Assembly (NCBI GenBank): GCA_002842095.1 | Contig: PHCB01000001.1 | Span: 62,001 to 126,000 of the forward strand | Reading direction: 5' to 3' | DNA: 64,000 bases | From: a candidate division BRC1 bacterium HGW-BRC1-1 | Lineage (GTDB): Bacteria > Sumerlaeota > Sumerlaeia > Sumerlaeales > Sumerlaeaceae | Shown here: one piece after another, positions 1 to 64,000 of the stretch | Layout of the letters: each line of letters opens with the position of its first letter | How positions within the stretch are numbered: position 1 is the stretch's first letter | Position numbers and translations under genes: made by a program | Notes under the pieces: generated by a model | What the model was told of the DNA's origin: nothing | The model's database searches: none | What the model saw: the letters and a program-made list of their open reading frames with translations, nothing else

Positions 1-649
1 ACACGAAGTTAATCCGGGCGCGTTCGGCCAACAGGCGAATCACCTCGGCAACATCCGTGTCGGGGGGCGTGGAAACATTGACCTGCATGTTGAAGATTTC
101 GCCCCCAAGAACGCCCATCAACTGAGCACCCTCTTCACGGGCTTTTTCTTCCTGGGTCTTCTCTTTCGAACTGGTGGGCGGCACATACGCGCGCATGCCG
201 GCATTCGTCCCTCCGCCGATACCCGACTCCTGCACGCCCACGTTGATGTATGGGTTGGTGCTGCCATCGAGTTCTCCAGGCAGAGCGTCATCGCCGATGG
301 ATGGCTGTGACGCATTCATATCAGGTTCCGGAGCGGTAAACAAATCCTCGCTCACCGATTCATCGGCGGGCGGATTGGTTGAAGCCGCATCACTTGTTTC
401 CGGAATGGAGTCAGGGGTCACGGGCGTTGCATCGCTCGTACTCGTGACTCCTGTTGTCACGGAAATATCATCCATGACAGCGGAACCGGGTCTTCCGAGG
501 GCGGGGGCGGCGGCAGCCACTTCCCTCCCTGATATACCACGAGGCTCGGCGGCGGTGGCCGCAGCCCCCGTCCGCGGAAGTTGGGTCATAATAACCAAAG
601 TGGCGGCTGCAGCCAGCACTCCGATAGAACGTGACCAATCGTTACGCAT
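1..649 (-). CDS. pilQ: Type IV pilus secretin PilQ, N-terminal part (cut by window edge)
   Basis: Open from the ATG at 647-649 to the window edge, 216 residues visible. The N-terminus is a signal peptide (basic MRNDWSR, then a hydrophobic Ala-rich stretch to about residue 32). A long Pro/Ser/Thr/Glu-rich low-complexity linker follows to about residue 185. The first folded part seen, near residue 190, reads DTDVAEVIRLLAERARINFV, which is the beta-alpha pattern of the secretin N0/STN domain (DVxxVLRLIA in PilQ). The secretin barrel domain would lie outside the window. It is the last gene seen of a pilMNOPQ-ordered operon, 14 bp after the pilP-like gene, with GGGAG just upstream of the start. 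PilQ forms the outer-membrane pore through which the pilus passes. The family call rests on gene order plus this short domain, so GspD-like secretins are the alternative. Confidence 0.8.
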   Translation of the reverse strand, partial: MRNDWSRSIGVLAAAATLVIMTQLPRTGAAATAAEPRGISGREVAAAAPALGRPGSAVMDDISVTTGVTSTSDATPVTPDSIPETSDAASTNPPADESVSEDLFTAPEPDMNASQPSIGDDALPGELDGSTNPYINVGVQESGIGGGTNAGMRAYVPPTSSKEKTQEEKAREEGAQLMGVLGGEIFNMQVNVSTPPDTDVAEVIRLLAERARINFV

Positions 650-663
650 CGATAAGCTCCCTA

Positions 664-1659
664 TCATCGTTTAGCACTCGGCGGGCCGACCGGCAATGTG
701 AACAGTTTGGTTTTACCCGCAACCGTCACTTCGACCTCAACCGATTCTTCAGAAACGTTCATAATCTTGTGATTGGAGAATCCGCGCGGAGTGTCTCCAA
801 TGCTATAGCTTCTGCCACCGATCATCACCAAGCTCCCGCTGGGATCAGATGGATTCACAAGGATTGACCCAATGGAAAGGTTAGGGTCAACAACAATGTC
901 GATGGTCTGCTCGGTTGTCGGTGTGGCCACCAACTGCCCGATCTCCTGGGGTGTTTGCAGTTCATCGATCTTCTTCACCAGTTCACGCGCTTGGGTGGCG
1001 TAATCGGTGTCGGGGAATTCGGTTACGATGGACTGTAACATTTCACGCCCCTGCGACACACGGCCACGGCCCACAAGGTCCACGGCTTCATCGAACCGTT
1101 CCCGCAAGACTGCCACGTTGCGAACCCACGGCACCACCATGGGGTCGGGAATCGGCTCGTCGCGATAAACCACCTGATAAACTACCGTGGGTTTCTCACC
1201 AAGCAGAGCTCTCACCTGGGCGTCATCGAAAAGTTGGGTGGGCGTGGTTTCATCAACCTCCCGCGAACCAACCGGTGCAGCCTTTACGACATTCAGTTGC
1301 TTGATGAGTTGGGCCATGCTTTCCACGGCGGCTGCCTCGGCGTCGTTCTCTCCCACTACAACCTTGCCTTCGACAACGCGGAGCCCCGGACCCGAAGCGG
1401 TAGTCTCTTCCGTTTCACCGGCCACATTTAACGTCGTACCGGTGGGGGCCACACGCTTGCGGGCTTCGATATCCGCACTGGGGTCAACCGTTTCAGGCGA
1501 AACGTCCTCGGTTACACTGGTGGCAACAAAGGTCGACACGGGGTCTTGGGGAGATGTAACAGCCGGTGCGGTTGTTTCCTGGGCGCCGACGGAATTGATG
1601 AAACAGACGGCGACGGCAGCGGCCATGGCCGTGCTTGTGAATTTTTTACTTAAAGTCAT
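664..1659 (-). CDS. PilP-like periplasmic pilus assembly protein
   Basis: 331 residues with a clear signal peptide (MTLSKKFTSTAMAAAVAVCF, predicted cleavage after GAQ). The N-terminal third is acidic and Thr/Pro-rich. The middle, about residues 185-240, is helical and TPR-like (ERFDEAVDLVGRGRVSQGREML). The last 80 residues form a compact beta-rich module (LVMIGGRSYSIGDTPRGF, then alternating Val/Glu strands) like the small beta domain of PilP that contacts the secretin. It lies exactly where pilP sits between pilO and pilQ. It is about twice the length of classical PilP and has no lipobox cysteine, so either it is a divergent PilP or a pilP-replacement protein. The position is strong evidence; the homology is an inference. 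Confidence 0.6.
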   Translation of the reverse strand: MTLSKKFTSTAMAAAVAVCFINSVGAQETTAPAVTSPQDPVSTFVATSVTEDVSPETVDPSADIEARKRVAPTGTTLNVAGETEETTASGPGLRVVEGKVVVGENDAEAAAVESMAQLIKQLNVVKAAPVGSREVDETTPTQLFDDAQVRALLGEKPTVVYQVVYRDEPIPDPMVVPWVRNVAVLRERFDEAVDLVGRGRVSQGREMLQSIVTEFPDTDYATQARELVKKIDELQTPQEIGQLVATPTTEQTIDIVVDPNLSIGSILVNPSDPSGSLVMIGGRSYSIGDTPRGFSNHKIMNVSEESVEVEVTVAGKTKLFTLPVGPPSAKR

Positions 1660-1667
1660 CGTCCGCC

Positions 1668-2231
1668 TTATCCCTTCGAGTTAAACATGAACGTACCGAT
1701 GTCAACCTTGATGGGGTGGACGGACGGTCGTGCATCATCGTTGTCTATGGTGAAGGTTTTCACCCGCATGAATCGGTCTGGGTTTTCCTCAATGAGATTG
1801 AGGAACTGGCCAAAATCGTGGAACCTTGCCCGGCAGATCACCTGGTACGGAATCTCGGTGTAAACGCTGCGGACTTCCTGATTCTTGGGCACCAGTTCAC
1901 TGTAGGAAACATTGGTCACCTCAAGGATCTTGGTCAGTGCCTGATAGAAGCCCCGGCTGTCGGCCCGATCGGGAAGCTTGCGCTCGATCAACTTGAGGTA
2001 TTCCGCCTTGCGCTTCAGTTCGGCAATGTTGGCGAAAGCGATCGTGATTTTACGATCTTCCTCTTTCAGGGCTTTAATGTCCTTGTCGATGAGTGCGATG
2101 GCATCCTTGTCGCGCTTTTGCTGCTCCATCACGATGTAGAAGTAATAGTAAATCACTGCACCAAACAAAACGACGGCGAGGATTAACCCGGCTTTAACAA
2201 CGTCTTTTTCCTGCGGAGTCATGGCCTGCAT
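1668..2231 (-). CDS. pilO: Type IV pilus inner-membrane assembly protein PilO
   Basis: 187 residues: a short cytoplasmic N-terminus, one transmembrane helix (about residues 11-32, AGLILAVVLFGAVIYYYFYI), a coiled coil (about 33-85, rich in Lys/Glu/Asp with Leu/Ile spacing), then a ferredoxin-like periplasmic domain beginning near SYSELVPKNQEVRSV. This is the PilO plan. PilO pairs with PilN in the periplasm to form the alignment complex linking the PilM-PilN platform to PilP/PilQ. The start is 3 bp after the pilN stop, with GGGAGG about 10 bp upstream; a second in-frame ATG three codons later is possible. Confidence 0.85.
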   Translation of the reverse strand: MQAMTPQEKDVVKAGLILAVVLFGAVIYYYFYIVMEQQKRDKDAIALIDKDIKALKEEDRKITIAFANIAELKRKAEYLKLIERKLPDRADSRGFYQALTKILEVTNVSYSELVPKNQEVRSVYTEIPYQVICRARFHDFGQFLNLIEENPDRFMRVKTFTIDNDDARPSVHPIKVDIGTFMFNSKG

Positions 2232-2234
2232 GGA

Positions 2235-3065
2235 TCAATTCCCTCCCTTCGAATTTACGGTTGCGGCGGCGGGAGCGCCGGGTTCGGCCTTGATGCCGGT
2301 GTTGTCGGTCTGAGGCTCGGCTTCACAGATGAACCCGAAACGCATAACCTCGACACCACCAACGACATCTCGTTTTTGCACAAGCTGGCCGAATTCAGTC
2401 TTCAGACCATCAAGGAACATCGATTCCTTGCCACTCTCACGGTTCCACTTCAGGCGCGCCAGAACGCTCTGGAAGGCAATAATCTGGCGCAAGCGTTGCG
2501 GGTCGTCGTTGCCGTAAGCGATGGCTTCAACGGTCAGCTTCTGGTTGATGATGGGCCGTTTAACCGCCTTGGGTTCCTGTTCGCCGGGCTCGTGCTTTTG
2601 CTTCTTCCATTCCTCGCGACGGGCAACGGACTCGGGCGTTTCAATCTCGGAGATATCTTCGTCGAGTTGCAGACGCGTGATGTAGACTCCGAGGTTCATG
2701 CGTGCCCGCGAGAGCATGTTCAGTTTTTCGCTCCAGAAAACGCGATTCACCGGGCTGAGCGCCATGGCCACTTCGTACTTCTCTTCAATCTCGCGGCTGT
2801 TCTCGGTCGCGGCGTTCAGTTCCACACGGCGCTTGGCAACTTTCTTTTCGAAAGTCTCCTTATCTGTCTGCCGTGCAGCCACTTGCCGGGTTGAGTCGGC
2901 GCTGATTTGCCAGACGAACCAACCCGAAGCCACTGCGCCCAGATAGAGCAGGAATAGAAGCATGTAGATCATGCGCGCAGCGCTTTGAGGCGCCTTGTGT
3001 TTTGTCACGCCGGCCGCCCCGGCGCGTTTGCCGGTTTCGGAGGGTAACAGGTTGATTTTTATCAT
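2235..3065 (-). CDS. pilN: Type IV pilus assembly protein PilN
   Basis: 276 residues. It opens with MIKINLLPSE, the INLLP motif that PilN proteins insert into PilM. A transmembrane helix follows at about residues 33-52 (MLLFLLYLGAVASGWFVW), then a coiled coil (about 55-105) and a periplasmic domain with a disordered, Glu/Lys/Pro-rich insertion near residues 145-170. It is longer than the usual ~190-200 residues because of that insertion and a tail rich in Ala/Gly/Asn. It lies 31 bp downstream of pilM and 3 bp upstream of pilO, so translation is probably coupled. Confidence 0.85.
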   Translation of the reverse strand: MIKINLLPSETGKRAGAAGVTKHKAPQSAARMIYMLLFLLYLGAVASGWFVWQISADSTRQVAARQTDKETFEKKVAKRRVELNAATENSREIEEKYEVAMALSPVNRVFWSEKLNMLSRARMNLGVYITRLQLDEDISEIETPESVARREEWKKQKHEPGEQEPKAVKRPIINQKLTVEAIAYGNDDPQRLRQIIAFQSVLARLKWNRESGKESMFLDGLKTEFGQLVQKRDVVGGVEVMRFGFICEAEPQTDNTGIKAEPGAPAAATVNSKGGN

Positions 3066-3096
3066 AGTTGAATGGTCTCCTTACCTCGGCACTGCA

Positions 3097-4254
3097 TCAC
3101 TCAAACGCCCGCAATCCCAGGCCCACGCAAACACCCAGCAGGTTGCGCGAACGCTCGACCTTCTTGGGATCTACGCTGCCCGAAACAAGAGCGATGTTTC
3201 GCAGGGGATCGACCACCTCCACCGGCAAATCCAGTTCACGAGATAAATACTGGTCGAAATTCCGCAGATTAGCGGTGCCGCCACCGATGGCGACCCGTTG
3301 CACGGGGCGGCCATTGGCCTGATTTTCAAAGAACTGAATGGAGCGTCGAATCTCGTTGGTCAGCCCACCGAGCGATCCACGCAGAACCGTGGTGGCGATC
3401 AGTTCGGGCGAGTCCTCGCCCAGTTCCTCACCGGTCAGGCGTTCCACCGTACCACGGATGGTATCGAGAAGCGACGCGTCGCCGCCAATATCGCCGTCCA
3501 TTTCATCGTCACGAACAACGGGTGCGCCTTCGTGAATCTTCAGTTCCTCGGCTCGCTGGAACGAGCAGTTGAGACGCTGCTGAATGGCCGACGTGATGGA
3601 ATCTCCCGCAATGGCGATGTCGCGAGAAAAACGCGAAACGCCACCGAGGTAGATGTTAATACTGGTGATTTCCGCGCCGATGTTCAGCAAAGCCACAACG
3701 TCATCGGCGGGGGGTAGATAGTTAACTTCGTAGCAATTGAGGAAGGCGAAGGAGTCCACGTCCACGATGGCGGGGGAAAGTTCGACGGTCTTCAGTAGTT
3801 CCACGTGGTCGGCCAAAAGATCCTTCTTCGCCGCCACGAGCAACACGTCCACCTTCATCACACCGTTCACGTCGCTGCGGCCGAGAATCATGTGGTCGAG
3901 GTTCACCTCTTCCAGGGGGAAGGGAATGTAATCTTCAGCCTCCCAGCGGATGGCCCCCTGCAACTCGTTCTCGGGCATATCGGGCAATTGGATATAGCGC
4001 ACGATGATGCTTTCGCCGCTAACCGCCGAAATCGAAAATTTCGCGGAAATACCACCGTCAGCCAGAGCCTGGCGGATCGCTTCCATGCGCGCTTCGCGCT
4101 TGTTTCCTACAGTCTTTTTGTCGGAACCGGGGAAGATCTCGGCCATGCCGAATTTTTCCAGTTCGATTGAGCGGCCCACTTTACGTAGCTGGACGGCCTT
4201 CACGATGCTGGAACCGATATCCAACCCGACAGTTCTCTTCGGGTTAAGGGCCAA
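3097..4254 (-). CDS. pilM: Type IV pilus assembly protein PilM (actin-like ATPase)
   Basis: 385 residues with the PilM/FtsA-type actin fold: phosphate-1 motif VGLDIGSSIVKAVQL at residues 9-23, the central DxDSFAFLN segment, and the adenosine motif region VQRVAIGGGTANLRNFDQYL near residue 325. PilM is a cytoplasmic ATP-binding ring protein that recruits PilN through its INLLP peptide. The start is a TTG (4252-4254), chosen because GGAGG lies 6 bp upstream and the family consensus begins just after it. It is the first gene of the operon and is divergent from argJ across about 200 bp that must hold both promoters. Confidence 0.92.
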   Translation of the reverse strand: MALNPKRTVGLDIGSSIVKAVQLRKVGRSIELEKFGMAEIFPGSDKKTVGNKREARMEAIRQALADGGISAKFSISAVSGESIIVRYIQLPDMPENELQGAIRWEAEDYIPFPLEEVNLDHMILGRSDVNGVMKVDVLLVAAKKDLLADHVELLKTVELSPAIVDVDSFAFLNCYEVNYLPPADDVVALLNIGAEITSINIYLGGVSRFSRDIAIAGDSITSAIQQRLNCSFQRAEELKIHEGAPVVRDDEMDGDIGGDASLLDTIRGTVERLTGEELGEDSPELIATTVLRGSLGGLTNEIRRSIQFFENQANGRPVQRVAIGGGTANLRNFDQYLSRELDLPVEVVDPLRNIALVSGSVDPKKVERSRNLLGVCVGLGLRAFE

Positions 4255-4451
4255 GCTTTACCTCCATTACCTCAATGGTCACTCGGCTGTCTGCCGCGCG
4301 TGTCCAAGTTAAGTATCTCTCAATATTATTGCGTCACCATCAAGCGAAAAAAAGCCTTGGGTCTGCACCCGTAACGAAGTTCCTGAATACGCCTTCGGAC
4401 CATAATACGTCTAACACTTGCCTAATGCGCATTAGCGAGCAAACTATCCAC

Positions 4452-5672
4452 ATGAAAAACATCAATAGCAAGCCCTTCGACACACCTTTGGGATTTTTTT
4501 GGGCCGCCGCCGAGGCCGGGATCAAACTGGCCAACCGGTTGGATCTGGGCCTTCTGAACAGCGAAACCCCTTGTAACGCGGCGGCGGTCTTCACGCAAAA
4601 TCTTTTCTGTGCAGCACCGGTCACCTTTTGCCGCGAGATGCTGTCGGCCCATGGCAATAACATTCGCGGGGTTGTGGTGAACTCCGGTTGCGCGAACGCT
4701 GCAACGGGTCCGGATGGGCTGGAAAATGCACGACTGATGGCGCGAATGCCTCAATCGACCGGATGCGCGATGGCTGACTCGGAGAACTTTTTTGTGTGCA
4801 GCACGGGCACCATCGGCGTCCAGTTGCCGATGGATCGCATTCGCGCCGGAATCGCAGAGGCATCCAAAAAACTGGCGCAAACGACCGAAGGTTTTCTGGA
4901 TTTCGCCACTGCCATCATGACCACGGATACGGTTCGCAAAACCGCAGCCGCCTCCCTGGAGGTTGAAGGAACAACGGTGAGACTGGTCGCATGCGCCAAA
5001 GGGTCCGGCATGATCCATCCCGACATGGCGACCCTGCTGGCCTACGTGGCCACCGATGCGAAGGCGGCCCCGGAGGTTCTCGACCGTGCGTTCCGGTATG
5101 CGGTGGATCGCAGCCTGAACTGCATGACCGTGGATGGCGACACGAGCACGAACGACACCGCGATCATTCTGGCGAACGGTGCGTCGGGAGCCGAGATTGC
5201 CGCCGGCAGCGAAGCGGAGCGTGATTTCACAGCGGCGCTAACGTCGGTCCTGCAGGACCTCGCCCGCCAACTCGCCCGCGACGGCGAAGGGGCCACCAAG
5301 CTGGTGGAAATTCTTGTGACCGGGGCACCTGATTTTTTATCGGCCCGAAAGGTGGGTCGCTCCATCGCCGGGAGCAATCTCGTGAAAACCGCAATTTACG
5401 GGCGTGACGCCAACTGGGGCCGCATCGTTTGCTCGGCGGGATACGCCGGGGTTCCGTTCGACGTGGATCGCGTTCGTCTGACCATGGGCGAAATTCTGCT
5501 CTTCGAGGCGGGAGGTCCGGTCCCCTTCAGCGAGGAGGATGCCTTGAAGGTTTTGTCGGAGGAAAAAATCGTCATTCATATTGACCTCGGCGCCGGCAAC
5601 GAAGAGGCGACGGTGTGGACTTGCGACCTGACCGAGAAGTACATCGAGATTAACGGCAGTTACCGCACTTAA
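4452..5672 (+). CDS. argJ: Glutamate N-acetyltransferase / amino-acid acetyltransferase ArgJ
   Basis: 406 residues, the usual length. It transfers acetyl from N-acetylornithine to glutamate in the cyclic arginine pathway, in the cytoplasm. The self-cleavage site is plain: KGSGMIHPDMATLLAYVATD, where the proenzyme is cut before the Thr that becomes the catalytic nucleophile of the beta chain. VDGDTSTNDTA and the C-terminal KYIEINGSYRT are also typical. Met at 4452 was chosen because it sits just before the conserved PLGFFWAAAEAGIK start; an in-frame ATG at 4425 is possible and neither has a strong Shine-Dalgarno. The next gene starts 1 bp after its stop, so the two are probably co-transcribed. 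No other arg genes are in the window. Confidence 0.93.
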   Translation: MKNINSKPFDTPLGFFWAAAEAGIKLANRLDLGLLNSETPCNAAAVFTQNLFCAAPVTFCREMLSAHGNNIRGVVVNSGCANAATGPDGLENARLMARMPQSTGCAMADSENFFVCSTGTIGVQLPMDRIRAGIAEASKKLAQTTEGFLDFATAIMTTDTVRKTAAASLEVEGTTVRLVACAKGSGMIHPDMATLLAYVATDAKAAPEVLDRAFRYAVDRSLNCMTVDGDTSTNDTAIILANGASGAEIAAGSEAERDFTAALTSVLQDLARQLARDGEGATKLVEILVTGAPDFLSARKVGRSIAGSNLVKTAIYGRDANWGRIVCSAGYAGVPFDVDRVRLTMGEILLFEAGGPVPFSEEDALKVLSEEKIVIHIDLGAGNEEATVWTCDLTEKYIEINGSYRT

Positions 5673-5673
5673 A

Positions 5674-7086
5674 ATGGACAACACCCGGCCATCCGCCGCC
5701 TCAACCCGGTCTACGAAGGTGGCAGTTCTGACCACGGAACCGTTGCCTTTGCCCGGCTGCGCCACAACCGGGGCGGGGTTGCGGGCGTGGGGGTTGGCAG
5801 CAGGATTAATATCGCGCGGGTTCACGGTGGTGATCGGCTCCCCCGCCGCGGAGGGTGAATTTGCCGGGTCAGATAATCTGCCTCGTGTGGTGGAAATGCC
5901 GCGCGACGAAATCGGACTATTCCTACAGCGGGAAGAACCAGACATCGTGGTTTTGCAACACTGGGGTCTGGCCGCTAATGTGCCCGACGTGACTGTTCCG
6001 TTGGTCATTGATCTCGCCGGGCCGCACCTTCTCGAGAGGTTGTTCTGGGGCAGCGACGACCCGGCCCGCGACCGCCGCGAAAAAATAGCCGCGCTGCGCC
6101 GGGCCGATTTCGTGATTTGCTCCGGTGAGTATCAAAGGCGATACTTCCTGCCGTTCCTGCTGGAAGCGGGTCATAATCTTCAATGCGAGAATGTGCTGCC
6201 GGTCATACCTTTTTCGGTACCACCGCCCGCTGATTCAACTAATGAGGGGGAACCCTCTCTTAACGAAATGAACGAGCCTCTGTTCGTCTACGGCGGGGCT
6301 TTCCTCGCCTGGCAGGACCCGGTTCGCGCATTGACCTGGCTTCTGGAGGAAATGGACGCGACCAACAAAGGTCGGCTGCTCTTTGTGGGCGGGGCCCACC
6401 CGGTTATCGATGCATCCGGCGGGCGCTTCCTCGCCCTCGACGCCATGTTGCGCAACCACCCACGGGTGGAGCGGCGGGGTTTCCTCTCGTTTGAGGATCT
6501 TACAGCAGCGTATCGCGAGGCAACAGTAGCGGTTGACCTGATGACCCGCAACGCCGAGCGCGAGCTGGCCTTCACCACGCGCACGATGATTTATCTTTGG
6601 TGCGGGCTGCCGGTCATTCATGACGACTATAGCGAAGTCGGCGAGATTATCGACAGGAACGATTGTGGATGGACGCTCTCGCCCGACGATGAGGCGGGGT
6701 TCCGAAGGGTGGTCCGTGAGATTCTCGACGACCAGGCACCACTGTCAGAGATGCGCGAGAAAGCCCTGACCGTGACGGGACAGTACAACTGGGAGCGCAC
6801 CATTACGCCTCTCGCAGATTTCTGCATGGCACCCCACATGCGCGCTTCAAGGGACATGGATGCCGAGTTTGGATCAAACCCCAACGAACGCGACGCCGCT
6901 TCGGCCCAGACAAACCAACCCGACACAAGCTTGTCGGCCCAATGCCGGAGAAACGCTATTCAGGCGCTCCCCCACCTGGCTCCTCTGGCGGGATTTCTGG
7001 CCCGGCTGCCGGCCTGGATTCTTCGATATCGCCTCAAAGCCACCGCCACCCCTCCCAAATCACCGTCCGCGAAAGACATTGCTTAA
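5674..7086 (+). CDS. Glycosyltransferase, GT-B fold (GT4-like)
   Basis: 470 residues. The N-terminal Rossmann half begins KVAVLTTEPLPLPGCATTGAGLRAWGLAAGL, the glycine-rich acceptor loop of GT-B enzymes. The C-terminal half has the nucleotide-sugar-binding region: GRLLFVGGAHP near residue 235, FLSFEDLTAAYREATVAVDLM near 275, and then TRTMIYLWCGLPVIHDDYSEVGEIIDRNDCGW, which matches the E-x7-E type donor loop of GT4 in position. The last ~90 residues are Pro/Ala-rich and less structured. It probably adds a sugar to a surface or secreted glycan. Donor and acceptor cannot be read from sequence. It follows argJ by 1 bp and precedes a surface-protein gene by 30 bp. Confidence 0.75.
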   Translation: MDNTRPSAASTRSTKVAVLTTEPLPLPGCATTGAGLRAWGLAAGLISRGFTVVIGSPAAEGEFAGSDNLPRVVEMPRDEIGLFLQREEPDIVVLQHWGLAANVPDVTVPLVIDLAGPHLLERLFWGSDDPARDRREKIAALRRADFVICSGEYQRRYFLPFLLEAGHNLQCENVLPVIPFSVPPPADSTNEGEPSLNEMNEPLFVYGGAFLAWQDPVRALTWLLEEMDATNKGRLLFVGGAHPVIDASGGRFLALDAMLRNHPRVERRGFLSFEDLTAAYREATVAVDLMTRNAERELAFTTRTMIYLWCGLPVIHDDYSEVGEIIDRNDCGWTLSPDDEAGFRRVVREILDDQAPLSEMREKALTVTGQYNWERTITPLADFCMAPHMRASRDMDAEFGSNPNERDAASAQTNQPDTSLSAQCRRNAIQALPHLAPLAGFLARLPAWILRYRLKATATPPKSPSAKDIA

Positions 7087-7116
7087 TTTCACGCCTTCTG
7101 GCTTGATCAACCCGTC

Positions 7117-9117
7117 ATGATCCAACAGCCAAAAAATATCATCATCGCCTTTCTGGTCATCGTAGTTCTGGGATTTCTTTTTGCAATCCGATCTCAATTC
7201 ATCCAGCCCGTCGAAGTTGAAAAAACTGAGGAAGTCGCTCAGGAAAAGAAGACGGAAAAAGGGTCCAGGTCCGGGAACACGAGCATCACTGTGTTTGATG
7301 ATTACGATCCGGAAGTGGCTTCCCCCCGCCAGACTCCCCACATCCGTACCGTGGCAAACAAGGATTGGGTGGAGGACTACGACACCCAATTACTGCGCGC
7401 CGCCGGCGATGCTCACATCACCGGCGTGGTGGCCGACGAAGACGACGCCCCCCTGGCCGGCGCGGAAATCATGCTTTATGAATCCGACCCCATGACGACG
7501 CATCCGGCGTTGCGCACGGCTGTCACCGACGAAGAAGGTTCCTATACTCTCACCGATTTGAATGAGCGGGGAGTTGCGTTTATTCTCGCCGCGCGCGCCA
7601 AGGGTTATGCCCCCGAGGTGCGGTTCATCATGATGAACGGGCCTCAGCGCCAGGATATCACCCTGACGGAAGGCGTCCCGCTCTCGGGGACCGTTCTGGA
7701 CGCGCAAACCTCTGCGCCCATAGTGGGAGCGACCGTCTATTTCCCGGCGAACCGATGGACCGTTTTCTCATTCCTCGGCACGGCCACGAGCGACGGCATG
7801 GGGCGCTTCAATTTCCAGGATGTTAAACCCGGTCAGAATATGACCGTGGCAGAGGCCACAGGTTACGCACGAACGTCCAAGTCGGTTCGCTCGCCTTCCG
7901 ATGATGCGTTCATCGCCATGCGTAAGGGAGGCGCCATCGTCAGAGGTATGACGGTGACTCGCCTGGGCGAGAAACCCGCCGGTGGGGCTCGCGTGGTTTG
8001 TTATTCGCGCAACGGTGGCGTGTTTTCAACTTCATCCAAACCCGATGGAACCTTCGAACTGCGCGACCTCCCCGGGGGGCGCCACACACTCCTCGCGTTC
8101 AAGGGCTCGCCCTCGCGACCCGAGCGAATTGAAGTTGAGGAGAACGGAGTTAAAGAAGACGTAAAACTCATCCTTCCCTCGGAAGTTTATGTGAATGGTC
8201 GTGTTGTGAGGGCCGACAACAGCAAGCCCCTGCCGGGTGTGGGCATCAAACATCAGGGCATTCTCGGAGTTAACACCGTCCTCAGCGACGAAGATGGACG
8301 CTTCGCGTTCACCACTCTGGCCATCGATTCCTACTGGGTGGAGGTTCACGAGCGCGGTCTACTGCCCGTTCAAAAGAAAGATACCGAAACCACAAGTGTG
8401 CAGGAGCGCTTCGTCAAAGAAATCGATGCAGGTGCTTCCAGCGATGATTTGCTACTGAAACTCCGACGCGTGCCCGCCATCACGGGTGTCGTTCGCCAGG
8501 CCCGGGGCACCGGCGATGGCGCAAAGGCCGCTCCCGTGTGGAACGCCGACGTTTTTGCCCACGTGGAAATCGACGGAGAGTTGCGCAATCTTTTCACACG
8601 GTCTGATTCCAACGGCACCTTCTTCGTAAATCTGCCCGACAACAAACGGGGCTACGCCCGCGTGTTCGCGCGCAAGGGCCGTGCCGTGGCCATGGGTGAA
8701 ACGCGCGCACCCGCGCGCCAGCCGTTGCGTCTGAATCTCGAGCAAAAGGGGTTGAAGGGCGAAGTTGCCCTCACCGACATGACTCCCCTCTCAGGCGTGA
8801 GAATCTCGGCCATTTACCAATTCACTGCTCCCGCCCAGTACGGACGCCTGAAGACCTTACGTGGTGACACTACCCTAACAAATCTCTATGGAGGCTTTCA
8901 GCTACCGCTGGTTGCGAACAACAAGGTTACCATCCAATTCCGTCTGCCGGACGGTAGCCGCATCGAAAAAGACTATCCGACCAATGCCCTAAGCCGTAAC
9001 TCACAGGTCTTTGTTTATGATCCCGTAGAGAAGGAGATACTGAGCGACGCCAAGGGTGGAAGTGCATCGCGCCGCACCGAAGAGCGCGGCAGAGAAGGTG
9101 GGCGTATTCGACAGTAG
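7117..9117 (+). CDS. Membrane-anchored protein with repeated carboxypeptidase-regulatory-like domains
   Basis: 666 residues. One N-terminal transmembrane anchor (about residues 7-23, IIIAFLVIVVLGFLFAI) is followed by a charged linker rich in Glu/Lys. The rest is a chain of five or more CarboxypepD_reg-like beta sandwiches, each showing the pattern ITGVVxDxDxxPLAGAxIxL...TDxxGxYTLTDL (for example near residues 97, 185, 270, 355, 450). Such domains are extracytoplasmic scaffolds or binding modules; no enzyme domain is visible. The C-terminal ~25 residues are Arg/Glu/Gly-rich. Located between a glycosyltransferase and uvrC; function unknown, possibly cell-envelope structure. Confidence 0.7.
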   Translation: MIQQPKNIIIAFLVIVVLGFLFAIRSQFIQPVEVEKTEEVAQEKKTEKGSRSGNTSITVFDDYDPEVASPRQTPHIRTVANKDWVEDYDTQLLRAAGDAHITGVVADEDDAPLAGAEIMLYESDPMTTHPALRTAVTDEEGSYTLTDLNERGVAFILAARAKGYAPEVRFIMMNGPQRQDITLTEGVPLSGTVLDAQTSAPIVGATVYFPANRWTVFSFLGTATSDGMGRFNFQDVKPGQNMTVAEATGYARTSKSVRSPSDDAFIAMRKGGAIVRGMTVTRLGEKPAGGARVVCYSRNGGVFSTSSKPDGTFELRDLPGGRHTLLAFKGSPSRPERIEVEENGVKEDVKLILPSEVYVNGRVVRADNSKPLPGVGIKHQGILGVNTVLSDEDGRFAFTTLAIDSYWVEVHERGLLPVQKKDTETTSVQERFVKEIDAGASSDDLLLKLRRVPAITGVVRQARGTGDGAKAAPVWNADVFAHVEIDGELRNLFTRSDSNGTFFVNLPDNKRGYARVFARKGRAVAMGETRAPARQPLRLNLEQKGLKGEVALTDMTPLSGVRISAIYQFTAPAQYGRLKTLRGDTTLTNLYGGFQLPLVANNKVTIQFRLPDGSRIEKDYPTNALSRNSQVFVYDPVEKEILSDAKGGSASRRTEERGREGGRIRQ

Positions 9118-9206
9118 CAATTCCGTACCCGCCTGAAAACGCATTCACGGAACCCTGATCCCAAAACCGATGCCCCACCGCTTTGGGGTGTAGTTCTTTT
9201 CAAGCG

Positions 9207-11252
9207 ATGACCACTCAACTTTTCGATCCGAAATCTCTGACGGATTTCCCCACCGGGCCCGGTGTGTACTTAATGAAGGACCGCGAGGGGTCCGTCATCT
9301 ATGTCGGCAAGGCAACGAACCTGCGCAACCGCGTGCGAAACTATTTTACCCGCACGGGCGACACGCGGTTCAGCGTGCAGTTCATTCGCCGCCTGACGGC
9401 GAATGTGGAGTGCATCGTCACCGCCAATGAGAAGGAGGCGTTCCTTCTCGAAAACACCCTCATCAAACATTACCAGCCGCGCTACAACGTGCGCATGCGC
9501 GACGACAAAACGTACATCTCGCTGCGCTTCCGAATGAAGCACGCCTATCCGCGCCTGGAAGTCGTTCGCATCCGCCGCGGCAGCGACGTAAAGCCCCACA
9601 GCGGCGATTTGTATTTCGGACCCTACACGTCGGGTTTGGCTGTGCGCGAAACTCTGCGATTTCTGCTGAAAGTATTCCCAGTGCGAACCTGTAAAGACAG
9701 CGTGTTCGCCAACCGCACCCGACCCTGCCTGTTGTATGACGTGGGCAAGTGCTGCGGCCCGTGTGTTTTTCCAATCGAGAAAAAGGATTACGCCGACCTC
9801 GTATCCAAGGTTGCGCTGTTTCTGAACGGACGCAGCAGCGAAGTGCGCGACCTGCTGCAGGTGCGCATGTCAGAATTCAGCGAGAAACTCGAATACGAGA
9901 AGGCCGCCATGGTGCGCGACCGCATAGCTGCGCTGGATGAGACCCTCGTGAAACAAAAAGCCACGCGCCACGGGGGCGGAGATCGCGACGTGATCGCCAT
10001 CGTGTCGCGTCAGGGGCGCTCGCTCATCGTCGTGCAACGCTACCGCGAAGGGGTGCTTGTGGGCTCCTCTGATTATTACGCCCGCAACTACGAGCAACTG
10101 GACCCCGAGGTTTTGTACTCCTTCATCTCCCAGCATTATGCCAGCGGGACCCAGATTCCGCCCATGATTGTGGTGAACGTCGAGCCTGACGATCGCGCCT
10201 TGCTGGCCGATTGGCTGCGCGAACAACGCCGGGGCGCGGTGGCGCTTCAGGTGGGCCAGCGCGGCGAACCCGCCCGGTCGGTTCAGATGGCGCTGGAAAA
10301 CGCCGAGCAGGGTATGCAGCGGCGCCTTGCCGGTGAGCGCACAGAAGACGAGGTGCTGGATGAGATTGCCCACAAGCTGGGACTGAGTCATCCGCCGCGC
10401 ACCATTGAGTGCGTCGACATCTCGAACATCATGGGCGTTATGGCCGTCGGATCGCTGGTGCGCTTTCAGGATACCCGCCCCGACAAGGCCGGCTACCGCC
10501 TCTTCAAGATTCGCACGGTCACCGGTTCAAACGATTTCGCGATGATGTATGAAGTGCTGTCGCGTCGGTTCCGCCCCGAGGGCAACGCGGCACTCCCGCC
10601 GCCTGACCTGATGATGGTAGACGGCGGCAAAGGACAACTGGGTGTTGCGGCGAGGGTTTTCGAGGAACTGGGCATCACGGGAGTCGCGCTTTGTTCCATC
10701 GCAAAGTCGCGCCTGAAGACTCGCGAACTTGCACAGACCTCCCAGCAAGAGCTTTCTCTGGATAGCATCGAAGCGACCACCGGTGGCACCGTGGAGGGCA
10801 TAAGTCTGAACGAAGATAAGGTTACCGTGCGTTTTCGCACCGAAGAGCGGATCTTCCTCCCCCAACGCAAAAACCCCGTGGTCTTCCCCTATAATTCACC
10901 GGCCCTTTATCTGCTGCAGCGTGTGCGAGACGAAGCCCACCGATTCGCCATCACGTACCACAAACGCCTGAGGCAAATGGCCAATCGCAAAAGCATGCTC
11001 GATGAAGTGCCGGGGATCGGCCCGATACGAAAACGCGCCCTGCTACGGCACTTCGGTTCGCTGACGGCAATTCGCGCCGCTTCTCTGGAAGAATTAGTCG
11101 AGGTGCCCGGACTGGGCACAGAGGCCGCCGCCAACCTCCACGCTTTCCTCCACGCGCCCAAAGCCGGCGTTCAGGTGGACATGCTCACCCCGCAGGACGA
11201 TGAGATGCCCTCCGATGAGGAGCTGCTGGAGATTGAGGAAACGCGGGAATAG
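9207..11252 (+). CDS. uvrC: Excinuclease ABC subunit C (UvrC)
   Basis: 681 residues. Order of domains: GIY-YIG nuclease at residues ~12-90 (GPGVYLMKDREGSVIYVGKA), cysteine region PVRTCKDSVF...RPCLLYDVGKCCGPC, UVR domain (SEFSEKLEYEKAAMVRDRI) near 215, RNase H-like C-terminal nuclease (ECVDISNIMGVMAVGSLV, then MMVDGGKGQLGVA), and a helix-hairpin-helix pair at the end (LDEVPGIGPIRKRALLRHFG). It makes both incisions around bulky DNA lesions with UvrAB. The ATG at 9207 was preferred over one 24 bp upstream because TTQLFDPKSLTDFP is the family-like start. It ends in a short acidic tail. A perfect hairpin follows the stop. Confidence 0.96.
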   Translation: MTTQLFDPKSLTDFPTGPGVYLMKDREGSVIYVGKATNLRNRVRNYFTRTGDTRFSVQFIRRLTANVECIVTANEKEAFLLENTLIKHYQPRYNVRMRDDKTYISLRFRMKHAYPRLEVVRIRRGSDVKPHSGDLYFGPYTSGLAVRETLRFLLKVFPVRTCKDSVFANRTRPCLLYDVGKCCGPCVFPIEKKDYADLVSKVALFLNGRSSEVRDLLQVRMSEFSEKLEYEKAAMVRDRIAALDETLVKQKATRHGGGDRDVIAIVSRQGRSLIVVQRYREGVLVGSSDYYARNYEQLDPEVLYSFISQHYASGTQIPPMIVVNVEPDDRALLADWLREQRRGAVALQVGQRGEPARSVQMALENAEQGMQRRLAGERTEDEVLDEIAHKLGLSHPPRTIECVDISNIMGVMAVGSLVRFQDTRPDKAGYRLFKIRTVTGSNDFAMMYEVLSRRFRPEGNAALPPPDLMMVDGGKGQLGVAARVFEELGITGVALCSIAKSRLKTRELAQTSQQELSLDSIEATTGGTVEGISLNEDKVTVRFRTEERIFLPQRKNPVVFPYNSPALYLLQRVRDEAHRFAITYHKRLRQMANRKSMLDEVPGIGPIRKRALLRHFGSLTAIRAASLEELVEVPGLGTEAAANLHAFLHAPKAGVQVDMLTPQDDEMPSDEELLEIEETRE

Positions 11253-11261
11253 CTTGAATCA

Positions 11262-11288
11262 GGCCGCCGGGGTCTTCGCCCGGCGGCC
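11262..11288. terminator. Convergent hairpin between uvrC and the BadF kinase gene
   Basis: Perfect 10-bp stem GGCCGCCGGG / CCCGGCGGCC around a 7-base loop, placed 9 bp after the uvrC stop and 5 bp before the stop of the opposing gene. There is no T-run on either strand, so it is either a factor-assisted bidirectional terminator or an mRNA 3' end stabiliser. Confidence 0.65.
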
Positions 11289-11293
11289 CGACA

Positions 11294-12223
11294 TCATGCT
11301 TTAACGGTTTGTTGAATGGCGTGCAAAACCGCGCCTTCGACCGGTTCGCGCTGTGGACGCTTAACGCCCACGCCGGGCAAACGCGACGACACTGCCTGCT
11401 TGAAAGCGTCGAAATAAAGCTGGCTCTTACGCAAGTTGCCGCCACCCACCACGATATCGAAATCCGAACGATTGGGGAACAGGCGTCCGGCCACAGAGGA
11501 AGCCGCCAGAGCCAGTTCTTCCGCTTCTTCCAGCATGATGGCTTTGGCAGTTTCATCGCCCTGCTCAACACCCACAAAGATCAGGCGGCTGAGCGCGGCG
11601 ATGTCGGCCTTGTTGGTCATGTGCTCCTTGACCCAGGGAAGCAATTGCTCGGGTCGATCCAACCCAAAATGTCCCAGCACCACTTCGCGCAACTTGGTGG
11701 GTGGGATGCGACCGTCGTGGGCGCGCACAACCGCACGCATAGCCCGCAAGCCCAGTGCGTAACCACTTCCCTCGTCACCCAAAACGTTGCCCCAGCCACC
11801 CGAGCGGCAGAGGTCGCCGGATTCGTTGAAGCCGAAAGCAATGGATCCGGTTCCAGAAATCACGATTATACCCACCGGACGATTCGCGCCGCCAACCAAC
11901 GCGATGACGCCATCATTGACCGAAATGCATTCCGATTCAGGCAGAAACTCAGCCATGAGAGCTTTCACAATCTTCTTGTCTTCGGGGCGGTCAACGCCGG
12001 CCATGCCCAAACAAATACAGGCCACATCAGACCGGTCGGCCTTCACTTCAGACAAAAGATAAGTGATCAACTTGTCCAGATTTCCACGCACGAACTCCAT
12101 GGGGTTGGATTGATAATTGGTCGACCCCACCTCCAGTTGCGCGAGGATAACTCCGTCCTCTTTCGCGATTGCCCCCAACGTCTTGGTACCGCCACCATCA
12201 ACTCCAATATAATACTGTCCCAT
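11294..12223 (-). CDS. BadF/BadG-type ATPase, probable N-acetylglucosamine kinase
   Basis: 309 residues of the ASKHA (sugar kinase/hsp70) fold. Phosphate-1 motif YIGVDGGGTKTLGAIAKEDG at residues 5-24; GSTNYQSNP near 33; phosphate-2 IIVISGTGSIAFGFN near 125; GDEGSGYALGLRAM near 150; and adenosine motif DIVVGGGNL near 270. This set is what NagK-like GlcNAc/muropeptide-sugar kinases carry. It probably phosphorylates an amino sugar recovered from the cell wall, in the cytoplasm. GGAGG is present upstream of the ATG at a slightly long spacing. It stands alone on the minus strand between convergent uvrC and divergent rimO. Confidence 0.8.
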   Translation of the reverse strand: MGQYYIGVDGGGTKTLGAIAKEDGVILAQLEVGSTNYQSNPMEFVRGNLDKLITYLLSEVKADRSDVACICLGMAGVDRPEDKKIVKALMAEFLPESECISVNDGVIALVGGANRPVGIIVISGTGSIAFGFNESGDLCRSGGWGNVLGDEGSGYALGLRAMRAVVRAHDGRIPPTKLREVVLGHFGLDRPEQLLPWVKEHMTNKADIAALSRLIFVGVEQGDETAKAIMLEEAEELALAASSVAGRLFPNRSDFDIVVGGGNLRKSQLYFDAFKQAVSSRLPGVGVKRPQREPVEGAVLHAIQQTVKA

Positions 12224-12377
12224 GATACTAAAAGCCTCCGAACCATTTTCTCCGCCTGAACACGGGTAGCGTGCGCTGGCCTGTCAACTACCAAGACTAT
12301 TTCTGAAAGCAAAGAATCATCGCCGCCCGCCTGACATCCCCCAGAATTTGAAATGCAGCGCGCCGTATCCTCTCGTC

Positions 12378-13739
12378 ATGCGCATAGGAATGGTAACTCT
12401 TGGCTGTGATAAGAACACGGTCGACAACGAATATCTGGCCGGCCTGCTCGCCCGCGAAGGCGTGGATGTTGCGGCTGCGGACAAAACACCCGGTGAAGCG
12501 GATCACAATCTCGACGCGGTGTTGATAAACACCTGCGGCTTCATCGACGCCGCCAAGGCTGAATCCATACAAACCATTCTCGCGTGGCTCGATCACAAAG
12601 CGCGTCTGGCCGAAACCGGGCATCGCATGAGGGTGTTCGTTTCTGGTTGCCTGACCCAGCGGTACCGCGAGGACCTCATCGCCCAATTGCCCGAGGTGGA
12701 TGGCTTCATGGGCGTGGGCGAGTTTGATCGCGTGCTCCAGCTTGTGCGGTCGCCCATTGATGCCACTGCACCCATGGACCTCGTGCGCGAGTTGCCCGCC
12801 GTGGAAATCCGCGAGCAACTTCCACGCCGCGAGTTGGGGCCCATTCGCCACTACGGCTATTTGAAGATTTCTGACGGCTGCAACCACAACTGCACCTTCT
12901 GCGCGATCCCTTCGTTTAAAGGGAGATTGAACAGCGTGCCCCGCGAAATTCTGTTGGCGGAGGCGCGCCTGCTGTTGAGCCGGGGTGTGCGCGAGATCAA
13001 CATCGTGGCGCAGGATTCCAGCGATTACGGACGCGACATCTACGGCCGCGACTACGGGATAACAAACCTACTGGCGGAGCTTGCCGCCCTGCCGGGCGAT
13101 TACTGGCTTCGCTTGTTCTATTTTTATCCCGGGGGGCTGACCAAAGAATTCATCGACATGATGGCGGCTACCCCGCGCATTGCGCGCTACCTCGACATGC
13201 CACTGCAGCATCTGCACCCGGACACGCTGCGCCGCATGAAGCGACCGCACCATGCGGTGAATACCGTGGACGCCATCGAGCGCCTGCGCTCCGCCATGCC
13301 CGACCTCGCCCTGCGCACGACGTTTATTGTGGGATTTCCCGGTGAAACCTCGGCGGAATTTAACCACCTCTATCGCGGCGTCTCGGAGCTTAAACTCCGA
13401 CGCATGGGCGCGTTCGTTTATTCGCCCGAGGAAGGCACGCCGGCCCACGACATGCAACCTGCCGTGAAAAAACAAACTGCCCGCAACCGCTTCGACCGCC
13501 TGATGACGCTGCAAAGTTCCATCTCCCACGAGATGAACCAGACGTGGGTGGGGCGCGACATCCGGGTGCTGTTGGAAGAACAACAGGACGACGGACGCTG
13601 GGTGGCCCGCAGCGAGGCGGATGCGCCGGACGTGGACGGGCTGGTGTATGTCGCCCCCCGCGATGGTATGAAAGCCGGCGATTTTGCGGAGGTGCGTATC
13701 ACCTCCGCCGACACCTACGATCTCTTCGCAGAGGCGTGA
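12378..13739 (+). CDS. rimO: Ribosomal protein S12 (Asp89) methylthiotransferase RimO
   Basis: 453 residues. UPF0004 domain with three cluster cysteines (VTLGCDKNTVD at residue 10, LINTCGFIDAAK near 53, VSGCLTQRY near 90); radical-SAM domain with CNHNCTFCAIP near 175 and the partner sequence GDYWLRLFYFYPGG; TRAM domain at the C-terminus, from about residue 385. RimO is told from MiaB by DGCNxxCTFCAIPSFKG and by the spacing of the first cysteines. It uses two 4Fe-4S clusters to thiomethylate S12. The start at 12378 gives the standard MRIGMVTLGC; an ATG 30 bp upstream would add ten unusual residues. The DUF423 gene follows after 10 bp. Confidence 0.93.
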   Translation: MRIGMVTLGCDKNTVDNEYLAGLLAREGVDVAAADKTPGEADHNLDAVLINTCGFIDAAKAESIQTILAWLDHKARLAETGHRMRVFVSGCLTQRYREDLIAQLPEVDGFMGVGEFDRVLQLVRSPIDATAPMDLVRELPAVEIREQLPRRELGPIRHYGYLKISDGCNHNCTFCAIPSFKGRLNSVPREILLAEARLLLSRGVREINIVAQDSSDYGRDIYGRDYGITNLLAELAALPGDYWLRLFYFYPGGLTKEFIDMMAATPRIARYLDMPLQHLHPDTLRRMKRPHHAVNTVDAIERLRSAMPDLALRTTFIVGFPGETSAEFNHLYRGVSELKLRRMGAFVYSPEEGTPAHDMQPAVKKQTARNRFDRLMTLQSSISHEMNQTWVGRDIRVLLEEQQDDGRWVARSEADAPDVDGLVYVAPRDGMKAGDFAEVRITSADTYDLFAEA

Positions 13740-13749
13740 GCCGGTACTG

Positions 13750-14127
13750 ATGGAAACTTCTGCACGCAGATGGTTCATGGTCGCCTGCCTTCTCGCCGCA
13801 ACCGCCATTGCCTTGGGCGCGTTTGGATCGCACGCTCTGCGGGCCCGCCTGGAACCCCGCATGTTGGAAGTGTTCGAAATTGGCGTGCGCTACCAACTCT
13901 TCCACGCGGTGTCTCTTCTTGGGATTTCCCTTGGTTGGTCGCGTCTGCAACCGCGCCGCGCTTCGCTTGCCTGCGGGCTTATGCTGGGTGGCCTGACCAT
14001 CTTTTCCGGTTCGCTTTATCTCATGGTACTGACCGGCATCCGCATGTTGGGAGCCATAACGCCCATCGGGGGAGTCACCCTGATTGCCTCATGGGTGGTG
14101 TTGGCTTTTTCAGCGCGGCGGAATTGA
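13750..14127 (+). CDS. DUF423 family small membrane protein
   Basis: 125 residues, four predicted transmembrane helices (about 9-29, 48-64, 70-90, 98-118). The signature is ALGAFGSHALRARLEPRMLEVFEIGVRYQLFHAVSLL, the strongly conserved DUF423/YgdD core GAFGAHGL...W..G..Y...H. Function is unknown in the family. The start was taken at 13750, a METSARR start 10 bp after the rimO stop, rather than further upstream, because the extension would overlap rimO. Confidence 0.88.
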   Translation: METSARRWFMVACLLAATAIALGAFGSHALRARLEPRMLEVFEIGVRYQLFHAVSLLGISLGWSRLQPRRASLACGLMLGGLTIFSGSLYLMVLTGIRMLGAITPIGGVTLIASWVVLAFSARRN

Positions 14128-14199
14128 AGCGCAACATGGGGCCCATGCCCGTGAGTTTTCTCTTTCCTCTCAGGGCCGGAATGTTTCAAAGATGATCCC

Positions 14200-14694
14200 A
14201 TGATCGGTGCCCTTATTGTTCTCACCCCCACGGTTGGATGGGCCATTCCATTGCTATGGCCCTTCCTGCTCTCCACTGCGGGTGCCATGGGATACAAGGC
14301 GTACACGTCGGCGGCGGATGACGCCGCGCTTCGCGGGAAACTCACGCGCGAGATGAACGCTTTGCAGATCGTCACGCTGCCCCTTGATCGCGTCATTCAG
14401 GATGTGGTGTCCGACGAGGTTGGCCGCGAGGAAATACTGCGGTTTACCCGCGATGACATCGTACTTCTTTTCAAGCGCGATGTCCGTGGCAAGTTTGCCA
14501 TCCAAGTCATGGGACCCGACGCCCGCACGAAGCTTGAACTGGAACAGATCGGGATGGAGTTCGCCACCACCCTCGTCCAGCAGTTCGCCTACAACCGCAT
14601 TGCTCAGGAGATGGAGCGCCGAGGCGCCAACGTGGTCTCCGAAGAGACGAACGAGAATGGCGACATCGTGCTGAAACTTCGCCGCTGGGAATAG
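14200..14694 (+). CDS. Hypothetical protein with N-terminal hydrophobic segment
   Basis: 164 residues, not recognised. The first ~30 residues are hydrophobic (ALIVLTPTVGWAIPLLWPFLL) and probably one membrane helix. The rest is a soluble alpha/beta domain: a paired-strand region IVLLFKRDVRGKFAIQVMG near 90-108, a helix EFATTLVQQFAYNRIAQEME, and a final strand pair VVSEETNENGDIVLKLRRW. No catalytic motif is visible. It stands between the DUF423 gene and mqnA with gaps of 72 and 50 bp. Codon use resembles its neighbours, so it is likely a real gene. Confidence 0.55.
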   Translation: MIGALIVLTPTVGWAIPLLWPFLLSTAGAMGYKAYTSAADDAALRGKLTREMNALQIVTLPLDRVIQDVVSDEVGREEILRFTRDDIVLLFKRDVRGKFAIQVMGPDARTKLELEQIGMEFATTLVQQFAYNRIAQEMERRGANVVSEETNENGDIVLKLRRWE

Positions 14695-14744
14695 CTTTTC
14701 GTGCTTTGGCGATGATGCCCGGTCCACCATTGTAATCCGGTTGT

Positions 14745-15596
14745 GTGACCGAACTTCCCCATACGCAAAACGCAACCTCCCCCCATTTGATACACCCCCC
14801 ACAAATCACATTGGGCGTGGTGTCTTATCTCAATGTGCAGCCCCTCATCTGGTCATTGCACGATGGCGAGGGAACTGACCATTGGGAAATCATCAGCGCA
14901 CGTCCGCGTGAACTTGCCGGCCGGCTGCGCGCGGGTGAGTTTCATGCGGCCATGGTGCCGGTCTTCGAGTACTTTTCATCGGGCCTGCCATACACCATCG
15001 TTCCCGGAGCCAGCATCGCCACACGGGGACCCGTGGGCAGTGTTATGCTCTATAGCGAATCCCCCCTCGATGAAGTTCACACCATTCTGCTCGATCCATC
15101 GAGCCTCACCAGCGTGAACCTTTGCCGGGTTTTGATGGCCGAGCGCCAGGCGAAAATTACTTTTGAAGAACCGACGCCTGAAGAACAATCCCGTGTCGCC
15201 CTAAAAGGCGTAGCCCGGTTGCTTATCGGCGACCCGGCCATTTCAGAGCGCGGCAAACACCGCCATGAATACGACCTCGGCGCTCTGTGGCATGATATGA
15301 CAGGGCTGCCCTTTGTCTTCGCCGCGTGGCTGGTTCATCCCTCTGCTGCGCAGATGCCATTGAACGCCCCCCTGACACGAGCGCGGGAGGTGGGGGAGGC
15401 TAATTTTTCCGTCATTGCTAAAGTTGCCCCACGCTTCGGCACCACCCCGGAGTTCGCTCTGGAATACTTCCGCATGAACATGGAATACGACCTCGGCGAA
15501 ACCGAATTTGAGGGGCTGGAAACTTACGGGAAACTTCTCGCCAAGCATGGCCTTATCGCTTCGGCTCCCTCGCCCTTACGTCTTCACGAAGTGTGA
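14745..15596 (+). CDS. mqnA: Chorismate dehydratase MqnA (futalosine menaquinone pathway)
   Basis: 283 residues with a GTG start. A periplasmic-binding-protein fold without a signal peptide, typical of MqnA/MqnD: LGVVSYLNVQPLIWSL at ~25-40, then ELAGRLRAGEFHAAMVPVFEY, and the hinge segment LLIGDPAISERGKHRHEYDLGALWHDMTGLPFVFAAWLV that separates MqnA from MqnD. It dehydrates chorismate to 3-enolpyruvyl-benzoate, the first committed step of the futalosine route to menaquinone. No other mqn genes are in the window, so the pathway is inferred from this one gene. The first ~20 residues are not conserved in the family, so the true start could be a little downstream. Confidence 0.88.
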   Translation: MTELPHTQNATSPHLIHPPQITLGVVSYLNVQPLIWSLHDGEGTDHWEIISARPRELAGRLRAGEFHAAMVPVFEYFSSGLPYTIVPGASIATRGPVGSVMLYSESPLDEVHTILLDPSSLTSVNLCRVLMAERQAKITFEEPTPEEQSRVALKGVARLLIGDPAISERGKHRHEYDLGALWHDMTGLPFVFAAWLVHPSAAQMPLNAPLTRAREVGEANFSVIAKVAPRFGTTPEFALEYFRMNMEYDLGETEFEGLETYGKLLAKHGLIASAPSPLRLHEV

Positions 15597-15735
15597 CCCT
15601 TCCAGCGAACTTATTTTTTCAAATGCCCCTTGAACCTTGTATCATATCGCATGGTCTATGGATTCAGAAAAATTGCCGATACTGGTTTTCCGCGGTTCAA
15701 TCGGCAAACACCCGATCACGAAAGGCTACGCCCGC

Positions 15736-16737
15736 ATGAAAGCCATCATCCCTGTAGCGGGAATTGGAACGCGTCTCAGGCCCCACACTTACACCGCACC
15801 CAAGGTGCTCCTGCCGGTGGCGGGAAAGCCCATTCTTGCGCATATCCTCGATGAGCTGACCGCCCTCGGGTTGGATGAAGTTACTTTCATCATCGGTTAC
15901 AAAGGCGAGATGATCCGCGATTTCGTGAATCAGAATTATAAGGTTAAGGCGAACTTTGTCGAGCAGCCCGAGATGCTTGGGCTCGGACACGCCATTTCCC
16001 TGGCGAAGCCTTTTCATAATTCCGACGAACCCGTCCTCATTATTCTGGGCGACACCATCTTCAGCACAGATTTGAAAAGCGTCATCGAAGCTGGCGAGAG
16101 CGCCATCGGCGTGCACGAGGTCGAAGACGGCCGGCGATTCGGCATAGTGGAATTGAACGACGACGGCAGCGTCAAGAAGCTCATTGAGAAACCCGAAAAC
16201 CCACCCACAAACCTCGCCCTCGTGGGCATCTATTTCATGAAACACCCCACGCGTCTCTTTGATGCGCTGGATGCCATGATCGAAAAAGGCACCACAACGA
16301 AGGGCGAATTTCAACTGACCGACGCGCTGCAAAGCATGTTAAGCGCCGGCGAAACGATGAAGGTTTTCAACGTCGAAGGCTGGTTCGATTGCGGCAAGGC
16401 CGAGACCATTCTGGCAACGAACAAAGCATTGCTCGACAACCTGAACGGTCATGGAAACGAAACCGAATTGCAGGCGCGTTTCCCCGGCAGCGTCATCCGC
16501 ATGCCCGCGGCTATCGGAGAAGACGTGGTGATGGAACACTGCATCATCGGCCCCTACGTCTCTGTCTCCGCGGGCACTACGTTACGAAACTGCATTGTCT
16601 CCAACAGCATTGTCGGGTGTGACTCGATGGTCTGCAACATCGTGCTGCAAGACAGCATCGTCAGCGACAACGCAAAAGTGACCGGCAACCACTACCGTCT
16701 CAACGTGGGCGACTCCAGCGAGATATCTCTGGATTAG
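15736..16737 (+). CDS. Sugar-phosphate nucleotidyltransferase with left-handed beta-helix tail
   Basis: 333 residues. The N-terminal pyrophosphorylase domain (about 1-240) has MKAIIPVAGIGTRLRPHTYT with the GTRLRP nucleotide loop, PKVLLPVAGKPILAHILDEL, ILGDTIF and EKPENPP. The C-terminal ~80 residues are hexapeptide-like (VVMEHCIIGPYVSVSAGTTL). This is the plan of long RmlA-type glucose-1-phosphate thymidylyl- or uridylyltransferases. It makes an NDP-sugar for surface polysaccharides. The exact nucleotide is not settled by sequence alone. The start at 15736 fits the family exactly; ATGs further upstream would add an unconserved leader. Confidence 0.85.
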   Translation: MKAIIPVAGIGTRLRPHTYTAPKVLLPVAGKPILAHILDELTALGLDEVTFIIGYKGEMIRDFVNQNYKVKANFVEQPEMLGLGHAISLAKPFHNSDEPVLIILGDTIFSTDLKSVIEAGESAIGVHEVEDGRRFGIVELNDDGSVKKLIEKPENPPTNLALVGIYFMKHPTRLFDALDAMIEKGTTTKGEFQLTDALQSMLSAGETMKVFNVEGWFDCGKAETILATNKALLDNLNGHGNETELQARFPGSVIRMPAAIGEDVVMEHCIIGPYVSVSAGTTLRNCIVSNSIVGCDSMVCNIVLQDSIVSDNAKVTGNHYRLNVGDSSEISLD

Positions 16738-16854
16738 CGGAGCGCGGCGACTGCTTTCGCTCCGACAAAATAAACCCCTCGAAAGAAGCATAGTTGCTTT
16801 CGCAAAGATGGACGGGACGCAAATCCCGCCGTCGCAAAAGCAAGCCCCACCCGC

Positions 16855-16930
16855 GCTGGTGTAGCTCAATTGGCAGAGCAGCTGATTTGTAATCAGCAGG
16901 TTAGCGGTTCGATTCCGCTCACCAGCTCCA
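16855..16930 (+). tRNA. tRNA-Thr (UGU anticodon)
   Basis: Complete cloverleaf: acceptor GCTGGTG pairs with CACCAGC; D-arm with AGCTCAATTGGCAGAGCA; anticodon arm GCTGA-TTTGTAA-TCAGC giving anticodon TGT; T-arm AGCGG-TTCGATT-CCGCT. The discriminator base is T and the 3' CCA is encoded. It reads ACA (and wobble ACN) threonine codons. Confidence 0.97.
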
Positions 16931-16964
16931 CGGGGGATTCAACCAAGCGACCAGCCTTCGAAGG

Positions 16965-17807
16965 CTATTCCTTCATTCCCGTCAGAACCACGCCTGCCAC
17001 GAACTGGCGCTGGAAAAGGAGGAAGACCAGAATCACCGGCACCAGCGCGCAAGTAGCTCCGGCCATGACCAGATGCCACGAGGCCGAGTGTTGCTGCACG
17101 AACGAAGCCAGGCCCACCTGAATGGGCTTCAGCTCATCGCTGCTGATAGCCACCAGCGGCCAGATGAAATCGTTCCAGATTCCGACGAACACGAAAACCG
17201 CCAGCGCGCTCAGCGCTGGTTTTATGTTTGGCAAAACCACCCGCCAGAAGATGCCGGCCTCGCGGGCGCCATCAATACGGGCGCTGTCGAGCAGGTCCTC
17301 GGGGATGTTTGTGATAAATTGCCGCATCATGAAGATGCCGAAGGCACTCGTCATGCCCGGCAAAATCATCGCCATATAGGTGTCGAGCAGGCCGAGATAC
17401 CGGAAGATGAGAAACAGCGGGATCAACGTGACCTGATACGGAATCATGAGCGTGGCGATGAAATACAAAAACAAAGCCCGCTTGCCCGGGAAGTCATATT
17501 TGGCGAAACTGAAGCCGCCCATGGCACTGATCAACACGGCGCTCACCGTGACGATGCTGGAGACAATGCAACTGTTCAGGAAGTAACGGGCGAAGTTGAT
17601 GCTCACCCAAACCTCTGTATAGTTAGCCCAGCGCGGGGGCACGGGGAACCACACCGGCGGAATTTGATAAAGCTGAGCCCGACTCTGGAGAGAGGAAATG
17701 ATCATCCATAAAAAAGGAATGAGCATGGTGATGCCGCCCACTATTAGAATAATGTAAGCGGAAACCTTGACGAGCAGTGGATCAGCCTTCTGCGCCTGTC
17801 GCTCCAT
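16965..17807 (-). CDS. Sugar ABC transporter permease (MalG/UgpE type)
   Basis: 280 residues, six predicted membrane helices starting at about residue 15. The ATPase-coupling EAA loop reads DSARIDGAREAGIFWRVVLP, with the downstream PALSALAVFVFVGIWNDFIW typical of the second permease of carbohydrate (CUT1) importers. It forms the inner-membrane channel with the permease encoded just upstream. The start follows the upstream gene's stop by 3 bp. It is the last gene of the transport operon. No ATPase gene follows, so the system must borrow an MsmK-like ATPase encoded elsewhere. Confidence 0.9.
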   Translation of the reverse strand: MERQAQKADPLLVKVSAYIILIVGGITMLIPFLWMIISSLQSRAQLYQIPPVWFPVPPRWANYTEVWVSINFARYFLNSCIVSSIVTVSAVLISAMGGFSFAKYDFPGKRALFLYFIATLMIPYQVTLIPLFLIFRYLGLLDTYMAMILPGMTSAFGIFMMRQFITNIPEDLLDSARIDGAREAGIFWRVVLPNIKPALSALAVFVFVGIWNDFIWPLVAISSDELKPIQVGLASFVQQHSASWHLVMAGATCALVPVILVFLLFQRQFVAGVVLTGMKE

Positions 17808-17810
17808 GGC

Positions 17811-18704
17811 TCATCCCTCCTTGCGCCGGTTTGACCAGAACTGCACGAGGGTCACACCGAGGATGAGGATGAAAATATAATAACCGATGGCGGACGCATA
17901 GCCGAGGTTCATCTCCGCAAACGCCTTGTGGTACAGGTAGAAGACAAGCACATTGGTCGAGTCCTTCATGGCTCCGCTGGTGAGCACGTAAACAAGGTCG
18001 AACACCTGGAACGAATTGATGATGCCCATCACCACGAGGAAGAATGTGACGGGACGCAGCATGGGCCAGGTGACATGGCGGAATGACTGCCATCGGGTGG
18101 CCCCGTCAATGGCGGCGGCCTCGTAATACACCTGCGGGATGCCGTTGAGCCCCGCCATGTAGATAATCATATTGTAGCCGATCGTCTTCCAGATCGCCAC
18201 GATCATGATCGACACGAGGGCCATGCGATCGTCGGCAATCCATCCGAACCGACCCAGGCCCATCTGCTGGGTTAACTGATTCAAGATGCCGAAAAGTGGA
18301 TTATAAATCCAGTTCCACACGGTGGCGATTGCCACCATGGAACTGACCACCGGCAGGAAAAACAGGGTGCGGAAACCAGCGCGAAATTTAATGAACCGCG
18401 CCTCGATAACCATCGCGAAAAACAAACCGCCTGCAAGGGCCGCCGGCACGGTTCCCACCGTGAAAAAGATCGTATTCCAAAACGCGGTCCGGAAGTTATG
18501 ATCCTTCAACAGATCGAGATAATGTTTGAAGCCAACCCATTTCGCCGACCCCACAATATCCCAGTCCATCAGGCTGATGATGAAGGCCACCAGCAGCGGC
18601 AGATTGCGGAAAAGCGTGAAGAGCACAAGCGGCACGAGTAGGAACAGATACGCACTGCGCGCGCGATATTGGAAGCTGTAGCGTGACGTGGTAGCAGGAG
18701 TCAT
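17811..18704 (-). CDS. Sugar ABC transporter permease (MalF/UgpA type)
   Basis: 297 residues, six predicted membrane helices. The N-terminus has the RSAYLFLLVPLVLFTLF start typical of UgpA/LacF-type permeases, and the EAA loop reads EAAAIDGATRWQSFRHVTWP. It is the partner of the following permease. Its start overlaps the stop of the binding-protein gene by 4 bp (ATGA), so translation is coupled. Confidence 0.9.
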   Translation of the reverse strand: MTPATTSRYSFQYRARSAYLFLLVPLVLFTLFRNLPLLVAFIISLMDWDIVGSAKWVGFKHYLDLLKDHNFRTAFWNTIFFTVGTVPAALAGGLFFAMVIEARFIKFRAGFRTLFFLPVVSSMVAIATVWNWIYNPLFGILNQLTQQMGLGRFGWIADDRMALVSIMIVAIWKTIGYNMIIYMAGLNGIPQVYYEAAAIDGATRWQSFRHVTWPMLRPVTFFLVVMGIINSFQVFDLVYVLTSGAMKDSTNVLVFYLYHKAFAEMNLGYASAIGYYIFILILGVTLVQFWSNRRKEG

Positions 18705-19993
18705 TCGGCAAGCACCGCATTGAGTTGATCGTTCATCTCGCGCAAAATTTGCGGAATGCGCGGCTTCGCATCAGGGTCCGACAGAATGCGTTCGGCGGTC
18801 TGCCGGATGAGCAGTGTCGCCTGCTCGTACTGCGGAATGAAAAAGGTGGTGGTGCCGTTCTTCAGCTCACTCTCGAAAACGTGTTGAAAAGGAATCTTCT
18901 TATAGTCGGTGGCGTGCATCACCGACTCCCGCGACGGAAGCCCCTGAATTGGCAACTTCTGAAACTCGGCCGACGTAAGCCACTTGACCACCCGCCAGGC
19001 CTGCTCGGGCTGCTTGCAAGTGCGCGAAATGCCGACGGCCGGTCCCCCAACCATGTTCACCCGCGGGTAGCCCGGACGCTTGGGGATCGGTGCCACGCCA
19101 TAACGCAAGTCCGGCGCGGTCTGCTCGTAATCATAAGCCGTCCACGGCCCGTTGATGAACATCCCAAGCCGGTTTGCGGGAAAGAGCGATGCACCCACCT
19201 GCTGCCCCACCGAGGGCGACATGGCGCATTTGTATTCGTAAATCAGCGAGTGCAGGTACTCCAGCGCCTCAGTACTTTCCTTGCGGTCAAACTGCGCGCG
19301 GGTACCGTCCTCATTGTAAGCCCGGCCGCCATAGCATTCGTGGAATACATAGAAGAAATAAGTCGGCTGGATTGCCTCAAAGCCCGGCGCACACCCGAAC
19401 TGATCGGTGGAGCCATCACCATCCAGATCGCGCGTTAGTTTCACAGCGATGTCCCGATACTCATCCCAGGTCATGGGCTCGGTTTCGCTGGGAAAGGGAA
19501 TGCCGGCCTTCTCGAAGAGATCCTTGTTGTAGAAAACCACGAGCGAATCCAGCGCCTGCGGGATGGCGTAAATCTGATCACCCTTCATAAGCTGGCCATG
19601 CAGGATCTCTTGATTAAAATCCGACAGATCAAGGCCGTCAGGGCCGTTAATGAATTCATTCAGGGGCAGAAACGCATCGCGGGCGATGAACAGGCGGTGT
19701 CTTCCGGTCATGGAATAAAACACGTCCGGAGCGATGTTGCCGGCAAAGCTGGCGAACAATTTCGTGATGTAAGTCGAATGCGGCACGTGGTAGATTTTCA
19801 GCTTCAGGTCATCATGCTCGCGGTTGAAAAGCTTCTCCCGGGCCATGTAGCTCCACGTGCCACTGGGCCACTCGAAGGTCATGCAGGTAACACGCGGACC
19901 CGTTGAATCATCGCGGTTGCAACCGGCCAGCACCAGCATCGCCATGGCGCAGAGCATCACCAATCGGGTCAGGATATTTTTCCCTCGATGCAC
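18701..19993 (-). CDS. Sugar-binding lipoprotein of ABC transporter (SBP_bac_1)
   Basis: 430 residues. Lipoprotein signal with lipobox LVLAGC (Cys at ~24), so it is anchored to a membrane facing the periplasm. The fold is family-1 solute-binding protein: LKLKIYHVPHSTYITKLFASFAG, DVFYSMTGRHRLF, LNEFI, YAIPQALDSLVVFYNKDLFEKAGI, then MTWDEYRDIAVKLT. The ligand is most likely an oligosaccharide or glycerol-phosphate-type compound. The nearby phosphatase-fold enzymes leave room for a phosphodiester-derived substrate, but that is inference. It is the second gene of an operon led by a secreted endonuclease/exonuclease/phosphatase-fold protein, 3 bp downstream of it. Confidence 0.88.
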   Translation of the reverse strand: MHRGKNILTRLVMLCAMAMLVLAGCNRDDSTGPRVTCMTFEWPSGTWSYMAREKLFNREHDDLKLKIYHVPHSTYITKLFASFAGNIAPDVFYSMTGRHRLFIARDAFLPLNEFINGPDGLDLSDFNQEILHGQLMKGDQIYAIPQALDSLVVFYNKDLFEKAGIPFPSETEPMTWDEYRDIAVKLTRDLDGDGSTDQFGCAPGFEAIQPTYFFYVFHECYGGRAYNEDGTRAQFDRKESTEALEYLHSLIYEYKCAMSPSVGQQVGASLFPANRLGMFINGPWTAYDYEQTAPDLRYGVAPIPKRPGYPRVNMVGGPAVGISRTCKQPEQAWRVVKWLTSAEFQKLPIQGLPSRESVMHATDYKKIPFQHVFESELKNGTTTFFIPQYEQATLLIRQTAERILSDPDAKPRIPQILREMNDQLNAVLAE

Positions 19994-19996
19994 CGG

Positions 19997-21355
19997 TTAC
20001 TTGCCCGGTTCTTTCGCAATCAGGAATGCCTGACCCGGCTGAAGCACGACGACATCGATCGTCGAAGACAGACCATCCACCTGAGCGGTGATCGTGCCCG
20101 TGCCCGGGGTGTCGCCATGGAAGGTGGCGCGGGCTGCGTAGGGACGGTCAAACTTCTCCATGGGAGCATAACATTTCGCCAGTGGCGTTTCCTCCACCCG
20201 GCCGATGCCACCACCCACACTCCATTTCACGCGACCCACGATGCGGGCGGTTTTAATCGGGTCGTTTTCGGGAGAGGTCAGGTCGCACTGCAACAGCGAG
20301 ACAGGCTTCTCGTTGGCATCCACAGCACCCACTGCAAGTTCCATAATTTCGCCCTTGTCCACCGCCGTCGTTGTGCCCACCGAGTCGAGAAACAACCTGG
20401 CTGGTTTCGTCGGCAATGCTATCTCGGCGAGGACCGGTTTGTGATCTGATACAAACGCAGCACCCTTCTCGCCCTTACCCTTCCAGTCCATCGCTCCCAC
20501 GTCCACCACTTCACATTTGTTCTCGGGGGCGTTGAGATAAAACTCAGGCGACACAAAAATGTGATCGATACGCACGCGTGGCTGCCAGTACGAGATGGTG
20601 TTAGCTTCCCGTCCCGGTTCATCCCATTTTGTCTTCAGCGAGAAGAACGGTGGGTTGTTCCAGCACTCCTCCGGCACTGCGCACTTGCGATGGAAGTCGA
20701 ACATCTTGGGCTCCGGGCCTTGCACCGTACCATGGTGCCCACCCGTGATCATGTTGATGAAGCCCGCCTCGGAATAACCATTGGGCCGGTCATCCATGTC
20801 GTTGAAATCCCCTGCGAGGATTTTCGGTCCGGGTGTGCGCTTCATCAAGTTCATAAGTTCCATCACCTGATCCTGTTTGTCCGGGCGAATATTAAAGGTG
20901 AGGTGGGCGGCAAACAGTGCGAGTTCGCTACCATCGACTTGTATGCGCCCTTCCAGCGCGACGCGCTTCTGCCATTCCTTGAAAGGGAGCTCATGGCGTT
21001 GAGTGCTTATAAAAGGAGTGCGCGAAAGCAGCGCATTGCCCTGCCTGTTTTCCACCGTATATCCAAAGGCGGTGTACATTCCTACTGCATCACCCAGGGC
21101 TCGTGCCTCGCCTTCGTTACGCACTTCAACCAAACTGACAACGTCCGGGTTGATCTTGCGGATGACGTCCGCCACAGCCTCCATACTCTCGCCCGCCCCT
21201 TTACCGGCGGCATCGTGAAGCGCACCATGCTCAATATTCCAGTGCAGAAAACGCAACGCGCCCTTCAGCGGGGCGCTGGTCTCACTCCAACCGGGCGCTG
21301 AACACGCCAATATAAGTGCAGCCGCCATCAAGCATTTGGATCGGAGAGTCTTCAT
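19997..21355 (-). CDS. Secreted endonuclease/exonuclease/phosphatase-fold protein
   Basis: 452 residues. Signal peptide (MKTLRSKCLMAAALILACSA, cleavage near GWS-ET). EEP domain at ~30-320: LRFLHWNIEHG, VSLVEVRNEG with the metal-binding Glu, LFAAHLTFN, ILAGDFNDMDDRPNGY with the catalytic Asp/Asn pair, RIDHIFVSPEF and FVSDHKPVLAEI with the final Asp-His. All catalytic positions are present, so it should be an active metal-dependent phosphodiesterase. The C-terminal ~120 residues look like a bacterial Ig-like beta domain (TITAQVDGLSSTIDVVVL). The ATG at 21355 has GAAGGA at good spacing and was preferred over one 24 bp upstream. It heads the sugar-transport operon. The substrate is unknown: nucleic acid, phospholipid head group or sugar phosphate. 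Confidence 0.8.
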   Translation of the reverse strand: MKTLRSKCLMAAALILACSAPGWSETSAPLKGALRFLHWNIEHGALHDAAGKGAGESMEAVADVIRKINPDVVSLVEVRNEGEARALGDAVGMYTAFGYTVENRQGNALLSRTPFISTQRHELPFKEWQKRVALEGRIQVDGSELALFAAHLTFNIRPDKQDQVMELMNLMKRTPGPKILAGDFNDMDDRPNGYSEAGFINMITGGHHGTVQGPEPKMFDFHRKCAVPEECWNNPPFFSLKTKWDEPGREANTISYWQPRVRIDHIFVSPEFYLNAPENKCEVVDVGAMDWKGKGEKGAAFVSDHKPVLAEIALPTKPARLFLDSVGTTTAVDKGEIMELAVGAVDANEKPVSLLQCDLTSPENDPIKTARIVGRVKWSVGGGIGRVEETPLAKCYAPMEKFDRPYAARATFHGDTPGTGTITAQVDGLSSTIDVVVLQPGQAFLIAKEPGK

Positions 21356-21435
21356 GGTTCCATCCTTCTCGGGGGTCACCCGACTAAAATCGAAATCACA
21401 ACCGTATCACAATCGTAAGAGTCTGCAACGCTCGG

Positions 21436-23571
21436 CTAATAAACCTGCCAATCATCCACGACAGCGGCGGGGGTCACCCTGATGATTCTCGGAGTGAGGT
21501 CGTGGGTAAAAACACCCAGCTCATAATCATGCCACTGCATCGCATCGGCCGGTAGAGCACTGAACATTTTGGCATCCAACGCCTGCCCGCCGCGCATCAG
21601 GCGCATCTCGGGCCCGCCGGTCGCCTGTCGCACTTCCAGCTTGTAGGTCTCGTAGGCGGTGTCCGTAGCCGGGAAATTATAGGTGTTCATGCGCCATTTT
21701 CCCCCACCGAGATCCACCGCGCGAACCTTGCCCGAGAAGTAATAATCCCGCCAATCAGGATAAGGGGTGGGCGCAAAGTGATACTTCATATATTGCTCAC
21801 TGCGCTGAGACCAGACCCCGCCCGAAATGGCAGCGGACGCCGCCGTGCTCGGGCTTACATACAGCTCTTTCCAATCTGGCGAGGGACTCGCTGCGTTGAA
21901 ATCTTCGGTCCATGCCGTTTCCAACCGGCGCAGTTCAAAATCGTCCGCCAGGATGTCGCAATCACCATCCGTGCCGCCCACGGTCACGAGAACCACGGAA
22001 CCCTGCGTGTAGGCACCGGGTGCGTCTGGCACTGTGTCCCGCGCTGAAAGAATGCGTTTCCCGTTGGCCCAGATTGAAAGCTCGTTGGTGACTTGTCCCG
22101 CCGTGGAAGGTCGCCGAATGCAACGCACAGCAAACAGATTCCAATCGAGGGGATCGACGTCCACATCCGCCAGCGTGACCTTCGCCAACTCCGTACCGCC
22201 CTTCATCAGGCGGGCCTCCGGAGCGGTATTAACCAACTGGCGCACCTCGAGTTTGTAGGTGTTGTAGGCGGTGTTCGTGTCCGGATAATTCATGATGTTC
22301 ATGCGCCACAGGCCGTTGCCGAAGGAGAGCGTCTTCACCCTTGCGCGGAATTCATAATCGCGCCAATCGGGATAAACCGCAGGGGCAAAGTGATACTTCG
22401 CATAGTTGGAACTCTTCTGGTGCCACATGCGCTTGCCGCCGATTTGAATGGTCAGCCCCAGCGCCGTTCCCCCGGTGGAGACATACAGTTGCTTCCAGTC
22501 GGTTGGAGGTGAACCGATTGAGGTCGACTCCATTCCCTCCTGCCAGGCAGGCATCATGCGCCTCACCTGCAAATCGTCGAATGTCGCTTCGCAGGAGGAA
22601 GCATCGCCATCGGTCACCACAACCGGCGCACCCTGAGTGAAAGCGTTAGCGGTGTTGGTGGTGATATCCATGGCCGCCAGTTGAACCTCGCCATCAATGC
22701 CACCAAGAAGCTGCGTTACAACCGGATACGCATAGTTGGGATCGACGATGGAAGCGAATACCGGCAGGTGGTCCGACGCCACCATCGACAGCGGATTACG
22801 CGGAACCTGCACACTCGTGGCCGCCAGCGGGTGGTCGAGGAAGATAAAATCGATCCGTTTGGGGCTTGTGAGCAGCGCGAAGGTGTCATACTCGCCGATG
22901 CCGTACACCGCGGCTGCATCGTCGTATGTAGCGGTTACATTTATGATGGAAGGCCACCACGAGCGCGCGTTCATGTCACCCGCAAGGATGCGCGTCCCCG
23001 TGGGGAAACCCGCCATGATATCGAGGATTTCCTGCGTGTGAACCGGATGCTCTGTAGCGTCCAAAGTCATGTGGGTCACAAAGAAGTGGATGAGCTGCCC
23101 ATCCTTGCGCAGCGTGGCGCGCAGCAGTCCGCGCTGCTCCAGACCTGCCGTCTTGCTGAAAAGATACGTCTGCGACGACACAACCTCCAGCCGCGTGACA
23201 ATTGAATTCCCGTAGGCGGTGATTGGGTCCGGATAGCGCAGATGACCAAACACATGGGTATAGTCGGGGCCCAGGCGCGCGGCGATTTCTTCATCCTGCT
23301 TATCGCCAAAGATAAAACGACGCACCTCGTTCAGCCCCACCACATCGGGCGCAGCCGAGCGGATCACCGTCGCGATGCGGTCGTAGTCACGCACATCGTC
23401 GGTACCGATGCAGGAATGGATGTTGTAACAGCCGACTTTAACCGGCGGCAGAGGAGCCGCTGTAATGGGACCCGCCGAGCAACCAAGCATCGCGCCAAAC
23501 GCTGTCAATGCAGCGTTTCGCGCCATGCCTGCTTGCGTAAATCGAGAGAAAAATGACACAAAAAACCCCAC
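21436..23571 (-). CDS. Secreted endonuclease/exonuclease/phosphatase with two beta-sandwich repeats
   Basis: 711 residues. Signal-like N-terminus (an alternative start at MARNAALTAF, 15 codons in, is possible). EEP domain at ~45-285: VGCYNIHSCIGTDDVRDYDR, VVGLNEVRRF, FFVTHMTLDA, RILAGDMNARSW, RIDFIFLDHP and VASDHLPVFASI, so all catalytic motifs are kept. Two homologous LamG-like modules follow (about 335-545 and 560-705). Both carry DWK-[QE]-LYVS, KYHFAP, YPDWRDY and TYKLEVRQ, showing an internal duplication. The protein ends VVDDWQVY, matching the C-terminal tag described in the findings. It is probably exported and binds a polymer through the repeats. It lies 80 bp upstream of the other EEP gene. 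Confidence 0.78.
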   Translation of the reverse strand: MGFFVSFFSRFTQAGMARNAALTAFGAMLGCSAGPITAAPLPPVKVGCYNIHSCIGTDDVRDYDRIATVIRSAAPDVVGLNEVRRFIFGDKQDEEIAARLGPDYTHVFGHLRYPDPITAYGNSIVTRLEVVSSQTYLFSKTAGLEQRGLLRATLRKDGQLIHFFVTHMTLDATEHPVHTQEILDIMAGFPTGTRILAGDMNARSWWPSIINVTATYDDAAAVYGIGEYDTFALLTSPKRIDFIFLDHPLAATSVQVPRNPLSMVASDHLPVFASIVDPNYAYPVVTQLLGGIDGEVQLAAMDITTNTANAFTQGAPVVVTDGDASSCEATFDDLQVRRMMPAWQEGMESTSIGSPPTDWKQLYVSTGGTALGLTIQIGGKRMWHQKSSNYAKYHFAPAVYPDWRDYEFRARVKTLSFGNGLWRMNIMNYPDTNTAYNTYKLEVRQLVNTAPEARLMKGGTELAKVTLADVDVDPLDWNLFAVRCIRRPSTAGQVTNELSIWANGKRILSARDTVPDAPGAYTQGSVVLVTVGGTDGDCDILADDFELRRLETAWTEDFNAASPSPDWKELYVSPSTAASAAISGGVWSQRSEQYMKYHFAPTPYPDWRDYYFSGKVRAVDLGGGKWRMNTYNFPATDTAYETYKLEVRQATGGPEMRLMRGGQALDAKMFSALPADAMQWHDYELGVFTHDLTPRIIRVTPAAVVDDWQVY

Positions 23572-23625
23572 AGTTAACCGTCCCTCATCTTGCTCGTGAA
23601 TGGCTTGGAAACAGGGAGAAAAGGA

Positions 23626-23663
23626 GGCCGGGGCGCGAGCCCTGAGAGCGTCGCGCCCCGGCC
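23626..23663 (-). terminator. Rho-independent-type terminator after the beta-helix gene
   Basis: Perfect 13-bp GC stem (GGCCGGGGCGCGA with its complement) around a 12-base loop, followed on the minus strand by CTCCTTTTCTCCC. It lies 22 bp after the stop of the beta-helix protein gene and would separate it from the EEP genes downstream. Confidence 0.75.
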
Positions 23664-23685
23664 AGAAATGATGCAGCCGGAAAGT

Positions 23686-25074
23686 TTAGTAGATTGACCA
23701 GTCGGCCACAGCGGCCGTGGGGTTGTACGTGCCGCCGCCGGTCAGAGGCGTGCCGCCCGGGCCCGCGGTGGCATACGCCACGTTTTTGACCACGCCGAAG
23801 TTCGCATTGGCCGGATCAAGTGATGCGAAGTCAGGATCGGCACCAATCACGGCCGTCTTCGTCACGTTGGAGGTGGGCGTGTTGTCGTCCAGGCCGTCCA
23901 AGTCGAAATTGGTCGTGTCGAGCTTGTAGGCGCCCGCCAGCACGAACGCGCTGTTGTTGGCCGTCAGGGTACCAGCCGCGGAGGTGCTCACGTTAATCGT
24001 GTTGTCCACGCCTTCCGTGCCATTGCCTGCAACGATCACATTGTTCATTGTGTAGCTGCTTGCGAAGGCTGCGGTAGCCACAAGCGGCTTGGCGTTGTTG
24101 GCGATTGTCACATTGGAGAACGTTACGTTCTCGTCCGAGTCACCCGCCTCGAAGCCCGAGCCGCTGTTGCCCGTAATGATGGCCCATTCGATGTTCTTCG
24201 TCGAACCAGCAACGGTCGTGTTCGTGCTATAAAAGCCTCTCAAGGTATTGTTGATGAACTTGACCGGTTTAGCCGAGGTGCCTTTTATCTGCACCAGCAC
24301 GCTGCCTTCGTTGCCGCCGGGCTGCAGGGCCGCATTGGTAGCGGTAGCCGAGTAGTTGAATGAGGCGACACAGCCCGGCCCCACGGTGAATTCGCTGCCC
24401 GCAGCGCCGTCCTGCAGCGTGCGGAAGGCATCGCTACCCGAATCACCAAACAAGCCACTCACGATCACGTCTTCGCAGGTAATCTTGTAAAGCATGGTAT
24501 CCGGCGAGCTTTGCACATAAACGCCCTCATCACGGAAGCTGATCATGGTCAACGGGTCGATGGTCACCGGCGTCAGGCCGTCAAGCGAAGCGAGTGGTTG
24601 ATTCGCGCCATTGTTCGACGAGATCAGGATGTTTTGTAGCACCACTTCCATGTTGGTTGCACCAGTTTCCTCGTTGCACATGATTGCAGACTGCGGGGCG
24701 ACTCCGGCTGCAACCAAGCCGGGAATCAGGATCAGATCCTTCACGGTCGTCTTGTTGTTCTTGTTCACGTAGATCGCGCCGTCGCCATTGAAGCTGCTGA
24801 TAACCAGCGGACGCACGCCAGCCGATGCCTGAATTGTAAGTTCGTTATCGGTCGCATCGCCGTTGATCAGCAACTGGCCTGCTTCAGCGAAGGGACCGGC
24901 GTTCTGGATGGTGATGACGTCGGGTCCTGCGGCATTTGCCTGAACTGCTGCCAGAGCCGCTGAGATGCTTGTGTAATCTGCGCCACCGACTGAGTTTACC
25001 GTGACCGACTGGGCCATGCTGACGCCCGCCGCCACAGAAAGAGCCAGTGTGAGAAAATTGCGCTTAATCTGCAT
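23686..25074 (-). CDS. Secreted parallel beta-helix (pectate-lyase-like) protein
   Basis: 462 residues. Signal peptide MQIKRNFLTLALSVAAGVSM-AQ. The next segment, VGGADYTSISAALAAVQANA, is the classic entry into right-handed beta-helix proteins (DYTSIQAAVDAA). The body repeats short strands with Asn ladders (ITGNSGSGFEAGDSDENVTF, SNVTIANNAKPL). No clear catalytic triad is seen, so it may bind or cleave a polysaccharide. Codon and residue composition (Ala/Thr/Asn/Gly) fits a surface-exposed repeat protein. It ends AAVADWSIY, a C-terminal tag shared with two other secreted proteins here. The prepilin gene is upstream with a hairpin between. Confidence 0.7.
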   Translation of the reverse strand: MQIKRNFLTLALSVAAGVSMAQSVTVNSVGGADYTSISAALAAVQANAAGPDVITIQNAGPFAEAGQLLINGDATDNELTIQASAGVRPLVISSFNGDGAIYVNKNNKTTVKDLILIPGLVAAGVAPQSAIMCNEETGATNMEVVLQNILISSNNGANQPLASLDGLTPVTIDPLTMISFRDEGVYVQSSPDTMLYKITCEDVIVSGLFGDSGSDAFRTLQDGAAGSEFTVGPGCVASFNYSATATNAALQPGGNEGSVLVQIKGTSAKPVKFINNTLRGFYSTNTTVAGSTKNIEWAIITGNSGSGFEAGDSDENVTFSNVTIANNAKPLVATAAFASSYTMNNVIVAGNGTEGVDNTINVSTSAAGTLTANNSAFVLAGAYKLDTTNFDLDGLDDNTPTSNVTKTAVIGADPDFASLDPANANFGVVKNVAYATAGPGGTPLTGGGTYNPTAAVADWSIY

Positions 25075-25128
25075 GATTCGTCTCCTTTTACCTTAAGGAT
25101 TTAATGGTGAAGCTGTGATGCGTTTTCT

Positions 25129-25163
25129 CCGTCGGTGGCTCTCTGGCAGAGAGCCACCGACGG
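25129..25163 (-). terminator. Long perfect hairpin between prepilin and beta-helix genes
   Basis: Perfect 15-bp stem CCGTCGGTGGCTCTC / GAGAGCCACCGACGG around a 5-base loop. It lies 36 bp after the prepilin stop and 54 bp before the next start. There is no T-run on the minus strand, so it could be an attenuator or 3' stabilising structure rather than a full terminator, letting prepilin mRNA accumulate. Confidence 0.6.
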
Positions 25164-25199
25164 ATGAAATGGGTTAAACTGCCTTATGAACGAAAGTCC

Positions 25200-25886
25200 T
25201 TAATCCACAACACCTGTCACTTTGGGCCGGGCACCGTCCTGGTTTCTCTGCGTGCGCCAGATGTCGCCCACACTTACGGTTCCGTTGGACGCATCGTAGA
25301 TGCGCATGGCATCACTCGAGGGCGAACGCAGATAAATGTCGCGCCGGTTCAGGTCCGGACCGCCGCTCCAAATGCGCCAGCCGCCGTATACCAACTCGAA
25401 GTTCGCAACCGTGGTCTGGTTGGAACTGCCAAATTTCGAGTTACTGTACTGATATTGGCGACGCGCGGGGTTCGTGCCTGTGGCAAGAACACTGCTTCCC
25501 GCATTCACCGGCATGTTTGCCGAGAAGAAGGCATCCTGAGGGATGGATGTCAGATAAGAGACGGGGGTCGTGATGGAATACTTCTGCGAAAAATGGAACT
25601 CATTGTACAACCATCCACCACCCGACTGGGGCCAGGGGTCGGTCGCGGCGGGATCGTCATTGGTGGTTTGTGACACCAGCATGTGGAGCGGGTAGTTGTT
25701 GTTGTCGACCATGTAGGACTCAATGGCCGTGGCGATCGTGCGTAAATCCGCGCGAGCGCGTGACGTCTTTGAACGCACCTGCGCTTCGAGGAAGTTCGGA
25801 ACGGCGATTGCGGCCAAAATAGCGATAATAGCCACAACGATCAACAACTCGATAAGCGTGAAACCTGAACGTGTTTTGCGAATCAT
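25200..25886 (-). CDS. Prepilin-type protein (GspG/pilin-like, type II/IV pseudopilin)
   Basis: 228 residues. Type III prepilin signal: short basic leader RKTRSG, then FTLIELLIVVAIIAILAAIAVP, with Gly before the methylated Phe and Glu at +5. The amphipathic continuation NFLEAQVRSKTSRARADLRT is followed by IATAIESYMVDNNNYP, the GspG-like motif. A globular beta-rich domain follows. It is cleaved by a PilD-type peptidase and assembled by the pilus or a secretion machine, perhaps the one at the left of the window. It is about 60-80 residues longer than GspG. It is divergent from the P-loop/SBP/AraC regulator gene across a 373-bp region. Confidence 0.9.
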   Translation of the reverse strand: MIRKTRSGFTLIELLIVVAIIAILAAIAVPNFLEAQVRSKTSRARADLRTIATAIESYMVDNNNYPLHMLVSQTTNDDPAATDPWPQSGGGWLYNEFHFSQKYSITTPVSYLTSIPQDAFFSANMPVNAGSSVLATGTNPARRQYQYSNSKFGSSNQTTVANFELVYGGWRIWSGGPDLNRRDIYLRSPSSDAMRIYDASNGTVSVGDIWRTQRNQDGARPKVTGVVD

Positions 25887-26259
25887 TCCTGCAACCTCAC
25901 TTTTTCATTGGGTTTGGCGGCACCGGGTGATCGCCGAGGATACCCTGAAACCACCAAGCTCGTTCCTGCTCAGTTTCGAAGCGTTGAGGCAACCTGACCG
26001 GATTGGGAGAGAAGGAGTGAATCCTCCGTCCCACAAAACCCGAAATGGAATTGGGTGAAATGTAGAAAATGCTTCAGGTTTTGTCACATCGGGAGCAATC
26101 AGGTTAACTCAAAGAACTTCGCACCTAAGCATAAAACGATGCCTATTGCTCACAAAACTATACGGGGGGGTTCGAGCAAGTCAATGGAAAGTGACGCCGA
26201 TATCGCTAAAAAAATTGTTTGATTTGTCACATTTTTGTAACAACACTTTTTTTAATTAG
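25887..26259. promoter_or_regulatory. Divergent control region between prepilin and regulator genes
   Basis: This 373-bp spacer is more AT-rich than its surroundings, especially the last 60 bp before the regulator start. It holds two copies of TTTGTCACAT (26080-26089 and 26223-26232). The second is part of an imperfect dyad TTGTCAC-N6-GTAACAA (26224-26243) lying 16 bp before the ATG. These are candidate operator sites, perhaps for autoregulation by the AraC-type protein. No convincing -35/-10 pair can be fixed by eye. Confidence 0.4.
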
Positions 26260-28539
26260 ATGAAAAGAACACACGTCACAACCTCCCCTTCCCACTTTGG
26301 TCTGGATCGCCTGGACCAGCTGCTTGCCCCCTCGTCGCCCCGCGCAGTGGTTTATCTGCAGGGCAATCCGGGGACCGGGCGCGATAGCTTTGCCATCCAT
26401 TTTGCCAATAGTTGCAATGGTCAGGGAGATGTTCTCTGGATCGGCATTCATGCCAGTACCCCCAACCTGCCCCGTGCGCAAAACGATTGGTGGAACGAGG
26501 CTCAGGAGAGTGGGCGACTTCATTTTCATGAGATCGATTCCATCACCACGTCCCCCGCGCGATTAACAACAAAACTGCGGCAACTGATCAATGCGCAGAC
26601 CTTTGCCCGGGCCATCGTTTTCAACGCCGATCTCCTTGCCCTGACCGGCGACCAGACGTTATGCCTCAGCCTCATCCAGATGTTGCGGCGGAGCGTGCCG
26701 CTATCGCTCCTGGTTGGCACCCTGCCCCACATCGGGGGTGAGCTCGACCTGACCCCGCCGGCCTTCGTGGCCCTCGCAGACTGCCTGCTGGCAACTCGTA
26801 TCGCCCTGCCTGCAGGCTCGGGACTCAAGCTCGACGTGATAAAATCTCCCAGCCCCGATCACGGCCTCCCCCCCACATTGCATTATGAAGTCGACGATGA
26901 AGGTGTAAAATTTCTGCCATCGCCCGTGCCTGCGGACGATTCAGATTCGAACGGTACCATGTACTCCCCCCAGGGCTTCCCCCCCCCCATCATCACGCCA
27001 CGGAAATATGTGGTGATGCCGGAAATGTTTTACATGGATTCCGACGAAGAAAGGCTTTTGGCCAGTCGCCTCGACGAGATTAATGCAGGACATTCAGACA
27101 AACAATTCGTAATGCCGGATTCGCGGTCATCCACAAGCATCGATTATAACAATCGCATTGAGGAGTTCAAACTCGGGCGTCGGCAGTGGGACTTCTTCGT
27201 GGTGGATGCTTACCGCCTTGGCGAGATGGTCGATCGCAATCTCATCTGGCCCCTGGGTGAATGGCTCACCGAGGAATGGCGCAACAAGTATCTGCCGGTG
27301 GCTCTGGACCAATGCACCATCGACGGTCAGATATGGGGCCTGCCCCACTGGATAAACCCCGGGGTGATGCTCTACCGACCGGATCTGCTGGCGCGTCATG
27401 GTATGCAGCCGCCGAAATTGTCCTCCGAATTGGTTGAACAATGCCTTTTCCTGCAGAAGCGCGAAAAGAATTCAGATTTCGCAGGATGTGTTTTTGCAGG
27501 CGCGCAGTTTGAAGCACTGACATGCACTTTCCTCGAGTTTTTGTGGAACTCGGGGGGTGAGGTTTACGACGACGCACTGCGCCCCATCCTCTCGGAAACG
27601 GCCGGCGTCGAGGCCCTGCGGTTCATGGTCGATCTGATTTACCGCCACGGCATCGCCCCGAACATTACTCCCGATTTGAACGAGGCGCAGACAACCAGCA
27701 TCTTTCTGGATGGGGGCGCGGCTTTTGTGCGCAACTGGCCCCAGGTGCTCGCCCGGCGCGAAGGTGCCGCAGCCCTGCGTAATGGGCGTATTGCCATGGC
27801 ACCCTTCCCCACAACATCCGCCGACATGGCGCCCACCAGCATATTGGGAGGGTTCTGCTACGTCATCCCGCGGCATGTAAAATCGCCCGAAACCATGATG
27901 CGCTTTTACACGGATTTCTACTCGGATGATACCATCTCGGAACTGGCTGTGCGGGGTTGGGCTTGCTCACCCTTCAAGACGGCATATGCAGACAAACATG
28001 TTCTGAGGCTGAGACCGTGGTACGCGCAGATGCATGAGTTGCTCAATGCAACTCGAACCCGCAAGTCCATCCCCCATTACCGCGACCTGACCCGGTTGGT
28101 GCGGCGCGAGGTAAACCTCGCCCTGCGACAAATGAAATCGCCGGAGGGTGCCCTCAGCACCATCGTCACGGAATTACAGCATGGCCTGGCGCGACAGGAA
28201 CGCGGCATGCGGTTGCAAAAGGTTCTGGACCACATCCGCACCCATCTGCACGAAGACATAACCCGCGACGGCATGGCAGCCCTCGTGCGCCTGAGCCCCT
28301 CGTACTTCAGCACCCTCTTCAGCGAAACCGTAGGTTGCAGCTTCGCCCGATACGTGAACGAAAGACGGATCGAGAAAGCCCGTCAACTGCTGGAAACGTC
28401 GGAACTGACCATCGCAGAAGTGTCCGAGCGGGTCGGCTATACCGACCACAGCTACTTCTGCCACGTGTTCCGCGAAACCACACAAATGCCGCCCACCCAA
28501 TACCGGCTTCAAGCGCTGTCACGCACCAGCCATCATTAG
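26260..28539 (+). CDS. One-component regulator: P-loop-like domain, solute-binding-protein domain, AraC HTH
   Basis: 759 residues without signal peptide or membrane helix, so cytoplasmic. Residues ~1-200 resemble a RecA/KaiC-like ATPase: Walker-A-like VVYLQGNPGTGRDSFAIHFA (Arg in place of the usual Lys) and Walker-B-like RAIVFNADLLALTG. Residues ~245-645 are a full family-1 sugar-binding fold: DFFVVDAYRLGEMVDRNLIW, LPHWINPGVMLYRPDLLARH, FLEFLWNSGGEVYDD, GAAFVRNWPQVL, TSILGGFCYVIPRHV. Residues ~655-757 are an AraC HTH pair: ITRDGMAALVRLSPSYFSTL, ARYVNERRIEKARQLL and IAEVSERVGYTDHSYFCHVF. It probably senses a sugar in the cytoplasm and controls transport or hydrolase genes nearby. The combination is not one I know as a described family. 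Confidence 0.85.
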   Translation: MKRTHVTTSPSHFGLDRLDQLLAPSSPRAVVYLQGNPGTGRDSFAIHFANSCNGQGDVLWIGIHASTPNLPRAQNDWWNEAQESGRLHFHEIDSITTSPARLTTKLRQLINAQTFARAIVFNADLLALTGDQTLCLSLIQMLRRSVPLSLLVGTLPHIGGELDLTPPAFVALADCLLATRIALPAGSGLKLDVIKSPSPDHGLPPTLHYEVDDEGVKFLPSPVPADDSDSNGTMYSPQGFPPPIITPRKYVVMPEMFYMDSDEERLLASRLDEINAGHSDKQFVMPDSRSSTSIDYNNRIEEFKLGRRQWDFFVVDAYRLGEMVDRNLIWPLGEWLTEEWRNKYLPVALDQCTIDGQIWGLPHWINPGVMLYRPDLLARHGMQPPKLSSELVEQCLFLQKREKNSDFAGCVFAGAQFEALTCTFLEFLWNSGGEVYDDALRPILSETAGVEALRFMVDLIYRHGIAPNITPDLNEAQTTSIFLDGGAAFVRNWPQVLARREGAAALRNGRIAMAPFPTTSADMAPTSILGGFCYVIPRHVKSPETMMRFYTDFYSDDTISELAVRGWACSPFKTAYADKHVLRLRPWYAQMHELLNATRTRKSIPHYRDLTRLVRREVNLALRQMKSPEGALSTIVTELQHGLARQERGMRLQKVLDHIRTHLHEDITRDGMAALVRLSPSYFSTLFSETVGCSFARYVNERRIEKARQLLETSELTIAEVSERVGYTDHSYFCHVFRETTQMPPTQYRLQALSRTSHH

Positions 28540-28702
28540 AGCGGTTTTGACGTAAGTATTAACATCTCCTGCAATCTCGAAATAGTTGGAACATTTGGAT
28601 TCGGAGCGGCTGTGCGTGCAGGGCAAACTGGAGGCCGGGTGGAGGCCGGAAGTAGACCGCTTGATCGATAATGGCCTGCCGATTGCGCGCCAGTTGTACC
28701 GC

Positions 28703-28790
28703 TTGCACACCGCTTGCACACCGGTTGCACGCCGGTTGCACGCCGGTTGCACGCCGGTTGCACGCCGGTTGCACGCCGGTTGCCATCCGC
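28703..28790. repeat. 11-bp tandem repeat, TTGCACGCCGG
   Basis: Eight head-to-tail 11-bp units in the 429-bp spacer between the regulator and thrC. Units 3-7 (28725-28779) are identical TTGCACGCCGG; the first two read TTGCACACCGC and TTGCACACCGG, and the last is degenerate. The period is not a multiple of three, so it is not protein-coding. The same unit recurs at 45950-45982 on the other strand. The rest of this spacer shows nothing else recognisable. Confidence 0.9.
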
Positions 28791-28968
28791 CAGCAAGTGG
28801 GCAAGTGAGAGACGGTAGCATCAGGCACCAGGGCGCTGCCGTGATGACAACCGACATCAGGGATGGGCGGTCACAATTCAACATCCCAGCGCGCCACAAG
28901 TCTGTAATCAGTTGAATCGAAAATGCGCGAGCCATCCGAGGGCTGCGTGGTACGGCTAAAGCTCATGC

Positions 28969-30174
28969 TCAGGGTTTGACGAGGTCCTTCAGAACCGCAG
29001 ACAAATCTCGCTCCTTCACATCCATAATCTTCATGGAGTGACGTTGAAGGATGGCGGGGTCTTTTAGTCCTGATCCTGTCAGCATCAGCACTACCCGTGC
29101 GTCTGCAGCGATGGAGCCATTTGCGCGTAACTTGCGGACTGCATGGACCGACACTGCCGACGCTGGCTCCACGAGATAACCGCTGTGGGCAAGTCGGCGT
29201 TGGCCGTCGATAATTTCTTCCTCGGTGGCCGTGGCGGCGGGCCAGCCGAGTGACCGGGCCTGGCGCACCAGGGCGTCGCCGCCCGGAGGATTGCCGGACG
29301 TAATGGCCTCGGCGATGGTCTCCACATGCTCAACCGGCACCATGTGATCGAGACCCTGCTGAATGCCCGACACCAACGGTGCGTTGTTCGCGGCCTGAAC
29401 CACGATCATGCGCGGGACCTGCGCCACCAGCCCGGCGGCAAAAAGCTCGCGCCAACCTTTGTGAATGCCGCGGATGTGTCCACAGGCCGAGGTGGGCACT
29501 GCGATAAAATCCGGAGTTTCGCCACCCAACTGCTCCCACATCTCGAAGGCTTCCAGCTTGTAGCCCTCCACGCGGTGTGGACCGTTGCCGGAAACAATTC
29601 GCAACCCGGCGGCTTCTCCATGGGCCAGCACACTGCGCTTCATCACACCAAAATTTTCTGCGGCAACTCGAACCACCACCGCCCCGTGAGCGCCCATGGA
29701 GAGAATCTTTTCCGGAGGTGTGAAATCCGGCACAAACACCAGCGCGCGCAGCCCATGTCGCGCAGCATACGCCGCAACAGAATGTCCCATATTCCCCGTG
29801 GAGATGGTGGCCAGGGTTGTCTCACCCAGTTCTGCCGCCAGCCAGATACAGGGCAGCGTGCCGCGATCTTTGAAGCTCCATGTGGGGTTCATGGTTTCAT
29901 TCTTCAGCAACAAACGCTCAATGCCGATAAACTCTGCCAACGGTTGCGGTGCCTGCACCAGCGGCGTCACGATCTCGCCCAGTCCTCCGCCCTCAGCGGC
30001 GTTTTTATACGCGAAAAAATCGCTGAAGCGGGCCGCGATACTGGGGGCGCCACTCCTCACTTTCGCATGGGAGAGATCGCCGCGCACCTCCAACGGATCG
30101 CCGTCATCAGCAAATTCCGCCAGTCGCTCAAATGGATATTCGTCCCCCGAGGAAACCGAAACCAGACACCGCAT
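28969..30174 (-). CDS. thrC: Threonine synthase
   Basis: 401 residues, fold type II PLP enzyme. The PLP lysine lies in ETMNPTWSFKDRGT; the phosphate-binding loop is STGNMGHSVAAYAARHG; SGNGPHRVEGYKLEAFE and IAVPTSACGHIRGIHKGW follow as in class-2 threonine synthases. It converts O-phosphohomoserine to threonine, in the cytoplasm. The N-terminal ~30 residues lack the zinc-ribbon-like cysteines of some homologues. It is preceded by a 186-bp gap from the TetR gene in the same direction. Confidence 0.9.
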   Translation of the reverse strand: MRCLVSVSSGDEYPFERLAEFADDGDPLEVRGDLSHAKVRSGAPSIAARFSDFFAYKNAAEGGGLGEIVTPLVQAPQPLAEFIGIERLLLKNETMNPTWSFKDRGTLPCIWLAAELGETTLATISTGNMGHSVAAYAARHGLRALVFVPDFTPPEKILSMGAHGAVVVRVAAENFGVMKRSVLAHGEAAGLRIVSGNGPHRVEGYKLEAFEMWEQLGGETPDFIAVPTSACGHIRGIHKGWRELFAAGLVAQVPRMIVVQAANNAPLVSGIQQGLDHMVPVEHVETIAEAITSGNPPGGDALVRQARSLGWPAATATEEEIIDGQRRLAHSGYLVEPASAVSVHAVRKLRANGSIAADARVVLMLTGSGLKDPAILQRHSMKIMDVKERDLSAVLKDLVKP

Positions 30175-30360
30175 TGAACTGTTCCCCTGTTACCACGCGT
30201 GGGATTTTATCTATCTGAACTCAGCGAGCCACGAAATACTCTACTACGCAAGAGTTGCTTGGGATGGCGACGTCCCGGCAATCACATATCCATGGGATTG
30301 AAAAAAGGAACAATCCCATTGTGCGTCGCACTCAACAAAACGTGTCACGGAGGGGTGAGG

Positions 30361-31050
30361 CTAAGCATCAGGTGGAATTACCGCGTCGGGATGAACCGGT
30401 TTAATCGCGGGAATTTTGTCCAGGCCTTGCAGGGCTGCCAATGTGTAACGCGTTAGGTACTGGGCAGCTCTGTCCAATTGCTCAACCGTCAGATGCATTT
30501 CCGGCCAGAGCAATTGCAGCGAGGGAAATATCTGATGAAAGATTGTGACCTGTCCCACCACCGCGAGCACCGTCCATCGCATTTCTTCCTCATCCAGCGA
30601 GTCGTTGGATAGTTGCCGCAGCAATCCCTCCAGATGCATCCGCATGGGGAAGAGTTCTTTCTCCACGATCATGCGCAAAGCCGGGGTGGGTTCAAGCATC
30701 TCGCGCATCAACAAGCGGGCCTGCTCAGAGACTTTCCCATCGCGAAAAACACGCTGCAGGAAGGAGCGTAAAAACACATAAAGCTGTTGGCTCACCGTTG
30801 CTTCACCATGGCCTGTCAGCACCGGTGGGTATTCTGACTTTGCGCGGGTGTAAGCAAACTGCAGAGCCTCCTGATAGAGCGCTTGCTTGTTGCCAAAGTG
30901 GTAGTGAATGGCGGCAATATTGGTGCCGGCCCGTGAACAGATTTCGCGCACTGTAGCCTTGCGAAAGCCACTATCAGCGAAAATGGTTGCAGCAACCTCA
31001 AGCAACTTGAGTCGTGTTGCATGGTCTGTCTTAGTCTGGTCGTTTCTCAT
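30361..31050 (-). CDS. TetR-family transcriptional regulator (CerR/DUF1956-like)
   Basis: 229 residues. N-terminal HTH at ~15-62: RLKLLEVAATIFADSGFRKATVREICSRAGTN then IAAIHYHFGNKQALYQEAL, the TetR DNA-binding signature. The C-terminal domain matches the DUF1956/CerR type (FLRSFLQRVFRDGKVSEQARLLMREMLEPTPALRMIVEKE). It is divergent from the antiporter gene, with only 96 bp between the two starts, so it probably represses that gene and itself. Confidence 0.88.
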   Translation of the reverse strand: MRNDQTKTDHATRLKLLEVAATIFADSGFRKATVREICSRAGTNIAAIHYHFGNKQALYQEALQFAYTRAKSEYPPVLTGHGEATVSQQLYVFLRSFLQRVFRDGKVSEQARLLMREMLEPTPALRMIVEKELFPMRMHLEGLLRQLSNDSLDEEEMRWTVLAVVGQVTIFHQIFPSLQLLWPEMHLTVEQLDRAAQYLTRYTLAALQGLDKIPAIKPVHPDAVIPPDA

Positions 31051-31146
31051 AGGAATCCAAGATGCTGAAGTAAACAGGTGGCTTTTGCAACTCTGTTTTT
31101 TAAGTCGTTTCGATGGTAGCGAGAATCTGTTCCTGAAGGATTATAC

Positions 31147-32673
31147 GTGTTAATCGGCAGTTTTGCGGGTTCTAATTTCTTTCGACGAGTTTTCTCACTT
31201 CGGTCCGTTTTTCTGTCCAGTTTTCTTTTTATCTTATTCAGCGTGCTCCCCTCCACACTGTCAGCCGCAGAAGCATCAGCGGGAGCAAATCACGCTGCAC
31301 CAACTCACATGGACCCCTTTGCGGGGTTGCTCCTGTTGCTCTTCATCGTCGTGGTGGCCGCTGCATTGGGCCGATGGATTGCGGTGAAACTTGATCAGCC
31401 CCCCGTACTTGGCGAGCTGGTCATGGGTGCTCTGGTGGGCAATGTGGGCTATGCTCTGCGCATCCCGTTTTTCGAAATGGTCATGAACATGGCCGCGCTG
31501 CAAAACATCAACGCCATGGTCTGGAACACCGGTGCGCCGGTTCGTGAAATCATAGACCGTATCATGGCCGGTGACGGGCCGGTTATTTCCGGGATGATGG
31601 AAAAAATTCTCAGCGGCCCGGGCGCTGTGGACCTCGTCAATATGGGTTTCGGGCTTTGGGTTTTCTCCAACCTCGGCGTCGTCCTGCTCCTCTTCAAAGT
31701 CGGACTGGAAACCAACATTGTTGACATGCTTCGTGTGGGGGGACGCGCCTCAGCGGTTGCGATCGTGGGAACCATCGCTCCCTTTATCCTCGGCTATCTG
31801 GGAAGTCTGGCATTGGCACCCAACGCCCCACAAACCGTTCACATTTTTCTGGGAGCCACACTCTGCGCCACCAGTGTGGGGATTACGGCGCGTGTTTTCA
31901 GCGATTTGAAACATCTCCAAAGTCGCGAGGCGCGCATCGTTCTCGGTGCGGCTGTCATCGACGATGTCCTGGGTCTCATTGTGCTGGCCGTGGTTGCCGG
32001 TATCGTTACCACCGGCCACATCAGTCTCGGCAAAATCGCCGGAGTCAGCCTGCTTAGTGTGCTTTTCCTCGGCACCGTCCTACTCGTCGGAGAGCGTCTT
32101 GCGCATTTCGGCATGAAGATTTTTCGACGCCTGGATCCCTTCCACCTCAAGTTGCTCTACCCACTGTCGCTGATGTTTCTCTTCTCCTGGTTTTCCGCAT
32201 TCATCGGCCTGGCCCCCATTGTCGGAGCCTTCGCCGCGGGGCTGGTGTTGAACGAGGCTTTATTCGCCGCGCGTGATGCGCGCCATGCGCCCCTGGAGGA
32301 CATCATCTATCCTCTCGAGGGCTTGTTTGCCCCCATCTTCTTCGTTCTCATGGGGATGCAGGTTAACTTTGCGACCTTTGCCGATCCGCATATTCTGGCT
32401 CTCGCGGGTGTGCTGGTGGTGGCCGCCGTTATTGGCAAACTCGTTTCGGGGTTGGCTGCCGGCGGTGGGGCCAGCCGCCTCACCATCGGCATCGGAATGC
32501 TTCCCCGCGGCGAGGTCGGACTTATTTTCGCCAGCATCGGGAAGTCCATCGGGGCGGTGAACGACGCGCTCTATTCGGCCCTCGTGATTGTCATCATTCT
32601 CACCACGGTGGTCACACCGCCAGCGCTTAAGTTTGCTCTGTCACGCAAGCCACCCCAACCCGAGACAACCTGA
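31147..32673 (+). CDS. Cation:proton antiporter, CPA2 family
   Basis: 508 residues. GTG start with GAAGGA 7 bp upstream. After a signal-like N-terminus (~20-45), about 12 membrane helices form a Na_H_Exchanger domain: LGRWIAVKLDQPPVLGELVMGALVGNVG, VVLLLFKVGLETNI, and the ion-site helix VLGAAVIDDVLGLIVLAVVA with the Asp-Asp pair typical of electrogenic CPA2 exchangers. APIVGAFAAGLVLNEALF and GMLPRGEVGLIFASIG follow. No TrkA-N tail is present. It exchanges Na+ or K+ for H+ across the inner membrane. The adjacent TetR gene suggests it is inducible, perhaps by cations, alkali or toxic compounds. Confidence 0.9.
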   Translation: MLIGSFAGSNFFRRVFSLRSVFLSSFLFILFSVLPSTLSAAEASAGANHAAPTHMDPFAGLLLLLFIVVVAAALGRWIAVKLDQPPVLGELVMGALVGNVGYALRIPFFEMVMNMAALQNINAMVWNTGAPVREIIDRIMAGDGPVISGMMEKILSGPGAVDLVNMGFGLWVFSNLGVVLLLFKVGLETNIVDMLRVGGRASAVAIVGTIAPFILGYLGSLALAPNAPQTVHIFLGATLCATSVGITARVFSDLKHLQSREARIVLGAAVIDDVLGLIVLAVVAGIVTTGHISLGKIAGVSLLSVLFLGTVLLVGERLAHFGMKIFRRLDPFHLKLLYPLSLMFLFSWFSAFIGLAPIVGAFAAGLVLNEALFAARDARHAPLEDIIYPLEGLFAPIFFVLMGMQVNFATFADPHILALAGVLVVAAVIGKLVSGLAAGGGASRLTIGIGMLPRGEVGLIFASIGKSIGAVNDALYSALVIVIILTTVVTPPALKFALSRKPPQPETT

Positions 32674-32678
32674 CCCGA

Positions 32679-35144
32679 CTACAGGCAGGGTTTCACATTC
32701 CAGATGTCCTGACTGTATTGCCGGATGGTGCGGTCGCTTGAAAACTTTCCCATGCGGGCAATGTTCAGCAGACACTTGCGGGCCCACAACATCGGTTGGG
32801 CATATTCCACATCCACCTGTTCCTGCATTTTGATGTAGGAATCCAGATCGGCGGCGTTGAAGTAGCGGTCGCCGTGATATAGGATTTCATCGTGGATGCT
32901 TTTGAACATATCGGGATTCCCCGGGGACCAGCGATCCGATGCTATGCTATCGAGCACACGCTTCACGGCGTCGCTCTTCTCGTAAATTTCGTGCGCCTGA
33001 TACGAGCCGCTGTTTTTCAGTTCCGAGATTTCCTCGGCCCGCAGTCCGAACACATAAATGTTGTCGGCGCCCACCTCTTCGCGCATCTCGATGTTGGCCC
33101 CATCCAACGTACAAATGGTCAGCGCGCCATTCATGGCAAATTTCATGTTGCCCGTGCCTGAAGCCTCCATCCCGGCCGTTGAAATTTGTTCGCTCAGATC
33201 GGCGGCAGGAATCAGGATTTCAGCCAGGGAAACGCGATAATCCGGCAGGAAGGATACCAGCAACTTATCCTTCGCCTTGGGATCGTGGTTCACCACTTGG
33301 GCAACCGAGTTGATGAGTTTGATAATCAGCTTGGCCGCCTGATAACCAGGAGCTGCTTTACCCGCAAAAACGAAGACTCGCGGAACCTTGGGGGTAACAC
33401 CATCCTCCACCAATCGCAGGTAGCGGTGCATTATATGCATAACCGCCAGAAGCTGACGCTTGTATTCGTGAATGCGCTTTGCCTGCACATCAAAGAGGGC
33501 ATCCAGAGAGACAAACGAATCCGCGGCCCGCCCAATGGAAAGCTGGGCACGGGCCTTGTTGATGCGTTTGGCTTTCATCAGGTCGGAGAGGAAGTCTTCA
33601 TCATCCACCCTCGCCTCAAGACCTCGGATCTGTTCAAAGTCGGTGATCCAAACCGGGCCAATCACCTTCGTGACCAACTCTGCCAGAGATGGATTTGCCT
33701 TCAGCAGAAAGCGCCGCTGCGTCACGCCGTTCGTCTTGTTGTTGAAGCGGTCCGGGAACATCTCCGTGAAGTCGCGCATCACGTTCGCCTTCAGGAGTTT
33801 CGTGTGCAGCTCAGCCACTCCGTTTATCGAGTGCGAGCCGACCACAGCCAGATGTGCCATGCGCACCTTGCGGTCCCCGTCCTGCTCCAGCAAGGTCATG
33901 CGCTCAAGGCGGGCACCATCACCCGGAAATTTCGTTTTTACCTCATCAAGAAACCGACGGTTAATCTCGAAGATGATCTGCGTGTGACGTGGCAGGACTT
34001 TCTCCAACAGTGAAACAGGCCATTTTTCCAACGCCTCGGGCAGCAGAGTATGATTCGTATAACCACACGTCGCCGTGGTGATCTTCCAGGCGCGCTCCCA
34101 CTCCACATCATTCTCATCCACGAGAATGCGCATGAGCTCGACCACGGCCAGCGAGGGGTGAGTGTCGTTCAGTTGGATCGCAACACGATTTGGCAGGTCA
34201 TCCCACTGTACATCGCCAACCCGGAAGCGCGCAATAATATCGTTCAGAGAACATGCCACCAGAAAATATTCCTGCACCAGGCGCAGTTCACGCCCCGCAT
34301 CCACCGTATCGGATGGATACAGAACTTTAGATATGGTTTCCGAAGCTACCTTGTTATGGACCGCTTGCAGGTAGTCGCCCGAATTGAAGATCGCCATGTC
34401 GAATTCGTTCGACGCGCGCGCGGTGTACAACCTCAGCGCGTTGACATTATGCCCGCCAAACCCAGGAATGGGCATATCAAAGGGTATACCGAGAACGGTT
34501 TGAAAATCCACCCACACGGCACGGTACTGCCCGTTGGCGTCATGACCCGTCATTACGCGACCATACAACGGCACGGCTATAGCCTCGGTTGAACGCTCGA
34601 TTTCCCATGGCGACGCGCTCTCCAACCAATGGTCCGGCTGTTCGCGTTGATATCCATCTACGATGGTCTGGCGAAACAGGCCGTACTCATAGTTTATCCC
34701 GAAGCCGTAGCCCGGAATACCCAGCGTTGCCATGCTATCGAGGAAACACGCGGCCAGCCGCCCCAAGCCCCCGTTACCCAAGGCCGCATCCGGCTCCTCT
34801 TCCAACAGTTCGTCCAGGTCGCCCCCCAACTTCCCCACAACACCCGACACCATATCATAAATGCCCAAGGCGATAAGTGAATTGCCCAACGCCCGACCCA
34901 TGAGAAATTCCAATGAGAGATAAGCAACATGCTTGCCCTTGCAGCGCTCGTAGCGCTCAGTCGTTTCAAGGGCACGATCCACCAGCAAATCCCGCACCGA
35001 CAAGGCCAGAGCGCGATACATCTCGGTCGAGTTCACCCGGTCAGGCCGGCTCATGAAGGTGTATCGAATGTGCTGGCGCATCAAGGCTTCGAAGCCATCC
35101 GGCGTGATGACTTTCAATCGGCTGATGGTTGCATCTGAGCCCAT
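32679..35144 (-). CDS. glgP: Glycogen/starch phosphorylase
   Basis: 821 residues, full length. Typical landmarks: KGKHVAYLSLEFLMGRALGN near residue 70, DAALGNGGLGRLAACFLDS near 120, and the PLP site EASGTGNMKFAMNGALTICT with Lys in GTGNMKF. DGANIEMREEVGADNIYVFG follows. It releases glucose-1-phosphate from alpha-1,4-glucans in the cytoplasm. One oddity: ALTICTLDG has Cys where most phosphorylases have Gly (ALTIGTLDG). AAGGAG lies 10 bp before the start. Its stop is 5 bp from the convergent antiporter gene's stop. Confidence 0.95.
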   Translation of the reverse strand: MGSDATISRLKVITPDGFEALMRQHIRYTFMSRPDRVNSTEMYRALALSVRDLLVDRALETTERYERCKGKHVAYLSLEFLMGRALGNSLIALGIYDMVSGVVGKLGGDLDELLEEEPDAALGNGGLGRLAACFLDSMATLGIPGYGFGINYEYGLFRQTIVDGYQREQPDHWLESASPWEIERSTEAIAVPLYGRVMTGHDANGQYRAVWVDFQTVLGIPFDMPIPGFGGHNVNALRLYTARASNEFDMAIFNSGDYLQAVHNKVASETISKVLYPSDTVDAGRELRLVQEYFLVACSLNDIIARFRVGDVQWDDLPNRVAIQLNDTHPSLAVVELMRILVDENDVEWERAWKITTATCGYTNHTLLPEALEKWPVSLLEKVLPRHTQIIFEINRRFLDEVKTKFPGDGARLERMTLLEQDGDRKVRMAHLAVVGSHSINGVAELHTKLLKANVMRDFTEMFPDRFNNKTNGVTQRRFLLKANPSLAELVTKVIGPVWITDFEQIRGLEARVDDEDFLSDLMKAKRINKARAQLSIGRAADSFVSLDALFDVQAKRIHEYKRQLLAVMHIMHRYLRLVEDGVTPKVPRVFVFAGKAAPGYQAAKLIIKLINSVAQVVNHDPKAKDKLLVSFLPDYRVSLAEILIPAADLSEQISTAGMEASGTGNMKFAMNGALTICTLDGANIEMREEVGADNIYVFGLRAEEISELKNSGSYQAHEIYEKSDAVKRVLDSIASDRWSPGNPDMFKSIHDEILYHGDRYFNAADLDSYIKMQEQVDVEYAQPMLWARKCLLNIARMGKFSSDRTIRQYSQDIWNVKPCL

Positions 35145-35367
35145 GGGTTGCTCGCTCCTTGTGGATAGTCAGTCGGACAATTTGCGGAGAATCTCACCTT
35201 CACATGTTCCACGCAATCCAAACCATCATCCCCCGGATTATTGTCGACGCCCGTTTTCTCTTCCAAAGATTTGGAAGGCCAAATGTCCTTGATACTTGGC
35301 TTCGCAGTATGGCAACACATCAAGCGGCACGCAGTACGAGCGTTCCAACCATCCGGAAGGACCTGAC

Positions 35368-37323
35368 ATGCAGATATCCCGCTTTCCTCGAAAGTTTTTT
35401 CTCGCGTTGATGATGATGACGTCAACTTTGCCGGTGTCCGCCCAGAAGCGGTCGACCCCACTAAGCGACGACTCCAAGCCATCGGGCCACATTGAGAACT
35501 TCGTTCCGCAGGGTCCCCTTGCCTCCGCCAATGCCATGACACTTTCCATGCGATTTGACACTGACGTTGTAAGCGCCGCAAAAATGACCAGCGCCACAGC
35601 CAAGTCCGTTTTAAACATTTCGCCTTCCATCGAAGGCATTGCGTCCTGGGTCTCTCCGCGCGAACTGCGCTTCACCCCCCGCACGAGTTTTCGCAAAGCC
35701 TCGAAGTATTTTGTCCGCCTTTCACCCGATCATAAGAAAATTTTCAACCGCCCCATAGCCGGCAACATTGAGTTCTCTTTCAGTACTCCGCCTCTGAAAT
35801 TTATGAGCGTCGCGCAAGAGGGCTATACCTCCGATTTTCGCGCTTTGGTCGCTTTGAAATTCTCGGGAGCTGTCGACCCGGCCGACCTCTATCGTCACGT
35901 GAAACTGACCGTCTCCGATAAGCCCCTCGCCTTCCGGGTGGAAAAGGAAGAGAAGTCATCATCCCCCCGCATAATCACGGATCCTGTCACCACCGACTCC
36001 GTTCAGATGCGCCTCGAAAGCGGACTGCCCACTCCGGATGGCCCGCTGAGTTTGCCCGCAACTGTGGTGCAGCGCATCCCGCTAAAGTTTTCTCTGGTGC
36101 CTCTCTCGATCAATGCGGTTTGGGAGAAGGCCACACCCACCATCCAGATACAGTTTTCGAATGGCGGCTACCAGGATTCCGTTATTTCTCACATCAGCAT
36201 CGAGCCCAAGATCGCGCTCCAGGCTCAGACCGATAATAACCGCATCAATCTGACAGGTGATTTCAAACCCGGAACGCGCTACGTTGTGTCGCTCCGCAAG
36301 GGACTGATGGTCGGCAAGAGCATTCTCTTGCGCGATTACACGCTGCCCCTGTGGATGCCCCAAATGGAGCCCTTCATTTCCCTCGACTCGGCCGGTGGCC
36401 TCCTTTCCACCCAGGGCAACATGAGGCTGCGGGTGAAATCCTCGGGAGTCACAAGCCTGACCCTCACCGCCAAGCGGGTGCATGAATCCAACATCGTGAT
36501 GACCAGCTTGATGGGCAACGGTGACTACTGGATGCAACGCCTCGCCGGCGAGCCTCGGAAGCTGGAAGTCACCGCAATTTCCGGCGAGCCCCCGGTGCTG
36601 ACCGAAGTTCCGCTTCGAGATCTCTTCGGAGAAAAACCCTCCGGCCTGTGGTTCGTTAGCGTAACAGCCCGACGCAATGAGGCTAATGCGGAAAATTACT
36701 TTAATACGTTTGAGGAGACTACCTTCATATCCGCATCGAATATCGGTGTTGTTGCCAAGCGTGGCGTTGACAACGTGGTGGTCTGGGCCACGGCTCTCGA
36801 CTCCGCAAAGCCCCTCCCGGATGCAGTTATTCGGATTGTCAGCGCGAGCAACGCCGCATTAACAGAAGGTCGAACCAACAGCGAAGGCTTGGCGTTCTTC
36901 GATGGATTGGCGAAAGAAGGAGCCAACCGACCGGAGTATATTATCGCCGAAAATCAGGGCGAAATATCTCTGTTGGCGCTGACCGAAAATTATCTGGACC
37001 TCACCCCCGAGAACAATGGAACTCGCGATTTTCTCAAACAAGGTTACGAAGCGTTCCTTACATCGGAGCGGGGTGCCTATCGACCCGGCGAAAATGTCCA
37101 TTTGTTTGGCCAGCTTCGCTCCCGCGGCGTGGAAGCACCCAACACGACCTTCCCGCTGGAGCTTCAGCTGATACGCCCCGACGGCCGCCGAAACGAACCG
37201 ATCCTCCTGCAAACATCTGCGGAGGGGTCACTCGAAAAAACCGTCAACATTCCAGCCTACGCACCCACCGGTTTTTATCAGGTTGAGGTACAGTTGCCGG
37301 GAACTGCGCGCGACGTGCGTTGA
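35368..37323 (+). CDS. Bacterial alpha-2-macroglobulin family protein, C-terminally truncated
   Basis: 651 residues. Signal peptide MQISRFPRKFFLALMMMTS, cleaved near VSA-QK; GGAAGGA lies before this ATG. The fold is the N-terminal part of bacterial alpha-2-macroglobulin: LSMRFDTDV with ELRFTPRTSFRKASKYFVRL (early BMG domains), then GVVAKRGVDNVVVWATALDSAKPLPDAVIRI, and MG3-like YRPGENVHLFGQLRSRG...PTGFYQVEVQLPG. It stops right there, before the domains that carry the thioester bait (CxEQ) and TED. Full-length relatives are about 1,600-1,900 residues. No remainder is found downstream, where the convergent glycosyltransferase gene begins after 16 bp. Either a decayed or shortened gene, or a naturally short form. 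Confidence 0.75.
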   Translation: MQISRFPRKFFLALMMMTSTLPVSAQKRSTPLSDDSKPSGHIENFVPQGPLASANAMTLSMRFDTDVVSAAKMTSATAKSVLNISPSIEGIASWVSPRELRFTPRTSFRKASKYFVRLSPDHKKIFNRPIAGNIEFSFSTPPLKFMSVAQEGYTSDFRALVALKFSGAVDPADLYRHVKLTVSDKPLAFRVEKEEKSSSPRIITDPVTTDSVQMRLESGLPTPDGPLSLPATVVQRIPLKFSLVPLSINAVWEKATPTIQIQFSNGGYQDSVISHISIEPKIALQAQTDNNRINLTGDFKPGTRYVVSLRKGLMVGKSILLRDYTLPLWMPQMEPFISLDSAGGLLSTQGNMRLRVKSSGVTSLTLTAKRVHESNIVMTSLMGNGDYWMQRLAGEPRKLEVTAISGEPPVLTEVPLRDLFGEKPSGLWFVSVTARRNEANAENYFNTFEETTFISASNIGVVAKRGVDNVVVWATALDSAKPLPDAVIRIVSASNAALTEGRTNSEGLAFFDGLAKEGANRPEYIIAENQGEISLLALTENYLDLTPENNGTRDFLKQGYEAFLTSERGAYRPGENVHLFGQLRSRGVEAPNTTFPLELQLIRPDGRRNEPILLQTSAEGSLEKTVNIPAYAPTGFYQVEVQLPGTARDVR

Positions 37324-37339
37324 GCCATAAACCGCGCGG

Positions 37340-38542
37340 TCAGTCACCATCCAGTGTGGCGTAGGCTTTAATCAGGGCTTCCCTGGAGAAGCGCCAGTCG
37401 AGTTGCTCTTCCATGCGCCTGCGGCCGAATTCCCCCATGCGTGTGCGCTGTTCGGGATCGGCCAATAGCTCGAGAATCTTATCCGCGAAATCCACCGCGT
37501 CATTGGGCTTTGCGTACAAACTCGCGTCCTGCGCAGAGTACCGTCCCTCGGTCATCTCGAACTGAACAATCGGTTTCCCAACAGCCATGTACTCCATGAT
37601 CTTGTTCATGGTGCTCTTGTCGTTCATCTCGTTCACAACGTCGGGGTTAACGCAAACGTCGGCAGTCGAGAGGTAAACCAGTAGTTCTGAATCCGGAATG
37701 CGGCCCGTGAAGTGAACATGCTCCGCCACTCCCAAGGTTTCAGCATACTTCTCCATGTTGGCGCGTTCCGGACCACTTCCCACCAGGGCGAAAAAGACAT
37801 CCTTCCGTCCGAGCGTATTACAAATGTAAGCCACCGCATCGAGTAGGAGATTCACCCCCTCCTGCCGGCCCATCACGCCAAGATACACAACCAAGTGAGC
37901 CCGACCTCGCTTGAGGCTTTCATCCACAACAACTTGTTTGAAGCGGGTCGTATCGGGCGCGCTGCGAACGATGTGCACCTGCTCGGGCCGTTTCTTTCCG
38001 CGCGTCAGAGCAATGCGCCGGTAACTCTCGTTGGTCGAGATAACCAGATGCGCGGTTGCATAGGTAGCGCGTTCCAACCAACAAATCACCCGATACAGCA
38101 TATCCTTGCGCGCATATTTCGCCTCGTACAATTCGGGGTTGATGTCGTGTTGATCGAAAACAAAACGCACTCCGAAGGGACGGAAGAATAGCGCCACGAG
38201 AAAAATATTATCCGGCGGATTACACGCGTGAACGATGTCGAAACCGCGCCGGAAAGATGCTTTCCACGCCAGACCGAATTCCATCAACCAGGCGAGGCTG
38301 TACTCCGCAAGAAACCCGAGGAAGCCACTCTCCCCCTCATACGGAAGCGGGTGGCGATAAACTGTAATCCCATCGATGACTTCTTCCGAAGCCTCGAAGC
38401 CCTTCCCCTTGGGGCAGATTACCGTAACCGCATAGCCCGCGTCGTGAAGCGCGTTGGCCTCCAGCCACACCCGGCGGTCGAAGGGCACGGGCAGGTTCTC
38501 CACAATAATCAGAACACGACGCCGCTCGCGTCCCGTCGTCAC
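37340..38542 (-). CDS. Glycosyltransferase family 4
   Basis: 400 residues with a GTG start that overlaps the stop of the upstream dehydrogenase by 4 bp (GTGA). VLIIVENLPVPFDRRVWLEA is the acceptor loop of WcaI/WfcD-like GT4 enzymes; FDIVHACNPPDNIFLVALFF and FVFDQHDINPELYEAK follow; the donor half has VVYLGVMGRQEGVNLLLDAV and KIMEYMAVGKPIVQFEMTEGRY with the E-x7-E donor motif region. It transfers a sugar to a lipid-linked or polysaccharide acceptor at the inner membrane. Coupled with the UDP-sugar dehydrogenase, it suggests a uronic-acid-containing surface glycan. Confidence 0.87.
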   Translation of the reverse strand: MTTGRERRRVLIIVENLPVPFDRRVWLEANALHDAGYAVTVICPKGKGFEASEEVIDGITVYRHPLPYEGESGFLGFLAEYSLAWLMEFGLAWKASFRRGFDIVHACNPPDNIFLVALFFRPFGVRFVFDQHDINPELYEAKYARKDMLYRVICWLERATYATAHLVISTNESYRRIALTRGKKRPEQVHIVRSAPDTTRFKQVVVDESLKRGRAHLVVYLGVMGRQEGVNLLLDAVAYICNTLGRKDVFFALVGSGPERANMEKYAETLGVAEHVHFTGRIPDSELLVYLSTADVCVNPDVVNEMNDKSTMNKIMEYMAVGKPIVQFEMTEGRYSAQDASLYAKPNDAVDFADKILELLADPEQRTRMGEFGRRRMEEQLDWRFSREALIKAYATLDGD

Positions 38543-39849
38543 CAGCAGATCCCCTTGTAATTGCCACCGCTTCTCAGTCCCGGAACAACGCGAACCAGGT
38601 CAACCATCACCTGATCGGGACGAAGCTTTTCTGTGACTCCGCGAAATTCCTTGTCGGGATTTCCGATCACAACGCACTCGGCATGGGCCAGCACTTCATC
38701 CATATCATCCACCAGCAGTCCCGACAAATGCGGAAGCTGCTTGTCGATGAACGCCTTGTTCGCCCCCACCAGGCGGGCGAGATTGACGCTGCGATCGAAA
38801 ATTTTCAAATCCAACCCATGGGCCAGCAACCTCTCTGCGAGTTGCACCAACGGACTCTCGCGCAGATCGTCCGTGCCGGCCTTGAAACTGAGCCCCAACA
38901 AACCCACGCGCTTGCAACCGGTCTTCACGACGAGATCCACCCCATTACCGACGTGCGCATCATTGCTCGCACTGATGCTCTCCAGCACCGGTGTCGCAAT
39001 GCCCAGCGCGCTCGCTGCCGCTGTTAAAGCGCGCAAGTCCTTCGGTAAACAAGAGCCACCATAAGCGTAACCCGGGCGCAGATAGGTTGGCGAAATGTTC
39101 AATCGCGTGTCGCGACAGAACAAGTCCATCACTTCGTGGCTGTCCGCGCCCAGCGCCTTTGCCACCACTCCGATTTCGTTGCCGAACACAACCTTCAACG
39201 CGTGAAACGTGTTGCAGGCATACTTCAACATTTCTGCCACCCGCACCGGCACCGCGTGAAAGGGGGCGTCGACGTGTGCATATAACTCACGCAACAACTC
39301 TTCCCCACGGGGGTCGTCCGTGCCAACGATCGTGAAGGCCGGAAATGAGAAATCCTTGATGGCGCTCCCCTCGCGCAGAAACTCCGGATTGCTCGCCACC
39401 GCAAAGCCTTCGCCCGCCTTCTTGCCCGATTCCTCTTCGACAATTTTCGAACATGCTTCTGCAGTGCCGGGCAACATCGTGCTTCGCAAAACCACCAGAT
39501 GAAATTCATCGCGATTGCGGAGGGCCTGTCCAATCTCGCGGCATACAGTATAAATAAAATCTAGGTTCAAAGAGCCATCAGGCTTTGATGGAGTGCCCAC
39601 GCAAACGAGGGAGAGATCGCTCTGTTGCACGACTGCGGAAGTATCAGTGGAGCCACGAAACAGTCCCCGCGACGAAACGTCGGCAAGCAGTTCGTCCAGA
39701 CCCGTCTCCACGATGGGAGATTTACCGCTGTTAATCATCTCCACCTTGTGGGTGCTCACATCCACTCCAACAACCTCATGCCCCGCCCCGGCAAAACAGG
39801 CACCGCATACCGTGCCCACATAACCCAAGCCCAAGATGGCAATTTTCAC
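38539..39849 (-). CDS. UDP-glucose/GDP-mannose 6-dehydrogenase
   Basis: 436 residues. NAD site IAILGLGYVGTVCGACFAGA at 3-22; DVSTHKVEMINSGKSPIVE; a central helix domain (EMLKYACNTFHALKVVFGNE); and the catalytic cysteine in YGGSCLPKDLRAL. C-terminal nucleotide-sugar binding domain: GLLGLSFKAGTDDLRESP. It oxidises the C6 alcohol of an NDP-hexose to the uronic acid. The SCLPKDLRAL form and overall sequence look closest to GDP-mannose dehydrogenase AlgD, but UDP-glucose cannot be excluded. First gene of a two-gene unit with the glycosyltransferase. Confidence 0.88.
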   Translation of the reverse strand: MKIAILGLGYVGTVCGACFAGAGHEVVGVDVSTHKVEMINSGKSPIVETGLDELLADVSSRGLFRGSTDTSAVVQQSDLSLVCVGTPSKPDGSLNLDFIYTVCREIGQALRNRDEFHLVVLRSTMLPGTAEACSKIVEEESGKKAGEGFAVASNPEFLREGSAIKDFSFPAFTIVGTDDPRGEELLRELYAHVDAPFHAVPVRVAEMLKYACNTFHALKVVFGNEIGVVAKALGADSHEVMDLFCRDTRLNISPTYLRPGYAYGGSCLPKDLRALTAAASALGIATPVLESISASNDAHVGNGVDLVVKTGCKRVGLLGLSFKAGTDDLRESPLVQLAERLLAHGLDLKIFDRSVNLARLVGANKAFIDKQLPHLSGLLVDDMDEVLAHAECVVIGNPDKEFRGVTEKLRPDQVMVDLVRVVPGLRSGGNYKGICW

Positions 39850-39879
39850 GTCGGGTTTTCTCTCCCCTGATTTCTTAAA

Positions 39880-41004
39880 TTAGTATGAATCAGCCGGTGC
39901 CACCGATTGATTTGAAGCGGGCGTTTTTGCCTTTGGTTCGGTCTCGGAACCGGCATTCGCGGGGTTTGGAACTGCCGCGCGAGGCAACTTTTTCATTTCA
40001 CCCGCAAGATTCACTTCAAGATAAGGCACCTTCTGCAAGGCCTGATCTTCTGTTTCGAAAGTTTCCTTGATCACCTCGACACTCTGCGAATCTTTCCATG
40101 CGGTGGTAAATCGATACCCACCAAACTCCCCCTCCGATGATGGAGGATCTTCCTCAGTGGCCTCATCGGAAGATGGCGTGCGAAGATCGCGGGCGCAATT
40201 GACCTCAATGGATTCGTCGAGCTTAATCATTTTAGTTTTGGCGAGACCCTCATTTGCGGAGGCAGCACCCAGGGGCGCGATGAACAGCACCGGTTTCCCC
40301 TCCACGCATCCCAGCACGGCGAGATGTTTCTCGTCAGGACTAAAGGATTCGCTGGCCACCTCACGCTGCCAGGTCGTCACATTCTTCGCCTTCAGGAAGT
40401 CATGCCAGGCCTTCAAAGCATCCACCACCTCCTGAAACGCTTCCAGCGGCAGGGGTGCATTGTCCATTACAGGCAGGGGTTTCAGCACCAGAGGAAACAC
40501 CGACGCACCATTGCGGGTTACATTGCTTACGCGCTCAGACTGCGCTCCATAGGCAATCACCTCGAGATTTGTCAGCAGGGCTTCAATCTTACCCGTGGCC
40601 GCCCGCTTACGCGCAGGCGCCACACATTCCACCTGAAGAACACCGCCCACCGAGAGATCAACAAACAGTGTGCCTGCAGCGTTCTTCTTAATGTTATAAT
40701 AACACGCCGCCACCTGGGGGCTCAACCATTTAGGGGTCTGAATAACGCTGATCTGCGATGTCTCCACGGGCCGCCGCAGGGTGGTTGTCCCGTCTGCGTC
40801 CACGACCCTCACAACCATTTTGCCCGAGTATCGATCCGCCTCCCCCTCCATCACGGGCATCACATGATCCACCACCACCTTATGGGAACCATCGGGAGAA
40901 ACACTCGCCCGGGTGCTTTCGATGCGCACATCCGCACGAGCGAAGTTCGTCATCAAACCAACCGCCAAAAATACAGCCAAAGGCCATCTCAATAGGTGCA
41001 ACAC
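39880..41004 (-). CDS. Secreted hypothetical protein
   Basis: 374 residues from a GTG start with AGGAG about 10 bp upstream. Signal peptide VLHLLRWPLAVFLAVGLMTNFARA. Body: beta-propeller- or repeat-like strands (VSPDGSHKVVVDHVM, FSPDEKHLAVLGCVEGKPVLFIAPL), so it may be a TolB-like WD/PD40 fold with few blades. The tail is Pro/Ala/Glu-rich. A longer reading frame extends upstream to 41226 but that part is a REP-like repeat being read through, so it was rejected. Function unknown. It sits immediately upstream of the dehydrogenase gene (30 bp) in the same direction. Confidence 0.6.
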   Translation of the reverse strand: MLHLLRWPLAVFLAVGLMTNFARADVRIESTRASVSPDGSHKVVVDHVMPVMEGEADRYSGKMVVRVVDADGTTTLRRPVETSQISVIQTPKWLSPQVAACYYNIKKNAAGTLFVDLSVGGVLQVECVAPARKRAATGKIEALLTNLEVIAYGAQSERVSNVTRNGASVFPLVLKPLPVMDNAPLPLEAFQEVVDALKAWHDFLKAKNVTTWQREVASESFSPDEKHLAVLGCVEGKPVLFIAPLGAASANEGLAKTKMIKLDESIEVNCARDLRTPSSDEATEEDPPSSEGEFGGYRFTTAWKDSQSVEVIKETFETEDQALQKVPYLEVNLAGEMKKLPRAAVPNPANAGSETEPKAKTPASNQSVAPADSY

Positions 41005-41158
41005 GTAAAGACCATCTCCTGCATTTGGTTGAGCTACGGAACTCCATTTAAGCACCCAAACCCGACCAAACGGTGCAAGCGAAAACCTCACTTTTCCCAG
41101 AACTACAAGAACAAGGGGGACGTGAACATCAATCCCGGCTACAATATAGCCAGCCCCA

Positions 41159-41395
41159 GAACCCGGAGGGTTCAAAGCCATTAGCCGGTGGTTGAGTGCA
41201 GCGACACCACCGGACCACAACGTCATTCACGTCCGCATCCCAGCGGGATGCCAGCCATGGACGTTGCGGTCAGATTCCAGAAAAAGCCTGCGACCCCTTC
41301 CGGGGTCGAAACGATTTCGACTTGGCTTCCGGGGGTATCGCAAAGCTCAACCCCCGGCTAATGGCTCGCATCCCTCCGGGATGACCACGGTCTAC
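41159..41395. repeat. REP-like palindrome cluster, single outlying copy
   Basis: Series of short hairpins: GAACCCGGAGGGTTC (41159-41173), CCGGTGGT...ACCACCGG (41186-41213), GCATCCCAGCGGGATGC (41236-41252), GACCCCTTCCGGGGTC and CCGGGGGT...ACCCCCGG. The same order of palindromes occurs in the larger array at 44819-45405 next to the IS200-type transposase. It lies in the 490-bp spacer between the secreted protein and the phosphodiester glycosidase genes. The first ~150 bp of that spacer hold nothing else recognisable. Confidence 0.85.
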
Positions 41396-41410
41396 CGGCG
41401 CATAAACAAT

Positions 41411-41476
41411 GGGACAACGGGTTTTCCGACCCGTTGTCCCTATAACGACCACACTACACGGACAAGAATGCCCGTG
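41411..41476. repeat. Palindrome pair of the TTCC-loop family (BIME-like)
   Basis: Two hairpins. 41411-41440: perfect 12-bp stem GGGACAACGGGT / ACCCGTTGTCCC with TTTCCG in the loop. 41457-41476: CACGGACA-AGAA-TGCCCGTG with one mismatch. This is the same two-part design (TTCC hairpin, then an AGAA/GGAA hairpin with CTCxTTTT after) that has invaded hsdM and hsdR, here in an intergenic site just beyond the stop of the phosphodiester glycosidase gene. Confidence 0.8.
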
Positions 41477-41494
41477 CTCATTTTGCGCTACGCG

Positions 41495-42835
41495 TCAGTA
41501 CATTTCCCAGTTCTTCACGTTCGCGGGCGGCATATACACAAACTTCACCGGGCCTGCGTAGAAACTGCCCGAGAGGTCCACGTCCTCGTTGGTCATACGC
41601 ACGTTGCCCGATGTGCCCACAGCAAACGGGTAGGTGCCCAGCGACACCCACGTATTGTCTACGACAGACTGATCGACCGGAATTTTGGTGGGACTTCCGG
41701 TGCCCGTGACCGTGTAGGCAATGGGATTCCGGCGGTTGGTGGCTGCGCCCCACGCGGCGAACACCTCGTAGTTACCCGCGAGTTGAATGGCCGGACGATA
41801 AACCGCCCCCTTCGCTCCCACCACCGACCGGTTGGTGGAGGCATAACGCATCCCAATTCCCGATGTGGCCCCAGGGGCGGTACAGTTTGCCCCCGAGTTT
41901 GCCCACACACCCTCTTCGGAATACTGGCCCACGTTCAGTCCGCCCGCGCGCGACTCCACAATGATGTCATCCACACCACTGACGGGCGGAGTGACTGGCG
42001 CGACCAGGCATATAGCGAGGCCCACGCTGCGCTCGGATCCATCGGAGGGTTGGTTGAGCACTCCGGTCGTGCGGCCCCAAAGGGTTGACGACCCACCACC
42101 GTCCAGCTCCGTGGCATTCACTGCGCCAAGCGCCAGCATCAATTCCGCCATTTGCGAATAGCTCACGCCGATGGCTGCGGGCGAGCGACGGCCATCCACC
42201 ACGACCAGCAGCACGTGGTTGTTCGCCGTAACGCCGATGGCCGACCGCGGAGCGCGGGTGGTGTAATAATAAGAGTAATCGGCTGCGCCCGATGGGGTCC
42301 ACTCGTAGGCCGCACCGTTGTCCACCGACGGAACCTCCGAGGCCATGATGTTCGGCTCGGCGAGCGAGGCCCATCCGGCGACGGGCTTGGTGCGGCAGAT
42401 AACGTCGCCCAGCGCGGAGATCGTTATCCCCCCGCGCTCCTGCGCCACCGGATTAGTCAGCGCCAGTTGGACGCCGTTGATACGAAGATACTGGTCGGGC
42501 TTTCCGTCAACCGTATTGGTCCAGGCACCATCGATGGCGGCGGCGCTGCCGGGCACCGTGGCAGCCCATGCGCTGACGGTTTTGCGCGTACCGTCGCCCA
42601 CCGAAACGAACTTCAACGACACGCCCGCCGAAGTCATATCGGCATCGGCCACATAAACATCCTGCCCGCCCCCCAGCAGGTTCGTGAAGTGGCACGTCTT
42701 CGCCACCACCCCTTGTCCCACAGAAAAGGTGCTCCATGGAGCGCTCTGGATAATCTCAGCAGTTGTTTGCGCCGAGGCAGAAACGGCAGCGCTAAGAAGC
42801 GTTGCAAGAATGGAGAAACGGATAATGGTTCGCAC
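41495..42835 (-). CDS. Secreted phosphodiester glycosidase-like protein (NAGPA domain) with golvesin-like tail
   Basis: 446 residues. Signal peptide MRTIIRFSILATLLSAAVSA-SA. NAGPA/phosphodiester-glycosidase domain at ~25-290: DADMTSAGVSLKFVSVG, AIDGAWTNTVDGKPDQYLRI, APRSAIGVTANNHVLLVVVD, SQMAELMLALGAVNATELDG then GGSSTLW, which are the family hallmarks. A golvesin/Xly-like beta domain follows (about 300-430: GAVYRPAIQLAGNYEVFAAW, TWVSLGTYPFAVGTSGNVRM). It ends NVKNWEMY, a C-terminal tag shared with two other secreted proteins in the window. It likely cleaves or binds surface phosphodiester-sugars outside the cell. Confidence 0.85.
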   Translation of the reverse strand: MRTIIRFSILATLLSAAVSASAQTTAEIIQSAPWSTFSVGQGVVAKTCHFTNLLGGGQDVYVADADMTSAGVSLKFVSVGDGTRKTVSAWAATVPGSAAAIDGAWTNTVDGKPDQYLRINGVQLALTNPVAQERGGITISALGDVICRTKPVAGWASLAEPNIMASEVPSVDNGAAYEWTPSGAADYSYYYTTRAPRSAIGVTANNHVLLVVVDGRRSPAAIGVSYSQMAELMLALGAVNATELDGGGSSTLWGRTTGVLNQPSDGSERSVGLAICLVAPVTPPVSGVDDIIVESRAGGLNVGQYSEEGVWANSGANCTAPGATSGIGMRYASTNRSVVGAKGAVYRPAIQLAGNYEVFAAWGAATNRRNPIAYTVTGTGSPTKIPVDQSVVDNTWVSLGTYPFAVGTSGNVRMTNEDVDLSGSFYAGPVKFVYMPPANVKNWEMY

Positions 42836-42938
42836 GGCAGTTGATATCCCTTCAGATTAAAATAGGACGCGATTGCATTCCCGTTTCAGCCCGACCCGCG
42901 AAGGCGAATTGTCAACATAAACTACCGACAGGCACCCG

Positions 42939-43283
42939 TCACCAAGGCCCGTAGATCTTGTCCCAGACAGACAGGAGCCCGGTGAGGAGGAAGGCGATGC
43001 AGATTCCCATTACAATGGGAGGAACCCATTGCCTGGGTTTATCGGGCGAAGTGAATCGCGTCGAGACCCAGCCAGCCAGGGCGCCGAGGATTCCGGCTAT
43101 CGGGAACAGTCCGATGACAGCGCCATATATCAGCACCGCGATGGGGCTCCTGATGGCGGCGGACAGGCCGCTAACATATGCAACCATGGGGAATGGAAAG
43201 CGGTAGAACAGGGTGAGCAGAAACGCGGCCGGGAACAGCCCCACAATGCTGGAAATACAACCGATCACCATTGCGCGCATCAT
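42939..43283 (-). CDS. Small integral membrane protein, unknown
   Basis: 114 residues, about four hydrophobic segments (8-28, 33-50, 58-78, 92-108). The start at 43283 was chosen because GGGAGG lies 6 bp upstream; a longer frame to 43382 lacks such a site. Gly/Ala/Pro-rich membrane helices with a basic loop RFTSPDKPRQW. No family recognised. Confidence 0.55.
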   Translation of the reverse strand: MMRAMVIGCISSIVGLFPAAFLLTLFYRFPFPMVAYVSGLSAAIRSPIAVLIYGAVIGLFPIAGILGALAGWVSTRFTSPDKPRQWVPPIVMGICIAFLLTGLLSVWDKIYGPW

Positions 43284-43691
43284 GATGCGACCTCCCGTGT
43301 GCGGGCAAAACGAAGACCGTTCATGTCCGGCCACCTTTTCGCCCAATGAATCTAAATGCCATGCCACAGATGCTGGTCCCACAGAAATCGGTGGAAGTCA
43401 ATTGATTTGCCAGTACCGGCCCTTTTTCGGGGCCCCAGGGTTGCTAAAAAAGAGGGCGCGTGGGTTGCTAATAACCCTGCAAGGTGCACGGGAAGGTTCG
43501 ACGGATAAAGGGGGAATGGGGTAATACGATCAAGAGAAATACCATAACTTAGAAAACGCCAATCCGATGGGATGGCACCGCGCTGCGAAGAACAAGTTTC
43601 CCACACCGTTCGTGCCTGCCTGTGCCTGCCTATGTCAGTCTGTATTAGGCTGAATTCGTCTGCGAGCGTCCCTGCGCCAGCGGCCCCCGCC
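43284..43691. other. Intergenic stretch without recognisable gene
   Basis: About 400 bp between the small membrane protein and the potassium channel gene. I see only a short GC hairpin near 43420-43440 (GGCCC-loop-GGGCC type). Frames through it have unlike codon usage and no supported start. Confidence 0.5.
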
Positions 43692-44726
43692 TCACTCCCG
43701 CGCCAGGTCCGCCAGCGCGTTCAACCCTTCGGTGTCCGCGATCGCCACCAGCATATCGTCCACCTCCACCACCTCGTCGGCGGTGGGGTTGATCTTCAGT
43801 TTTGCGGCGCCGCTCTTCTTGATCGCCACAATCACGGCGCTCGTGTGCGCCCGGATGTCGCTTTCGCGCAAGCTCTTGCCCGCCAGCCGCGAGCCCGCCA
43901 TCACATGCACTTCCTCCATCGAAATGCTCACCCCTTCCTCGGTCGAGAAAAGCTCCATGAAGTCGCCCACCACGGGACGCAGCAACGTCTGCGCAATGCG
44001 CGCCCCCGCGCTCTCATAGGGATTGAGGACCTTGCTCGCGCCCGCCCGGTAAAGCTTCGAAATCGCGTCATCATTGTTCGCACGCGTCAGAATGAAGATC
44101 GCCGGGTTCAGCTCGCGCGCAGTCAGCGTCACGAAAACATTATCCGCATCCTTCGACAGCACGCTCACCAACCCGCGCGCGTTGCGCACCCCGGCACGCT
44201 CCAGCGTCTCGTCCATCGTGGCGTCACCAAGCACCGTGTGGCATCCGCTCTCCTTGATCTGCCCGACCATATCCTCACTGTTGTCCACCACCACAAACAC
44301 GGCACCGGCCTGCCGCAGGTGATCCGCCACCACCCGCCCCATGCGCCCGTGGCCGCAAAGGATGTAGTGGTCCTTGAGTGCCGCAACGTGATGCTCCATC
44401 ATCCTGACCCTCCTCATTGCCAACGCCGTAATGAACTCCTGCCCGATATCAATCAGAACCAGAAAGATGGTCCCAAGCCCCAGAAAGATCAGGACAATCG
44501 TAAAGATTTTCCCCGCCGACGAAGGATCCACAATCTCGCGATAACCCACCGTCGTGATCGTGGTGCAGGTCATGTAGAAAGCATCCAGCAGGCTCATGCC
44601 CTCGATGAGCATGTATCCCGCAGTGCCGCCCAGCAACACGAGCAGCGTGAGCACGATCAGATGCGAGTTGCGGCGGATGGCGGATAGCACGGCGCAATGA
44701 CTTGGCGAGCAACCGCAGAAAATCAA
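43692..44726 (-). CDS. Potassium channel with RCK (TrkA-N/TrkA-C) domains
   Basis: 344 residues. Two membrane helices (about 24-44 and 75-97) flank a pore with selectivity-filter segment TTITTVGYREIVDP. An RCK domain follows (YILCGHGRMGRVVADHLRQA, nucleotide loop GHGRMG; DNSEDMVGQI; GDATMDETLERAGV), then a TrkA-C domain (SISMEEVHVMAGSRLAGKSL...VIVAIKKSG). It conducts K+ across the inner membrane, gated by nucleotides or ions bound at the RCK ring. The filter has Arg where most channels have Gly (TVGYG), a variant of some RCK channel subfamilies. The exact start is uncertain; a GTG 12 codons in is possible. Confidence 0.9.
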   Translation of the reverse strand: MIFCGCSPSHCAVLSAIRRNSHLIVLTLLVLLGGTAGYMLIEGMSLLDAFYMTCTTITTVGYREIVDPSSAGKIFTIVLIFLGLGTIFLVLIDIGQEFITALAMRRVRMMEHHVAALKDHYILCGHGRMGRVVADHLRQAGAVFVVVDNSEDMVGQIKESGCHTVLGDATMDETLERAGVRNARGLVSVLSKDADNVFVTLTARELNPAIFILTRANNDDAISKLYRAGASKVLNPYESAGARIAQTLLRPVVGDFMELFSTEEGVSISMEEVHVMAGSRLAGKSLRESDIRAHTSAVIVAIKKSGAAKLKINPTADEVVEVDDMLVAIADTEGLNALADLARE

Positions 44727-44818
44727 GGCGCAACTGGAGGATTACCGCCCGGATTCTTTACGGCAAATCACTGATGATCAACGCAGACGAATCCCGCCAT
44801 CGGACGAACGACCCATCC

Positions 44819-45405
44819 CTGAACCCAGAGGGGCATAGGCTAACTTGGCGCTCATCCCCTGAACCAAGAGGGTGCATAGGCTAACTTGGCGCTCCTCCCA
44901 CGAACCCGGAGGGTTAATAGCCAACTTGCCGCTCCTCAACTGAACCCGGAGGGTTCGAAGCCATTAGCCGGTGGTTGAGGAGCGCAGCGACGACACCACC
45001 GGAAAACTTGGCGCTCCTCCCATGAACCCGGAGGGTTCATAGCCATTAGCCGGTGGTTGAGCGAAGCGACACCACCGGATCACCGCGTCAATCACGTCCG
45101 CATCCCGGAGGGATGCCAGCCATGTAAGATGCGGTCAGGTTTCCGCATAAGCCTGCGACCCCCATCCGGGGTCGAAACCATTTCAACCTTTTTCCGGGGG
45201 TGTCGCTGCGCTCAACCCCCGGCTAATAGCTCAAATCCCTTCGGGATAAGAGATCCCCATGCTACACTTTTCCCTTGGCGCTCCTCCCCCGAACCCGGAG
45301 GGTTCGTAGCCATTAGCCGGTGGTTGAGGAGCGCAGCGACGACACCACCGGACCACGACCCAAATATATTTCGCATCCCGACGGGATGCCAGAAACGTCG
45401 CCCCC
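44819..45405. repeat. REP-like palindrome array beside the Y1 transposase
   Basis: A ~590-bp array with six or seven copies of GAACCCGGAGGGTTC or its variants (near 44820, 44861, 44902, 44942, 45024, 45291), often preceded by AACTTGGCGCTCCTCCC and followed by CCATTAGCCGGTGGTTGAG and a facing ACACCACCGG. Further hairpins GCATCCCGGAGGGATGC, GACCCC...GGGGTC, CCGGGGGT...ACCCCCGG and ATCCCTTCGGGAT occur near 45099-45245. The set ends 7 bp before the transposase start. Design and position are like REP/BIME arrays mobilised by a nearby Y1 transposase. The spacer from 44727 holds nothing else. Confidence 0.9.
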
Positions 45406-45411
45406 ATCACC

Positions 45412-45858
45412 ATGCCATCAACCTACCTCAGCCTCCATTACCACATCGTTTTCTCCACGAAACACCGCGACCCCATCATCGCGCCACAATGGCGACCACG
45501 TCTCCACGAATACCTTGGCGGTGCGATTCGCGGACTGGGCGGGATTCCCGAATGCGTGGGCGGCACGGCCGATCACGTCCACATGCTCATCGGTTTGAAG
45601 GCCACCCATTGCATTGCTGACATCATGCGGGAATCGAAAAAGGCCTCCTCAAGCTGGGTGCATGAGGAACTCGGCCTGCACCCGTTCGCCTGGCAAGAGG
45701 GCTACGCCGCTTTCACCGTCAGCGCCACCTCCCGAGACGCGGTGCGGCACTACATTGACCATCAAGACGAGCACCACCGGATAAAATCCTTCCGCGAAGA
45801 ATTGATCGAGATGCTCGATAAAGCCGGCGTCAAATATGATCCGAAATATCTGGATTGA
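45412..45858 (+). mobile_element. IS200/IS605-type Y1 transposase TnpA
   Basis: 148 residues, the normal length. Y1_Tnp fold: LSLHYHIVFSTKHRDPIIAP at the start, HUH motif GTADHVHMLIGL near residue 62 (metal-binding His-Val-His), and the tyrosine helix AVRHYIDHQDEHHRIKSFRE near 120, where Tyr makes the covalent DNA link. It should cut and join single-stranded DNA at hairpins. All key residues are present, so probably active. It stands immediately downstream of the GGA-loop palindrome array, which is its likely substrate. No tnpB or other IS605 cargo is nearby. Confidence 0.92.
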
Positions 45859-45949
45859 CCCATACCACACCCCGCCTGAACTCCCCTGATCCAAACGCAA
45901 AACCCAGAACCGGGTCATCGCCCAGTTCGCCGCCAACACCCCGCGACCA

Positions 45950-45982
45950 CCGGCGTGCAACCGGTGTGCAACCGGTGTGCAA
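45950..45982. repeat. Three-unit 11-bp tandem repeat (same family as 28703-28790)
   Basis: Units CCGGCGTGCAA, CCGGTGTGCAA and CCGGTGTGCAA. On the opposite strand these read TTGCACGCCGG and TTGCACACCGG, the repeat seen 17 kb away. It lies in the 325-bp spacer between the transposase and hsdM; the rest of that spacer shows nothing recognisable. Confidence 0.85.
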
Positions 45983-46183
45983 GCCCCCCGCGCGTCCCTC
46001 TAACCCCCCCTCATTTTCCGCACATGCGTATTGACTCCCATCCCATCCCATGCCCCAATCCCAAATCAAACACCGCCGCAAACGCACAAATAGGGGGAAC
46101 ACACACACCATGCCACCACGCGCCACGGATAAGATGGATCGCCCGGCGATCCCGAACTCAAAACGCACACAGGACGCATAGCC

Positions 46184-47812
46184 ATGCCCCCAGCCTCCGG
46201 TAAATCACTCGAAACCTGGATTTGGGATGCCGCCTGTTCCATCCGCGGCGCGAAGGATGCGCCCAAGTACAAGGAGTTCATCCTCCCGCTCATCTTCGCC
46301 AAGCGCCTCTGCGACGTCTTCGACGACGAACTGAACCGCATCGCGAAGGAAGTCGGCTCGCGCGCCAAGGCATTCAAGCTCGTGAAGCACGACAAGAAAC
46401 TCGTCCGCTTTTACCTGCCCCTCGAACCCGGAAACCCCGACGACCCGGTGTGGTCCGTCATCCGCACGCTCTCCGACAAGATCGGCGAGCAGCTCACCAC
46501 CCACATGCGGGCCATCGCCCGGGAAAACCCACTCCTGCAGGGCATCATCGACCGCGTCGACTTCAACGCCACCACCCACGGCCAGCGCGACCTCGACGAC
46601 GACCGCCTCTCCAACCTCATCGAGGCCGTCAGCGCCAAGCGGCTCGGACTCACCGACGTGGAGGCCGACATCATTGGCAAGAGTTACGAATACCTCATCC
46701 GGAAGTTCGCCGAAGGCAGCGGCTCAAGTGCCGGCGAGTTCTACACCCCGCCCGAGGTTGGCACCATCATGTCCCGCGTCCTCCAGCCCGAGCCCGGCAT
46801 GGAAATCTACGACCCCACCTGCGGCTCCGCCGGCCTCCTCGTAAAGTGCGAAATAGCCATGGAAGAACGAAGCCAAAAGGAGAACAAACAAAAGGAGAAC
46901 GGACTTTCCAGTCCGTTGCCTTCAAACAAGAGCGGGTTGGAAAACCCGCACCCCCTTGCGCACCCCTTTGCCCCCCTCAAGCTGTTCGGCCAGGAGTACA
47001 CCCCCGAGACCTGGGCCATGGCCAACATGAACATGATCATCCACGACATGGAGGGCCAGATCGAAATCGGCGACACTTTCAAGAACCCCAAGTTCCGCAA
47101 CAAGGCGGGCAAACTCCGCACCTTCGACCGTGTCGTCGCCAACCCCATGTGGAACCAGAAGTGGTTCACCGAGGCTGACTACGACAACGACGAACTCGAC
47201 CGCTTCCCCGCCGGGGCGGGCTTCCCCGGCGAATCCTCCGCCGACTGGGGCTGGGTCCAGCACATGCACGCCAGCCTCAATACCACCGGCCGCGCCGCCG
47301 TCGTCCTCGACACCGGCGCCGCCTCCCGCGGCTCGGGCAATGCCGGCACCAACAAGGAAAAGACCATCCGCCAGTGGTTCGTCGATCACGACCTCATCGA
47401 GAGCGTCCTCTATCTGCCCGAAAACCTCTTCTACAACACCTCGGCCCCGGGCATCGTCCTCTTCCTCAACAAGGCCAAGCCCAAGGCGCGCCAGGGCAGG
47501 GTCTTCCTCGTCAACGCCAGCCAGGTCTTCGAAAAAGGCGACCCCAAGAACTTCATCCCCGACGCAGGCATCCAGCGCATCGCCGACACCCTCATCGGCT
47601 GGAAGGAGGAGGACAAGCTCAGCCGCATCGTGGACCACGCCGAACTCAAGAAGAACGACTACAACATCTCCCCCAGCCGCTACATCCACACCAGCGACGC
47701 AGAAACCTACCGGCCCATCGCCGAGATCGTCGAGGAACTGAAGGCCATCGAAGCCGAGGCGCGGCAGACCGACAAGGCATTGAAGGAGATTCTGGAGAAG
47801 ATTGGGTTATGA
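46184..47812 (+). CDS. hsdM: Type I restriction-modification N6-adenine methyltransferase HsdM
   Basis: 542 residues. N-terminal HsdM_N helices (LETWIWDAACSIRGAKDAPKYKEFILPLIF). Methylase domain from ~170: SAGEFYTPPEVGTIMSRV, SAM site MEIYDPTCGSAGLLVKCEIA, and catalytic motif IV FDRVVANPMWNQKW (NPMW in place of NPPF, as in several type I HsdMs). APGIVLFLNKAK follows. Between ~225 and 260, where relatives go straight on to APLxLxGQE, there is an extra Lys/Pro/Ser-rich segment; it coincides with two palindromes at 46898-46949 read in frame. With HsdS it methylates adenine in the target site. First gene of a six-gene defence unit. Confidence 0.93.
   Translation: MPPASGKSLETWIWDAACSIRGAKDAPKYKEFILPLIFAKRLCDVFDDELNRIAKEVGSRAKAFKLVKHDKKLVRFYLPLEPGNPDDPVWSVIRTLSDKIGEQLTTHMRAIARENPLLQGIIDRVDFNATTHGQRDLDDDRLSNLIEAVSAKRLGLTDVEADIIGKSYEYLIRKFAEGSGSSAGEFYTPPEVGTIMSRVLQPEPGMEIYDPTCGSAGLLVKCEIAMEERSQKENKQKENGLSSPLPSNKSGLENPHPLAHPFAPLKLFGQEYTPETWAMANMNMIIHDMEGQIEIGDTFKNPKFRNKAGKLRTFDRVVANPMWNQKWFTEADYDNDELDRFPAGAGFPGESSADWGWVQHMHASLNTTGRAAVVLDTGAASRGSGNAGTNKEKTIRQWFVDHDLIESVLYLPENLFYNTSAPGIVLFLNKAKPKARQGRVFLVNASQVFEKGDPKNFIPDAGIQRIADTLIGWKEEDKLSRIVDHAELKKNDYNISPSRYIHTSDAETYRPIAEIVEELKAIEAEARQTDKALKEILEKIGL
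46898..46949. repeat. Palindrome pair (TTCC and GGAA loops) read in frame inside hsdM
   Basis: 46898-46917: AACGGACT-TTCC-AGTCCGTT, perfect 8-bp stem. 46932-46949: GCGGGTT-GGAA-AACCCGC, perfect 7-bp stem, which is the same hairpin type in reverse orientation. AAAGGAGA precedes the first, as at the copies in hsdR. The insert adds about 35 codons without breaking the frame. Confidence 0.88.
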
Positions 47813-49065
47813 TCGGCAGGCAATTAGGATATGCTGCTTTACTCCCTGCCGAATGGGAGGTTACGTCTGTTGGCGAAATTGGCACTTACCTCAATGGTTA
47901 CGCGTTTAAACCAGAGCAGTGGGGCGCCAATGGCGATCCAATTATCCGCATTCAAAACCTGAACGATCGCAACAAACCCTTCAACTACTTCGATGGGGAG
48001 GTCCCCGACAAGTATCGAATCCGCAATGGCGACATTCTTGTATCGTGGTCGGCTTCTTTGGGAACCTTCAGGTGGGACCGGGGTGATGCGTGGCTAAACC
48101 AACACATTTTCAAAGCCTCCCCCAATCTCTCGTCAGTGACGGACGAGTTCTTCTACTGGGTCATGGTCCACGGAATCGAGCGGATCGCAGAAAATGCAAG
48201 GGGAAGCACGATGAAGCACGTCACCGGAAAGGAGTTCAACAACTCCGAGGTGGCAATCCCCCCGCTCCTCGAGCAGAAGAAGATCGCGCACATCCTTTCG
48301 ACGGTGCAGCAGGCGATCGAAGCGCAGGAGCGGATCATCCAGACCACCACCGAACTGAAAAAGGCCCTCATGCACAAACTCTTCACCCAAGGCCTCCGCA
48401 ACGAACCCCAAAAACAAACCGAAATCGGCCCCATCCCCCAAAGCTGGGAGGTGCTTGCTCTGAGTGAGATTGCCGAGTCGTTCCAATACGGCACATCGGT
48501 AAAATGTGCCTACGACGTAAAAGGGAAGGCCGTCTTGCGGATTCCCAATGTTGTCGGAGGTGCTGTCGACATCAGCGACCTCAAGTTCGGCAAGCCAAAG
48601 TCTAGTGAGATCACCAATCTCAGACTTCAGTCGGGCGACTTACTCTTCGTGAGGACGAACGGAGTCCAAGAGAATGCAGGCCGCTGCTCATTGTTCGAGA
48701 ACGAGATCGTAGACTGTTACTTCGCATCGTATCTGATCCGTGTCCGCCTTGATTCGCACACGTTGAATCCATCGTTTCTGAACGAATACAGCCGAACCGA
48801 AACCGGAACCTCGTTCCTAAGCGGCAAAGCCATCCGCACCGCAGACGGCAAGTTCAACATCAATTCCGGAACACTGAAGACAATGCTCGTTCCAGTGCCC
48901 GGCATTGAGGAGCAAGAGGAAATCGCAACCATGCTGTCCCTCATTGACACCAAATCATCCAGCGCACGGGCCAAGCTGTCAGCGCTCCAAGACCTCTTCC
49001 GCACCCTCCTTCACGAACTGATGACCGCGAAGACCCGCGTTCACGAACTGGAGATTTCCGCATGA
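47809..49065 (+). CDS. hsdS: Type I restriction-modification specificity subunit HsdS
   Basis: 418 residues with two target-recognition domains. TRD1 (about 13-150) begins PAEWEVTSVGEIGTYLNGYA; central conserved coiled coil LEQKKIAHILSTVQQAIEAQ, near 157-185; TRD2 begins IPQSWEVLALSEIAESFQYG; C-terminal coiled coil IEEQEEIATMLSLIDTKSSS. It fixes the bipartite DNA sequence read by the HsdM/HsdR complex; the target cannot be read from this. The start overlaps the hsdM stop by 4 bp (ATGA). The thsA start overlaps its own stop by 4 bp, a coupling seldom seen between an RM gene and a Thoeris gene. Confidence 0.93.
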   Translation: MIGRQLGYAALLPAEWEVTSVGEIGTYLNGYAFKPEQWGANGDPIIRIQNLNDRNKPFNYFDGEVPDKYRIRNGDILVSWSASLGTFRWDRGDAWLNQHIFKASPNLSSVTDEFFYWVMVHGIERIAENARGSTMKHVTGKEFNNSEVAIPPLLEQKKIAHILSTVQQAIEAQERIIQTTTELKKALMHKLFTQGLRNEPQKQTEIGPIPQSWEVLALSEIAESFQYGTSVKCAYDVKGKAVLRIPNVVGGAVDISDLKFGKPKSSEITNLRLQSGDLLFVRTNGVQENAGRCSLFENEIVDCYFASYLIRVRLDSHTLNPSFLNEYSRTETGTSFLSGKAIRTADGKFNINSGTLKTMLVPVPGIEEQEEIATMLSLIDTKSSSARAKLSALQDLFRTLLHELMTAKTRVHELEISA

Positions 49066-50513
49066 GCACCGAAGCCATTTCAGAAGAGCAATTCCTACGC
49101 GAGTTCACCAAAGAACTTCATAGTCGGAACGCTGCGGCATTCATTGGGGCTGGCTTCTCGATGTCTGCGGGATACGTCGACTGGCAGGAGCTTCTGAAAG
49201 GCGTTGTCACCGACCTCGGTCTCGACCCAAAAAAGGAACACGACCTAGTCAGCGTGGCACAGTATTCGGTGAACAAGGCGGGTGGAAACAGGAATGGATT
49301 AACCCGGACGATTCTTCACAACATTGGGATCGCGAAGAAGCCAACCAAGGGCCACCGAATTCTCGCGGATCTCCCGATACACACGTTCTGGACGACCAAT
49401 TACGACAAGCTGATCGAAACGAGCCTCGAAGACGCCAGGAAGATTCCGGATGTTAAGCACACTCTCGACCATCTCTCGACGACCCGGCCCGAGCGTGACA
49501 TCATCGTCTACAAAATGCACGGGGACGTTGGTGATCCCACAAACGCGGTCATCTGCAAGGACGACTACGAGCGGTACCCCTTCAAGATGGGGCAGTTCGC
49601 TTCGCTCCTCAAAGGCGACCTCATCGAGAAGACCTTTCTGTTCCTTGGCTTCAGCTTCACCGACCCAAATATCGACTTCATCCTGAGCCGGGTGCGTGCG
49701 GTTCTGGAAGAAAACCAGCGAGAGCACTATTGCATCCAAAAGAAGATCACGAAATGGAAGAATGAGAAGAAGAAGGATTTCGAGTATCGCCAACTGAAGC
49801 AGGATTATTTCATCCGGGACCTGAAGCGGAAGAACATCCAAACCGTCGAAGTGGATACGTACGACGATATTCCTCTCCTGCTTGAGAAGGTCGCCACACG
49901 CTTCAAGCGCTCTTCAATTTTCTTTTCCGGCGCAGCCGCGGAATTTGCTGCATGGAAGCCGAACGAAGTTGACTCCTTTCTCTACGGTCTCGGTGCATCG
50001 CTTTCAGCGGAGAAGAATCGAATCATCACCGGCGCTGGAATCGGAATTGGAGGTGCAGTCATTAGTGGCGCGCTGGACCATCTCGAAAAAGAAGAAATCG
50101 CGATCTCGGAAAAACACCTCATGATGCGTCCATTCCCGCACATGGCGTCCGGGAAATCCGCCTCGAAGGTGAAGCGGACGGCCTACCGCAGATCGATGAT
50201 CGAACACGCAGGGATTGCGGTTTTCGTCTTCGGAAACAAGAGGGATGGTTCCGGCAGGACCATCGAGTCGGACGGCATGAGGGAGGAGTTCGAGTTGTGC
50301 ATCGCGTCGGGCGTTGTCCCGGTGCCAGTCGGAGCAACCGGCTACATGGCTGAAACGCTTTGGAAAGAAGTCTACGAGCGCTTCGATGACTTCTTCCCCA
50401 AGGCGAGCGCCTCAGTCCGCAAGAGCTTTAAGGCAATTGGCAACAGTTCTACAACCCCGTCGAACTTAAGGGATGAACTTCTGAAGATCATTCACCATCT
50501 ACAAGAGGGCTAA
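49062..50513 (+). CDS. thsA: Thoeris anti-phage effector ThsA (SIR2-SLOG)
   Basis: 483 residues, close to the usual length of ThsA. SIR2 NADase domain at ~10-285: AAAFIGAGFSMSAGY, WTTNYDKLIE with Asn113, and YKMHGDVGDP with His153; these match the Asn/His pair essential for NADase activity in characterised ThsA. SLOG sensor domain at ~300-475: IITGAGIGIGGAVISGALDH, AVFVFGNKRDGSGRTIES, and EFELCIASGVVPVPVGATGY. On infection, ThsB makes a cyclic ADP-ribose isomer that binds SLOG and turns on NAD+ breakdown, stopping phage growth. It lies between hsdS and thsB, and its ATG overlaps the hsdS stop (ATGA). Confidence 0.9.
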   Translation: MSTEAISEEQFLREFTKELHSRNAAAFIGAGFSMSAGYVDWQELLKGVVTDLGLDPKKEHDLVSVAQYSVNKAGGNRNGLTRTILHNIGIAKKPTKGHRILADLPIHTFWTTNYDKLIETSLEDARKIPDVKHTLDHLSTTRPERDIIVYKMHGDVGDPTNAVICKDDYERYPFKMGQFASLLKGDLIEKTFLFLGFSFTDPNIDFILSRVRAVLEENQREHYCIQKKITKWKNEKKKDFEYRQLKQDYFIRDLKRKNIQTVEVDTYDDIPLLLEKVATRFKRSSIFFSGAAAEFAAWKPNEVDSFLYGLGASLSAEKNRIITGAGIGIGGAVISGALDHLEKEEIAISEKHLMMRPFPHMASGKSASKVKRTAYRRSMIEHAGIAVFVFGNKRDGSGRTIESDGMREEFELCIASGVVPVPVGATGYMAETLWKEVYERFDDFFPKASASVRKSFKAIGNSSTTPSNLRDELLKIIHHLQEG

Positions 50514-50515
50514 AC

Positions 50516-50614
50516 ATGGCAATCCGGCAAAGCGATATCGTCCCGTACAGAGCCCAAGCCTCAAAAAGAATGTCATCGAAGCTCGTCAAGGAGGCAAAGG
50601 CGACTAAGAAGTAA
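50516..50614 (+). CDS. Possible small basic peptide gene after thsA
   Basis: 32 residues, starting 2 bp after the thsA stop and ending in a Lys-rich tail (KEAKATKK). No strong ribosome-binding site, so translation would depend on re-initiation from thsA. It is followed by ~170 bp without recognisable genes before thsB. It may be chance, a leader peptide, or the remnant of a gene. Low confidence. Confidence 0.25.
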   Translation: MAIRQSDIVPYRAQASKRMSSKLVKEAKATKK

Positions 50615-50784
50615 ACGGCGTTTCTTTCGCATAGTCACAAAGATTCGTATCTCGCCAGAAGCCTTCCAAACCCAAGGGTGGGAGATTTGCATTGAGGGAT
50701 TTGATGCTTTCAAGCCAAACTAGTCAGGCATCAAGGACGTCGACCTCACAGCCAGAGGACCAAACTACAAGCAAAGGAGATACC

Positions 50785-51276
50785 ATGGCACGCAGAGTTT
50801 TCTACAGCTTCCACTACGAGCCCGACAATTGGAGGGCGTCAAAGATTCGGAATATTGGAGCAATTGAAGGCAACCAACCTGCCACCGACAATGATTGGGA
50901 GACGGTTACGGATCGGGGTGATGCTGCGATTGAGAAATGGATTAAAGATCAGATGGCAAGCCGCTCGTGTGCGGTGGTCTTGATCGGGCAAAACACCGCC
51001 GGACGAAAGTGGATTAAACACGAGATCCGTGAAGCTTGGAATGGAGGAATGGGCCTTCTCGGAATTCATATCCACAATATTACGAACAGCTCAGACGAAC
51101 AATCTGATATGGGAACGAATCCATTCTCCGAATTCAAGATTGGAGACAAGTCCCTTTCCTCAATTGTTAAGGTCTATGACCCGCCGTTTTCAAGGAGCAG
51201 CATCGTCTATAATTACATCGCCGATAACATTGCTGATTGGATCGACGAAGCGATCGAGATTCGCAAGAAATACTGA
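50785..51276 (+). CDS. thsB: Thoeris TIR-domain protein ThsB
   Basis: 163 residues. The ATG at 50785 has AAAGGAG 6 bp upstream. RVFYSFHYEPDNWRASKIRN is the defining N-terminal strand and loop of the ThsB/DUF1863 TIR family. The probable catalytic Glu is E80 in GRKWIKHEIREAW, the usual place of the TIR Glu. FSRSSIVYNYIADNIADWID ends the fold. ThsB recognises infection and converts NAD+ to the signal that activates ThsA. It follows thsA by 271 bp and precedes the duplicated 5' end of hsdR by 9 bp. Confidence 0.9.
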   Translation: MARRVFYSFHYEPDNWRASKIRNIGAIEGNQPATDNDWETVTDRGDAAIEKWIKDQMASRSCAVVLIGQNTAGRKWIKHEIREAWNGGMGLLGIHIHNITNSSDEQSDMGTNPFSEFKIGDKSLSSIVKVYDPPFSRSSIVYNYIADNIADWIDEAIEIRKKY

Positions 51277-51285
51277 CTTGAGACC

Positions 51286-51459
51286 ATGCCCACACCCGGA
51301 GAACACAAAACCGTCCAAGCCCGGATCCTCGCATACGCCGAGGCAATCGGTTGGACGGTTTTGTCCCGCGAGGAAGCCAACAAAAGGAGAGCGGGTTTTC
51401 CAACCCGCTGTTTGGGGAATGGCGGACAGGAATGTCCGCGCCCCCTTTTCTTAAAATAG
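51286..51459 (+). pseudogene. First duplicated copy of the hsdR 5' end (57-residue stub)
   Basis: Begins MPTPGEHKTVQARILAYAEA and carries the HsdR N-terminus through SREEANKRR, then runs into a palindrome pair (51390-51409 and 51422-51439) and ends LFLK-stop. Intact relatives continue straight into SLFFDEL. The stop is 2 bp before the next copy's ATG, so ribosomes could re-initiate from one copy to the next. Stub function unlikely; presumed by-product of repeat insertion. Confidence 0.8.
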
Positions 51460-51461
51460 CC

Positions 51462-51635
51462 ATGCCCACACCCGAAGAACATAAAACCGTCCAGGCCCGC
51501 ATCCTCGCATACGCCGAGGCGATCGGCTGGACGATTGTGTCTCGCGAGGCAGCCGAAAAAAGGAGAGCGGGTTTTCCAACCCGCTGTTTGGGGAATGGCG
51601 GACAGGAATGTCCGCGCCCCCTTTTCTTAAAATAG
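51462..51635 (+). pseudogene. Second duplicated copy of the hsdR 5' end (57-residue stub)
   Basis: Begins MPTPEEHKTVQARILAYAEA and continues to SREAAEKRR, then the same palindrome element (51566-51585, 51598-51615) and a stop at 51633-51635, 2 bp before the true hsdR ATG. Its coding part is closer to the third (functional) copy than the first copy is. Confidence 0.8.
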
Positions 51636-51637
51636 CC

Positions 51638-54600
51638 ATGCCCACACCCTCCGAACATAAAACCGTCCAGGCCCGCATCCTCGCATACGCCGAGGCGATC
51701 GGTTGGACAGTTGTGTCCCGCGAGGCGGCCGACAAAAGGCGAGGGGGCATTCTTGCCCCCCGGCATTCGGGCCAATATGGAGGACACGGTGGACAAGAAA
51801 GTCCCCCCTCCCTTTTCTTTGATGAGTTGGTTGAGGCCAAGGTGCGGGAATTTAACCCGCGCTACGCCGAGGCCGAGGGGGCGTTGCTCTGGCAGTTTCG
51901 CCTCATCCACACCGACATCTACGGCAACCGTGATTTCCTCGAACACCTGCGCAACCGGGGCAAGTTCTTAGACCACGAGGAGAAGCGTGAGCGCGACCTG
52001 ATCCTGATCGATTACGACGACCCGACGCGCAACGTGTACGAGGTCACCGAGGAGTGGGCATTTCACAACGGCTTCCATGGCACGCGCGAGGACGTTGTCT
52101 TTCTCATCAACGGCATCCCGGTGCTGATGATCGAGTGCAAGAATGCGACCAAGGGCGAGGCGATCGCGCTGGGGATTGACCAGATACGCCGCTACCACTC
52201 GGAAACCCCCGAAGTGATGACGCCGGAGATGCTCTTCATCGCGACGGAAGCCATCGGCTTTGCCTACGGCGTGACCTGGAACACCGTCCGCCGAAACATT
52301 TTCAACTGGAAAGGAGAACCAAACCCAAACACGGGGAAAGGAGAACGGGTTTTCCAACCCGTTGAACCAAACCCAAACGGGGGAAAAGGAGAACGGGTTT
52401 TCCAACCCGTTGAACCAAACCCAAACGCGGGAAAAGGAGAACGGGTTTTCCAACCTGTTGAACCGAACCCAAACACGGGGAATGGAGAACAGGTTTTCCA
52501 ACCCGTTGAACCGAACCCAAACGGGGATTCTAACACGGGCAGGAATGCCCATGCTCCTTTTTACTCGCCGGACGTTGAAACCGACAAGCACCGGCGCAAC
52601 CTCCCCCATTGGCAACAGGGAGAAGCTTGGATATCCGTAACCTGGCGGCTGGGCGACTCACTTCCCAAGGCGAAACTCGACCAGTGGAAGGCGGAACGTG
52701 CGGCCTGGCTGTCCCATCATCCCGAGCCCTGGGACGAGAACACCGAGGCCGAATATCACAAACGTTTCTCTGAGCAGATCGATGAGTGGTTGGATCAGGG
52801 CAGCGGTTCGTGTGTGCTGAAGGACCCTGCGAACTCGAAGATTGTGGCGGATGCTCTGCGGCATTTTGATGGGGAGCGGGTTGAGCTGGCGTCGTTCGTG
52901 GTCATGCCGAATCACGTGCATGTTTTGTTTCGTCCGATCGGCGGGCACGAGCTGGAAAATGTTTTGAAATCGTGGAAGGGATTCACGGCGCGGGAGATCA
53001 ACAAGCGACTCGGCAAGACCGGGGCGCTTTGGCAGGATGAATATTGGGACCGGCTGATCCGGAGTGAACAGCACTTCTTCAAGTCAGCAGAGTATATCCA
53101 AGAGAACCCCTCGAAAGCGCAGTTGCACGAAGGACAGTTCGTCTTGTGGGAGAGCGGGTTTTCCAACCCGCCGAAGTGTCCCCCCTCCGTTCCGGGTCGC
53201 CTCGAAGACAAGGTGAAAAGCTTCTGCGACCCAGCCCACGTGCTGCGGTTGCTCAAGGACTTCATCCTCTTCGCCGAGAAGGAGGAGGAACTCCAGAAGT
53301 TCATCCTGCGCCAGCATCAGGCGACGGCGGTGGACCGCGTGGTGGAACGCGCGCTGGACCCCACACGGACGCGGGGGCTGGTCTGGCACACGCAGGGCAG
53401 CGGCAAGACCTACACGATGATCAAAGCGGCCGAGTTGATGTTCAAGGCAAACGAGGCGCAGAAGCCCACGATCCTGTTGATGATTGACCGCAACGAACTG
53501 GAAGACCAGATGCTCAAGAATCTGGCGTCGGTCGGGTTGGCGAATGTGGCCCACGCGGACCGCATTACGACGTTGAACAGCCTGCTTGATGAGCGTGGGC
53601 AGGATTACCGCGGCATCATCGTGACGATGATCCACAAGTTCCGCGATATGCCGGCTGACCTGAACACACGAAAGAACATCTTCGTGCTGATTGACGAGGC
53701 GCACCGCACGACTGGCGGCGACCTGGGCAATTTCCTGATGGCGGGCCTGCCGAACGCAACGTTCATCGGGTTCACGGGCACGCCGGTGGACCTGACGGCT
53801 TACGGCAAGGGGACCTTCAAGACCTTCGGCTGCGAGGACGACAAGGGATACCTGCACAAATACTCCATCGCCGAGAGCATCGAAGATGGCACGACGCTGC
53901 CGCTTTACTATAACCTCGCGCCCAACGAAATGCTGGTGCCGCTCGAGATCATGGAGAAGGAATTCCTTGCGCTGGCCGAGACCGAAGGCATCTCGGACAT
54001 TGAGGAACTGAACAAGATTCTCGAGCGCGCGGTGAACCTGAAAAACTTCCTCAAGGGGAAGGATCGGGTTAACAAGGTGGCGCGATATGTGGCCGACCAT
54101 TTCCTCCAGAATGTCGAGCCGCTGGGCTACAAGGCGTTCCTGGTGGCGGTAGACCGCGAGGCGTGTGCCTTCTACAAGGAAGCGCTGGACGCCATCCTGC
54201 CGCCCGAGTATTCGGAGATCGTCTTTACCGGCAACAACAACGACGAGCCCCACCTGAAGAAGTGGCATCTCGACCCGAAGAAGGAGAAGCAGATCCGCAA
54301 GAGCTTCACCAAGCCGGGTGAGTGGCCGAAGATTCTGATCGTCACAGAAAAGCTGCTGACGGGCTTTGATGCGCCGATCCTCTACGCCATGTATCTCGAC
54401 AAGCCGATGCGCGACCACACGCTGCTGCAAGCCATCGCGCGCGTGAATCGCCCCTATGAGAACGAGGCGGCGGAGATGGTGAAGCCCCACGGGTTCGTCC
54501 TGGATTTCGTGGGCATCTTCGACAAGCTGGAGAAGGCGCTCGCATTCGACAGCGACGAGGTCAATGCCATCGTCAAGGATCTGGCTCTGCTCAAGCATCT

Positions 54601-55459
54601 GTTCAAAGCAAAGATGGAGACCAAGGCGCCGCCGTACCTGGCGCTGGTGACGGGCAATTTCAACGACAAGGACGTGGACAACCTTATCGAGCAATTCCGC
54701 GACAAGGAGCGGCGCAAGGAGTTCTTCAGGGAATACAAGGAGATCGAGATGCTCTACGAGATCATCTCACCCGACGCATTCCTGCGTCCGTTCATCGATA
54801 ATTACACGACGCTGTCGTCGATCTATGCCGTTGTTCAGAACGCCTATGCGAAGAGGGTTTATGTCGACCGGGCGTTCCAGAAGAAGACGAACGAGCTCGT
54901 GCAAAAGCACATCGGCGCGGACCAGTTGGAACGCGTGACCGAATTCGTGAAAATCGATGCCGACACGATTGAGCTCATCAAAGAGCAGCAGGGCGGCTAC
55001 GGGACGAAGATCATCAATCTCGTCAAGAGCATCGAAAAAGCTGCGGAGGAAGAGAGCGGTGATCCGTTCCTCATTGCGCTGTCCGACCGGGCAATGGCCG
55101 TGCAGGAGAATTTTGAGGAGCGGCAGAGCAGCACGGAGGAAGCGCTTGCGCAGTTGTTCACGGAAATAGAGAGGAACGAGCAGCGCAAGAAGGACCAGGC
55201 CGCCAAGGGCTTGGATGACCTGACTTATTTCGTGCTGTGCAAGCTCACCGAGGACGGCATCCCCAGTGCGAACCTGGCCAGCAAGAAGGTGGGCGAGGCA
55301 TTCACACAATTCTCGAATTGGCGGCGGAGCGAGGCCGAACTGCGCGAACTGCGCAATAAGGTGACCTTCGCGATCTTCGAGGTGGAGGACGACATGGCCA
55401 AGGTCTCGGCGACTGTTGAGGCGTTGTTCGTGCTCCTTGAGAGGAGTTACCGCCAATGA
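51638..55459 (+). CDS. hsdR: Type I restriction endonuclease HsdR with in-frame RAYT transposase domain
   Basis: 1273 residues. Residues ~1-225: HSDR_N nuclease, with REDVVFLINGIPVLMIECKN giving the D...E-x-K site (E166, K168), and GVTWNTVRRNIFNWK at the end. Residues ~227-520 are foreign: four 16-residue repeats (KGERVFQPVEPNPN), then a REP-associated tyrosine transposase domain (~312-505, HUH at VVMPNHVHVLF), then a palindrome-coded linker. Residues ~525 on resume HsdR: Walker A VWHTQGSGKTYTMI (K590), DEAH VLIDEAHRTTGG (D686), helicase C domain with ILIVTEKLLTGFDAPILYAM, and the C-terminal helical region. Without the insert it would be ~980 residues, the normal length. ATP-driven translocation and cleavage motifs are intact, so it may still be active. 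It overlaps the DUF45 gene by 4 bp. Confidence 0.93.
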   Translation: MPTPSEHKTVQARILAYAEAIGWTVVSREAADKRRGGILAPRHSGQYGGHGGQESPPSLFFDELVEAKVREFNPRYAEAEGALLWQFRLIHTDIYGNRDFLEHLRNRGKFLDHEEKRERDLILIDYDDPTRNVYEVTEEWAFHNGFHGTREDVVFLINGIPVLMIECKNATKGEAIALGIDQIRRYHSETPEVMTPEMLFIATEAIGFAYGVTWNTVRRNIFNWKGEPNPNTGKGERVFQPVEPNPNGGKGERVFQPVEPNPNAGKGERVFQPVEPNPNTGNGEQVFQPVEPNPNGDSNTGRNAHAPFYSPDVETDKHRRNLPHWQQGEAWISVTWRLGDSLPKAKLDQWKAERAAWLSHHPEPWDENTEAEYHKRFSEQIDEWLDQGSGSCVLKDPANSKIVADALRHFDGERVELASFVVMPNHVHVLFRPIGGHELENVLKSWKGFTAREINKRLGKTGALWQDEYWDRLIRSEQHFFKSAEYIQENPSKAQLHEGQFVLWESGFSNPPKCPPSVPGRLEDKVKSFCDPAHVLRLLKDFILFAEKEEELQKFILRQHQATAVDRVVERALDPTRTRGLVWHTQGSGKTYTMIKAAELMFKANEAQKPTILLMIDRNELEDQMLKNLASVGLANVAHADRITTLNSLLDERGQDYRGIIVTMIHKFRDMPADLNTRKNIFVLIDEAHRTTGGDLGNFLMAGLPNATFIGFTGTPVDLTAYGKGTFKTFGCEDDKGYLHKYSIAESIEDGTTLPLYYNLAPNEMLVPLEIMEKEFLALAETEGISDIEELNKILERAVNLKNFLKGKDRVNKVARYVADHFLQNVEPLGYKAFLVAVDREACAFYKEALDAILPPEYSEIVFTGNNNDEPHLKKWHLDPKKEKQIRKSFTKPGEWPKILIVTEKLLTGFDAPILYAMYLDKPMRDHTLLQAIARVNRPYENEAAEMVKPHGFVLDFVGIFDKLEKALAFDSDEVNAIVKDLALLKHLFKAKMETKAPPYLALVTGNFNDKDVDNLIEQFRDKERRKEFFREYKEIEMLYEIISPDAFLRPFIDNYTTLSSIYAVVQNAYAKRVYVDRAFQKKTNELVQKHIGADQLERVTEFVKIDADTIELIKEQQGGYGTKIINLVKSIEKAAEEESGDPFLIALSDRAMAVQENFEERQSSTEEALAQLFTEIERNEQRKKDQAAKGLDDLTYFVLCKLTEDGIPSANLASKKVGEAFTQFSNWRRSEAELRELRNKVTFAIFEVEDDMAKVSATVEALFVLLERSYRQ
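52316..52534 (+). repeat. 48-bp in-frame tandem repeat with TTCC hairpins inside hsdR
   Basis: Four full units (52316-52363, 52364-52411, 52412-52459, 52460-52507) and a partial fifth. Each carries AACGGGTT-TTCC-AACCCGTT or a near variant (stems at 52344, 52392, 52440, 52488) preceded by AAAGGAG or a near variant. The unit is 16 codons, coding for KGERVFQPVEPNPN plus two variable residues. Not CRISPR: there are no unique spacers and the frame is kept throughout. Confidence 0.92.
52537..53171 (+). mobile_element. REP-bracketed RAYT (REP-associated tyrosine transposase) inserted in hsdR
   Basis: The transposase domain at 52571-53150 reads RRNLPHWQQGEAWISVTWRL at its start and ADALRHFDGERVELASFVVM before the HUH site. 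HUH codons His-Val-His are at 52913-52921 (PNHVHVLF). WQDEYWDRLIRSEQHFFKSA leads to EYIQENPSKAQL, where the catalytic Tyr of RAYTs lies. It is bracketed by an upstream GGGCA-GGAA-TGCCC hairpin (52537-52550) and a downstream GCGGGTT-TTCC-AACCCGC hairpin (53154-53171) of opposite loop orientation. Both key motifs are intact and it lies in the hsdR frame with no stop. Confidence 0.9.
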
Positions 55460-55821
55460 CCGCATGGCGCGACAAGGACGAGTTCAAGGCCCGCGTCTTG
55501 GAGTGGGCGGACAAGCTGGGCGTGAAGGCGCACTCGTTGTCGGTGCGTCCGATGCGCCGCAAGTGGGCGTCCTGCTCGACAGCGGGCAATCTGAGCTTCA
55601 ACAGCGAACTTCTCGATCTGAATCGCGAGTTGGGCGATTATGTCATCGTCCACGAACTCCTGCACTTCCACGCGCCCAACCACGGCAAGCTGTGGAAAAG
55701 CCTGATGCGTGCGCACCTCGGCGACTATGAGGTTCAAGCCGACAGATTGCCGGTCTTGGGCGAATCCACCACGCCGGGCCAGCCGCCGCCAAAGAAGCAC
55801 CCAAACCGTTCCGCATCATAA
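55456..55821 (+). CDS. DUF45/YgjP-like zinc metallopeptidase
   Basis: 121 residues. HExxH-type zinc motif VIVHELLHFHAPNHGKLW, with the third ligand His in the usual place. SVRPMRRKWASCSTAGNLSF is the DUF45/SprT-like signature. The last ~20 residues are a Pro/Lys/Ser-rich tail. Its ATG overlaps the hsdR stop by 4 bp, so it is translated with the RM operon, an association seen often for this family. Substrate unknown; a role in removing or processing RM subunits is a reasonable guess only. Confidence 0.88.
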   Translation: MTAWRDKDEFKARVLEWADKLGVKAHSLSVRPMRRKWASCSTAGNLSFNSELLDLNRELGDYVIVHELLHFHAPNHGKLWKSLMRAHLGDYEVQADRLPVLGESTTPGQPPPKKHPNRSAS

Positions 55822-55991
55822 TCGCGCTCAACAGGTGCCATTCACGACAGCCCCGGCATTCGGCCTGCGCCCGGGCACTTGATTTCTTCTGAGTCCGCCC
55901 CCCCCGTCTCCTGATGCACGTTTATCGTCCCGCAAGGGTTGTTAAGCGTCCCTGTGGGAATTGTTTTAGCACGCCCCCCTGTGCATAGTGG

Positions 55992-56015
55992 GTTGTAGAA
56001 CATATGTTCTGCAAC
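55992..56015. promoter_or_regulatory. SOS-box-like palindrome upstream of a three-gene cassette
   Basis: GTTGTAGAACATATG then TTCTGCAAC: the inner 14 bp AGAACATATGTTCT is a perfect dyad and the flanks extend it to 24 bp with one mismatch. The core GAAC-N4-GTTC is the Gram-positive/actinobacterial-type LexA box. It lies 47 bp before the ATG of the next gene, a normal operator position. Confidence 0.6.
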
Positions 56016-56061
56016 GCCCACCACGGGCCCCTCACAGGCCCCCATCGCACGGAGGAATATC

Positions 56062-56367
56062 ATGCAAGACAACAGCACCAGGAACGGCAACAACCCCGGA
56101 CCCAAACCCGAGCCGGACATCATCACCCTGACATGGCGTCTCGTCCGGGCAATCGGCGAATACCGTCACTGCCCCTATCCCATCGCCATCACCGAGGCGC
56201 GCGCAATGGCACGATGCTTCCTCGACCTGTTTCGCGCACTCCTCCCCGACGCCGCGCAAGACGCGCTCATCGCGCTGGTCAATCTCAGTGCCATCGAGGC
56301 CGCACGCTCCCGCGTCGCCGCCACGCAACCACCATCAACTCCCCCCGGAAAGGAGGTGAATCCATGA
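56062..56367 (+). CDS. Hypothetical protein, first gene of the palindrome-controlled cassette
   Basis: 101 residues, GGAGG 6 bp before the ATG. N-terminal polar and Pro-rich, then helices (DIITLTWRLVRAIGEY, ITEARAMARCFLDLFRALLP and ALIALVNLSAIEAARSR). No family recognised. The next gene overlaps by 4 bp (ATGA), so the two are coupled. The high-Ala, small-gene style and the SOS-like operator recall phage-derived or satellite genes, but nothing proves this. Confidence 0.65.
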   Translation: MQDNSTRNGNNPGPKPEPDIITLTWRLVRAIGEYRHCPYPIAITEARAMARCFLDLFRALLPDAAQDALIALVNLSAIEAARSRVAATQPPSTPPGKEVNP

Positions 56368-56576
56368 CACGTAACACCCTGCGAACCTGCGTCGCAATCG
56401 CTGCCGCCGCCCTCGTTCTCGCCGCATGCACCAGCTTCAAGGCGCTCCGGCTGGAAGTCGAAGCGGCCGCCGAAGAAAGCCCCGCCCCCGCAGCGGCAAC
56501 CATCGGGCTCGACGGCCCCACAACCGCAGCCGTAACCGCCGACACCGACTCCACCGTCAGCGACCAGCTCGAGTAG
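56364..56576 (+). CDS. Small lipoprotein, unknown function
   Basis: 70 residues. AAAGGAGGTG before the ATG is an unusually strong ribosome-binding site. N-terminal lipoprotein signal TLRTCVAIAAAALVLAACTS with lipobox LAAC. The mature part is short, Ala/Thr/Asp/Pro-rich and probably disordered. Middle gene of the cassette; overlap with the 5' gene and 85 bp to the next. It has the size of a phage outer-membrane spanin, yet the evidence for that role is only size and lipobox. Confidence 0.7.
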   Translation: MTRNTLRTCVAIAAAALVLAACTSFKALRLEVEAAAEESPAPAAATIGLDGPTTAAVTADTDSTVSDQLE

Positions 56577-56661
56577 TCCCGCCACTGCCATCGGGCGACC
56601 ACAACCCACCGTGGCACCCGCCTGCTTCTCAAACCCATCTCATAAAAAGGAGCTTCATCCA

Positions 56662-57372
56662 ATGCGCGTTACCACTGCATCACCCATAAAAGGACTCGAC
56701 GGATCCTATAAGTCCAGCGACCTCGTCTTCTACTACCGCAACGGCCAGACCTTCGCCCGGGCGCGTGTCACACCACGAAACCCCGACACCATCGACCAGC
56801 AGAAGATCCGCGCCTACATCACCGCCGCCACCCGCAACTGGGACGAACTGACCGCAGCCCAGCGCAGCGCATGGCAGGACTATGCCGAGGCGTACTTCAC
56901 CGTCAACAGCGCCGGGCGCGCCGTCACACCCCAGGGTCTGCCCATCTATGTGAAGGCAAACATCACCCGCCAGATTCTCGGGCTTGCCCTCACCACCAGC
57001 GCACCCACACAACCGCCCCCGACGCCGATCTCCGATCTCGCGTCCGAGCCGGCTGACGAACTCGACAGGTTCGACATTATCCCCACCCACAGCATCACCA
57101 CCATCACCGGCCTGGCACTGCTTGTCCGCATCACCCCCGCCATGCTGACCGTTGCGCGAACACCACGCGAGAACGAGCTCCGCTACATCAAGGGAGTCAG
57201 TCCCGCCAGCGCCCCGGCTCTCACCGCCTCGGGCTCTGTCATCAGCATCACCAACGCGCAATACGCGATCGACGCGGGAAAACGCTATGCCATCCAGGCA
57301 CGCGTTGTCCGCACCGCCGACGGCATCGCCAGCGAGCCGCTGTTCCGCGACCTCACGCGCTCACTGATCTGA
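56662..57372 (+). CDS. Hypothetical protein with RNP..Q...R / W..LT..QR..W repeat-like motif
   Basis: 236 residues; AAAAGGAGC before the ATG. N-terminal half: YKSSDLVFYYRNGQTFARAR, VTPRNPDTIDQQKIRAYITA, NWDELTAAQRSAWQDYAEAY and AGRAVTPQGLPIYVKAN, a pattern I have seen in phage- or element-associated proteins of unknown role. C-terminal half: fibronectin-like strands (TITGLALLVRITPAM, YAIDAGKRYAIQARVV). No signal peptide. Last gene of the cassette, followed by a strong terminator. Confidence 0.6.
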   Translation: MRVTTASPIKGLDGSYKSSDLVFYYRNGQTFARARVTPRNPDTIDQQKIRAYITAATRNWDELTAAQRSAWQDYAEAYFTVNSAGRAVTPQGLPIYVKANITRQILGLALTTSAPTQPPPTPISDLASEPADELDRFDIIPTHSITTITGLALLVRITPAMLTVARTPRENELRYIKGVSPASAPALTASGSVISITNAQYAIDAGKRYAIQARVVRTADGIASEPLFRDLTRSLI

Positions 57373-57410
57373 TGTCCATCCACCAAGAGGCTGCCGAAGC
57401 CTGAACCACT

Positions 57411-57439
57411 GCCCCGCCGGGCTCCCCACCCGGCGGGGC
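57411..57439 (+). terminator. Rho-independent terminator after the three-gene cassette
   Basis: Perfect 11-bp GC stem GCCCCGCCGGG / CCCGGCGGGGC, 7-base loop, followed by GATTTTCATT. It lies 38 bp after the stop and closes the cassette as a transcription unit. Confidence 0.9.
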
Positions 57440-57535
57440 GATTTTCATTCCACCCTGCATCGCCCCCGTCATCTCCAATTACAGCGCTTCACACCCAGAT
57501 CGCGCTTGAAAAACCGATCGGCGCGTTGCAGGTGA

Positions 57536-57566
57536 TTGGGGGAGAGAAAATTCAACTCTCCCCCAA
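57536..57566. repeat. 11-bp inverted repeat in the spacer before the large protein gene
   Basis: TTGGGGGAGAG / CTCTCCCCCAA with a 9-base loop, perfect. It lies in the 429-bp spacer between the cassette terminator and the gene at 57802; the rest of that spacer shows nothing recognisable. Confidence 0.6.
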
Positions 57567-57801
57567 ACTGCTCGGACTCATCATTGTCGATCAGTTTGCT
57601 CCCCCGTTGGGATCACGTTCTGCCGGAAGCGCATTTCTTCAATCATGTCGGGCTGATTTAATTACGCCCATTCAGCGGCGTCTGTCATCCCGCGCCGTGA
57701 TTCTTTCGTCCAATTTGCATGTGACCAAACCTCGCCCTTGGGGTCGGGGTCTGTTCGCAGGAAGCAAGATGCATAAACGCTCACATTGAGGGGGTCGCGC
57801 C

Positions 57802-60800
57802 ATGCGACTGATCTGCGGTTTCTCCAGCGTCATCCTTGCCATCATCCTGTCCGCCGTGTCTGCGGAAACCCAGGCGGCTCCGGCGGGGTCCACCACCTCC
57901 ACCACCACTTCGAGCTTCGTGTTTGTGCCCTATGACAAGATCAAGGGGCCGGAGCTTGGCGCGGGGCAATCCGTGATGGTGCCGTACGCGGAGTTCCTGC
58001 GGCTCAAGAACACGGCGCAAGAGCAGCCCGAGGGGCCGGACTTCAAGCCGGGCGCCTCGCTGGCGCAGGCGTCATACAGCGGGTCGGTGGACGGCAATGT
58101 GGCGGTGCTGGACGCCGAACTGGCGGTGGAGGTTTTGGCGAGACCCAGGGATGTGCTGGAACTGCGCCTGCCCTTTGCGGGTGCGTCGGCCGACCGCGTG
58201 GTGATCGAGGGCGCGCCCGCAACGGTGCGGCCCATCGCCGACGGCAGCGGGCTGGAGCTGGTTGCCCAGGGCGGGGGCAGGCGCGTGGTGAAGATGCGCC
58301 TCGCGGTGCCGCTTCAGACCGACGGCGCGGTGCGCAAGCTGGACTTCCGCGTGCCACGAGCCGCCGCCTCGAACCTCAAGCTGCGCGTGCCCGAAGAAGT
58401 CGTGCTGGAAACCGTGTCCGACGCGCTGCCCGCAACGGTGGCGAATCCGGTGGCGGGACAGTCGGAAATAACAGCGGCCGCAGGCGCATCGGACCGCATG
58501 ATGCTGGCATACCGTCTGAAGATGGAGCCGCAGGCCGCGGCCGCCGAGGCGCGCTACATGGTGGCCGAGCAGGTGCTCGTCAAACTCGGCGCGCGCACCG
58601 CCAGCGCATCGGTCAAGATGGCTGTGACGTTCGCCGCCGGCAACCTCAAGAATTTCTCCTTCGACCTCCCCAAGGGCGCGCAGTTGCTGGGCGTCAGCGG
58701 ATCGTTCGTGAAGGACTGGTCCGCACCCGACCCGCAGGGCAGAGTCGTCGTTGCCCTGATCCGCGAGGTCTCGCAACCGTTCGAGGTCAGTGCCGACATC
58801 AAGTTTGATCAGCCCACCACGCCCACGCAGAAACTAACCATCCCCGAATTCCGCGTGCCGGGAGCGGTGCGCGAGGCGGGCACCGTTACCGTGACGCCGG
58901 AGGACGGCGTGTCGGTGTGGCCCGAGGAGACGGCAGGTGTCGAGAGTGTCAGCGCCACCGGTCCGGTCGGCGCTGGCGCGCGTGTCTTCCGGTTCGACCA
59001 ACCGGGTTGGAAGCTCGTCATCTCGCGCAAACCCGTGCAGGCCCGCGTGCGCGCGGACAGCATCGTCGCGTACGAGGTAACCGAGCAATTCGTGCGCATC
59101 AGGGTCAGCTCCCATGTGACAGTATCGGGTCGGGGCATCTTCGACCTGTCCTACGATGTCCCCGAGGGATTCGAGATTCGCGAAGCCGGTCCGCCGGAAC
59201 TGGTCGCTGGATGGCGCGCGTCGGGACGCCGCGTTGAGGTGACCCTGCGTGGCGAGCAGCGCGAGGCGTTCGACCTCGACCTGCGCCTGCAACGCGACCG
59301 CAAACCCGGCGATCTGAAACTGCGCCTCGAACCGGTCTCGGTGGCCGGGGCGGAGGAGGACACGGGCGCGCTGGTGCTGGCGACGCCGGTGGCTCTGCGC
59401 GCCACGGAAATCGCCTCGTCCAACTTACAACCGACCGATGTGCGCTCGCTCATGGAGAAGCTGAAACCGCTCCTCTCGCAGGAAATCGTGCCCGCGCTTG
59501 GCTACCGCTACTTCATCCCGGCGAGTTTCGCCGAGGTTTCCATCGAGCGCCAGCGCACGCGCATCACGTGCGAGACATCGGTGCTCGCCAACATCACCCC
59601 GTCGCTCATGAAGATCGACGCGGGGGTGAACTACAATGTCGAGTTTTCCGCCACGGATGAGTTCCAACTGCTCCTCCCCGCCACGGCGGGCGAAGATGTG
59701 CGGTTCACCGGCGGCGACATCAAGGAGAAGGTTCCTTCGCCCGGCGGCGCGACCGAGGGTGTCACGACCTGGACGGTGCGCCTCCAGCGCAAGGTCCTCG
59801 GACCATACCGCCTCGGGTTCGCCTTTGACCTGCCGCTGACCGGCACCGAGTCGGGCAAACCGGTGCGGGTGACCGTGCCCGCGATCCGCGCGCTGAACGT
59901 GGCGCGGGAGATGGGCTTCGTCGCGGTGTCACGCGGCGAGAACCTGGAGGTCACCGTCGCCAAATCCGAGGGGCTCGAGGCCCGCGATGTGAAAGAGCTG
60001 CCCGGCAACCTCGCAAGCGCGTCGCTGGGATTCCGCTATTTTGAACCGGAGAAGCAACTGCTCGAACTGGATCTGGTGCGCCACGAACTGGAGACAGTGC
60101 TCGGCGCGCTGGTGCGCCGCATGCACATCGACACCGTCGTCAACGACCAGCGCGAGGCGGTCCACGAGGCGCTGTTCGAGGTGCAGAACAACCGCGAGCA
60201 ATATCTGGTGCTGAAGCTGCCCGAGGGCATGGAGATATGGTCGGCGTTCGTGCGCGGGGTGCCCGTGCGCCCGGCGACGCGCGATCAGGACGGCGCGCGC
60301 CTCATCGAGTTGACCAAGAGCGAGTCGCGTGACGACGCGTTCCGCGTGCGCCTGGTCATGCGCGAGACGCTGGGCAAGGGTGCCATGGGGATGCGTGGCG
60401 GACTGAAGTTCGAGTCCCCCGAACCGCTCAACATGCCGGTGCTGCGAGCCACCCGGAAGCTATACCTCCCCACAAACTACCAATATTCCGACTTTGGCGG
60501 CACCATGCGCCTGGTTGCCGGCGGATCGCCGCCATGGATCGAGCCGGCGGCCGACAAGTTGCTGGCCGACATCCCCGCGGCAATCGCGGGAGGCGTGGCG
60601 CAGCAGTCGCTGAACCCGCCCGAGGCGAGGGCCGACGCGGAATATAACACGGTGGAAACCGAGGCGGAGAAGGCCGCACGCCTGCAGAACGCGGGCATCG
60701 AAGTGCCCATCGTAAAGCAGGGCTTGCAGTTCCAGTTCAGCCGCCTGAGCGGAACGGGCGACATCACCATCGACTACTGGAAGCAGAAACCCATGGTGAT

Positions 60801-61194
60801 ACTGCAAGGCATCATCGCGTTGCTTTTGTTCGTTGTCACGCTCCTGTGGGCGCGCCGCGGCAGGTTCCCGCTCAGGGCCCTTGGCGTCACGCTGGTGCTG
60901 TTCATCGTCGCGAGCCTGACCGACGGCTTCGCGGGCAGACTGTGCGCAGCGGCATTTGCCGGTGCGGGTGCGGCGCTTGCCGTTAGCATCATCCTGTACC
61001 TCGCTGCGCGCGCCCGCCTGGCGCGCCAAGAAGCGGCTCGCATGCGTGCCGAACTGGCAGCCACGCCGCCGTTTGATCAATGGACGCCACCCTCCCAAAC
61101 TCCTCCGGAGGCAACACCGCCACCGCCACCCCCACCCGTGGCACCTCCACCCATAACGCCTGAGCCGCCCGCAGACCCAACGGCCAAGGCGTGA
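57802..61194 (+). CDS. Giant secreted/membrane beta-rich protein, unknown family
   Basis: 1130 residues. Signal peptide MRLICGFSSVILAIILSAVS. Near residue 33 it has FVFVPYDKIKGPELGAGQSV, then MVPYAEFLRL; the following gene opens with the same plan. The body is almost all beta strands in repeating ~80-100-residue blocks (VDGNVAVLDAELAVEVLARP, ADRVVIEGAPATVRPI, FDLSYDVPEGFEIREAGPPE, VSIERQRTRITCETSVLANI). Near the C-terminus three membrane helices (about 995-1080: MVILQGIIALLLFVVTLLWA, FPLRALGVTLVLFIVASLTD, FAGAGAALAVSIILYLAARA) are followed by a cytoplasmic Pro/Ala-rich tail. No enzyme motif seen. It may be an envelope scaffold or adhesion machine with the next gene, 11 bp downstream. Confidence 0.65.
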   Translation: MRLICGFSSVILAIILSAVSAETQAAPAGSTTSTTTSSFVFVPYDKIKGPELGAGQSVMVPYAEFLRLKNTAQEQPEGPDFKPGASLAQASYSGSVDGNVAVLDAELAVEVLARPRDVLELRLPFAGASADRVVIEGAPATVRPIADGSGLELVAQGGGRRVVKMRLAVPLQTDGAVRKLDFRVPRAAASNLKLRVPEEVVLETVSDALPATVANPVAGQSEITAAAGASDRMMLAYRLKMEPQAAAAEARYMVAEQVLVKLGARTASASVKMAVTFAAGNLKNFSFDLPKGAQLLGVSGSFVKDWSAPDPQGRVVVALIREVSQPFEVSADIKFDQPTTPTQKLTIPEFRVPGAVREAGTVTVTPEDGVSVWPEETAGVESVSATGPVGAGARVFRFDQPGWKLVISRKPVQARVRADSIVAYEVTEQFVRIRVSSHVTVSGRGIFDLSYDVPEGFEIREAGPPELVAGWRASGRRVEVTLRGEQREAFDLDLRLQRDRKPGDLKLRLEPVSVAGAEEDTGALVLATPVALRATEIASSNLQPTDVRSLMEKLKPLLSQEIVPALGYRYFIPASFAEVSIERQRTRITCETSVLANITPSLMKIDAGVNYNVEFSATDEFQLLLPATAGEDVRFTGGDIKEKVPSPGGATEGVTTWTVRLQRKVLGPYRLGFAFDLPLTGTESGKPVRVTVPAIRALNVAREMGFVAVSRGENLEVTVAKSEGLEARDVKELPGNLASASLGFRYFEPEKQLLELDLVRHELETVLGALVRRMHIDTVVNDQREAVHEALFEVQNNREQYLVLKLPEGMEIWSAFVRGVPVRPATRDQDGARLIELTKSESRDDAFRVRLVMRETLGKGAMGMRGGLKFESPEPLNMPVLRATRKLYLPTNYQYSDFGGTMRLVAGGSPPWIEPAADKLLADIPAAIAGGVAQQSLNPPEARADAEYNTVETEAEKAARLQNAGIEVPIVKQGLQFQFSRLSGTGDITIDYWKQKPMVILQGIIALLLFVVTLLWARRGRFPLRALGVTLVLFIVASLTDGFAGRLCAAAFAGAGAALAVSIILYLAARARLARQEAARMRAELAATPPFDQWTPPSQTPPEATPPPPPPPVAPPPITPEPPADPTAKA

Positions 61195-61205
61195 GGCGAC
61201 TCGCC

Positions 61206-64000
61206 ATGACCACCACACCAAGACATGGACCAGGGGGGTGGATGGCGCGCGCCGCGCTGTTCATCGCCACCACCATCGCGCTGGCCGGCATGGCATTGGC
61301 AGACGCGCCGCCCCCGCAGGTGCAGCTAACGCAGGCCACGAACGCGCCCCTCGACATGCAGGTGATGTACGTGCCGCAAGAGGACCTTCTGCGCGCGCCG
61401 GGCTACTCGAAGGAAGGCGCGTTCCTGCCACTGTCGGAACTCCTGCGCCTTGCGCGGGCTGCGGCAGACCGCGCCACCACGGACAGCCGCGCACGCGCGG
61501 TGTACTGCTCGGGCATCGAACTCACCGGCACCGCATCGGACGCCCTGCGGCTGAGTGGGGCTGTCTCCTTTGTCGCGCCCGGCAGCGGATGGTCCGCAAC
61601 ACAGATTGATGACGGAGGGGTGCCGTGGTCGGGCCAGTCCGCGCCCGCCGACGGAAGCGCGTTCATCGCCCGCCTCGACGGGAAGGGCTACCTGTACGCC
61701 AGGGGTCCGACCACCGGTTCCCTGGCTGTCAGCGTCATGGCACCACTGCGCCCGGACGGGCACAATGTGCCGGTCGACCTCGGACGATTCACCGCGCCGT
61801 GCAGGATCACCATCGACTTCGCGCCAGGAGTGGATTTCCTCACCGCTTCATGTCCCACGCGAACCCACGACGCCACCACCACGGGACCGGAGTCGCGGAA
61901 CGTGGTGCTGTGGCCGGCCGCCCAACAATCCCTCACGCTCTCCATCCGGCGCGCCGCGCCACTTGAGGGCGAAACGGCCATCCGCGCCGCGGAGGCGCGC
62001 ACCATCGCGGTGCGGGGCGCCGGCATTGAAGTTTCAGACCAGATTCGCCTGATGGGCAGTCTCCTGCCGGGATCGGAAATCCGGCTCGGTTTGCCCAAAG
62101 GACTCCGGCCTCTGAAGGTCGACAACAGCGACCGGGCACGAACCGAACTCACCAGCGATTCGATAGTGGTGCGTCCGCTTGCGCGCTTGGAGACACTCAC
62201 CGTGACGGTCGTCTCGGCGGCCGAGATCGAGGGCGGCAGGGCGACCGTTGGACCGTGGACTATTCCGGCAGTTTCGGCTGGCGGAACGCTTCGGCTGGAA
62301 GGTTCTCCGCAGCATGTCCCCGTGCTTGCCACGCAGTCCAACATGCTTATCGCCGCGGGCGGCGGAACTGCCTCACGCAACTACGATTGCTGGGGTTGGC
62401 TGCCGTCGGTGGAAGTTTTGCTTGTGCCGGCGGTACCGGCCCTTCCCGCTGAGATTCATGCGGCACTAAGCCTGAAACCGCTGGAAGCAACAGGCGGTTT
62501 TGTCGTGAACCTTGCCGACAAGACACTGTCCGAGCTTCCCTTCCAACTGCCTACGGGCTGGACGCTCACCAATGTGGAAGGTCACGGCCTGAAGGGTGAA
62601 AGCGTCCCCGTTTCGCTGATCCGACAGGACGCCGAAAAATGGCGCGTCGGCTGGCAGGGGGGGCAGGGGCCGGAGTCGCTTGTCCTCACCGTCCACCGTG
62701 CAGGTTCGTGGGGTGCGCAGGGCACCAGTTCCACGCTTGCGCTGCCGGTTCTCGCCATCGAGGGGCCACGCGCTGCGGCGCAGGACTTTCTGGTCGAGTG
62801 GGCCGAGGCTCTGGATGTCCGGGTTGACGAGTTGGACGGATTTGCTGTCGCGCCGGTTGCCGAGATTGGTGCCGAGGCGCGCCAGTGGGTGCCTGCACCG
62901 CGACTTGCGCTACGCGCCACCGCCCTGTCCCCCGCGGGCGGGCTGCTTGTTTCCGGCAGAGAGCCGGATGTGCGCGCCACCGTGGTCAGCGCGCTCTCGC
63001 TGGCCGAGGACCGCGCAAGCGCACGCGCCTACATAACCTACGACGTGCGCTTCGCGCCCGCCAACACGTTCCGGTTTATCCTGCCCAAGGGCACGGGCGG
63101 CGCGGTAAAGTTTGAAGAAGCGGGAATCCGCGAGCGCGTGATGCGCGAGACCGACGCCGGCGACGAGTGGACCGTCGTGTCCCAAGACGCCGTGCTCGGA
63201 ACATTTGCCATCAGCATGGATTGGTCCATGCCGTTCCAGCCGGGCGACGCGCCCATCAGTGCGCCGGAAATCCGCGTGCCCGGCGTTTCCTCCCAGCGGG
63301 GTTTCATTCTGGTGGAGGGGTCCGAGACCCTTCAGCTTCAGTTCGAGCCGCGCAACCTTGCGGAGGTGGACCTGTCCGAAATCCCGCAGACCCCATGGGC
63401 GCGGGAGAACCGTGTGCTGGCGGCGTATCGCTATGTTCAGCCACCTTACGACCTCTCGGTTAAAGCGGAGAAGTTCAAAGCCGAACCGGAGATTGGCGGG
63501 CTGGTGCGCGAGGCGAACCTGACCACCACCTTCGCGCCCGACGGCATGCGCCTGACGCGCGCCGATTACACGGTCGCCCCCATGGGAGAACCGCAGTTTC
63601 TGGATGTGCGGCTGCCGAAGGCCGCGCGTCTGTGGTCTGTAACCGTGAACGGCGACGGTGCCAAACCGGCGCGACGAACGGACTCGGATGGCGCGGGAAT
63701 TATGATGGTTCCCCTTCCTGCTGGCGGGGCCGATACGGCCGTGTCGGTCACCTACCGCGAACAGGGTGAGGCGCTGGACCGGACAACCCGGCTTGCCGTG
63801 GCGGGGCCGATGCTTCCGGTGCCCATCAACCGCACAACATGGAACGTTAACCTGCCGCCGGGCTTCGAGTACCTGTTCTACACGGGCACGCTAAGCAGTG
63901 CGGTTACAGTGCGCGAGCCTCTCGTGACCTTCCTGCGCGGGGCGTATTTCCCGAAGACGCTCATTGCCGACGAGAGATATTTGATGAGTGTGGTCGTGCT
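61206..64000 (+). CDS. Second giant beta-rich secreted protein (cut by window edge)
   Basis: Open for 931 codons to the window end. Signal peptide WMARAALFIATTIALAGMALA. VMYVPQEDLLRAPGYSKEGA, then FLPLSELLRLARAA, mirrors the opening of the previous protein, so the two are distant paralogues. The body is again beta-strand blocks (IELTGTASDALRLSGAVSFV, ITYDVRFAPANTFRFILPKG, TFRGAYFP-like strands near the end). It starts 11 bp after the previous stop, in one operon. The C-terminus, and whether it has the same membrane helices, lies outside the window. Confidence 0.6.
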   Translation, partial: MTTTPRHGPGGWMARAALFIATTIALAGMALADAPPPQVQLTQATNAPLDMQVMYVPQEDLLRAPGYSKEGAFLPLSELLRLARAAADRATTDSRARAVYCSGIELTGTASDALRLSGAVSFVAPGSGWSATQIDDGGVPWSGQSAPADGSAFIARLDGKGYLYARGPTTGSLAVSVMAPLRPDGHNVPVDLGRFTAPCRITIDFAPGVDFLTASCPTRTHDATTTGPESRNVVLWPAAQQSLTLSIRRAAPLEGETAIRAAEARTIAVRGAGIEVSDQIRLMGSLLPGSEIRLGLPKGLRPLKVDNSDRARTELTSDSIVVRPLARLETLTVTVVSAAEIEGGRATVGPWTIPAVSAGGTLRLEGSPQHVPVLATQSNMLIAAGGGTASRNYDCWGWLPSVEVLLVPAVPALPAEIHAALSLKPLEATGGFVVNLADKTLSELPFQLPTGWTLTNVEGHGLKGESVPVSLIRQDAEKWRVGWQGGQGPESLVLTVHRAGSWGAQGTSSTLALPVLAIEGPRAAAQDFLVEWAEALDVRVDELDGFAVAPVAEIGAEARQWVPAPRLALRATALSPAGGLLVSGREPDVRATVVSALSLAEDRASARAYITYDVRFAPANTFRFILPKGTGGAVKFEEAGIRERVMRETDAGDEWTVVSQDAVLGTFAISMDWSMPFQPGDAPISAPEIRVPGVSSQRGFILVEGSETLQLQFEPRNLAEVDLSEIPQTPWARENRVLAAYRYVQPPYDLSVKAEKFKAEPEIGGLVREANLTTTFAPDGMRLTRADYTVAPMGEPQFLDVRLPKAARLWSVTVNGDGAKPARRTDSDGAGIMMVPLPAGGADTAVSVTYREQGEALDRTTRLAVAGPMLPVPINRTTWNVNLPPGFEYLFYTGTLSSAVTVREPLVTFLRGAYFPKTLIADERYLMSVVV

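Follow-up and report, generated by a model that had tools for sequence, protein, structure and literature searches.

How does a restriction gene come to possess its own beginning three times over, with the three beginnings differing from one another and the palindromic modules of two of them identical? We consider this question for a type I restriction-modification operon in a 64,000-nucleotide stretch of DNA from the candidate division BRC1 bacterium HGW-BRC1-1 (contig PHCB01000001.1), here called the window. In it hsdM, hsdS and an hsdR that encodes an HSDR_N nuclease together with helicase domains are recognised through Pfam matches to HsdM_N, N6_Mtase, Methylase_S, HSDR_N, SWI2_SNF2 and a T1R_D3-like domain (Table 1). 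The hsdR motifs appear intact when judged by eye, and between hsdS and hsdR lies a Thoeris pair, ThsA and a TIR-domain ThsB, identified through PDLC00407 (E 3e-181) and PDLC00433 (E 9e-71). A REP-like piece is found in frame in hsdM (about 46890-46957), and other short tandem arrays occur in the window at 28699-28783 and 44817-44954, with periods of 11 and 40.

Table 1. Positions of the features discussed, in window coordinates
Feature	Coordinates	Strand	Remarks
hsdM	46184..47812	+	
hsdS	47812..49065	+	start estimated within the ORF listed from 47374
ThsA-like SIR2-STALD protein	49062..50513	+	Thoeris cargo
ThsB TIR-like protein	50692..51276	+	Thoeris cargo; stop 9 nt 5′ of unit 1
Unit 1	51284..51459	+	CC, hsdR codons 1-35, inverted REP pair, TAG
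Identical tract of unit 1	51382..51459	+	78 nt; two REP-like palindromes, GGAG tag, AAAATAG
Unit 2	51460..51635	+	layout as unit 1
Identical tract of unit 2	51558..51635	+	78 nt
hsdR proper	51638..55459	+	1273 aa; HSDR_N, SWI2/SNF2-ResIII helicase, T1R_D3
REP-like module of unit 3	51743..51808	+	in frame, HsdR residues 36-57
Mosaic breakpoint of HsdR	52148..52177	+	approximate, near residue 175
In-frame insert of HsdR	52313..53200	+	residues 226-521; REP repeats and REP-associated Y1 transposase
REP tandem array within the insert	52316..52522	+	48-bp, in frame

Directly 5′ of the gene the first 35 hsdR codons are present three times in copies 176 nt apart, with ATGs at 51286, 51462 and 51638, and the first two open stubs of 57 aa each (51286-51459 and 51462-51635) whose TAG stands 2 bases before the following ATG, all of which bears out the original prediction. 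The 176-nt direct repeat has a TRF score of 795, with copy 2 identical to copy 1 at 93% and copy 3 at 64% of positions. Between units 1 and 2 there are 12 differences in the first 98 positions and none in the last 78, a clustering with p = 6e-4 if divergence were uniform, and this confirms the earlier observation that coding parts had diverged around identical modules. The identity is nonetheless longer than the 80-bp module first described, as it runs for 92 nt through the module, the stop and the CC up to codon 4 of the following copy. The three coding starts differ from each other at 9-12 positions per pair in the first 100 nt (pairwise identity 88-91%), mostly at third positions and about half in synonymous codons. 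The module itself consists of two REP-like palindromes in inverted orientation and a GGAG tag, and unit 3 holds a different but related one at the equivalent position.

The array is best read against other loci of its kind. Scanning genomes with the helicase region of HsdR gave 80 named hsdR loci, selected independently of stubs, of which the 64 with at least 1.5 kb upstream of hsdR form the testable set, window included. A same-strand upstream copy of hsdR nt 1-300 is present in 19 of these 64 loci, or in 18 once L090, a REP match, is set aside; the 18 are the window and 17 other members of its HsdR family from many phyla, and their fragments derive from the first ~320 nt of the gene. L090 and L119 were initially counted as stubs and later dropped as REP or linker matches, L072 matches at the protein level only and was left out of the stub count, and L018 has a stub but less than 1.5 kb upstream and thus falls outside the 64. 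Other 300-nt windows of hsdR find upstream matches in 0-4 of 61-63 loci, all of which are either dispersed repeats, REP-like or other, or no longer than 32 nt, and downstream of hsdR same-strand matches to nt 1-300 occur in 2 of 67 loci. Of 46 loci in which an hsdS end was recognised, 43 have an hsdS-hsdR gap of at least 300 nt and only 3 a shorter one; within these 43 gaps, copies of the hsdR 5′ end are found in 14 and copies of the hsdS 3′ end in none. Decay of a complete second hsdR should have left middle and 3′ pieces as well, and was rejected since nt 301-2700 give only REP-like or dispersed repeats or short matches.

The same feature appears outside this family. In an independent sample drawn almost entirely from other HsdR families, 5 of 56 loci hold 5′ copies upstream (L142, L158, L166, L180, L188), and the control windows in this sample match in 2, 0, 0 and 0 of 56, both hits having a length of 25 nt. 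No stubs are present in eight plasmid loci of a different HsdR family (0 of 8), and a plasmid search with the hsdR start of the window's family returned no match; among E. coli chromosome loci and type IC hsdR loci on plasmids, L197 is without hsdS-hsdR cargo and L198 is interrupted by IS1. Mapped onto a tree of the hsdR body, the presence of stubs requires at least 15 changes. Stubs upstream of hsdR recur across many unrelated bacteria and are not a local curiosity.

Most of these fragments do not look like copies of the gene that they precede. The best match is the hsdR start of the same locus for 8 of 23 stubs (6 of 18 when REP hits and stubs below 60 nt are removed), and for 15 of the 23 the hsdR start of another organism matches equally well or better, some margins being small, as for unit 1 of the window, a near tie at 148 versus 149 bits. 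A tandem duplicate would be expected to resemble the gene beside it most closely; as 15 of 23 do not, most stubs look like displaced alleles, a reading drawn from the comparison of starts. Against it stand the 6-8 stubs that are best matched by their own start, and the position of the window stubs outside the allele group of the window's helicase part. The window's HsdR is a mosaic, residues 1 to ~170 lying nearest one allele group (mostly 75-86% identity) and residues from ~180 onward nearest a second (mostly 80-95%, lower at the C-terminus), and with stub and helicase allele groups mismatched, the mosaic join need not be the event that produced the stubs.

The strongest competing account is that of an old tandem duplication within the lineage, the starts of which diverged under some constraint while conversion or unequal crossing-over homogenised the modules. 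The exact 176-nt period with its identical junctions speaks for it, as do the best match of unit 2 among 72 starts, which is unit 3, and the wealth of third-position differences, as in old divergence. A plain recent duplication had already been judged inadequate in the original prediction, rightly so, as the starts of the window diverge from one another about as much as from hsdR starts of other phyla, to which they are up to 90% identical. The same between-phyla level of divergence also weighs against an old duplication, and at other loci the stubs are split by unrelated cargo and hence are no tandem duplicates, so that we regard this account as improbable, if the most serious of the alternatives. 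A simple crossover of units 1 and 3 as the source of unit 2 was tried and is at odds with the way in which the units share sites.

We propose instead a model, which we consider reasonably probable, in which an incoming cargo end with its adjoining hsdR start recombines into a resident hsdR and leaves the old start behind as a stub. The incoming DNA would consist of the end of a cargo gene and the 5′ part of hsdR; its right join would form by homology within hsdR, and its left join would be illegitimate and fall within the first ~320 nt of the resident gene. The resident start would then remain as the stub, the incoming start would take over as the working one, and repeated events would build arrays of the order stub-cargo-stub-cargo-hsdR. 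Homology-facilitated illegitimate recombination, with one homologous and one illegitimate join, is known from laboratory transformation and would yield this anatomy; it is a candidate route at the present loci, where the stub ends vary and the HsdR of the window is a mosaic. The search returned no pair of strains from before and after a stub event. The only close pair that differs in cargo, on Azotobacter plasmids, breaks at the hsdR ATG with the stub absent, so a change of cargo is possible without leaving a stub.

In the window, Thoeris would have arrived together with the start of unit 1. An acidobacterial assembly (L122) carries hsdM, hsdS, ThsA and ThsB in the order of the window, followed by an hsdR without a stub. 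Its ThsB-hsdR spacer is 9 nt, as in the window, and the alignment between the two, a region only ~82% identical, is unbroken from ThsB into unit 1, so that unit 1 is the start proper to the Thoeris junction. The alignment also reaches a gene for a YgjP-like metallopeptidase 3′ of hsdR (55456-55821). At least one later event would have added a start accompanied by no more of its cargo than the final codon and the stop, resulting in an array free of cargo: both units 2 and 3 are preceded by the junction AAA TAG CC ATG, and its AAA TAG may well be the last codon and stop of a cargo gene that was lost or never fully transferred. The identity of the two junctions means that the second unit did not arise from an illegitimate join of its own; it was probably added through recombination inside an array already present.

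The identical modules can be accommodated in this history. Relatives in other phyla (L077, L090, L117, L130) have REP modules in frame at the equivalent HsdR linker, near codon 36, and the module therefore probably belonged to some hsdR alleles before stubs were formed. The identity does not stop at the palindromes but takes in AAAATAG, CC and the opening codons of the following copy, and it is therefore not explained by independent insertions. A single tract of gene conversion or template switching would account for it, and a collapsed assembly repeat would do so equally. The separate conversion of the module that was first suggested is accordingly possible, one tract of ~92 nt being enough. 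The suggestion that a transposase homogenised the module from elsewhere is not supported and was rejected, as the 78-nt tract has ten matches in the assembly, a draft of 34 contigs, of which eight are partial and the complete ones are units 1 and 2 themselves, and as the tract includes the stop and next ATG, outside the REP element.

The draft state of the genome also lends something to an assembly artefact, in which variant hsdR starts were joined via a shared palindrome node and one consensus module was written twice. Repeat collapse and bubble popping yield an identical repeat between diverged flanks, as seen here. We nevertheless think an artefact unlikely, because the units are different enough to be resolved, every join needed reads, and like stubs are present in many other assemblies. 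Less probable again is a functional leader array, in which the stubs would be translated and their number would tune HsdR by termination-reinitiation. Both stubs are open and no Shine-Dalgarno sequence is visible by eye upstream of 51638. Re-initiation fits the anatomy of the array because a stop 2 nt from the hsdR ATG, as in TAG CC ATG, is an ordinary cargo-hsdR junction and indeed the commonest spacing (found at 13 of the 65 loci that have a proximal gene). Elsewhere, however, some stubs are frame-broken or internally deleted, indicating that they are not generally maintained. That a REP-associated transposase copied the module independently into two existing starts is highly improbable: REP modules recur at the linker in other bacteria and the gene contains a transposase domain, yet the genome has no other full copy and AAAATAG, CC and the next ATG lie in the identical tract but outside the palindromes.

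The proposed recombination of cargo end and hsdR start is also consistent with what lies between stubs at other loci, where they generally alternate with cargo, often defence genes. The cargo following stubs includes RhuM, DUF1016 nuclease, Fic, DUF3800 and AAA_14-DUF4143 proteins as well as HipA, deaminase-HATPase, Schlafen-AlbA and others, and located before stubs are Gabija, an AAA_13 protein and a CBASS cyclase with a 4TM effector. Serial arrays run AAA-stub-DUF1016-stub-Fic-hsdR in L065 and hsdS-stub-RhuM-stub-Fic-hsdR in L114, and the order in L063 is Gabija, stub, RhuM, hsdR. Cargo is thus flanked by hsdR-start repeats, for example in L065, L114, L117 and L128, and in the window the cargo between the repeats is missing; a second nearly cargo-free case is L060, with Gabija, a decayed stub and then hsdR at 70 nt. 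Of the 10 loci where hsdR lies next to HipA, 9 have the MKP form of the start, which lacks a residue relative to the usual one, as against 4 of 62 others, and on the tree independent pairs stand at 6 to 0 (median p 0.03, in a test devised after the starts had been seen). A general linkage between cargo type and hsdR start was rejected as weak only, being reached by 95 of 2000 permutations.

A wider claim, which we put forward tentatively and with somewhat less than even confidence, is that the hsdR 5′ end serves as a general docking slot, where each arrival would bring an hsdR start of its own, renew the working start and leave the old one as a stub, and where homology between stub and start would free cargo. 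If this is true, type I loci gather defence and toxin genes without an integrase, and the triplicated start of the window is the slot after cargo loss. An integron cassette array likewise adds cargo serially beside a fixed gene, the newest nearest the fixed end. Serial cargo beside hsdR resembles this, but here the stubs end anywhere from ~40 to ~315 nt into hsdR, so that a fixed site is not used, and no integrase was found among the seven window proteins scanned; a fixed integration site and a site-specific, integron-like array were both rejected on these grounds.

The closest published likeness is the insertion with long target duplication of Helicobacter pylori restriction-modification genes (Nobusato et al. 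2000, as covered in PMC3031569 and PMC1643837), where direct repeats of a long target stretch flank an insert at restriction-modification loci, as they do in the present loci with cargo. In the Helicobacter pylori case, as given there, it is the restriction-modification genes that were inserted; in the present loci the hsdR start is the repeated target and the inserts are other genes. Furthermore, the two copies in the present loci do not, for 15 of 23 stubs, look derived from one resident target, and they are often different alleles. The RptR/RRDM island, with darTG2 between hsdS and hsdR, has been described by its authors as a potential recombination hotspot (PMC12255303), and it shares the placing of defence genes in the hsdS-hsdR gap; the passages on it in that paper give neither stubs nor a mechanism. 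Within the open full-text literature, outside of which subscription papers largely fall, no description of hsdR-start fragments between cargo genes was recognised, which is not proof of novelty. Within the literature searched the recurrent hsdR-start scar appears new, as do its strict confinement to the 5′ end and its allelic character, and the parts are of known kinds. The means by which islands of defence genes form without help from transposons or integrases still await explanation, and a scar of arrival beside hsdR would make the order and source of arrivals readable from sequence. The scar is a simple search signature for thousands of type I loci, and the confinement of the fragments to the first ~320 nt of the gene, across several unrelated HsdR families, renders the mechanism testable.

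The HsdR of the window carries a further in-frame addition in place of ~6 residues found in uninterrupted relatives. A PF01797 match at 52874-53104 (residues 413-489) and REP repeats on both sides of this Y1_Tnp domain mark it as a putative REP-associated tyrosine transposase. The insertion site is NIFNWK / LE-KVKSF, and like inserts with a Y1 domain are present at the equivalent HsdR site in seven other loci from several phyla (L063, L065, L066, L077, L090, L110, L112), the flanking residues having been fully read for L063, L077 and L110 only. On the hsdR tree the insert requires at least 5 changes, with L066, L110 and L112 left out of the tree. In-frame palindromic repeats in proteins are already known from REP in genes (PMC3733652) and from Rickettsia palindromic elements, and include DNA-repair genes and tRNA synthetases; what PMC3733652 describes in its relevant part are short repeats, and HsdR holds a whole in-frame transposase domain besides, for which a search of the open full-text literature recognised no report of a whole transposase in frame in a gene. 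In L110 the hsdR with a transposase insert also contains an in-frame stop in the nuclease motif region, from assembly error or as a pseudogene. The leucyl-tRNA synthetase that is the sole close match in L042 (G032) and L046 (G033) carries an in-frame transposase at about equal position, and the leucyl-tRNA synthetases of the relatives G026, of the genus of G032, and G013 are without it. Finally, in L032, L038, L047 and L049 such a transposase lies in frame in other large proteins that are, by appearance, methyltransferase- or helicase-like.

Follow-up and report, generated by a model that had tools for sequence, protein, structure and literature searches.

The hsdR gene in the 64,000-nucleotide stretch of DNA that we analysed (the window) most likely carries a REP-RAYT-REP element, or REPtron, as a stop-less passenger that is translated in frame within a permissive linker between the nuclease and motor parts of HsdR, a reading to which we assign a probability of roughly 0.78. 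This reading is built on the open frame of the gene, the intact HUH and tyrosine motifs of the RAYT (REP-associated tyrosine transposase), the REP hairpins, the exact empty linker in relatives and a sister hsdR with a single REP, as well as on the repeated filling of the linker by RAYTs or other repeats and the occurrence of related elements in many unrelated host genes.

The element resides in a restriction operon of a 3.77 Mb genome assembled in 34 contigs. The main features of the operon and its host gene are as follows:

46184-55821: type I restriction operon with hsdM and hsdS, a SIR2-STALD gene next to a ThsB-type TIR gene, hsdR, and a gene for a YgjP-like protease
46184..47812, + strand: hsdM, with an in-frame inverted REP pair at about 46880-46960
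47809..49065, + strand: hsdS, assigned from position and sequence resemblance
49062-51276: SIR2-STALD (ThsA-like) and ThsB TIR genes, which form a Thoeris-like pair inside the operon, after hsdS and before hsdR
51287..51637, + strand: two extra tandem copies of the hsdR 5' end, about 176 bp each, with an inverted REP pair after each
51638..55459, + strand: hsdR, the host ORF of the element (1273 aa, one uninterrupted frame)
51650..52246, + strand: HSDR_N nuclease domain (residues 5-203; Pfam)
51737-51819: short in-frame repeat insert inside HSDR_N
53315..53980, + strand: SWI2/SNF2 helicase motor domain (residues 560-781; Pfam)

The HsdR protein has the nuclease, motor and T1R_D3 domains and the motifs of a type I restriction subunit. 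A Pfam scan places HSDR_N at residues 5-203, Y1_Tnp at 413-489, SWI2_SNF2 at 560-781 and T1R_D3 at 884-957, and the nuclease D..ExK motif, the Walker A sequence GSGKT, DEAH, FTGTP and QAIARVNRPY are all intact. The first in-frame ATG lies at 51608, and the start at 51638 agrees with homologues. The initial annotation had described a single open frame with a RAYT set between the nuclease and helicase domains; we encountered no interruption across the 1273 residues, and the Pfam order, the HUH and tyrosine motifs and the flanking hairpins bear out the placement. The parts of the element are:

52316..52507, + strand: left REP array, in which a 48-bp unit containing a TTCC-loop hairpin after GGAG occurs four times in tandem, translated in frame
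52534..52558, + strand: left inner hairpin GGGCAGGAATGCCC, with a GGAA loop, in opposite orientation
52562..53134, + strand: RAYT domain, with no start or stop codon of its own
52913-52921, + strand: HUH motif of the RAYT (His426/His428, PNHVHVLF)
53093-53095, + strand: predicted catalytic Tyr486 of the RAYT (EYIQENP)
53149..53195, + strand: right REP, a TTCC-loop hairpin (53149-53175) followed by an inverted REP remnant ending in CCTCC

After the right REP the host frame picks up again at VPGRLE. The hairpins of opposite orientation, GGAA and TTCC, that had been noted around the RAYT were recovered at 52534-52558 and 53149-53175, together with the four-copy TTCC array at 52316-52507, which the initial annotation had left unspecified. 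The domain scores 32.7-35.2 bits against Pfam Y1_Tnp (cut-off 23) and 73.4-75.7 bits (E 1.7e-20) against the NCBIfam model REP_Tyr_transpos (NF047646), slightly below that model's cut-off of 80, and with phmmer it matches the solved E. coli TnpA_REP structure 4er8 (E 0.0024). HUH and the tyrosine in its YIxxNP context are invariant across seven aligned HsdR RAYTs. No in-frame ATG, GTG or TTG precedes the RAYT core before TTG 52790, which itself falls within the domain, so that the RAYT can hardly be produced on its own. The window RAYT is not a separate gene with its own start and stop; it lies between REP hairpins, as in a REPtron, and its palindromic repeats are in frame in a host ORF, as in intragenic REPs and Rickettsia palindromic elements, here with a transposase inside. 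Sites resembling CGGGTTTTCCAACCCG with up to three mismatches number 9 in the window against 0.97 expected, and with up to two mismatches there are 9 in the whole genome, 6 of them within the hsd operon. The GTAG tag is absent from the REP foot, and the hairpins of the window and of the HsdR clade have GGAG/CTCC instead, which may be the counterpart of GTAG in classical REPs. AlphaFold2 models of the RAYT alone (7 sequences, mean pLDDT 52) and of HsdR residues 1-780 (12 sequences, mean pLDDT 38) were too poor for placing the domain.

REPs recur elsewhere in the operon. In hsdM, the spacing from CGSAGLL to GQE is 59 aa in the window versus 32-46 in 34 relatives. The first ~90 bases of hsdR, together with an inverted REP pair, are duplicated twice upstream, giving starts at 51287, 51462 and 51638, and a contig of genome G067 (L181) has an apparent hsdR 5' end, in a different frame, adjoining its RAYT; hsdR 5' ends may travel with REPs. 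A stand-alone IS200-type Y1 transposase gene occupies 45412-45858, just upstream of hsdM, beside repeated CCGGTGGTTGAG...CACCACCGGA palindromes.

Alignment with empty relatives, which the initial annotation had called for, defined what the insert replaces. Among 76 relatives drawn from 80 loci, the linker from FNWK to LEAKVKSFC is exactly 6 residues long (HEEVGK-like) in about 60, from many phyla, and the same linker in the window HsdR spans 296 residues. Inserts of 12-332 aa occupy the linker in 13 HsdRs, the window included, every one a multiple of three and free of stops. The search for further HsdRs with a RAYT, likewise proposed at the outset, returned seven more from several phyla, all with the RAYT in this linker: one from Methylomirabilis (L040), two from Verrucomicrobia (L042, L043), two from Akkermansiaceae (L054, L087), one from Kiritimatiellae (L064) and one from Desulfobacteraceae (L091, in which the contig breaks inside the RAYT). 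Six or seven other HsdRs have short in-frame linker inserts, mostly quite different dispersed repeats, although the 12-aa insert of L056 may be only a length variant. Because unrelated in-frame repeats share the linker, it is a permissive hot spot and not a RAYT-specific site. A second hot spot lies near the HsdR N-terminus, at 51737-51819 in the window, where different in-frame dispersed repeats were seen in several relatives (L039, L040, L049, L054, L092, L094 and L107).

We also surveyed other proteins in the window's phylum (40 genomes) and in the genomes behind the HsdR loci, reading long frames and scanning them with Pfam. The survey started from one RAYT query and hence covers one kind of RAYT, and most of the genomes are metagenome-assembled. 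RAYTs were found in frames longer than 1000 aa, and about 45 embedded cases were examined overall. Hosts with an interior RAYT are:

Leucyl-tRNA synthetase, in two genera (L206, L207)
Valyl-tRNA synthetase (L245)
Alanyl-tRNA synthetase with two RAYTs at different sites (L203, G063:C166); the first reaches the contig end, leaving one host side unseen
PriA, in four genomes at the same site (L247, L252, L255, L262)
Exonuclease VII large subunit, XseA (L242)
MetH (L199)
CCA transferase (L263)
HypF (L251)
B12/radical SAM proteins, at different positions (L248, L249)
Glycosyltransferases (L241, L250)
MVD-like decarboxylase (L254)
Creatininase-like protein (L259)
FAD oxidoreductase (L253)
Further HsdRs (L194, L201, L244)
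EcoEI-type R protein (L196)
SNF2/PLD helicase (L197)
Eco57I, PglX-like, MmeI and ISP methylases (L195, L198, L202, L205, L208, L246, L256, L257, L260)
IspG (L200) and a PFL-like protein (L261), both at contig ends with one host side unseen

Four candidates (L238, L240, L258, L264) were terminal fusions only, and in five others (L204, L239, L243, L265, L271) the long frame was spurious or unrelated to any host gene; none of the nine was counted as interior. In leucyl-tRNA synthetase (LeuRS) the insertion point falls in the editing domain, where the sequence corresponds to residues 286-295 of the T. thermophilus enzyme (1h3n). The RAYT-bearing protein is the sole LeuRS above the family cut-off in G032 and G033 (848 and 847 bits with the pieces joined), genomes that are 85-88% complete and in which a second LeuRS may have been missed; G026, of the same genus as G032, has a LeuRS without the insert.

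To gauge frequency we used 194 Verrucomicrobiota-type genomes minus two that had been reached via HsdR (G062 and G070), leaving 192. At E 1e-15 these yielded 108 RAYT matches, 21 of which lie inside a host ORF (for L261 the far side is off the contig) and 4 more of which are terminal fusions. About one fifth of the RAYTs of this kind in the sample are therefore embedded, and the description of RAYTs as stand-alone genes flanked by REPs, from which the initial annotation had started, proved incomplete. Among the 21 embedded hosts, five are restriction-modification (R-M) genes, and several more encode proteins that work on nucleic acids (PriA in four cases, XseA, CCA transferase, valyl-tRNA synthetase). 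In G062 all six matches at the same threshold are embedded: R-M genes hold five of them and a SNF2/PLD helicase the sixth. The lineage is rare among 148 Thermodesulfobacteriota-type genomes (6 genomes); the strong matches there are the G067 HsdR, an Eco57I methylase (L273) and two DUF1156 proteins (L272, L274) with DNA-methylase-like sequence. A bias towards R-M hosts is suggestive.

Several features set the embedded RAYTs apart from stand-alone ones. A methionine within 45 residues upstream was present in 11 of 39 embedded versus 28 of 31 stand-alone RAYTs, and the frame extends beyond the RAYT domain by a median of 490 aa in the former (n=39) versus 5 aa in the latter (n=31). HUH is retained in 39/39 embedded RAYTs and the tyrosine in 38/39. 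The exception is the RAYT in one PriA (L255, G103:C55), where the catalytic Tyr has become His (QHIEDNP), a change that perhaps marks the onset of decay. The embedded state is clustered on the RAYT tree, requiring 16 changes where shuffling gives 29, and clades made up wholly of embedded copies cross host genes, for example Eco57I/HsdR and radical SAM/HypF. The elements in a radical SAM protein (L249) and in HypF (L251) share DNA across the element only, at 67% over 670 nt, with unrelated flanks; this homology limited to the element is the strongest sign of movement by the stop-less form itself. A plasmid search for the RAYT gave one weak, unrelated match and a phage search none, providing no sign of either as a vehicle.

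In a tree built from the motor part of HsdR the RAYT carriers are scattered, with at least five changes forced by strongly supported branches, and the nearest relative of the window HsdR (L034, 85% identical) has an empty linker. The window HsdR is itself a mosaic: the nuclease half belongs to one clade and the motor half to another, with the switch near the RAYT insert. Its nuclease part is closest to a group with L057 (82%) and L054 (78%), its motor part is closest to that of L034 (85%), whose nuclease part is just 70% identical, and its RAYT is closest to that of L054 (84%). Probably the RAYT and the nuclease half arrived together, and a recombination event close to the element then brought in a different motor half. 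The eight HsdR RAYTs form one lineage on the RAYT tree, compatible with a single origin, and the cases at this one site may mix inheritance, recombination and repeated insertion.

Such a history bears on the possibility of a domesticated fusion, in which HsdR would have taken over the RAYT to nick DNA or recognise REPs in the service of restriction; we regard this as unlikely. Eight HsdRs from several phyla with the RAYT in the identical linker, and the frequency of R-M genes among the hosts, would fit recruitment, as would the conservation of the RAYT at the level of the HsdR domains (L054 versus L064: N part 84%, RAYT 85%, C part 81%) and its low dN/dS (Nei-Gojobori dN 0.10-0.15 versus dS 1.5-2.5, the latter near saturation), although the purifying selection may in part be older than the insertion. 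The distribution among HsdRs is nevertheless patchy, with close sisters empty, the translated flanking REPs differ in sequence, the same linker also holds unrelated dispersed repeats, and elements of the same kind sit in LeuRS, AlaRS, PriA, IspG and others. The recurrence in these other hosts and the scatter on the HsdR tree likewise speak against the HsdR-specific nicking fusion that had been offered as an option.

A DNA-level switch, in which frequent loss or excision of the element between REP direct repeats would toggle HsdR, is in our view quite improbable. Two close sisters make the idea worth weighing: L064 has REP-RAYT-REP and L072 has just one REP, in frame, the product expected if the two end copies recombined, and the window has four tandem 48-bp repeats. 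The L072 state could equally be a pre-insertion or insertion-at-REP state, however, and both genes are in frame, implying no on/off effect. On an evolutionary scale, the comparison of L064 with L072 makes the proposed excision possible.

Splicing of the insert out of protein or RNA is very improbable, even though its in-frame position inside essential proteins resembles that of inteins. Pfam scans of the window HsdR and the other RAYT-carrying hosts contained no intein (Hint) domain, no Cys/Ser...His-Asn splice residues were seen at the HsdR linker ends, there was no Rfam match to a group I or II intron, and the ends are variable and built of translated repeats. Of the earlier term "intein-like", the in-frame lifestyle stands and the splicing falls. 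An assembly chimera or decayed gene, conceivable for a repeat-rich locus in mostly metagenome-assembled genomes, is scarcely credible given a frame open throughout, intact catalytic motifs in both HsdR and RAYT and the reappearance of this arrangement in independent genomes from several phyla, a recurrence that disposes of the artefact the initial annotation had allowed for.

The proposal that HsdR tolerates the RAYT as an in-frame passenger between two of its domains is thus the one our results support. By analogy with known TnpA_REP enzymes, the RAYT would act on single-stranded REP hairpins, and the elements would thereby pass between genes at the DNA level. Insertions would survive only if they preserved the host frame, and stop-less copies would then beget more stop-less copies; R-M genes would serve as vehicles, offering horizontal movement and tolerant linkers, and HsdR would be expected to stay functional. 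A bolder version, possible but on the doubtful side, holds that these are ORF-dwelling transposons: stop-less units that would hop between protein genes, have no expression other than as a domain of a host protein and favour enzymes that open nucleic acids or move along them (HsdR, PriA, XseA, DNA methylases), since the host would carry the transposase to its required single-stranded DNA.

In sharing HUH, a single tyrosine, YIxxNP and REP hairpins, the element resembles RAYT/TnpA_REP proteins and REPtrons (Nunvar 2010, PMC2817692; Quentin 2018, PMC6006769), but those are separate genes, whereas here the RAYT has no start or stop of its own and the tag is GGAG-like instead of GTAG. Unexpectedly long RAYT members were put aside as fusions or annotation errors (Quentin 2018, PMC6006769), and embedding may account for such proteins. 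In-frame intragenic REPs of up to 82 encoded residues have been described, with aminoacyl-tRNA synthetases and repair genes among the hosts and the verrucomicrobium O. terrae the richest in intragenic GTAG REPs (Di Nocera 2013, PMC3733652), and Rickettsia palindromic elements are likewise intragenic in-frame repeats (Ogata 2000/2002, as relayed in PMC10969869 and PMC3733652). Both are short palindromes that, like the REPs of our elements, interrupt many kinds of protein without breaking the frame, tRNA synthetases and DNA repair proteins included, but they encode about 20-82 residues and no enzyme, while here a whole transposase is translated inside the host. A literature search that covered subscription journals thinly brought up no paper in which the transposase unit itself lives in frame; in-frame REPs without a transposase are already known, and the whole RAYT unit in this lifestyle appears to be the new part.

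Like inteins with homing endonucleases, the elements place a mobility enzyme in frame at permissive sites of host proteins, essential ones among them; unlike inteins, they have no splicing domain, and the passenger apparently remains in the mature protein. IStrons combine an IS605-type element with a group I intron. They too place an IS200/IS605-type element in a coding gene with no lasting damage, but no intron RNA was detected in the RAYT element, and tolerance would operate at the protein level. RAYTs are generally regarded as single genes with mostly vertical inheritance; embedding would give them a horizontal route inside R-M genes. The usual assumption for compact genomes is that mobile elements persist between genes or break them, and here complete transposase units persist within reading frames, including those of essential proteins (LeuRS, AlaRS, ValRS, PriA), without evident harm. 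In the embedded RAYTs, nature has in effect run the domain-insertion experiment many times over, and it becomes testable whether a transposase can function as an internal part of a different enzyme.
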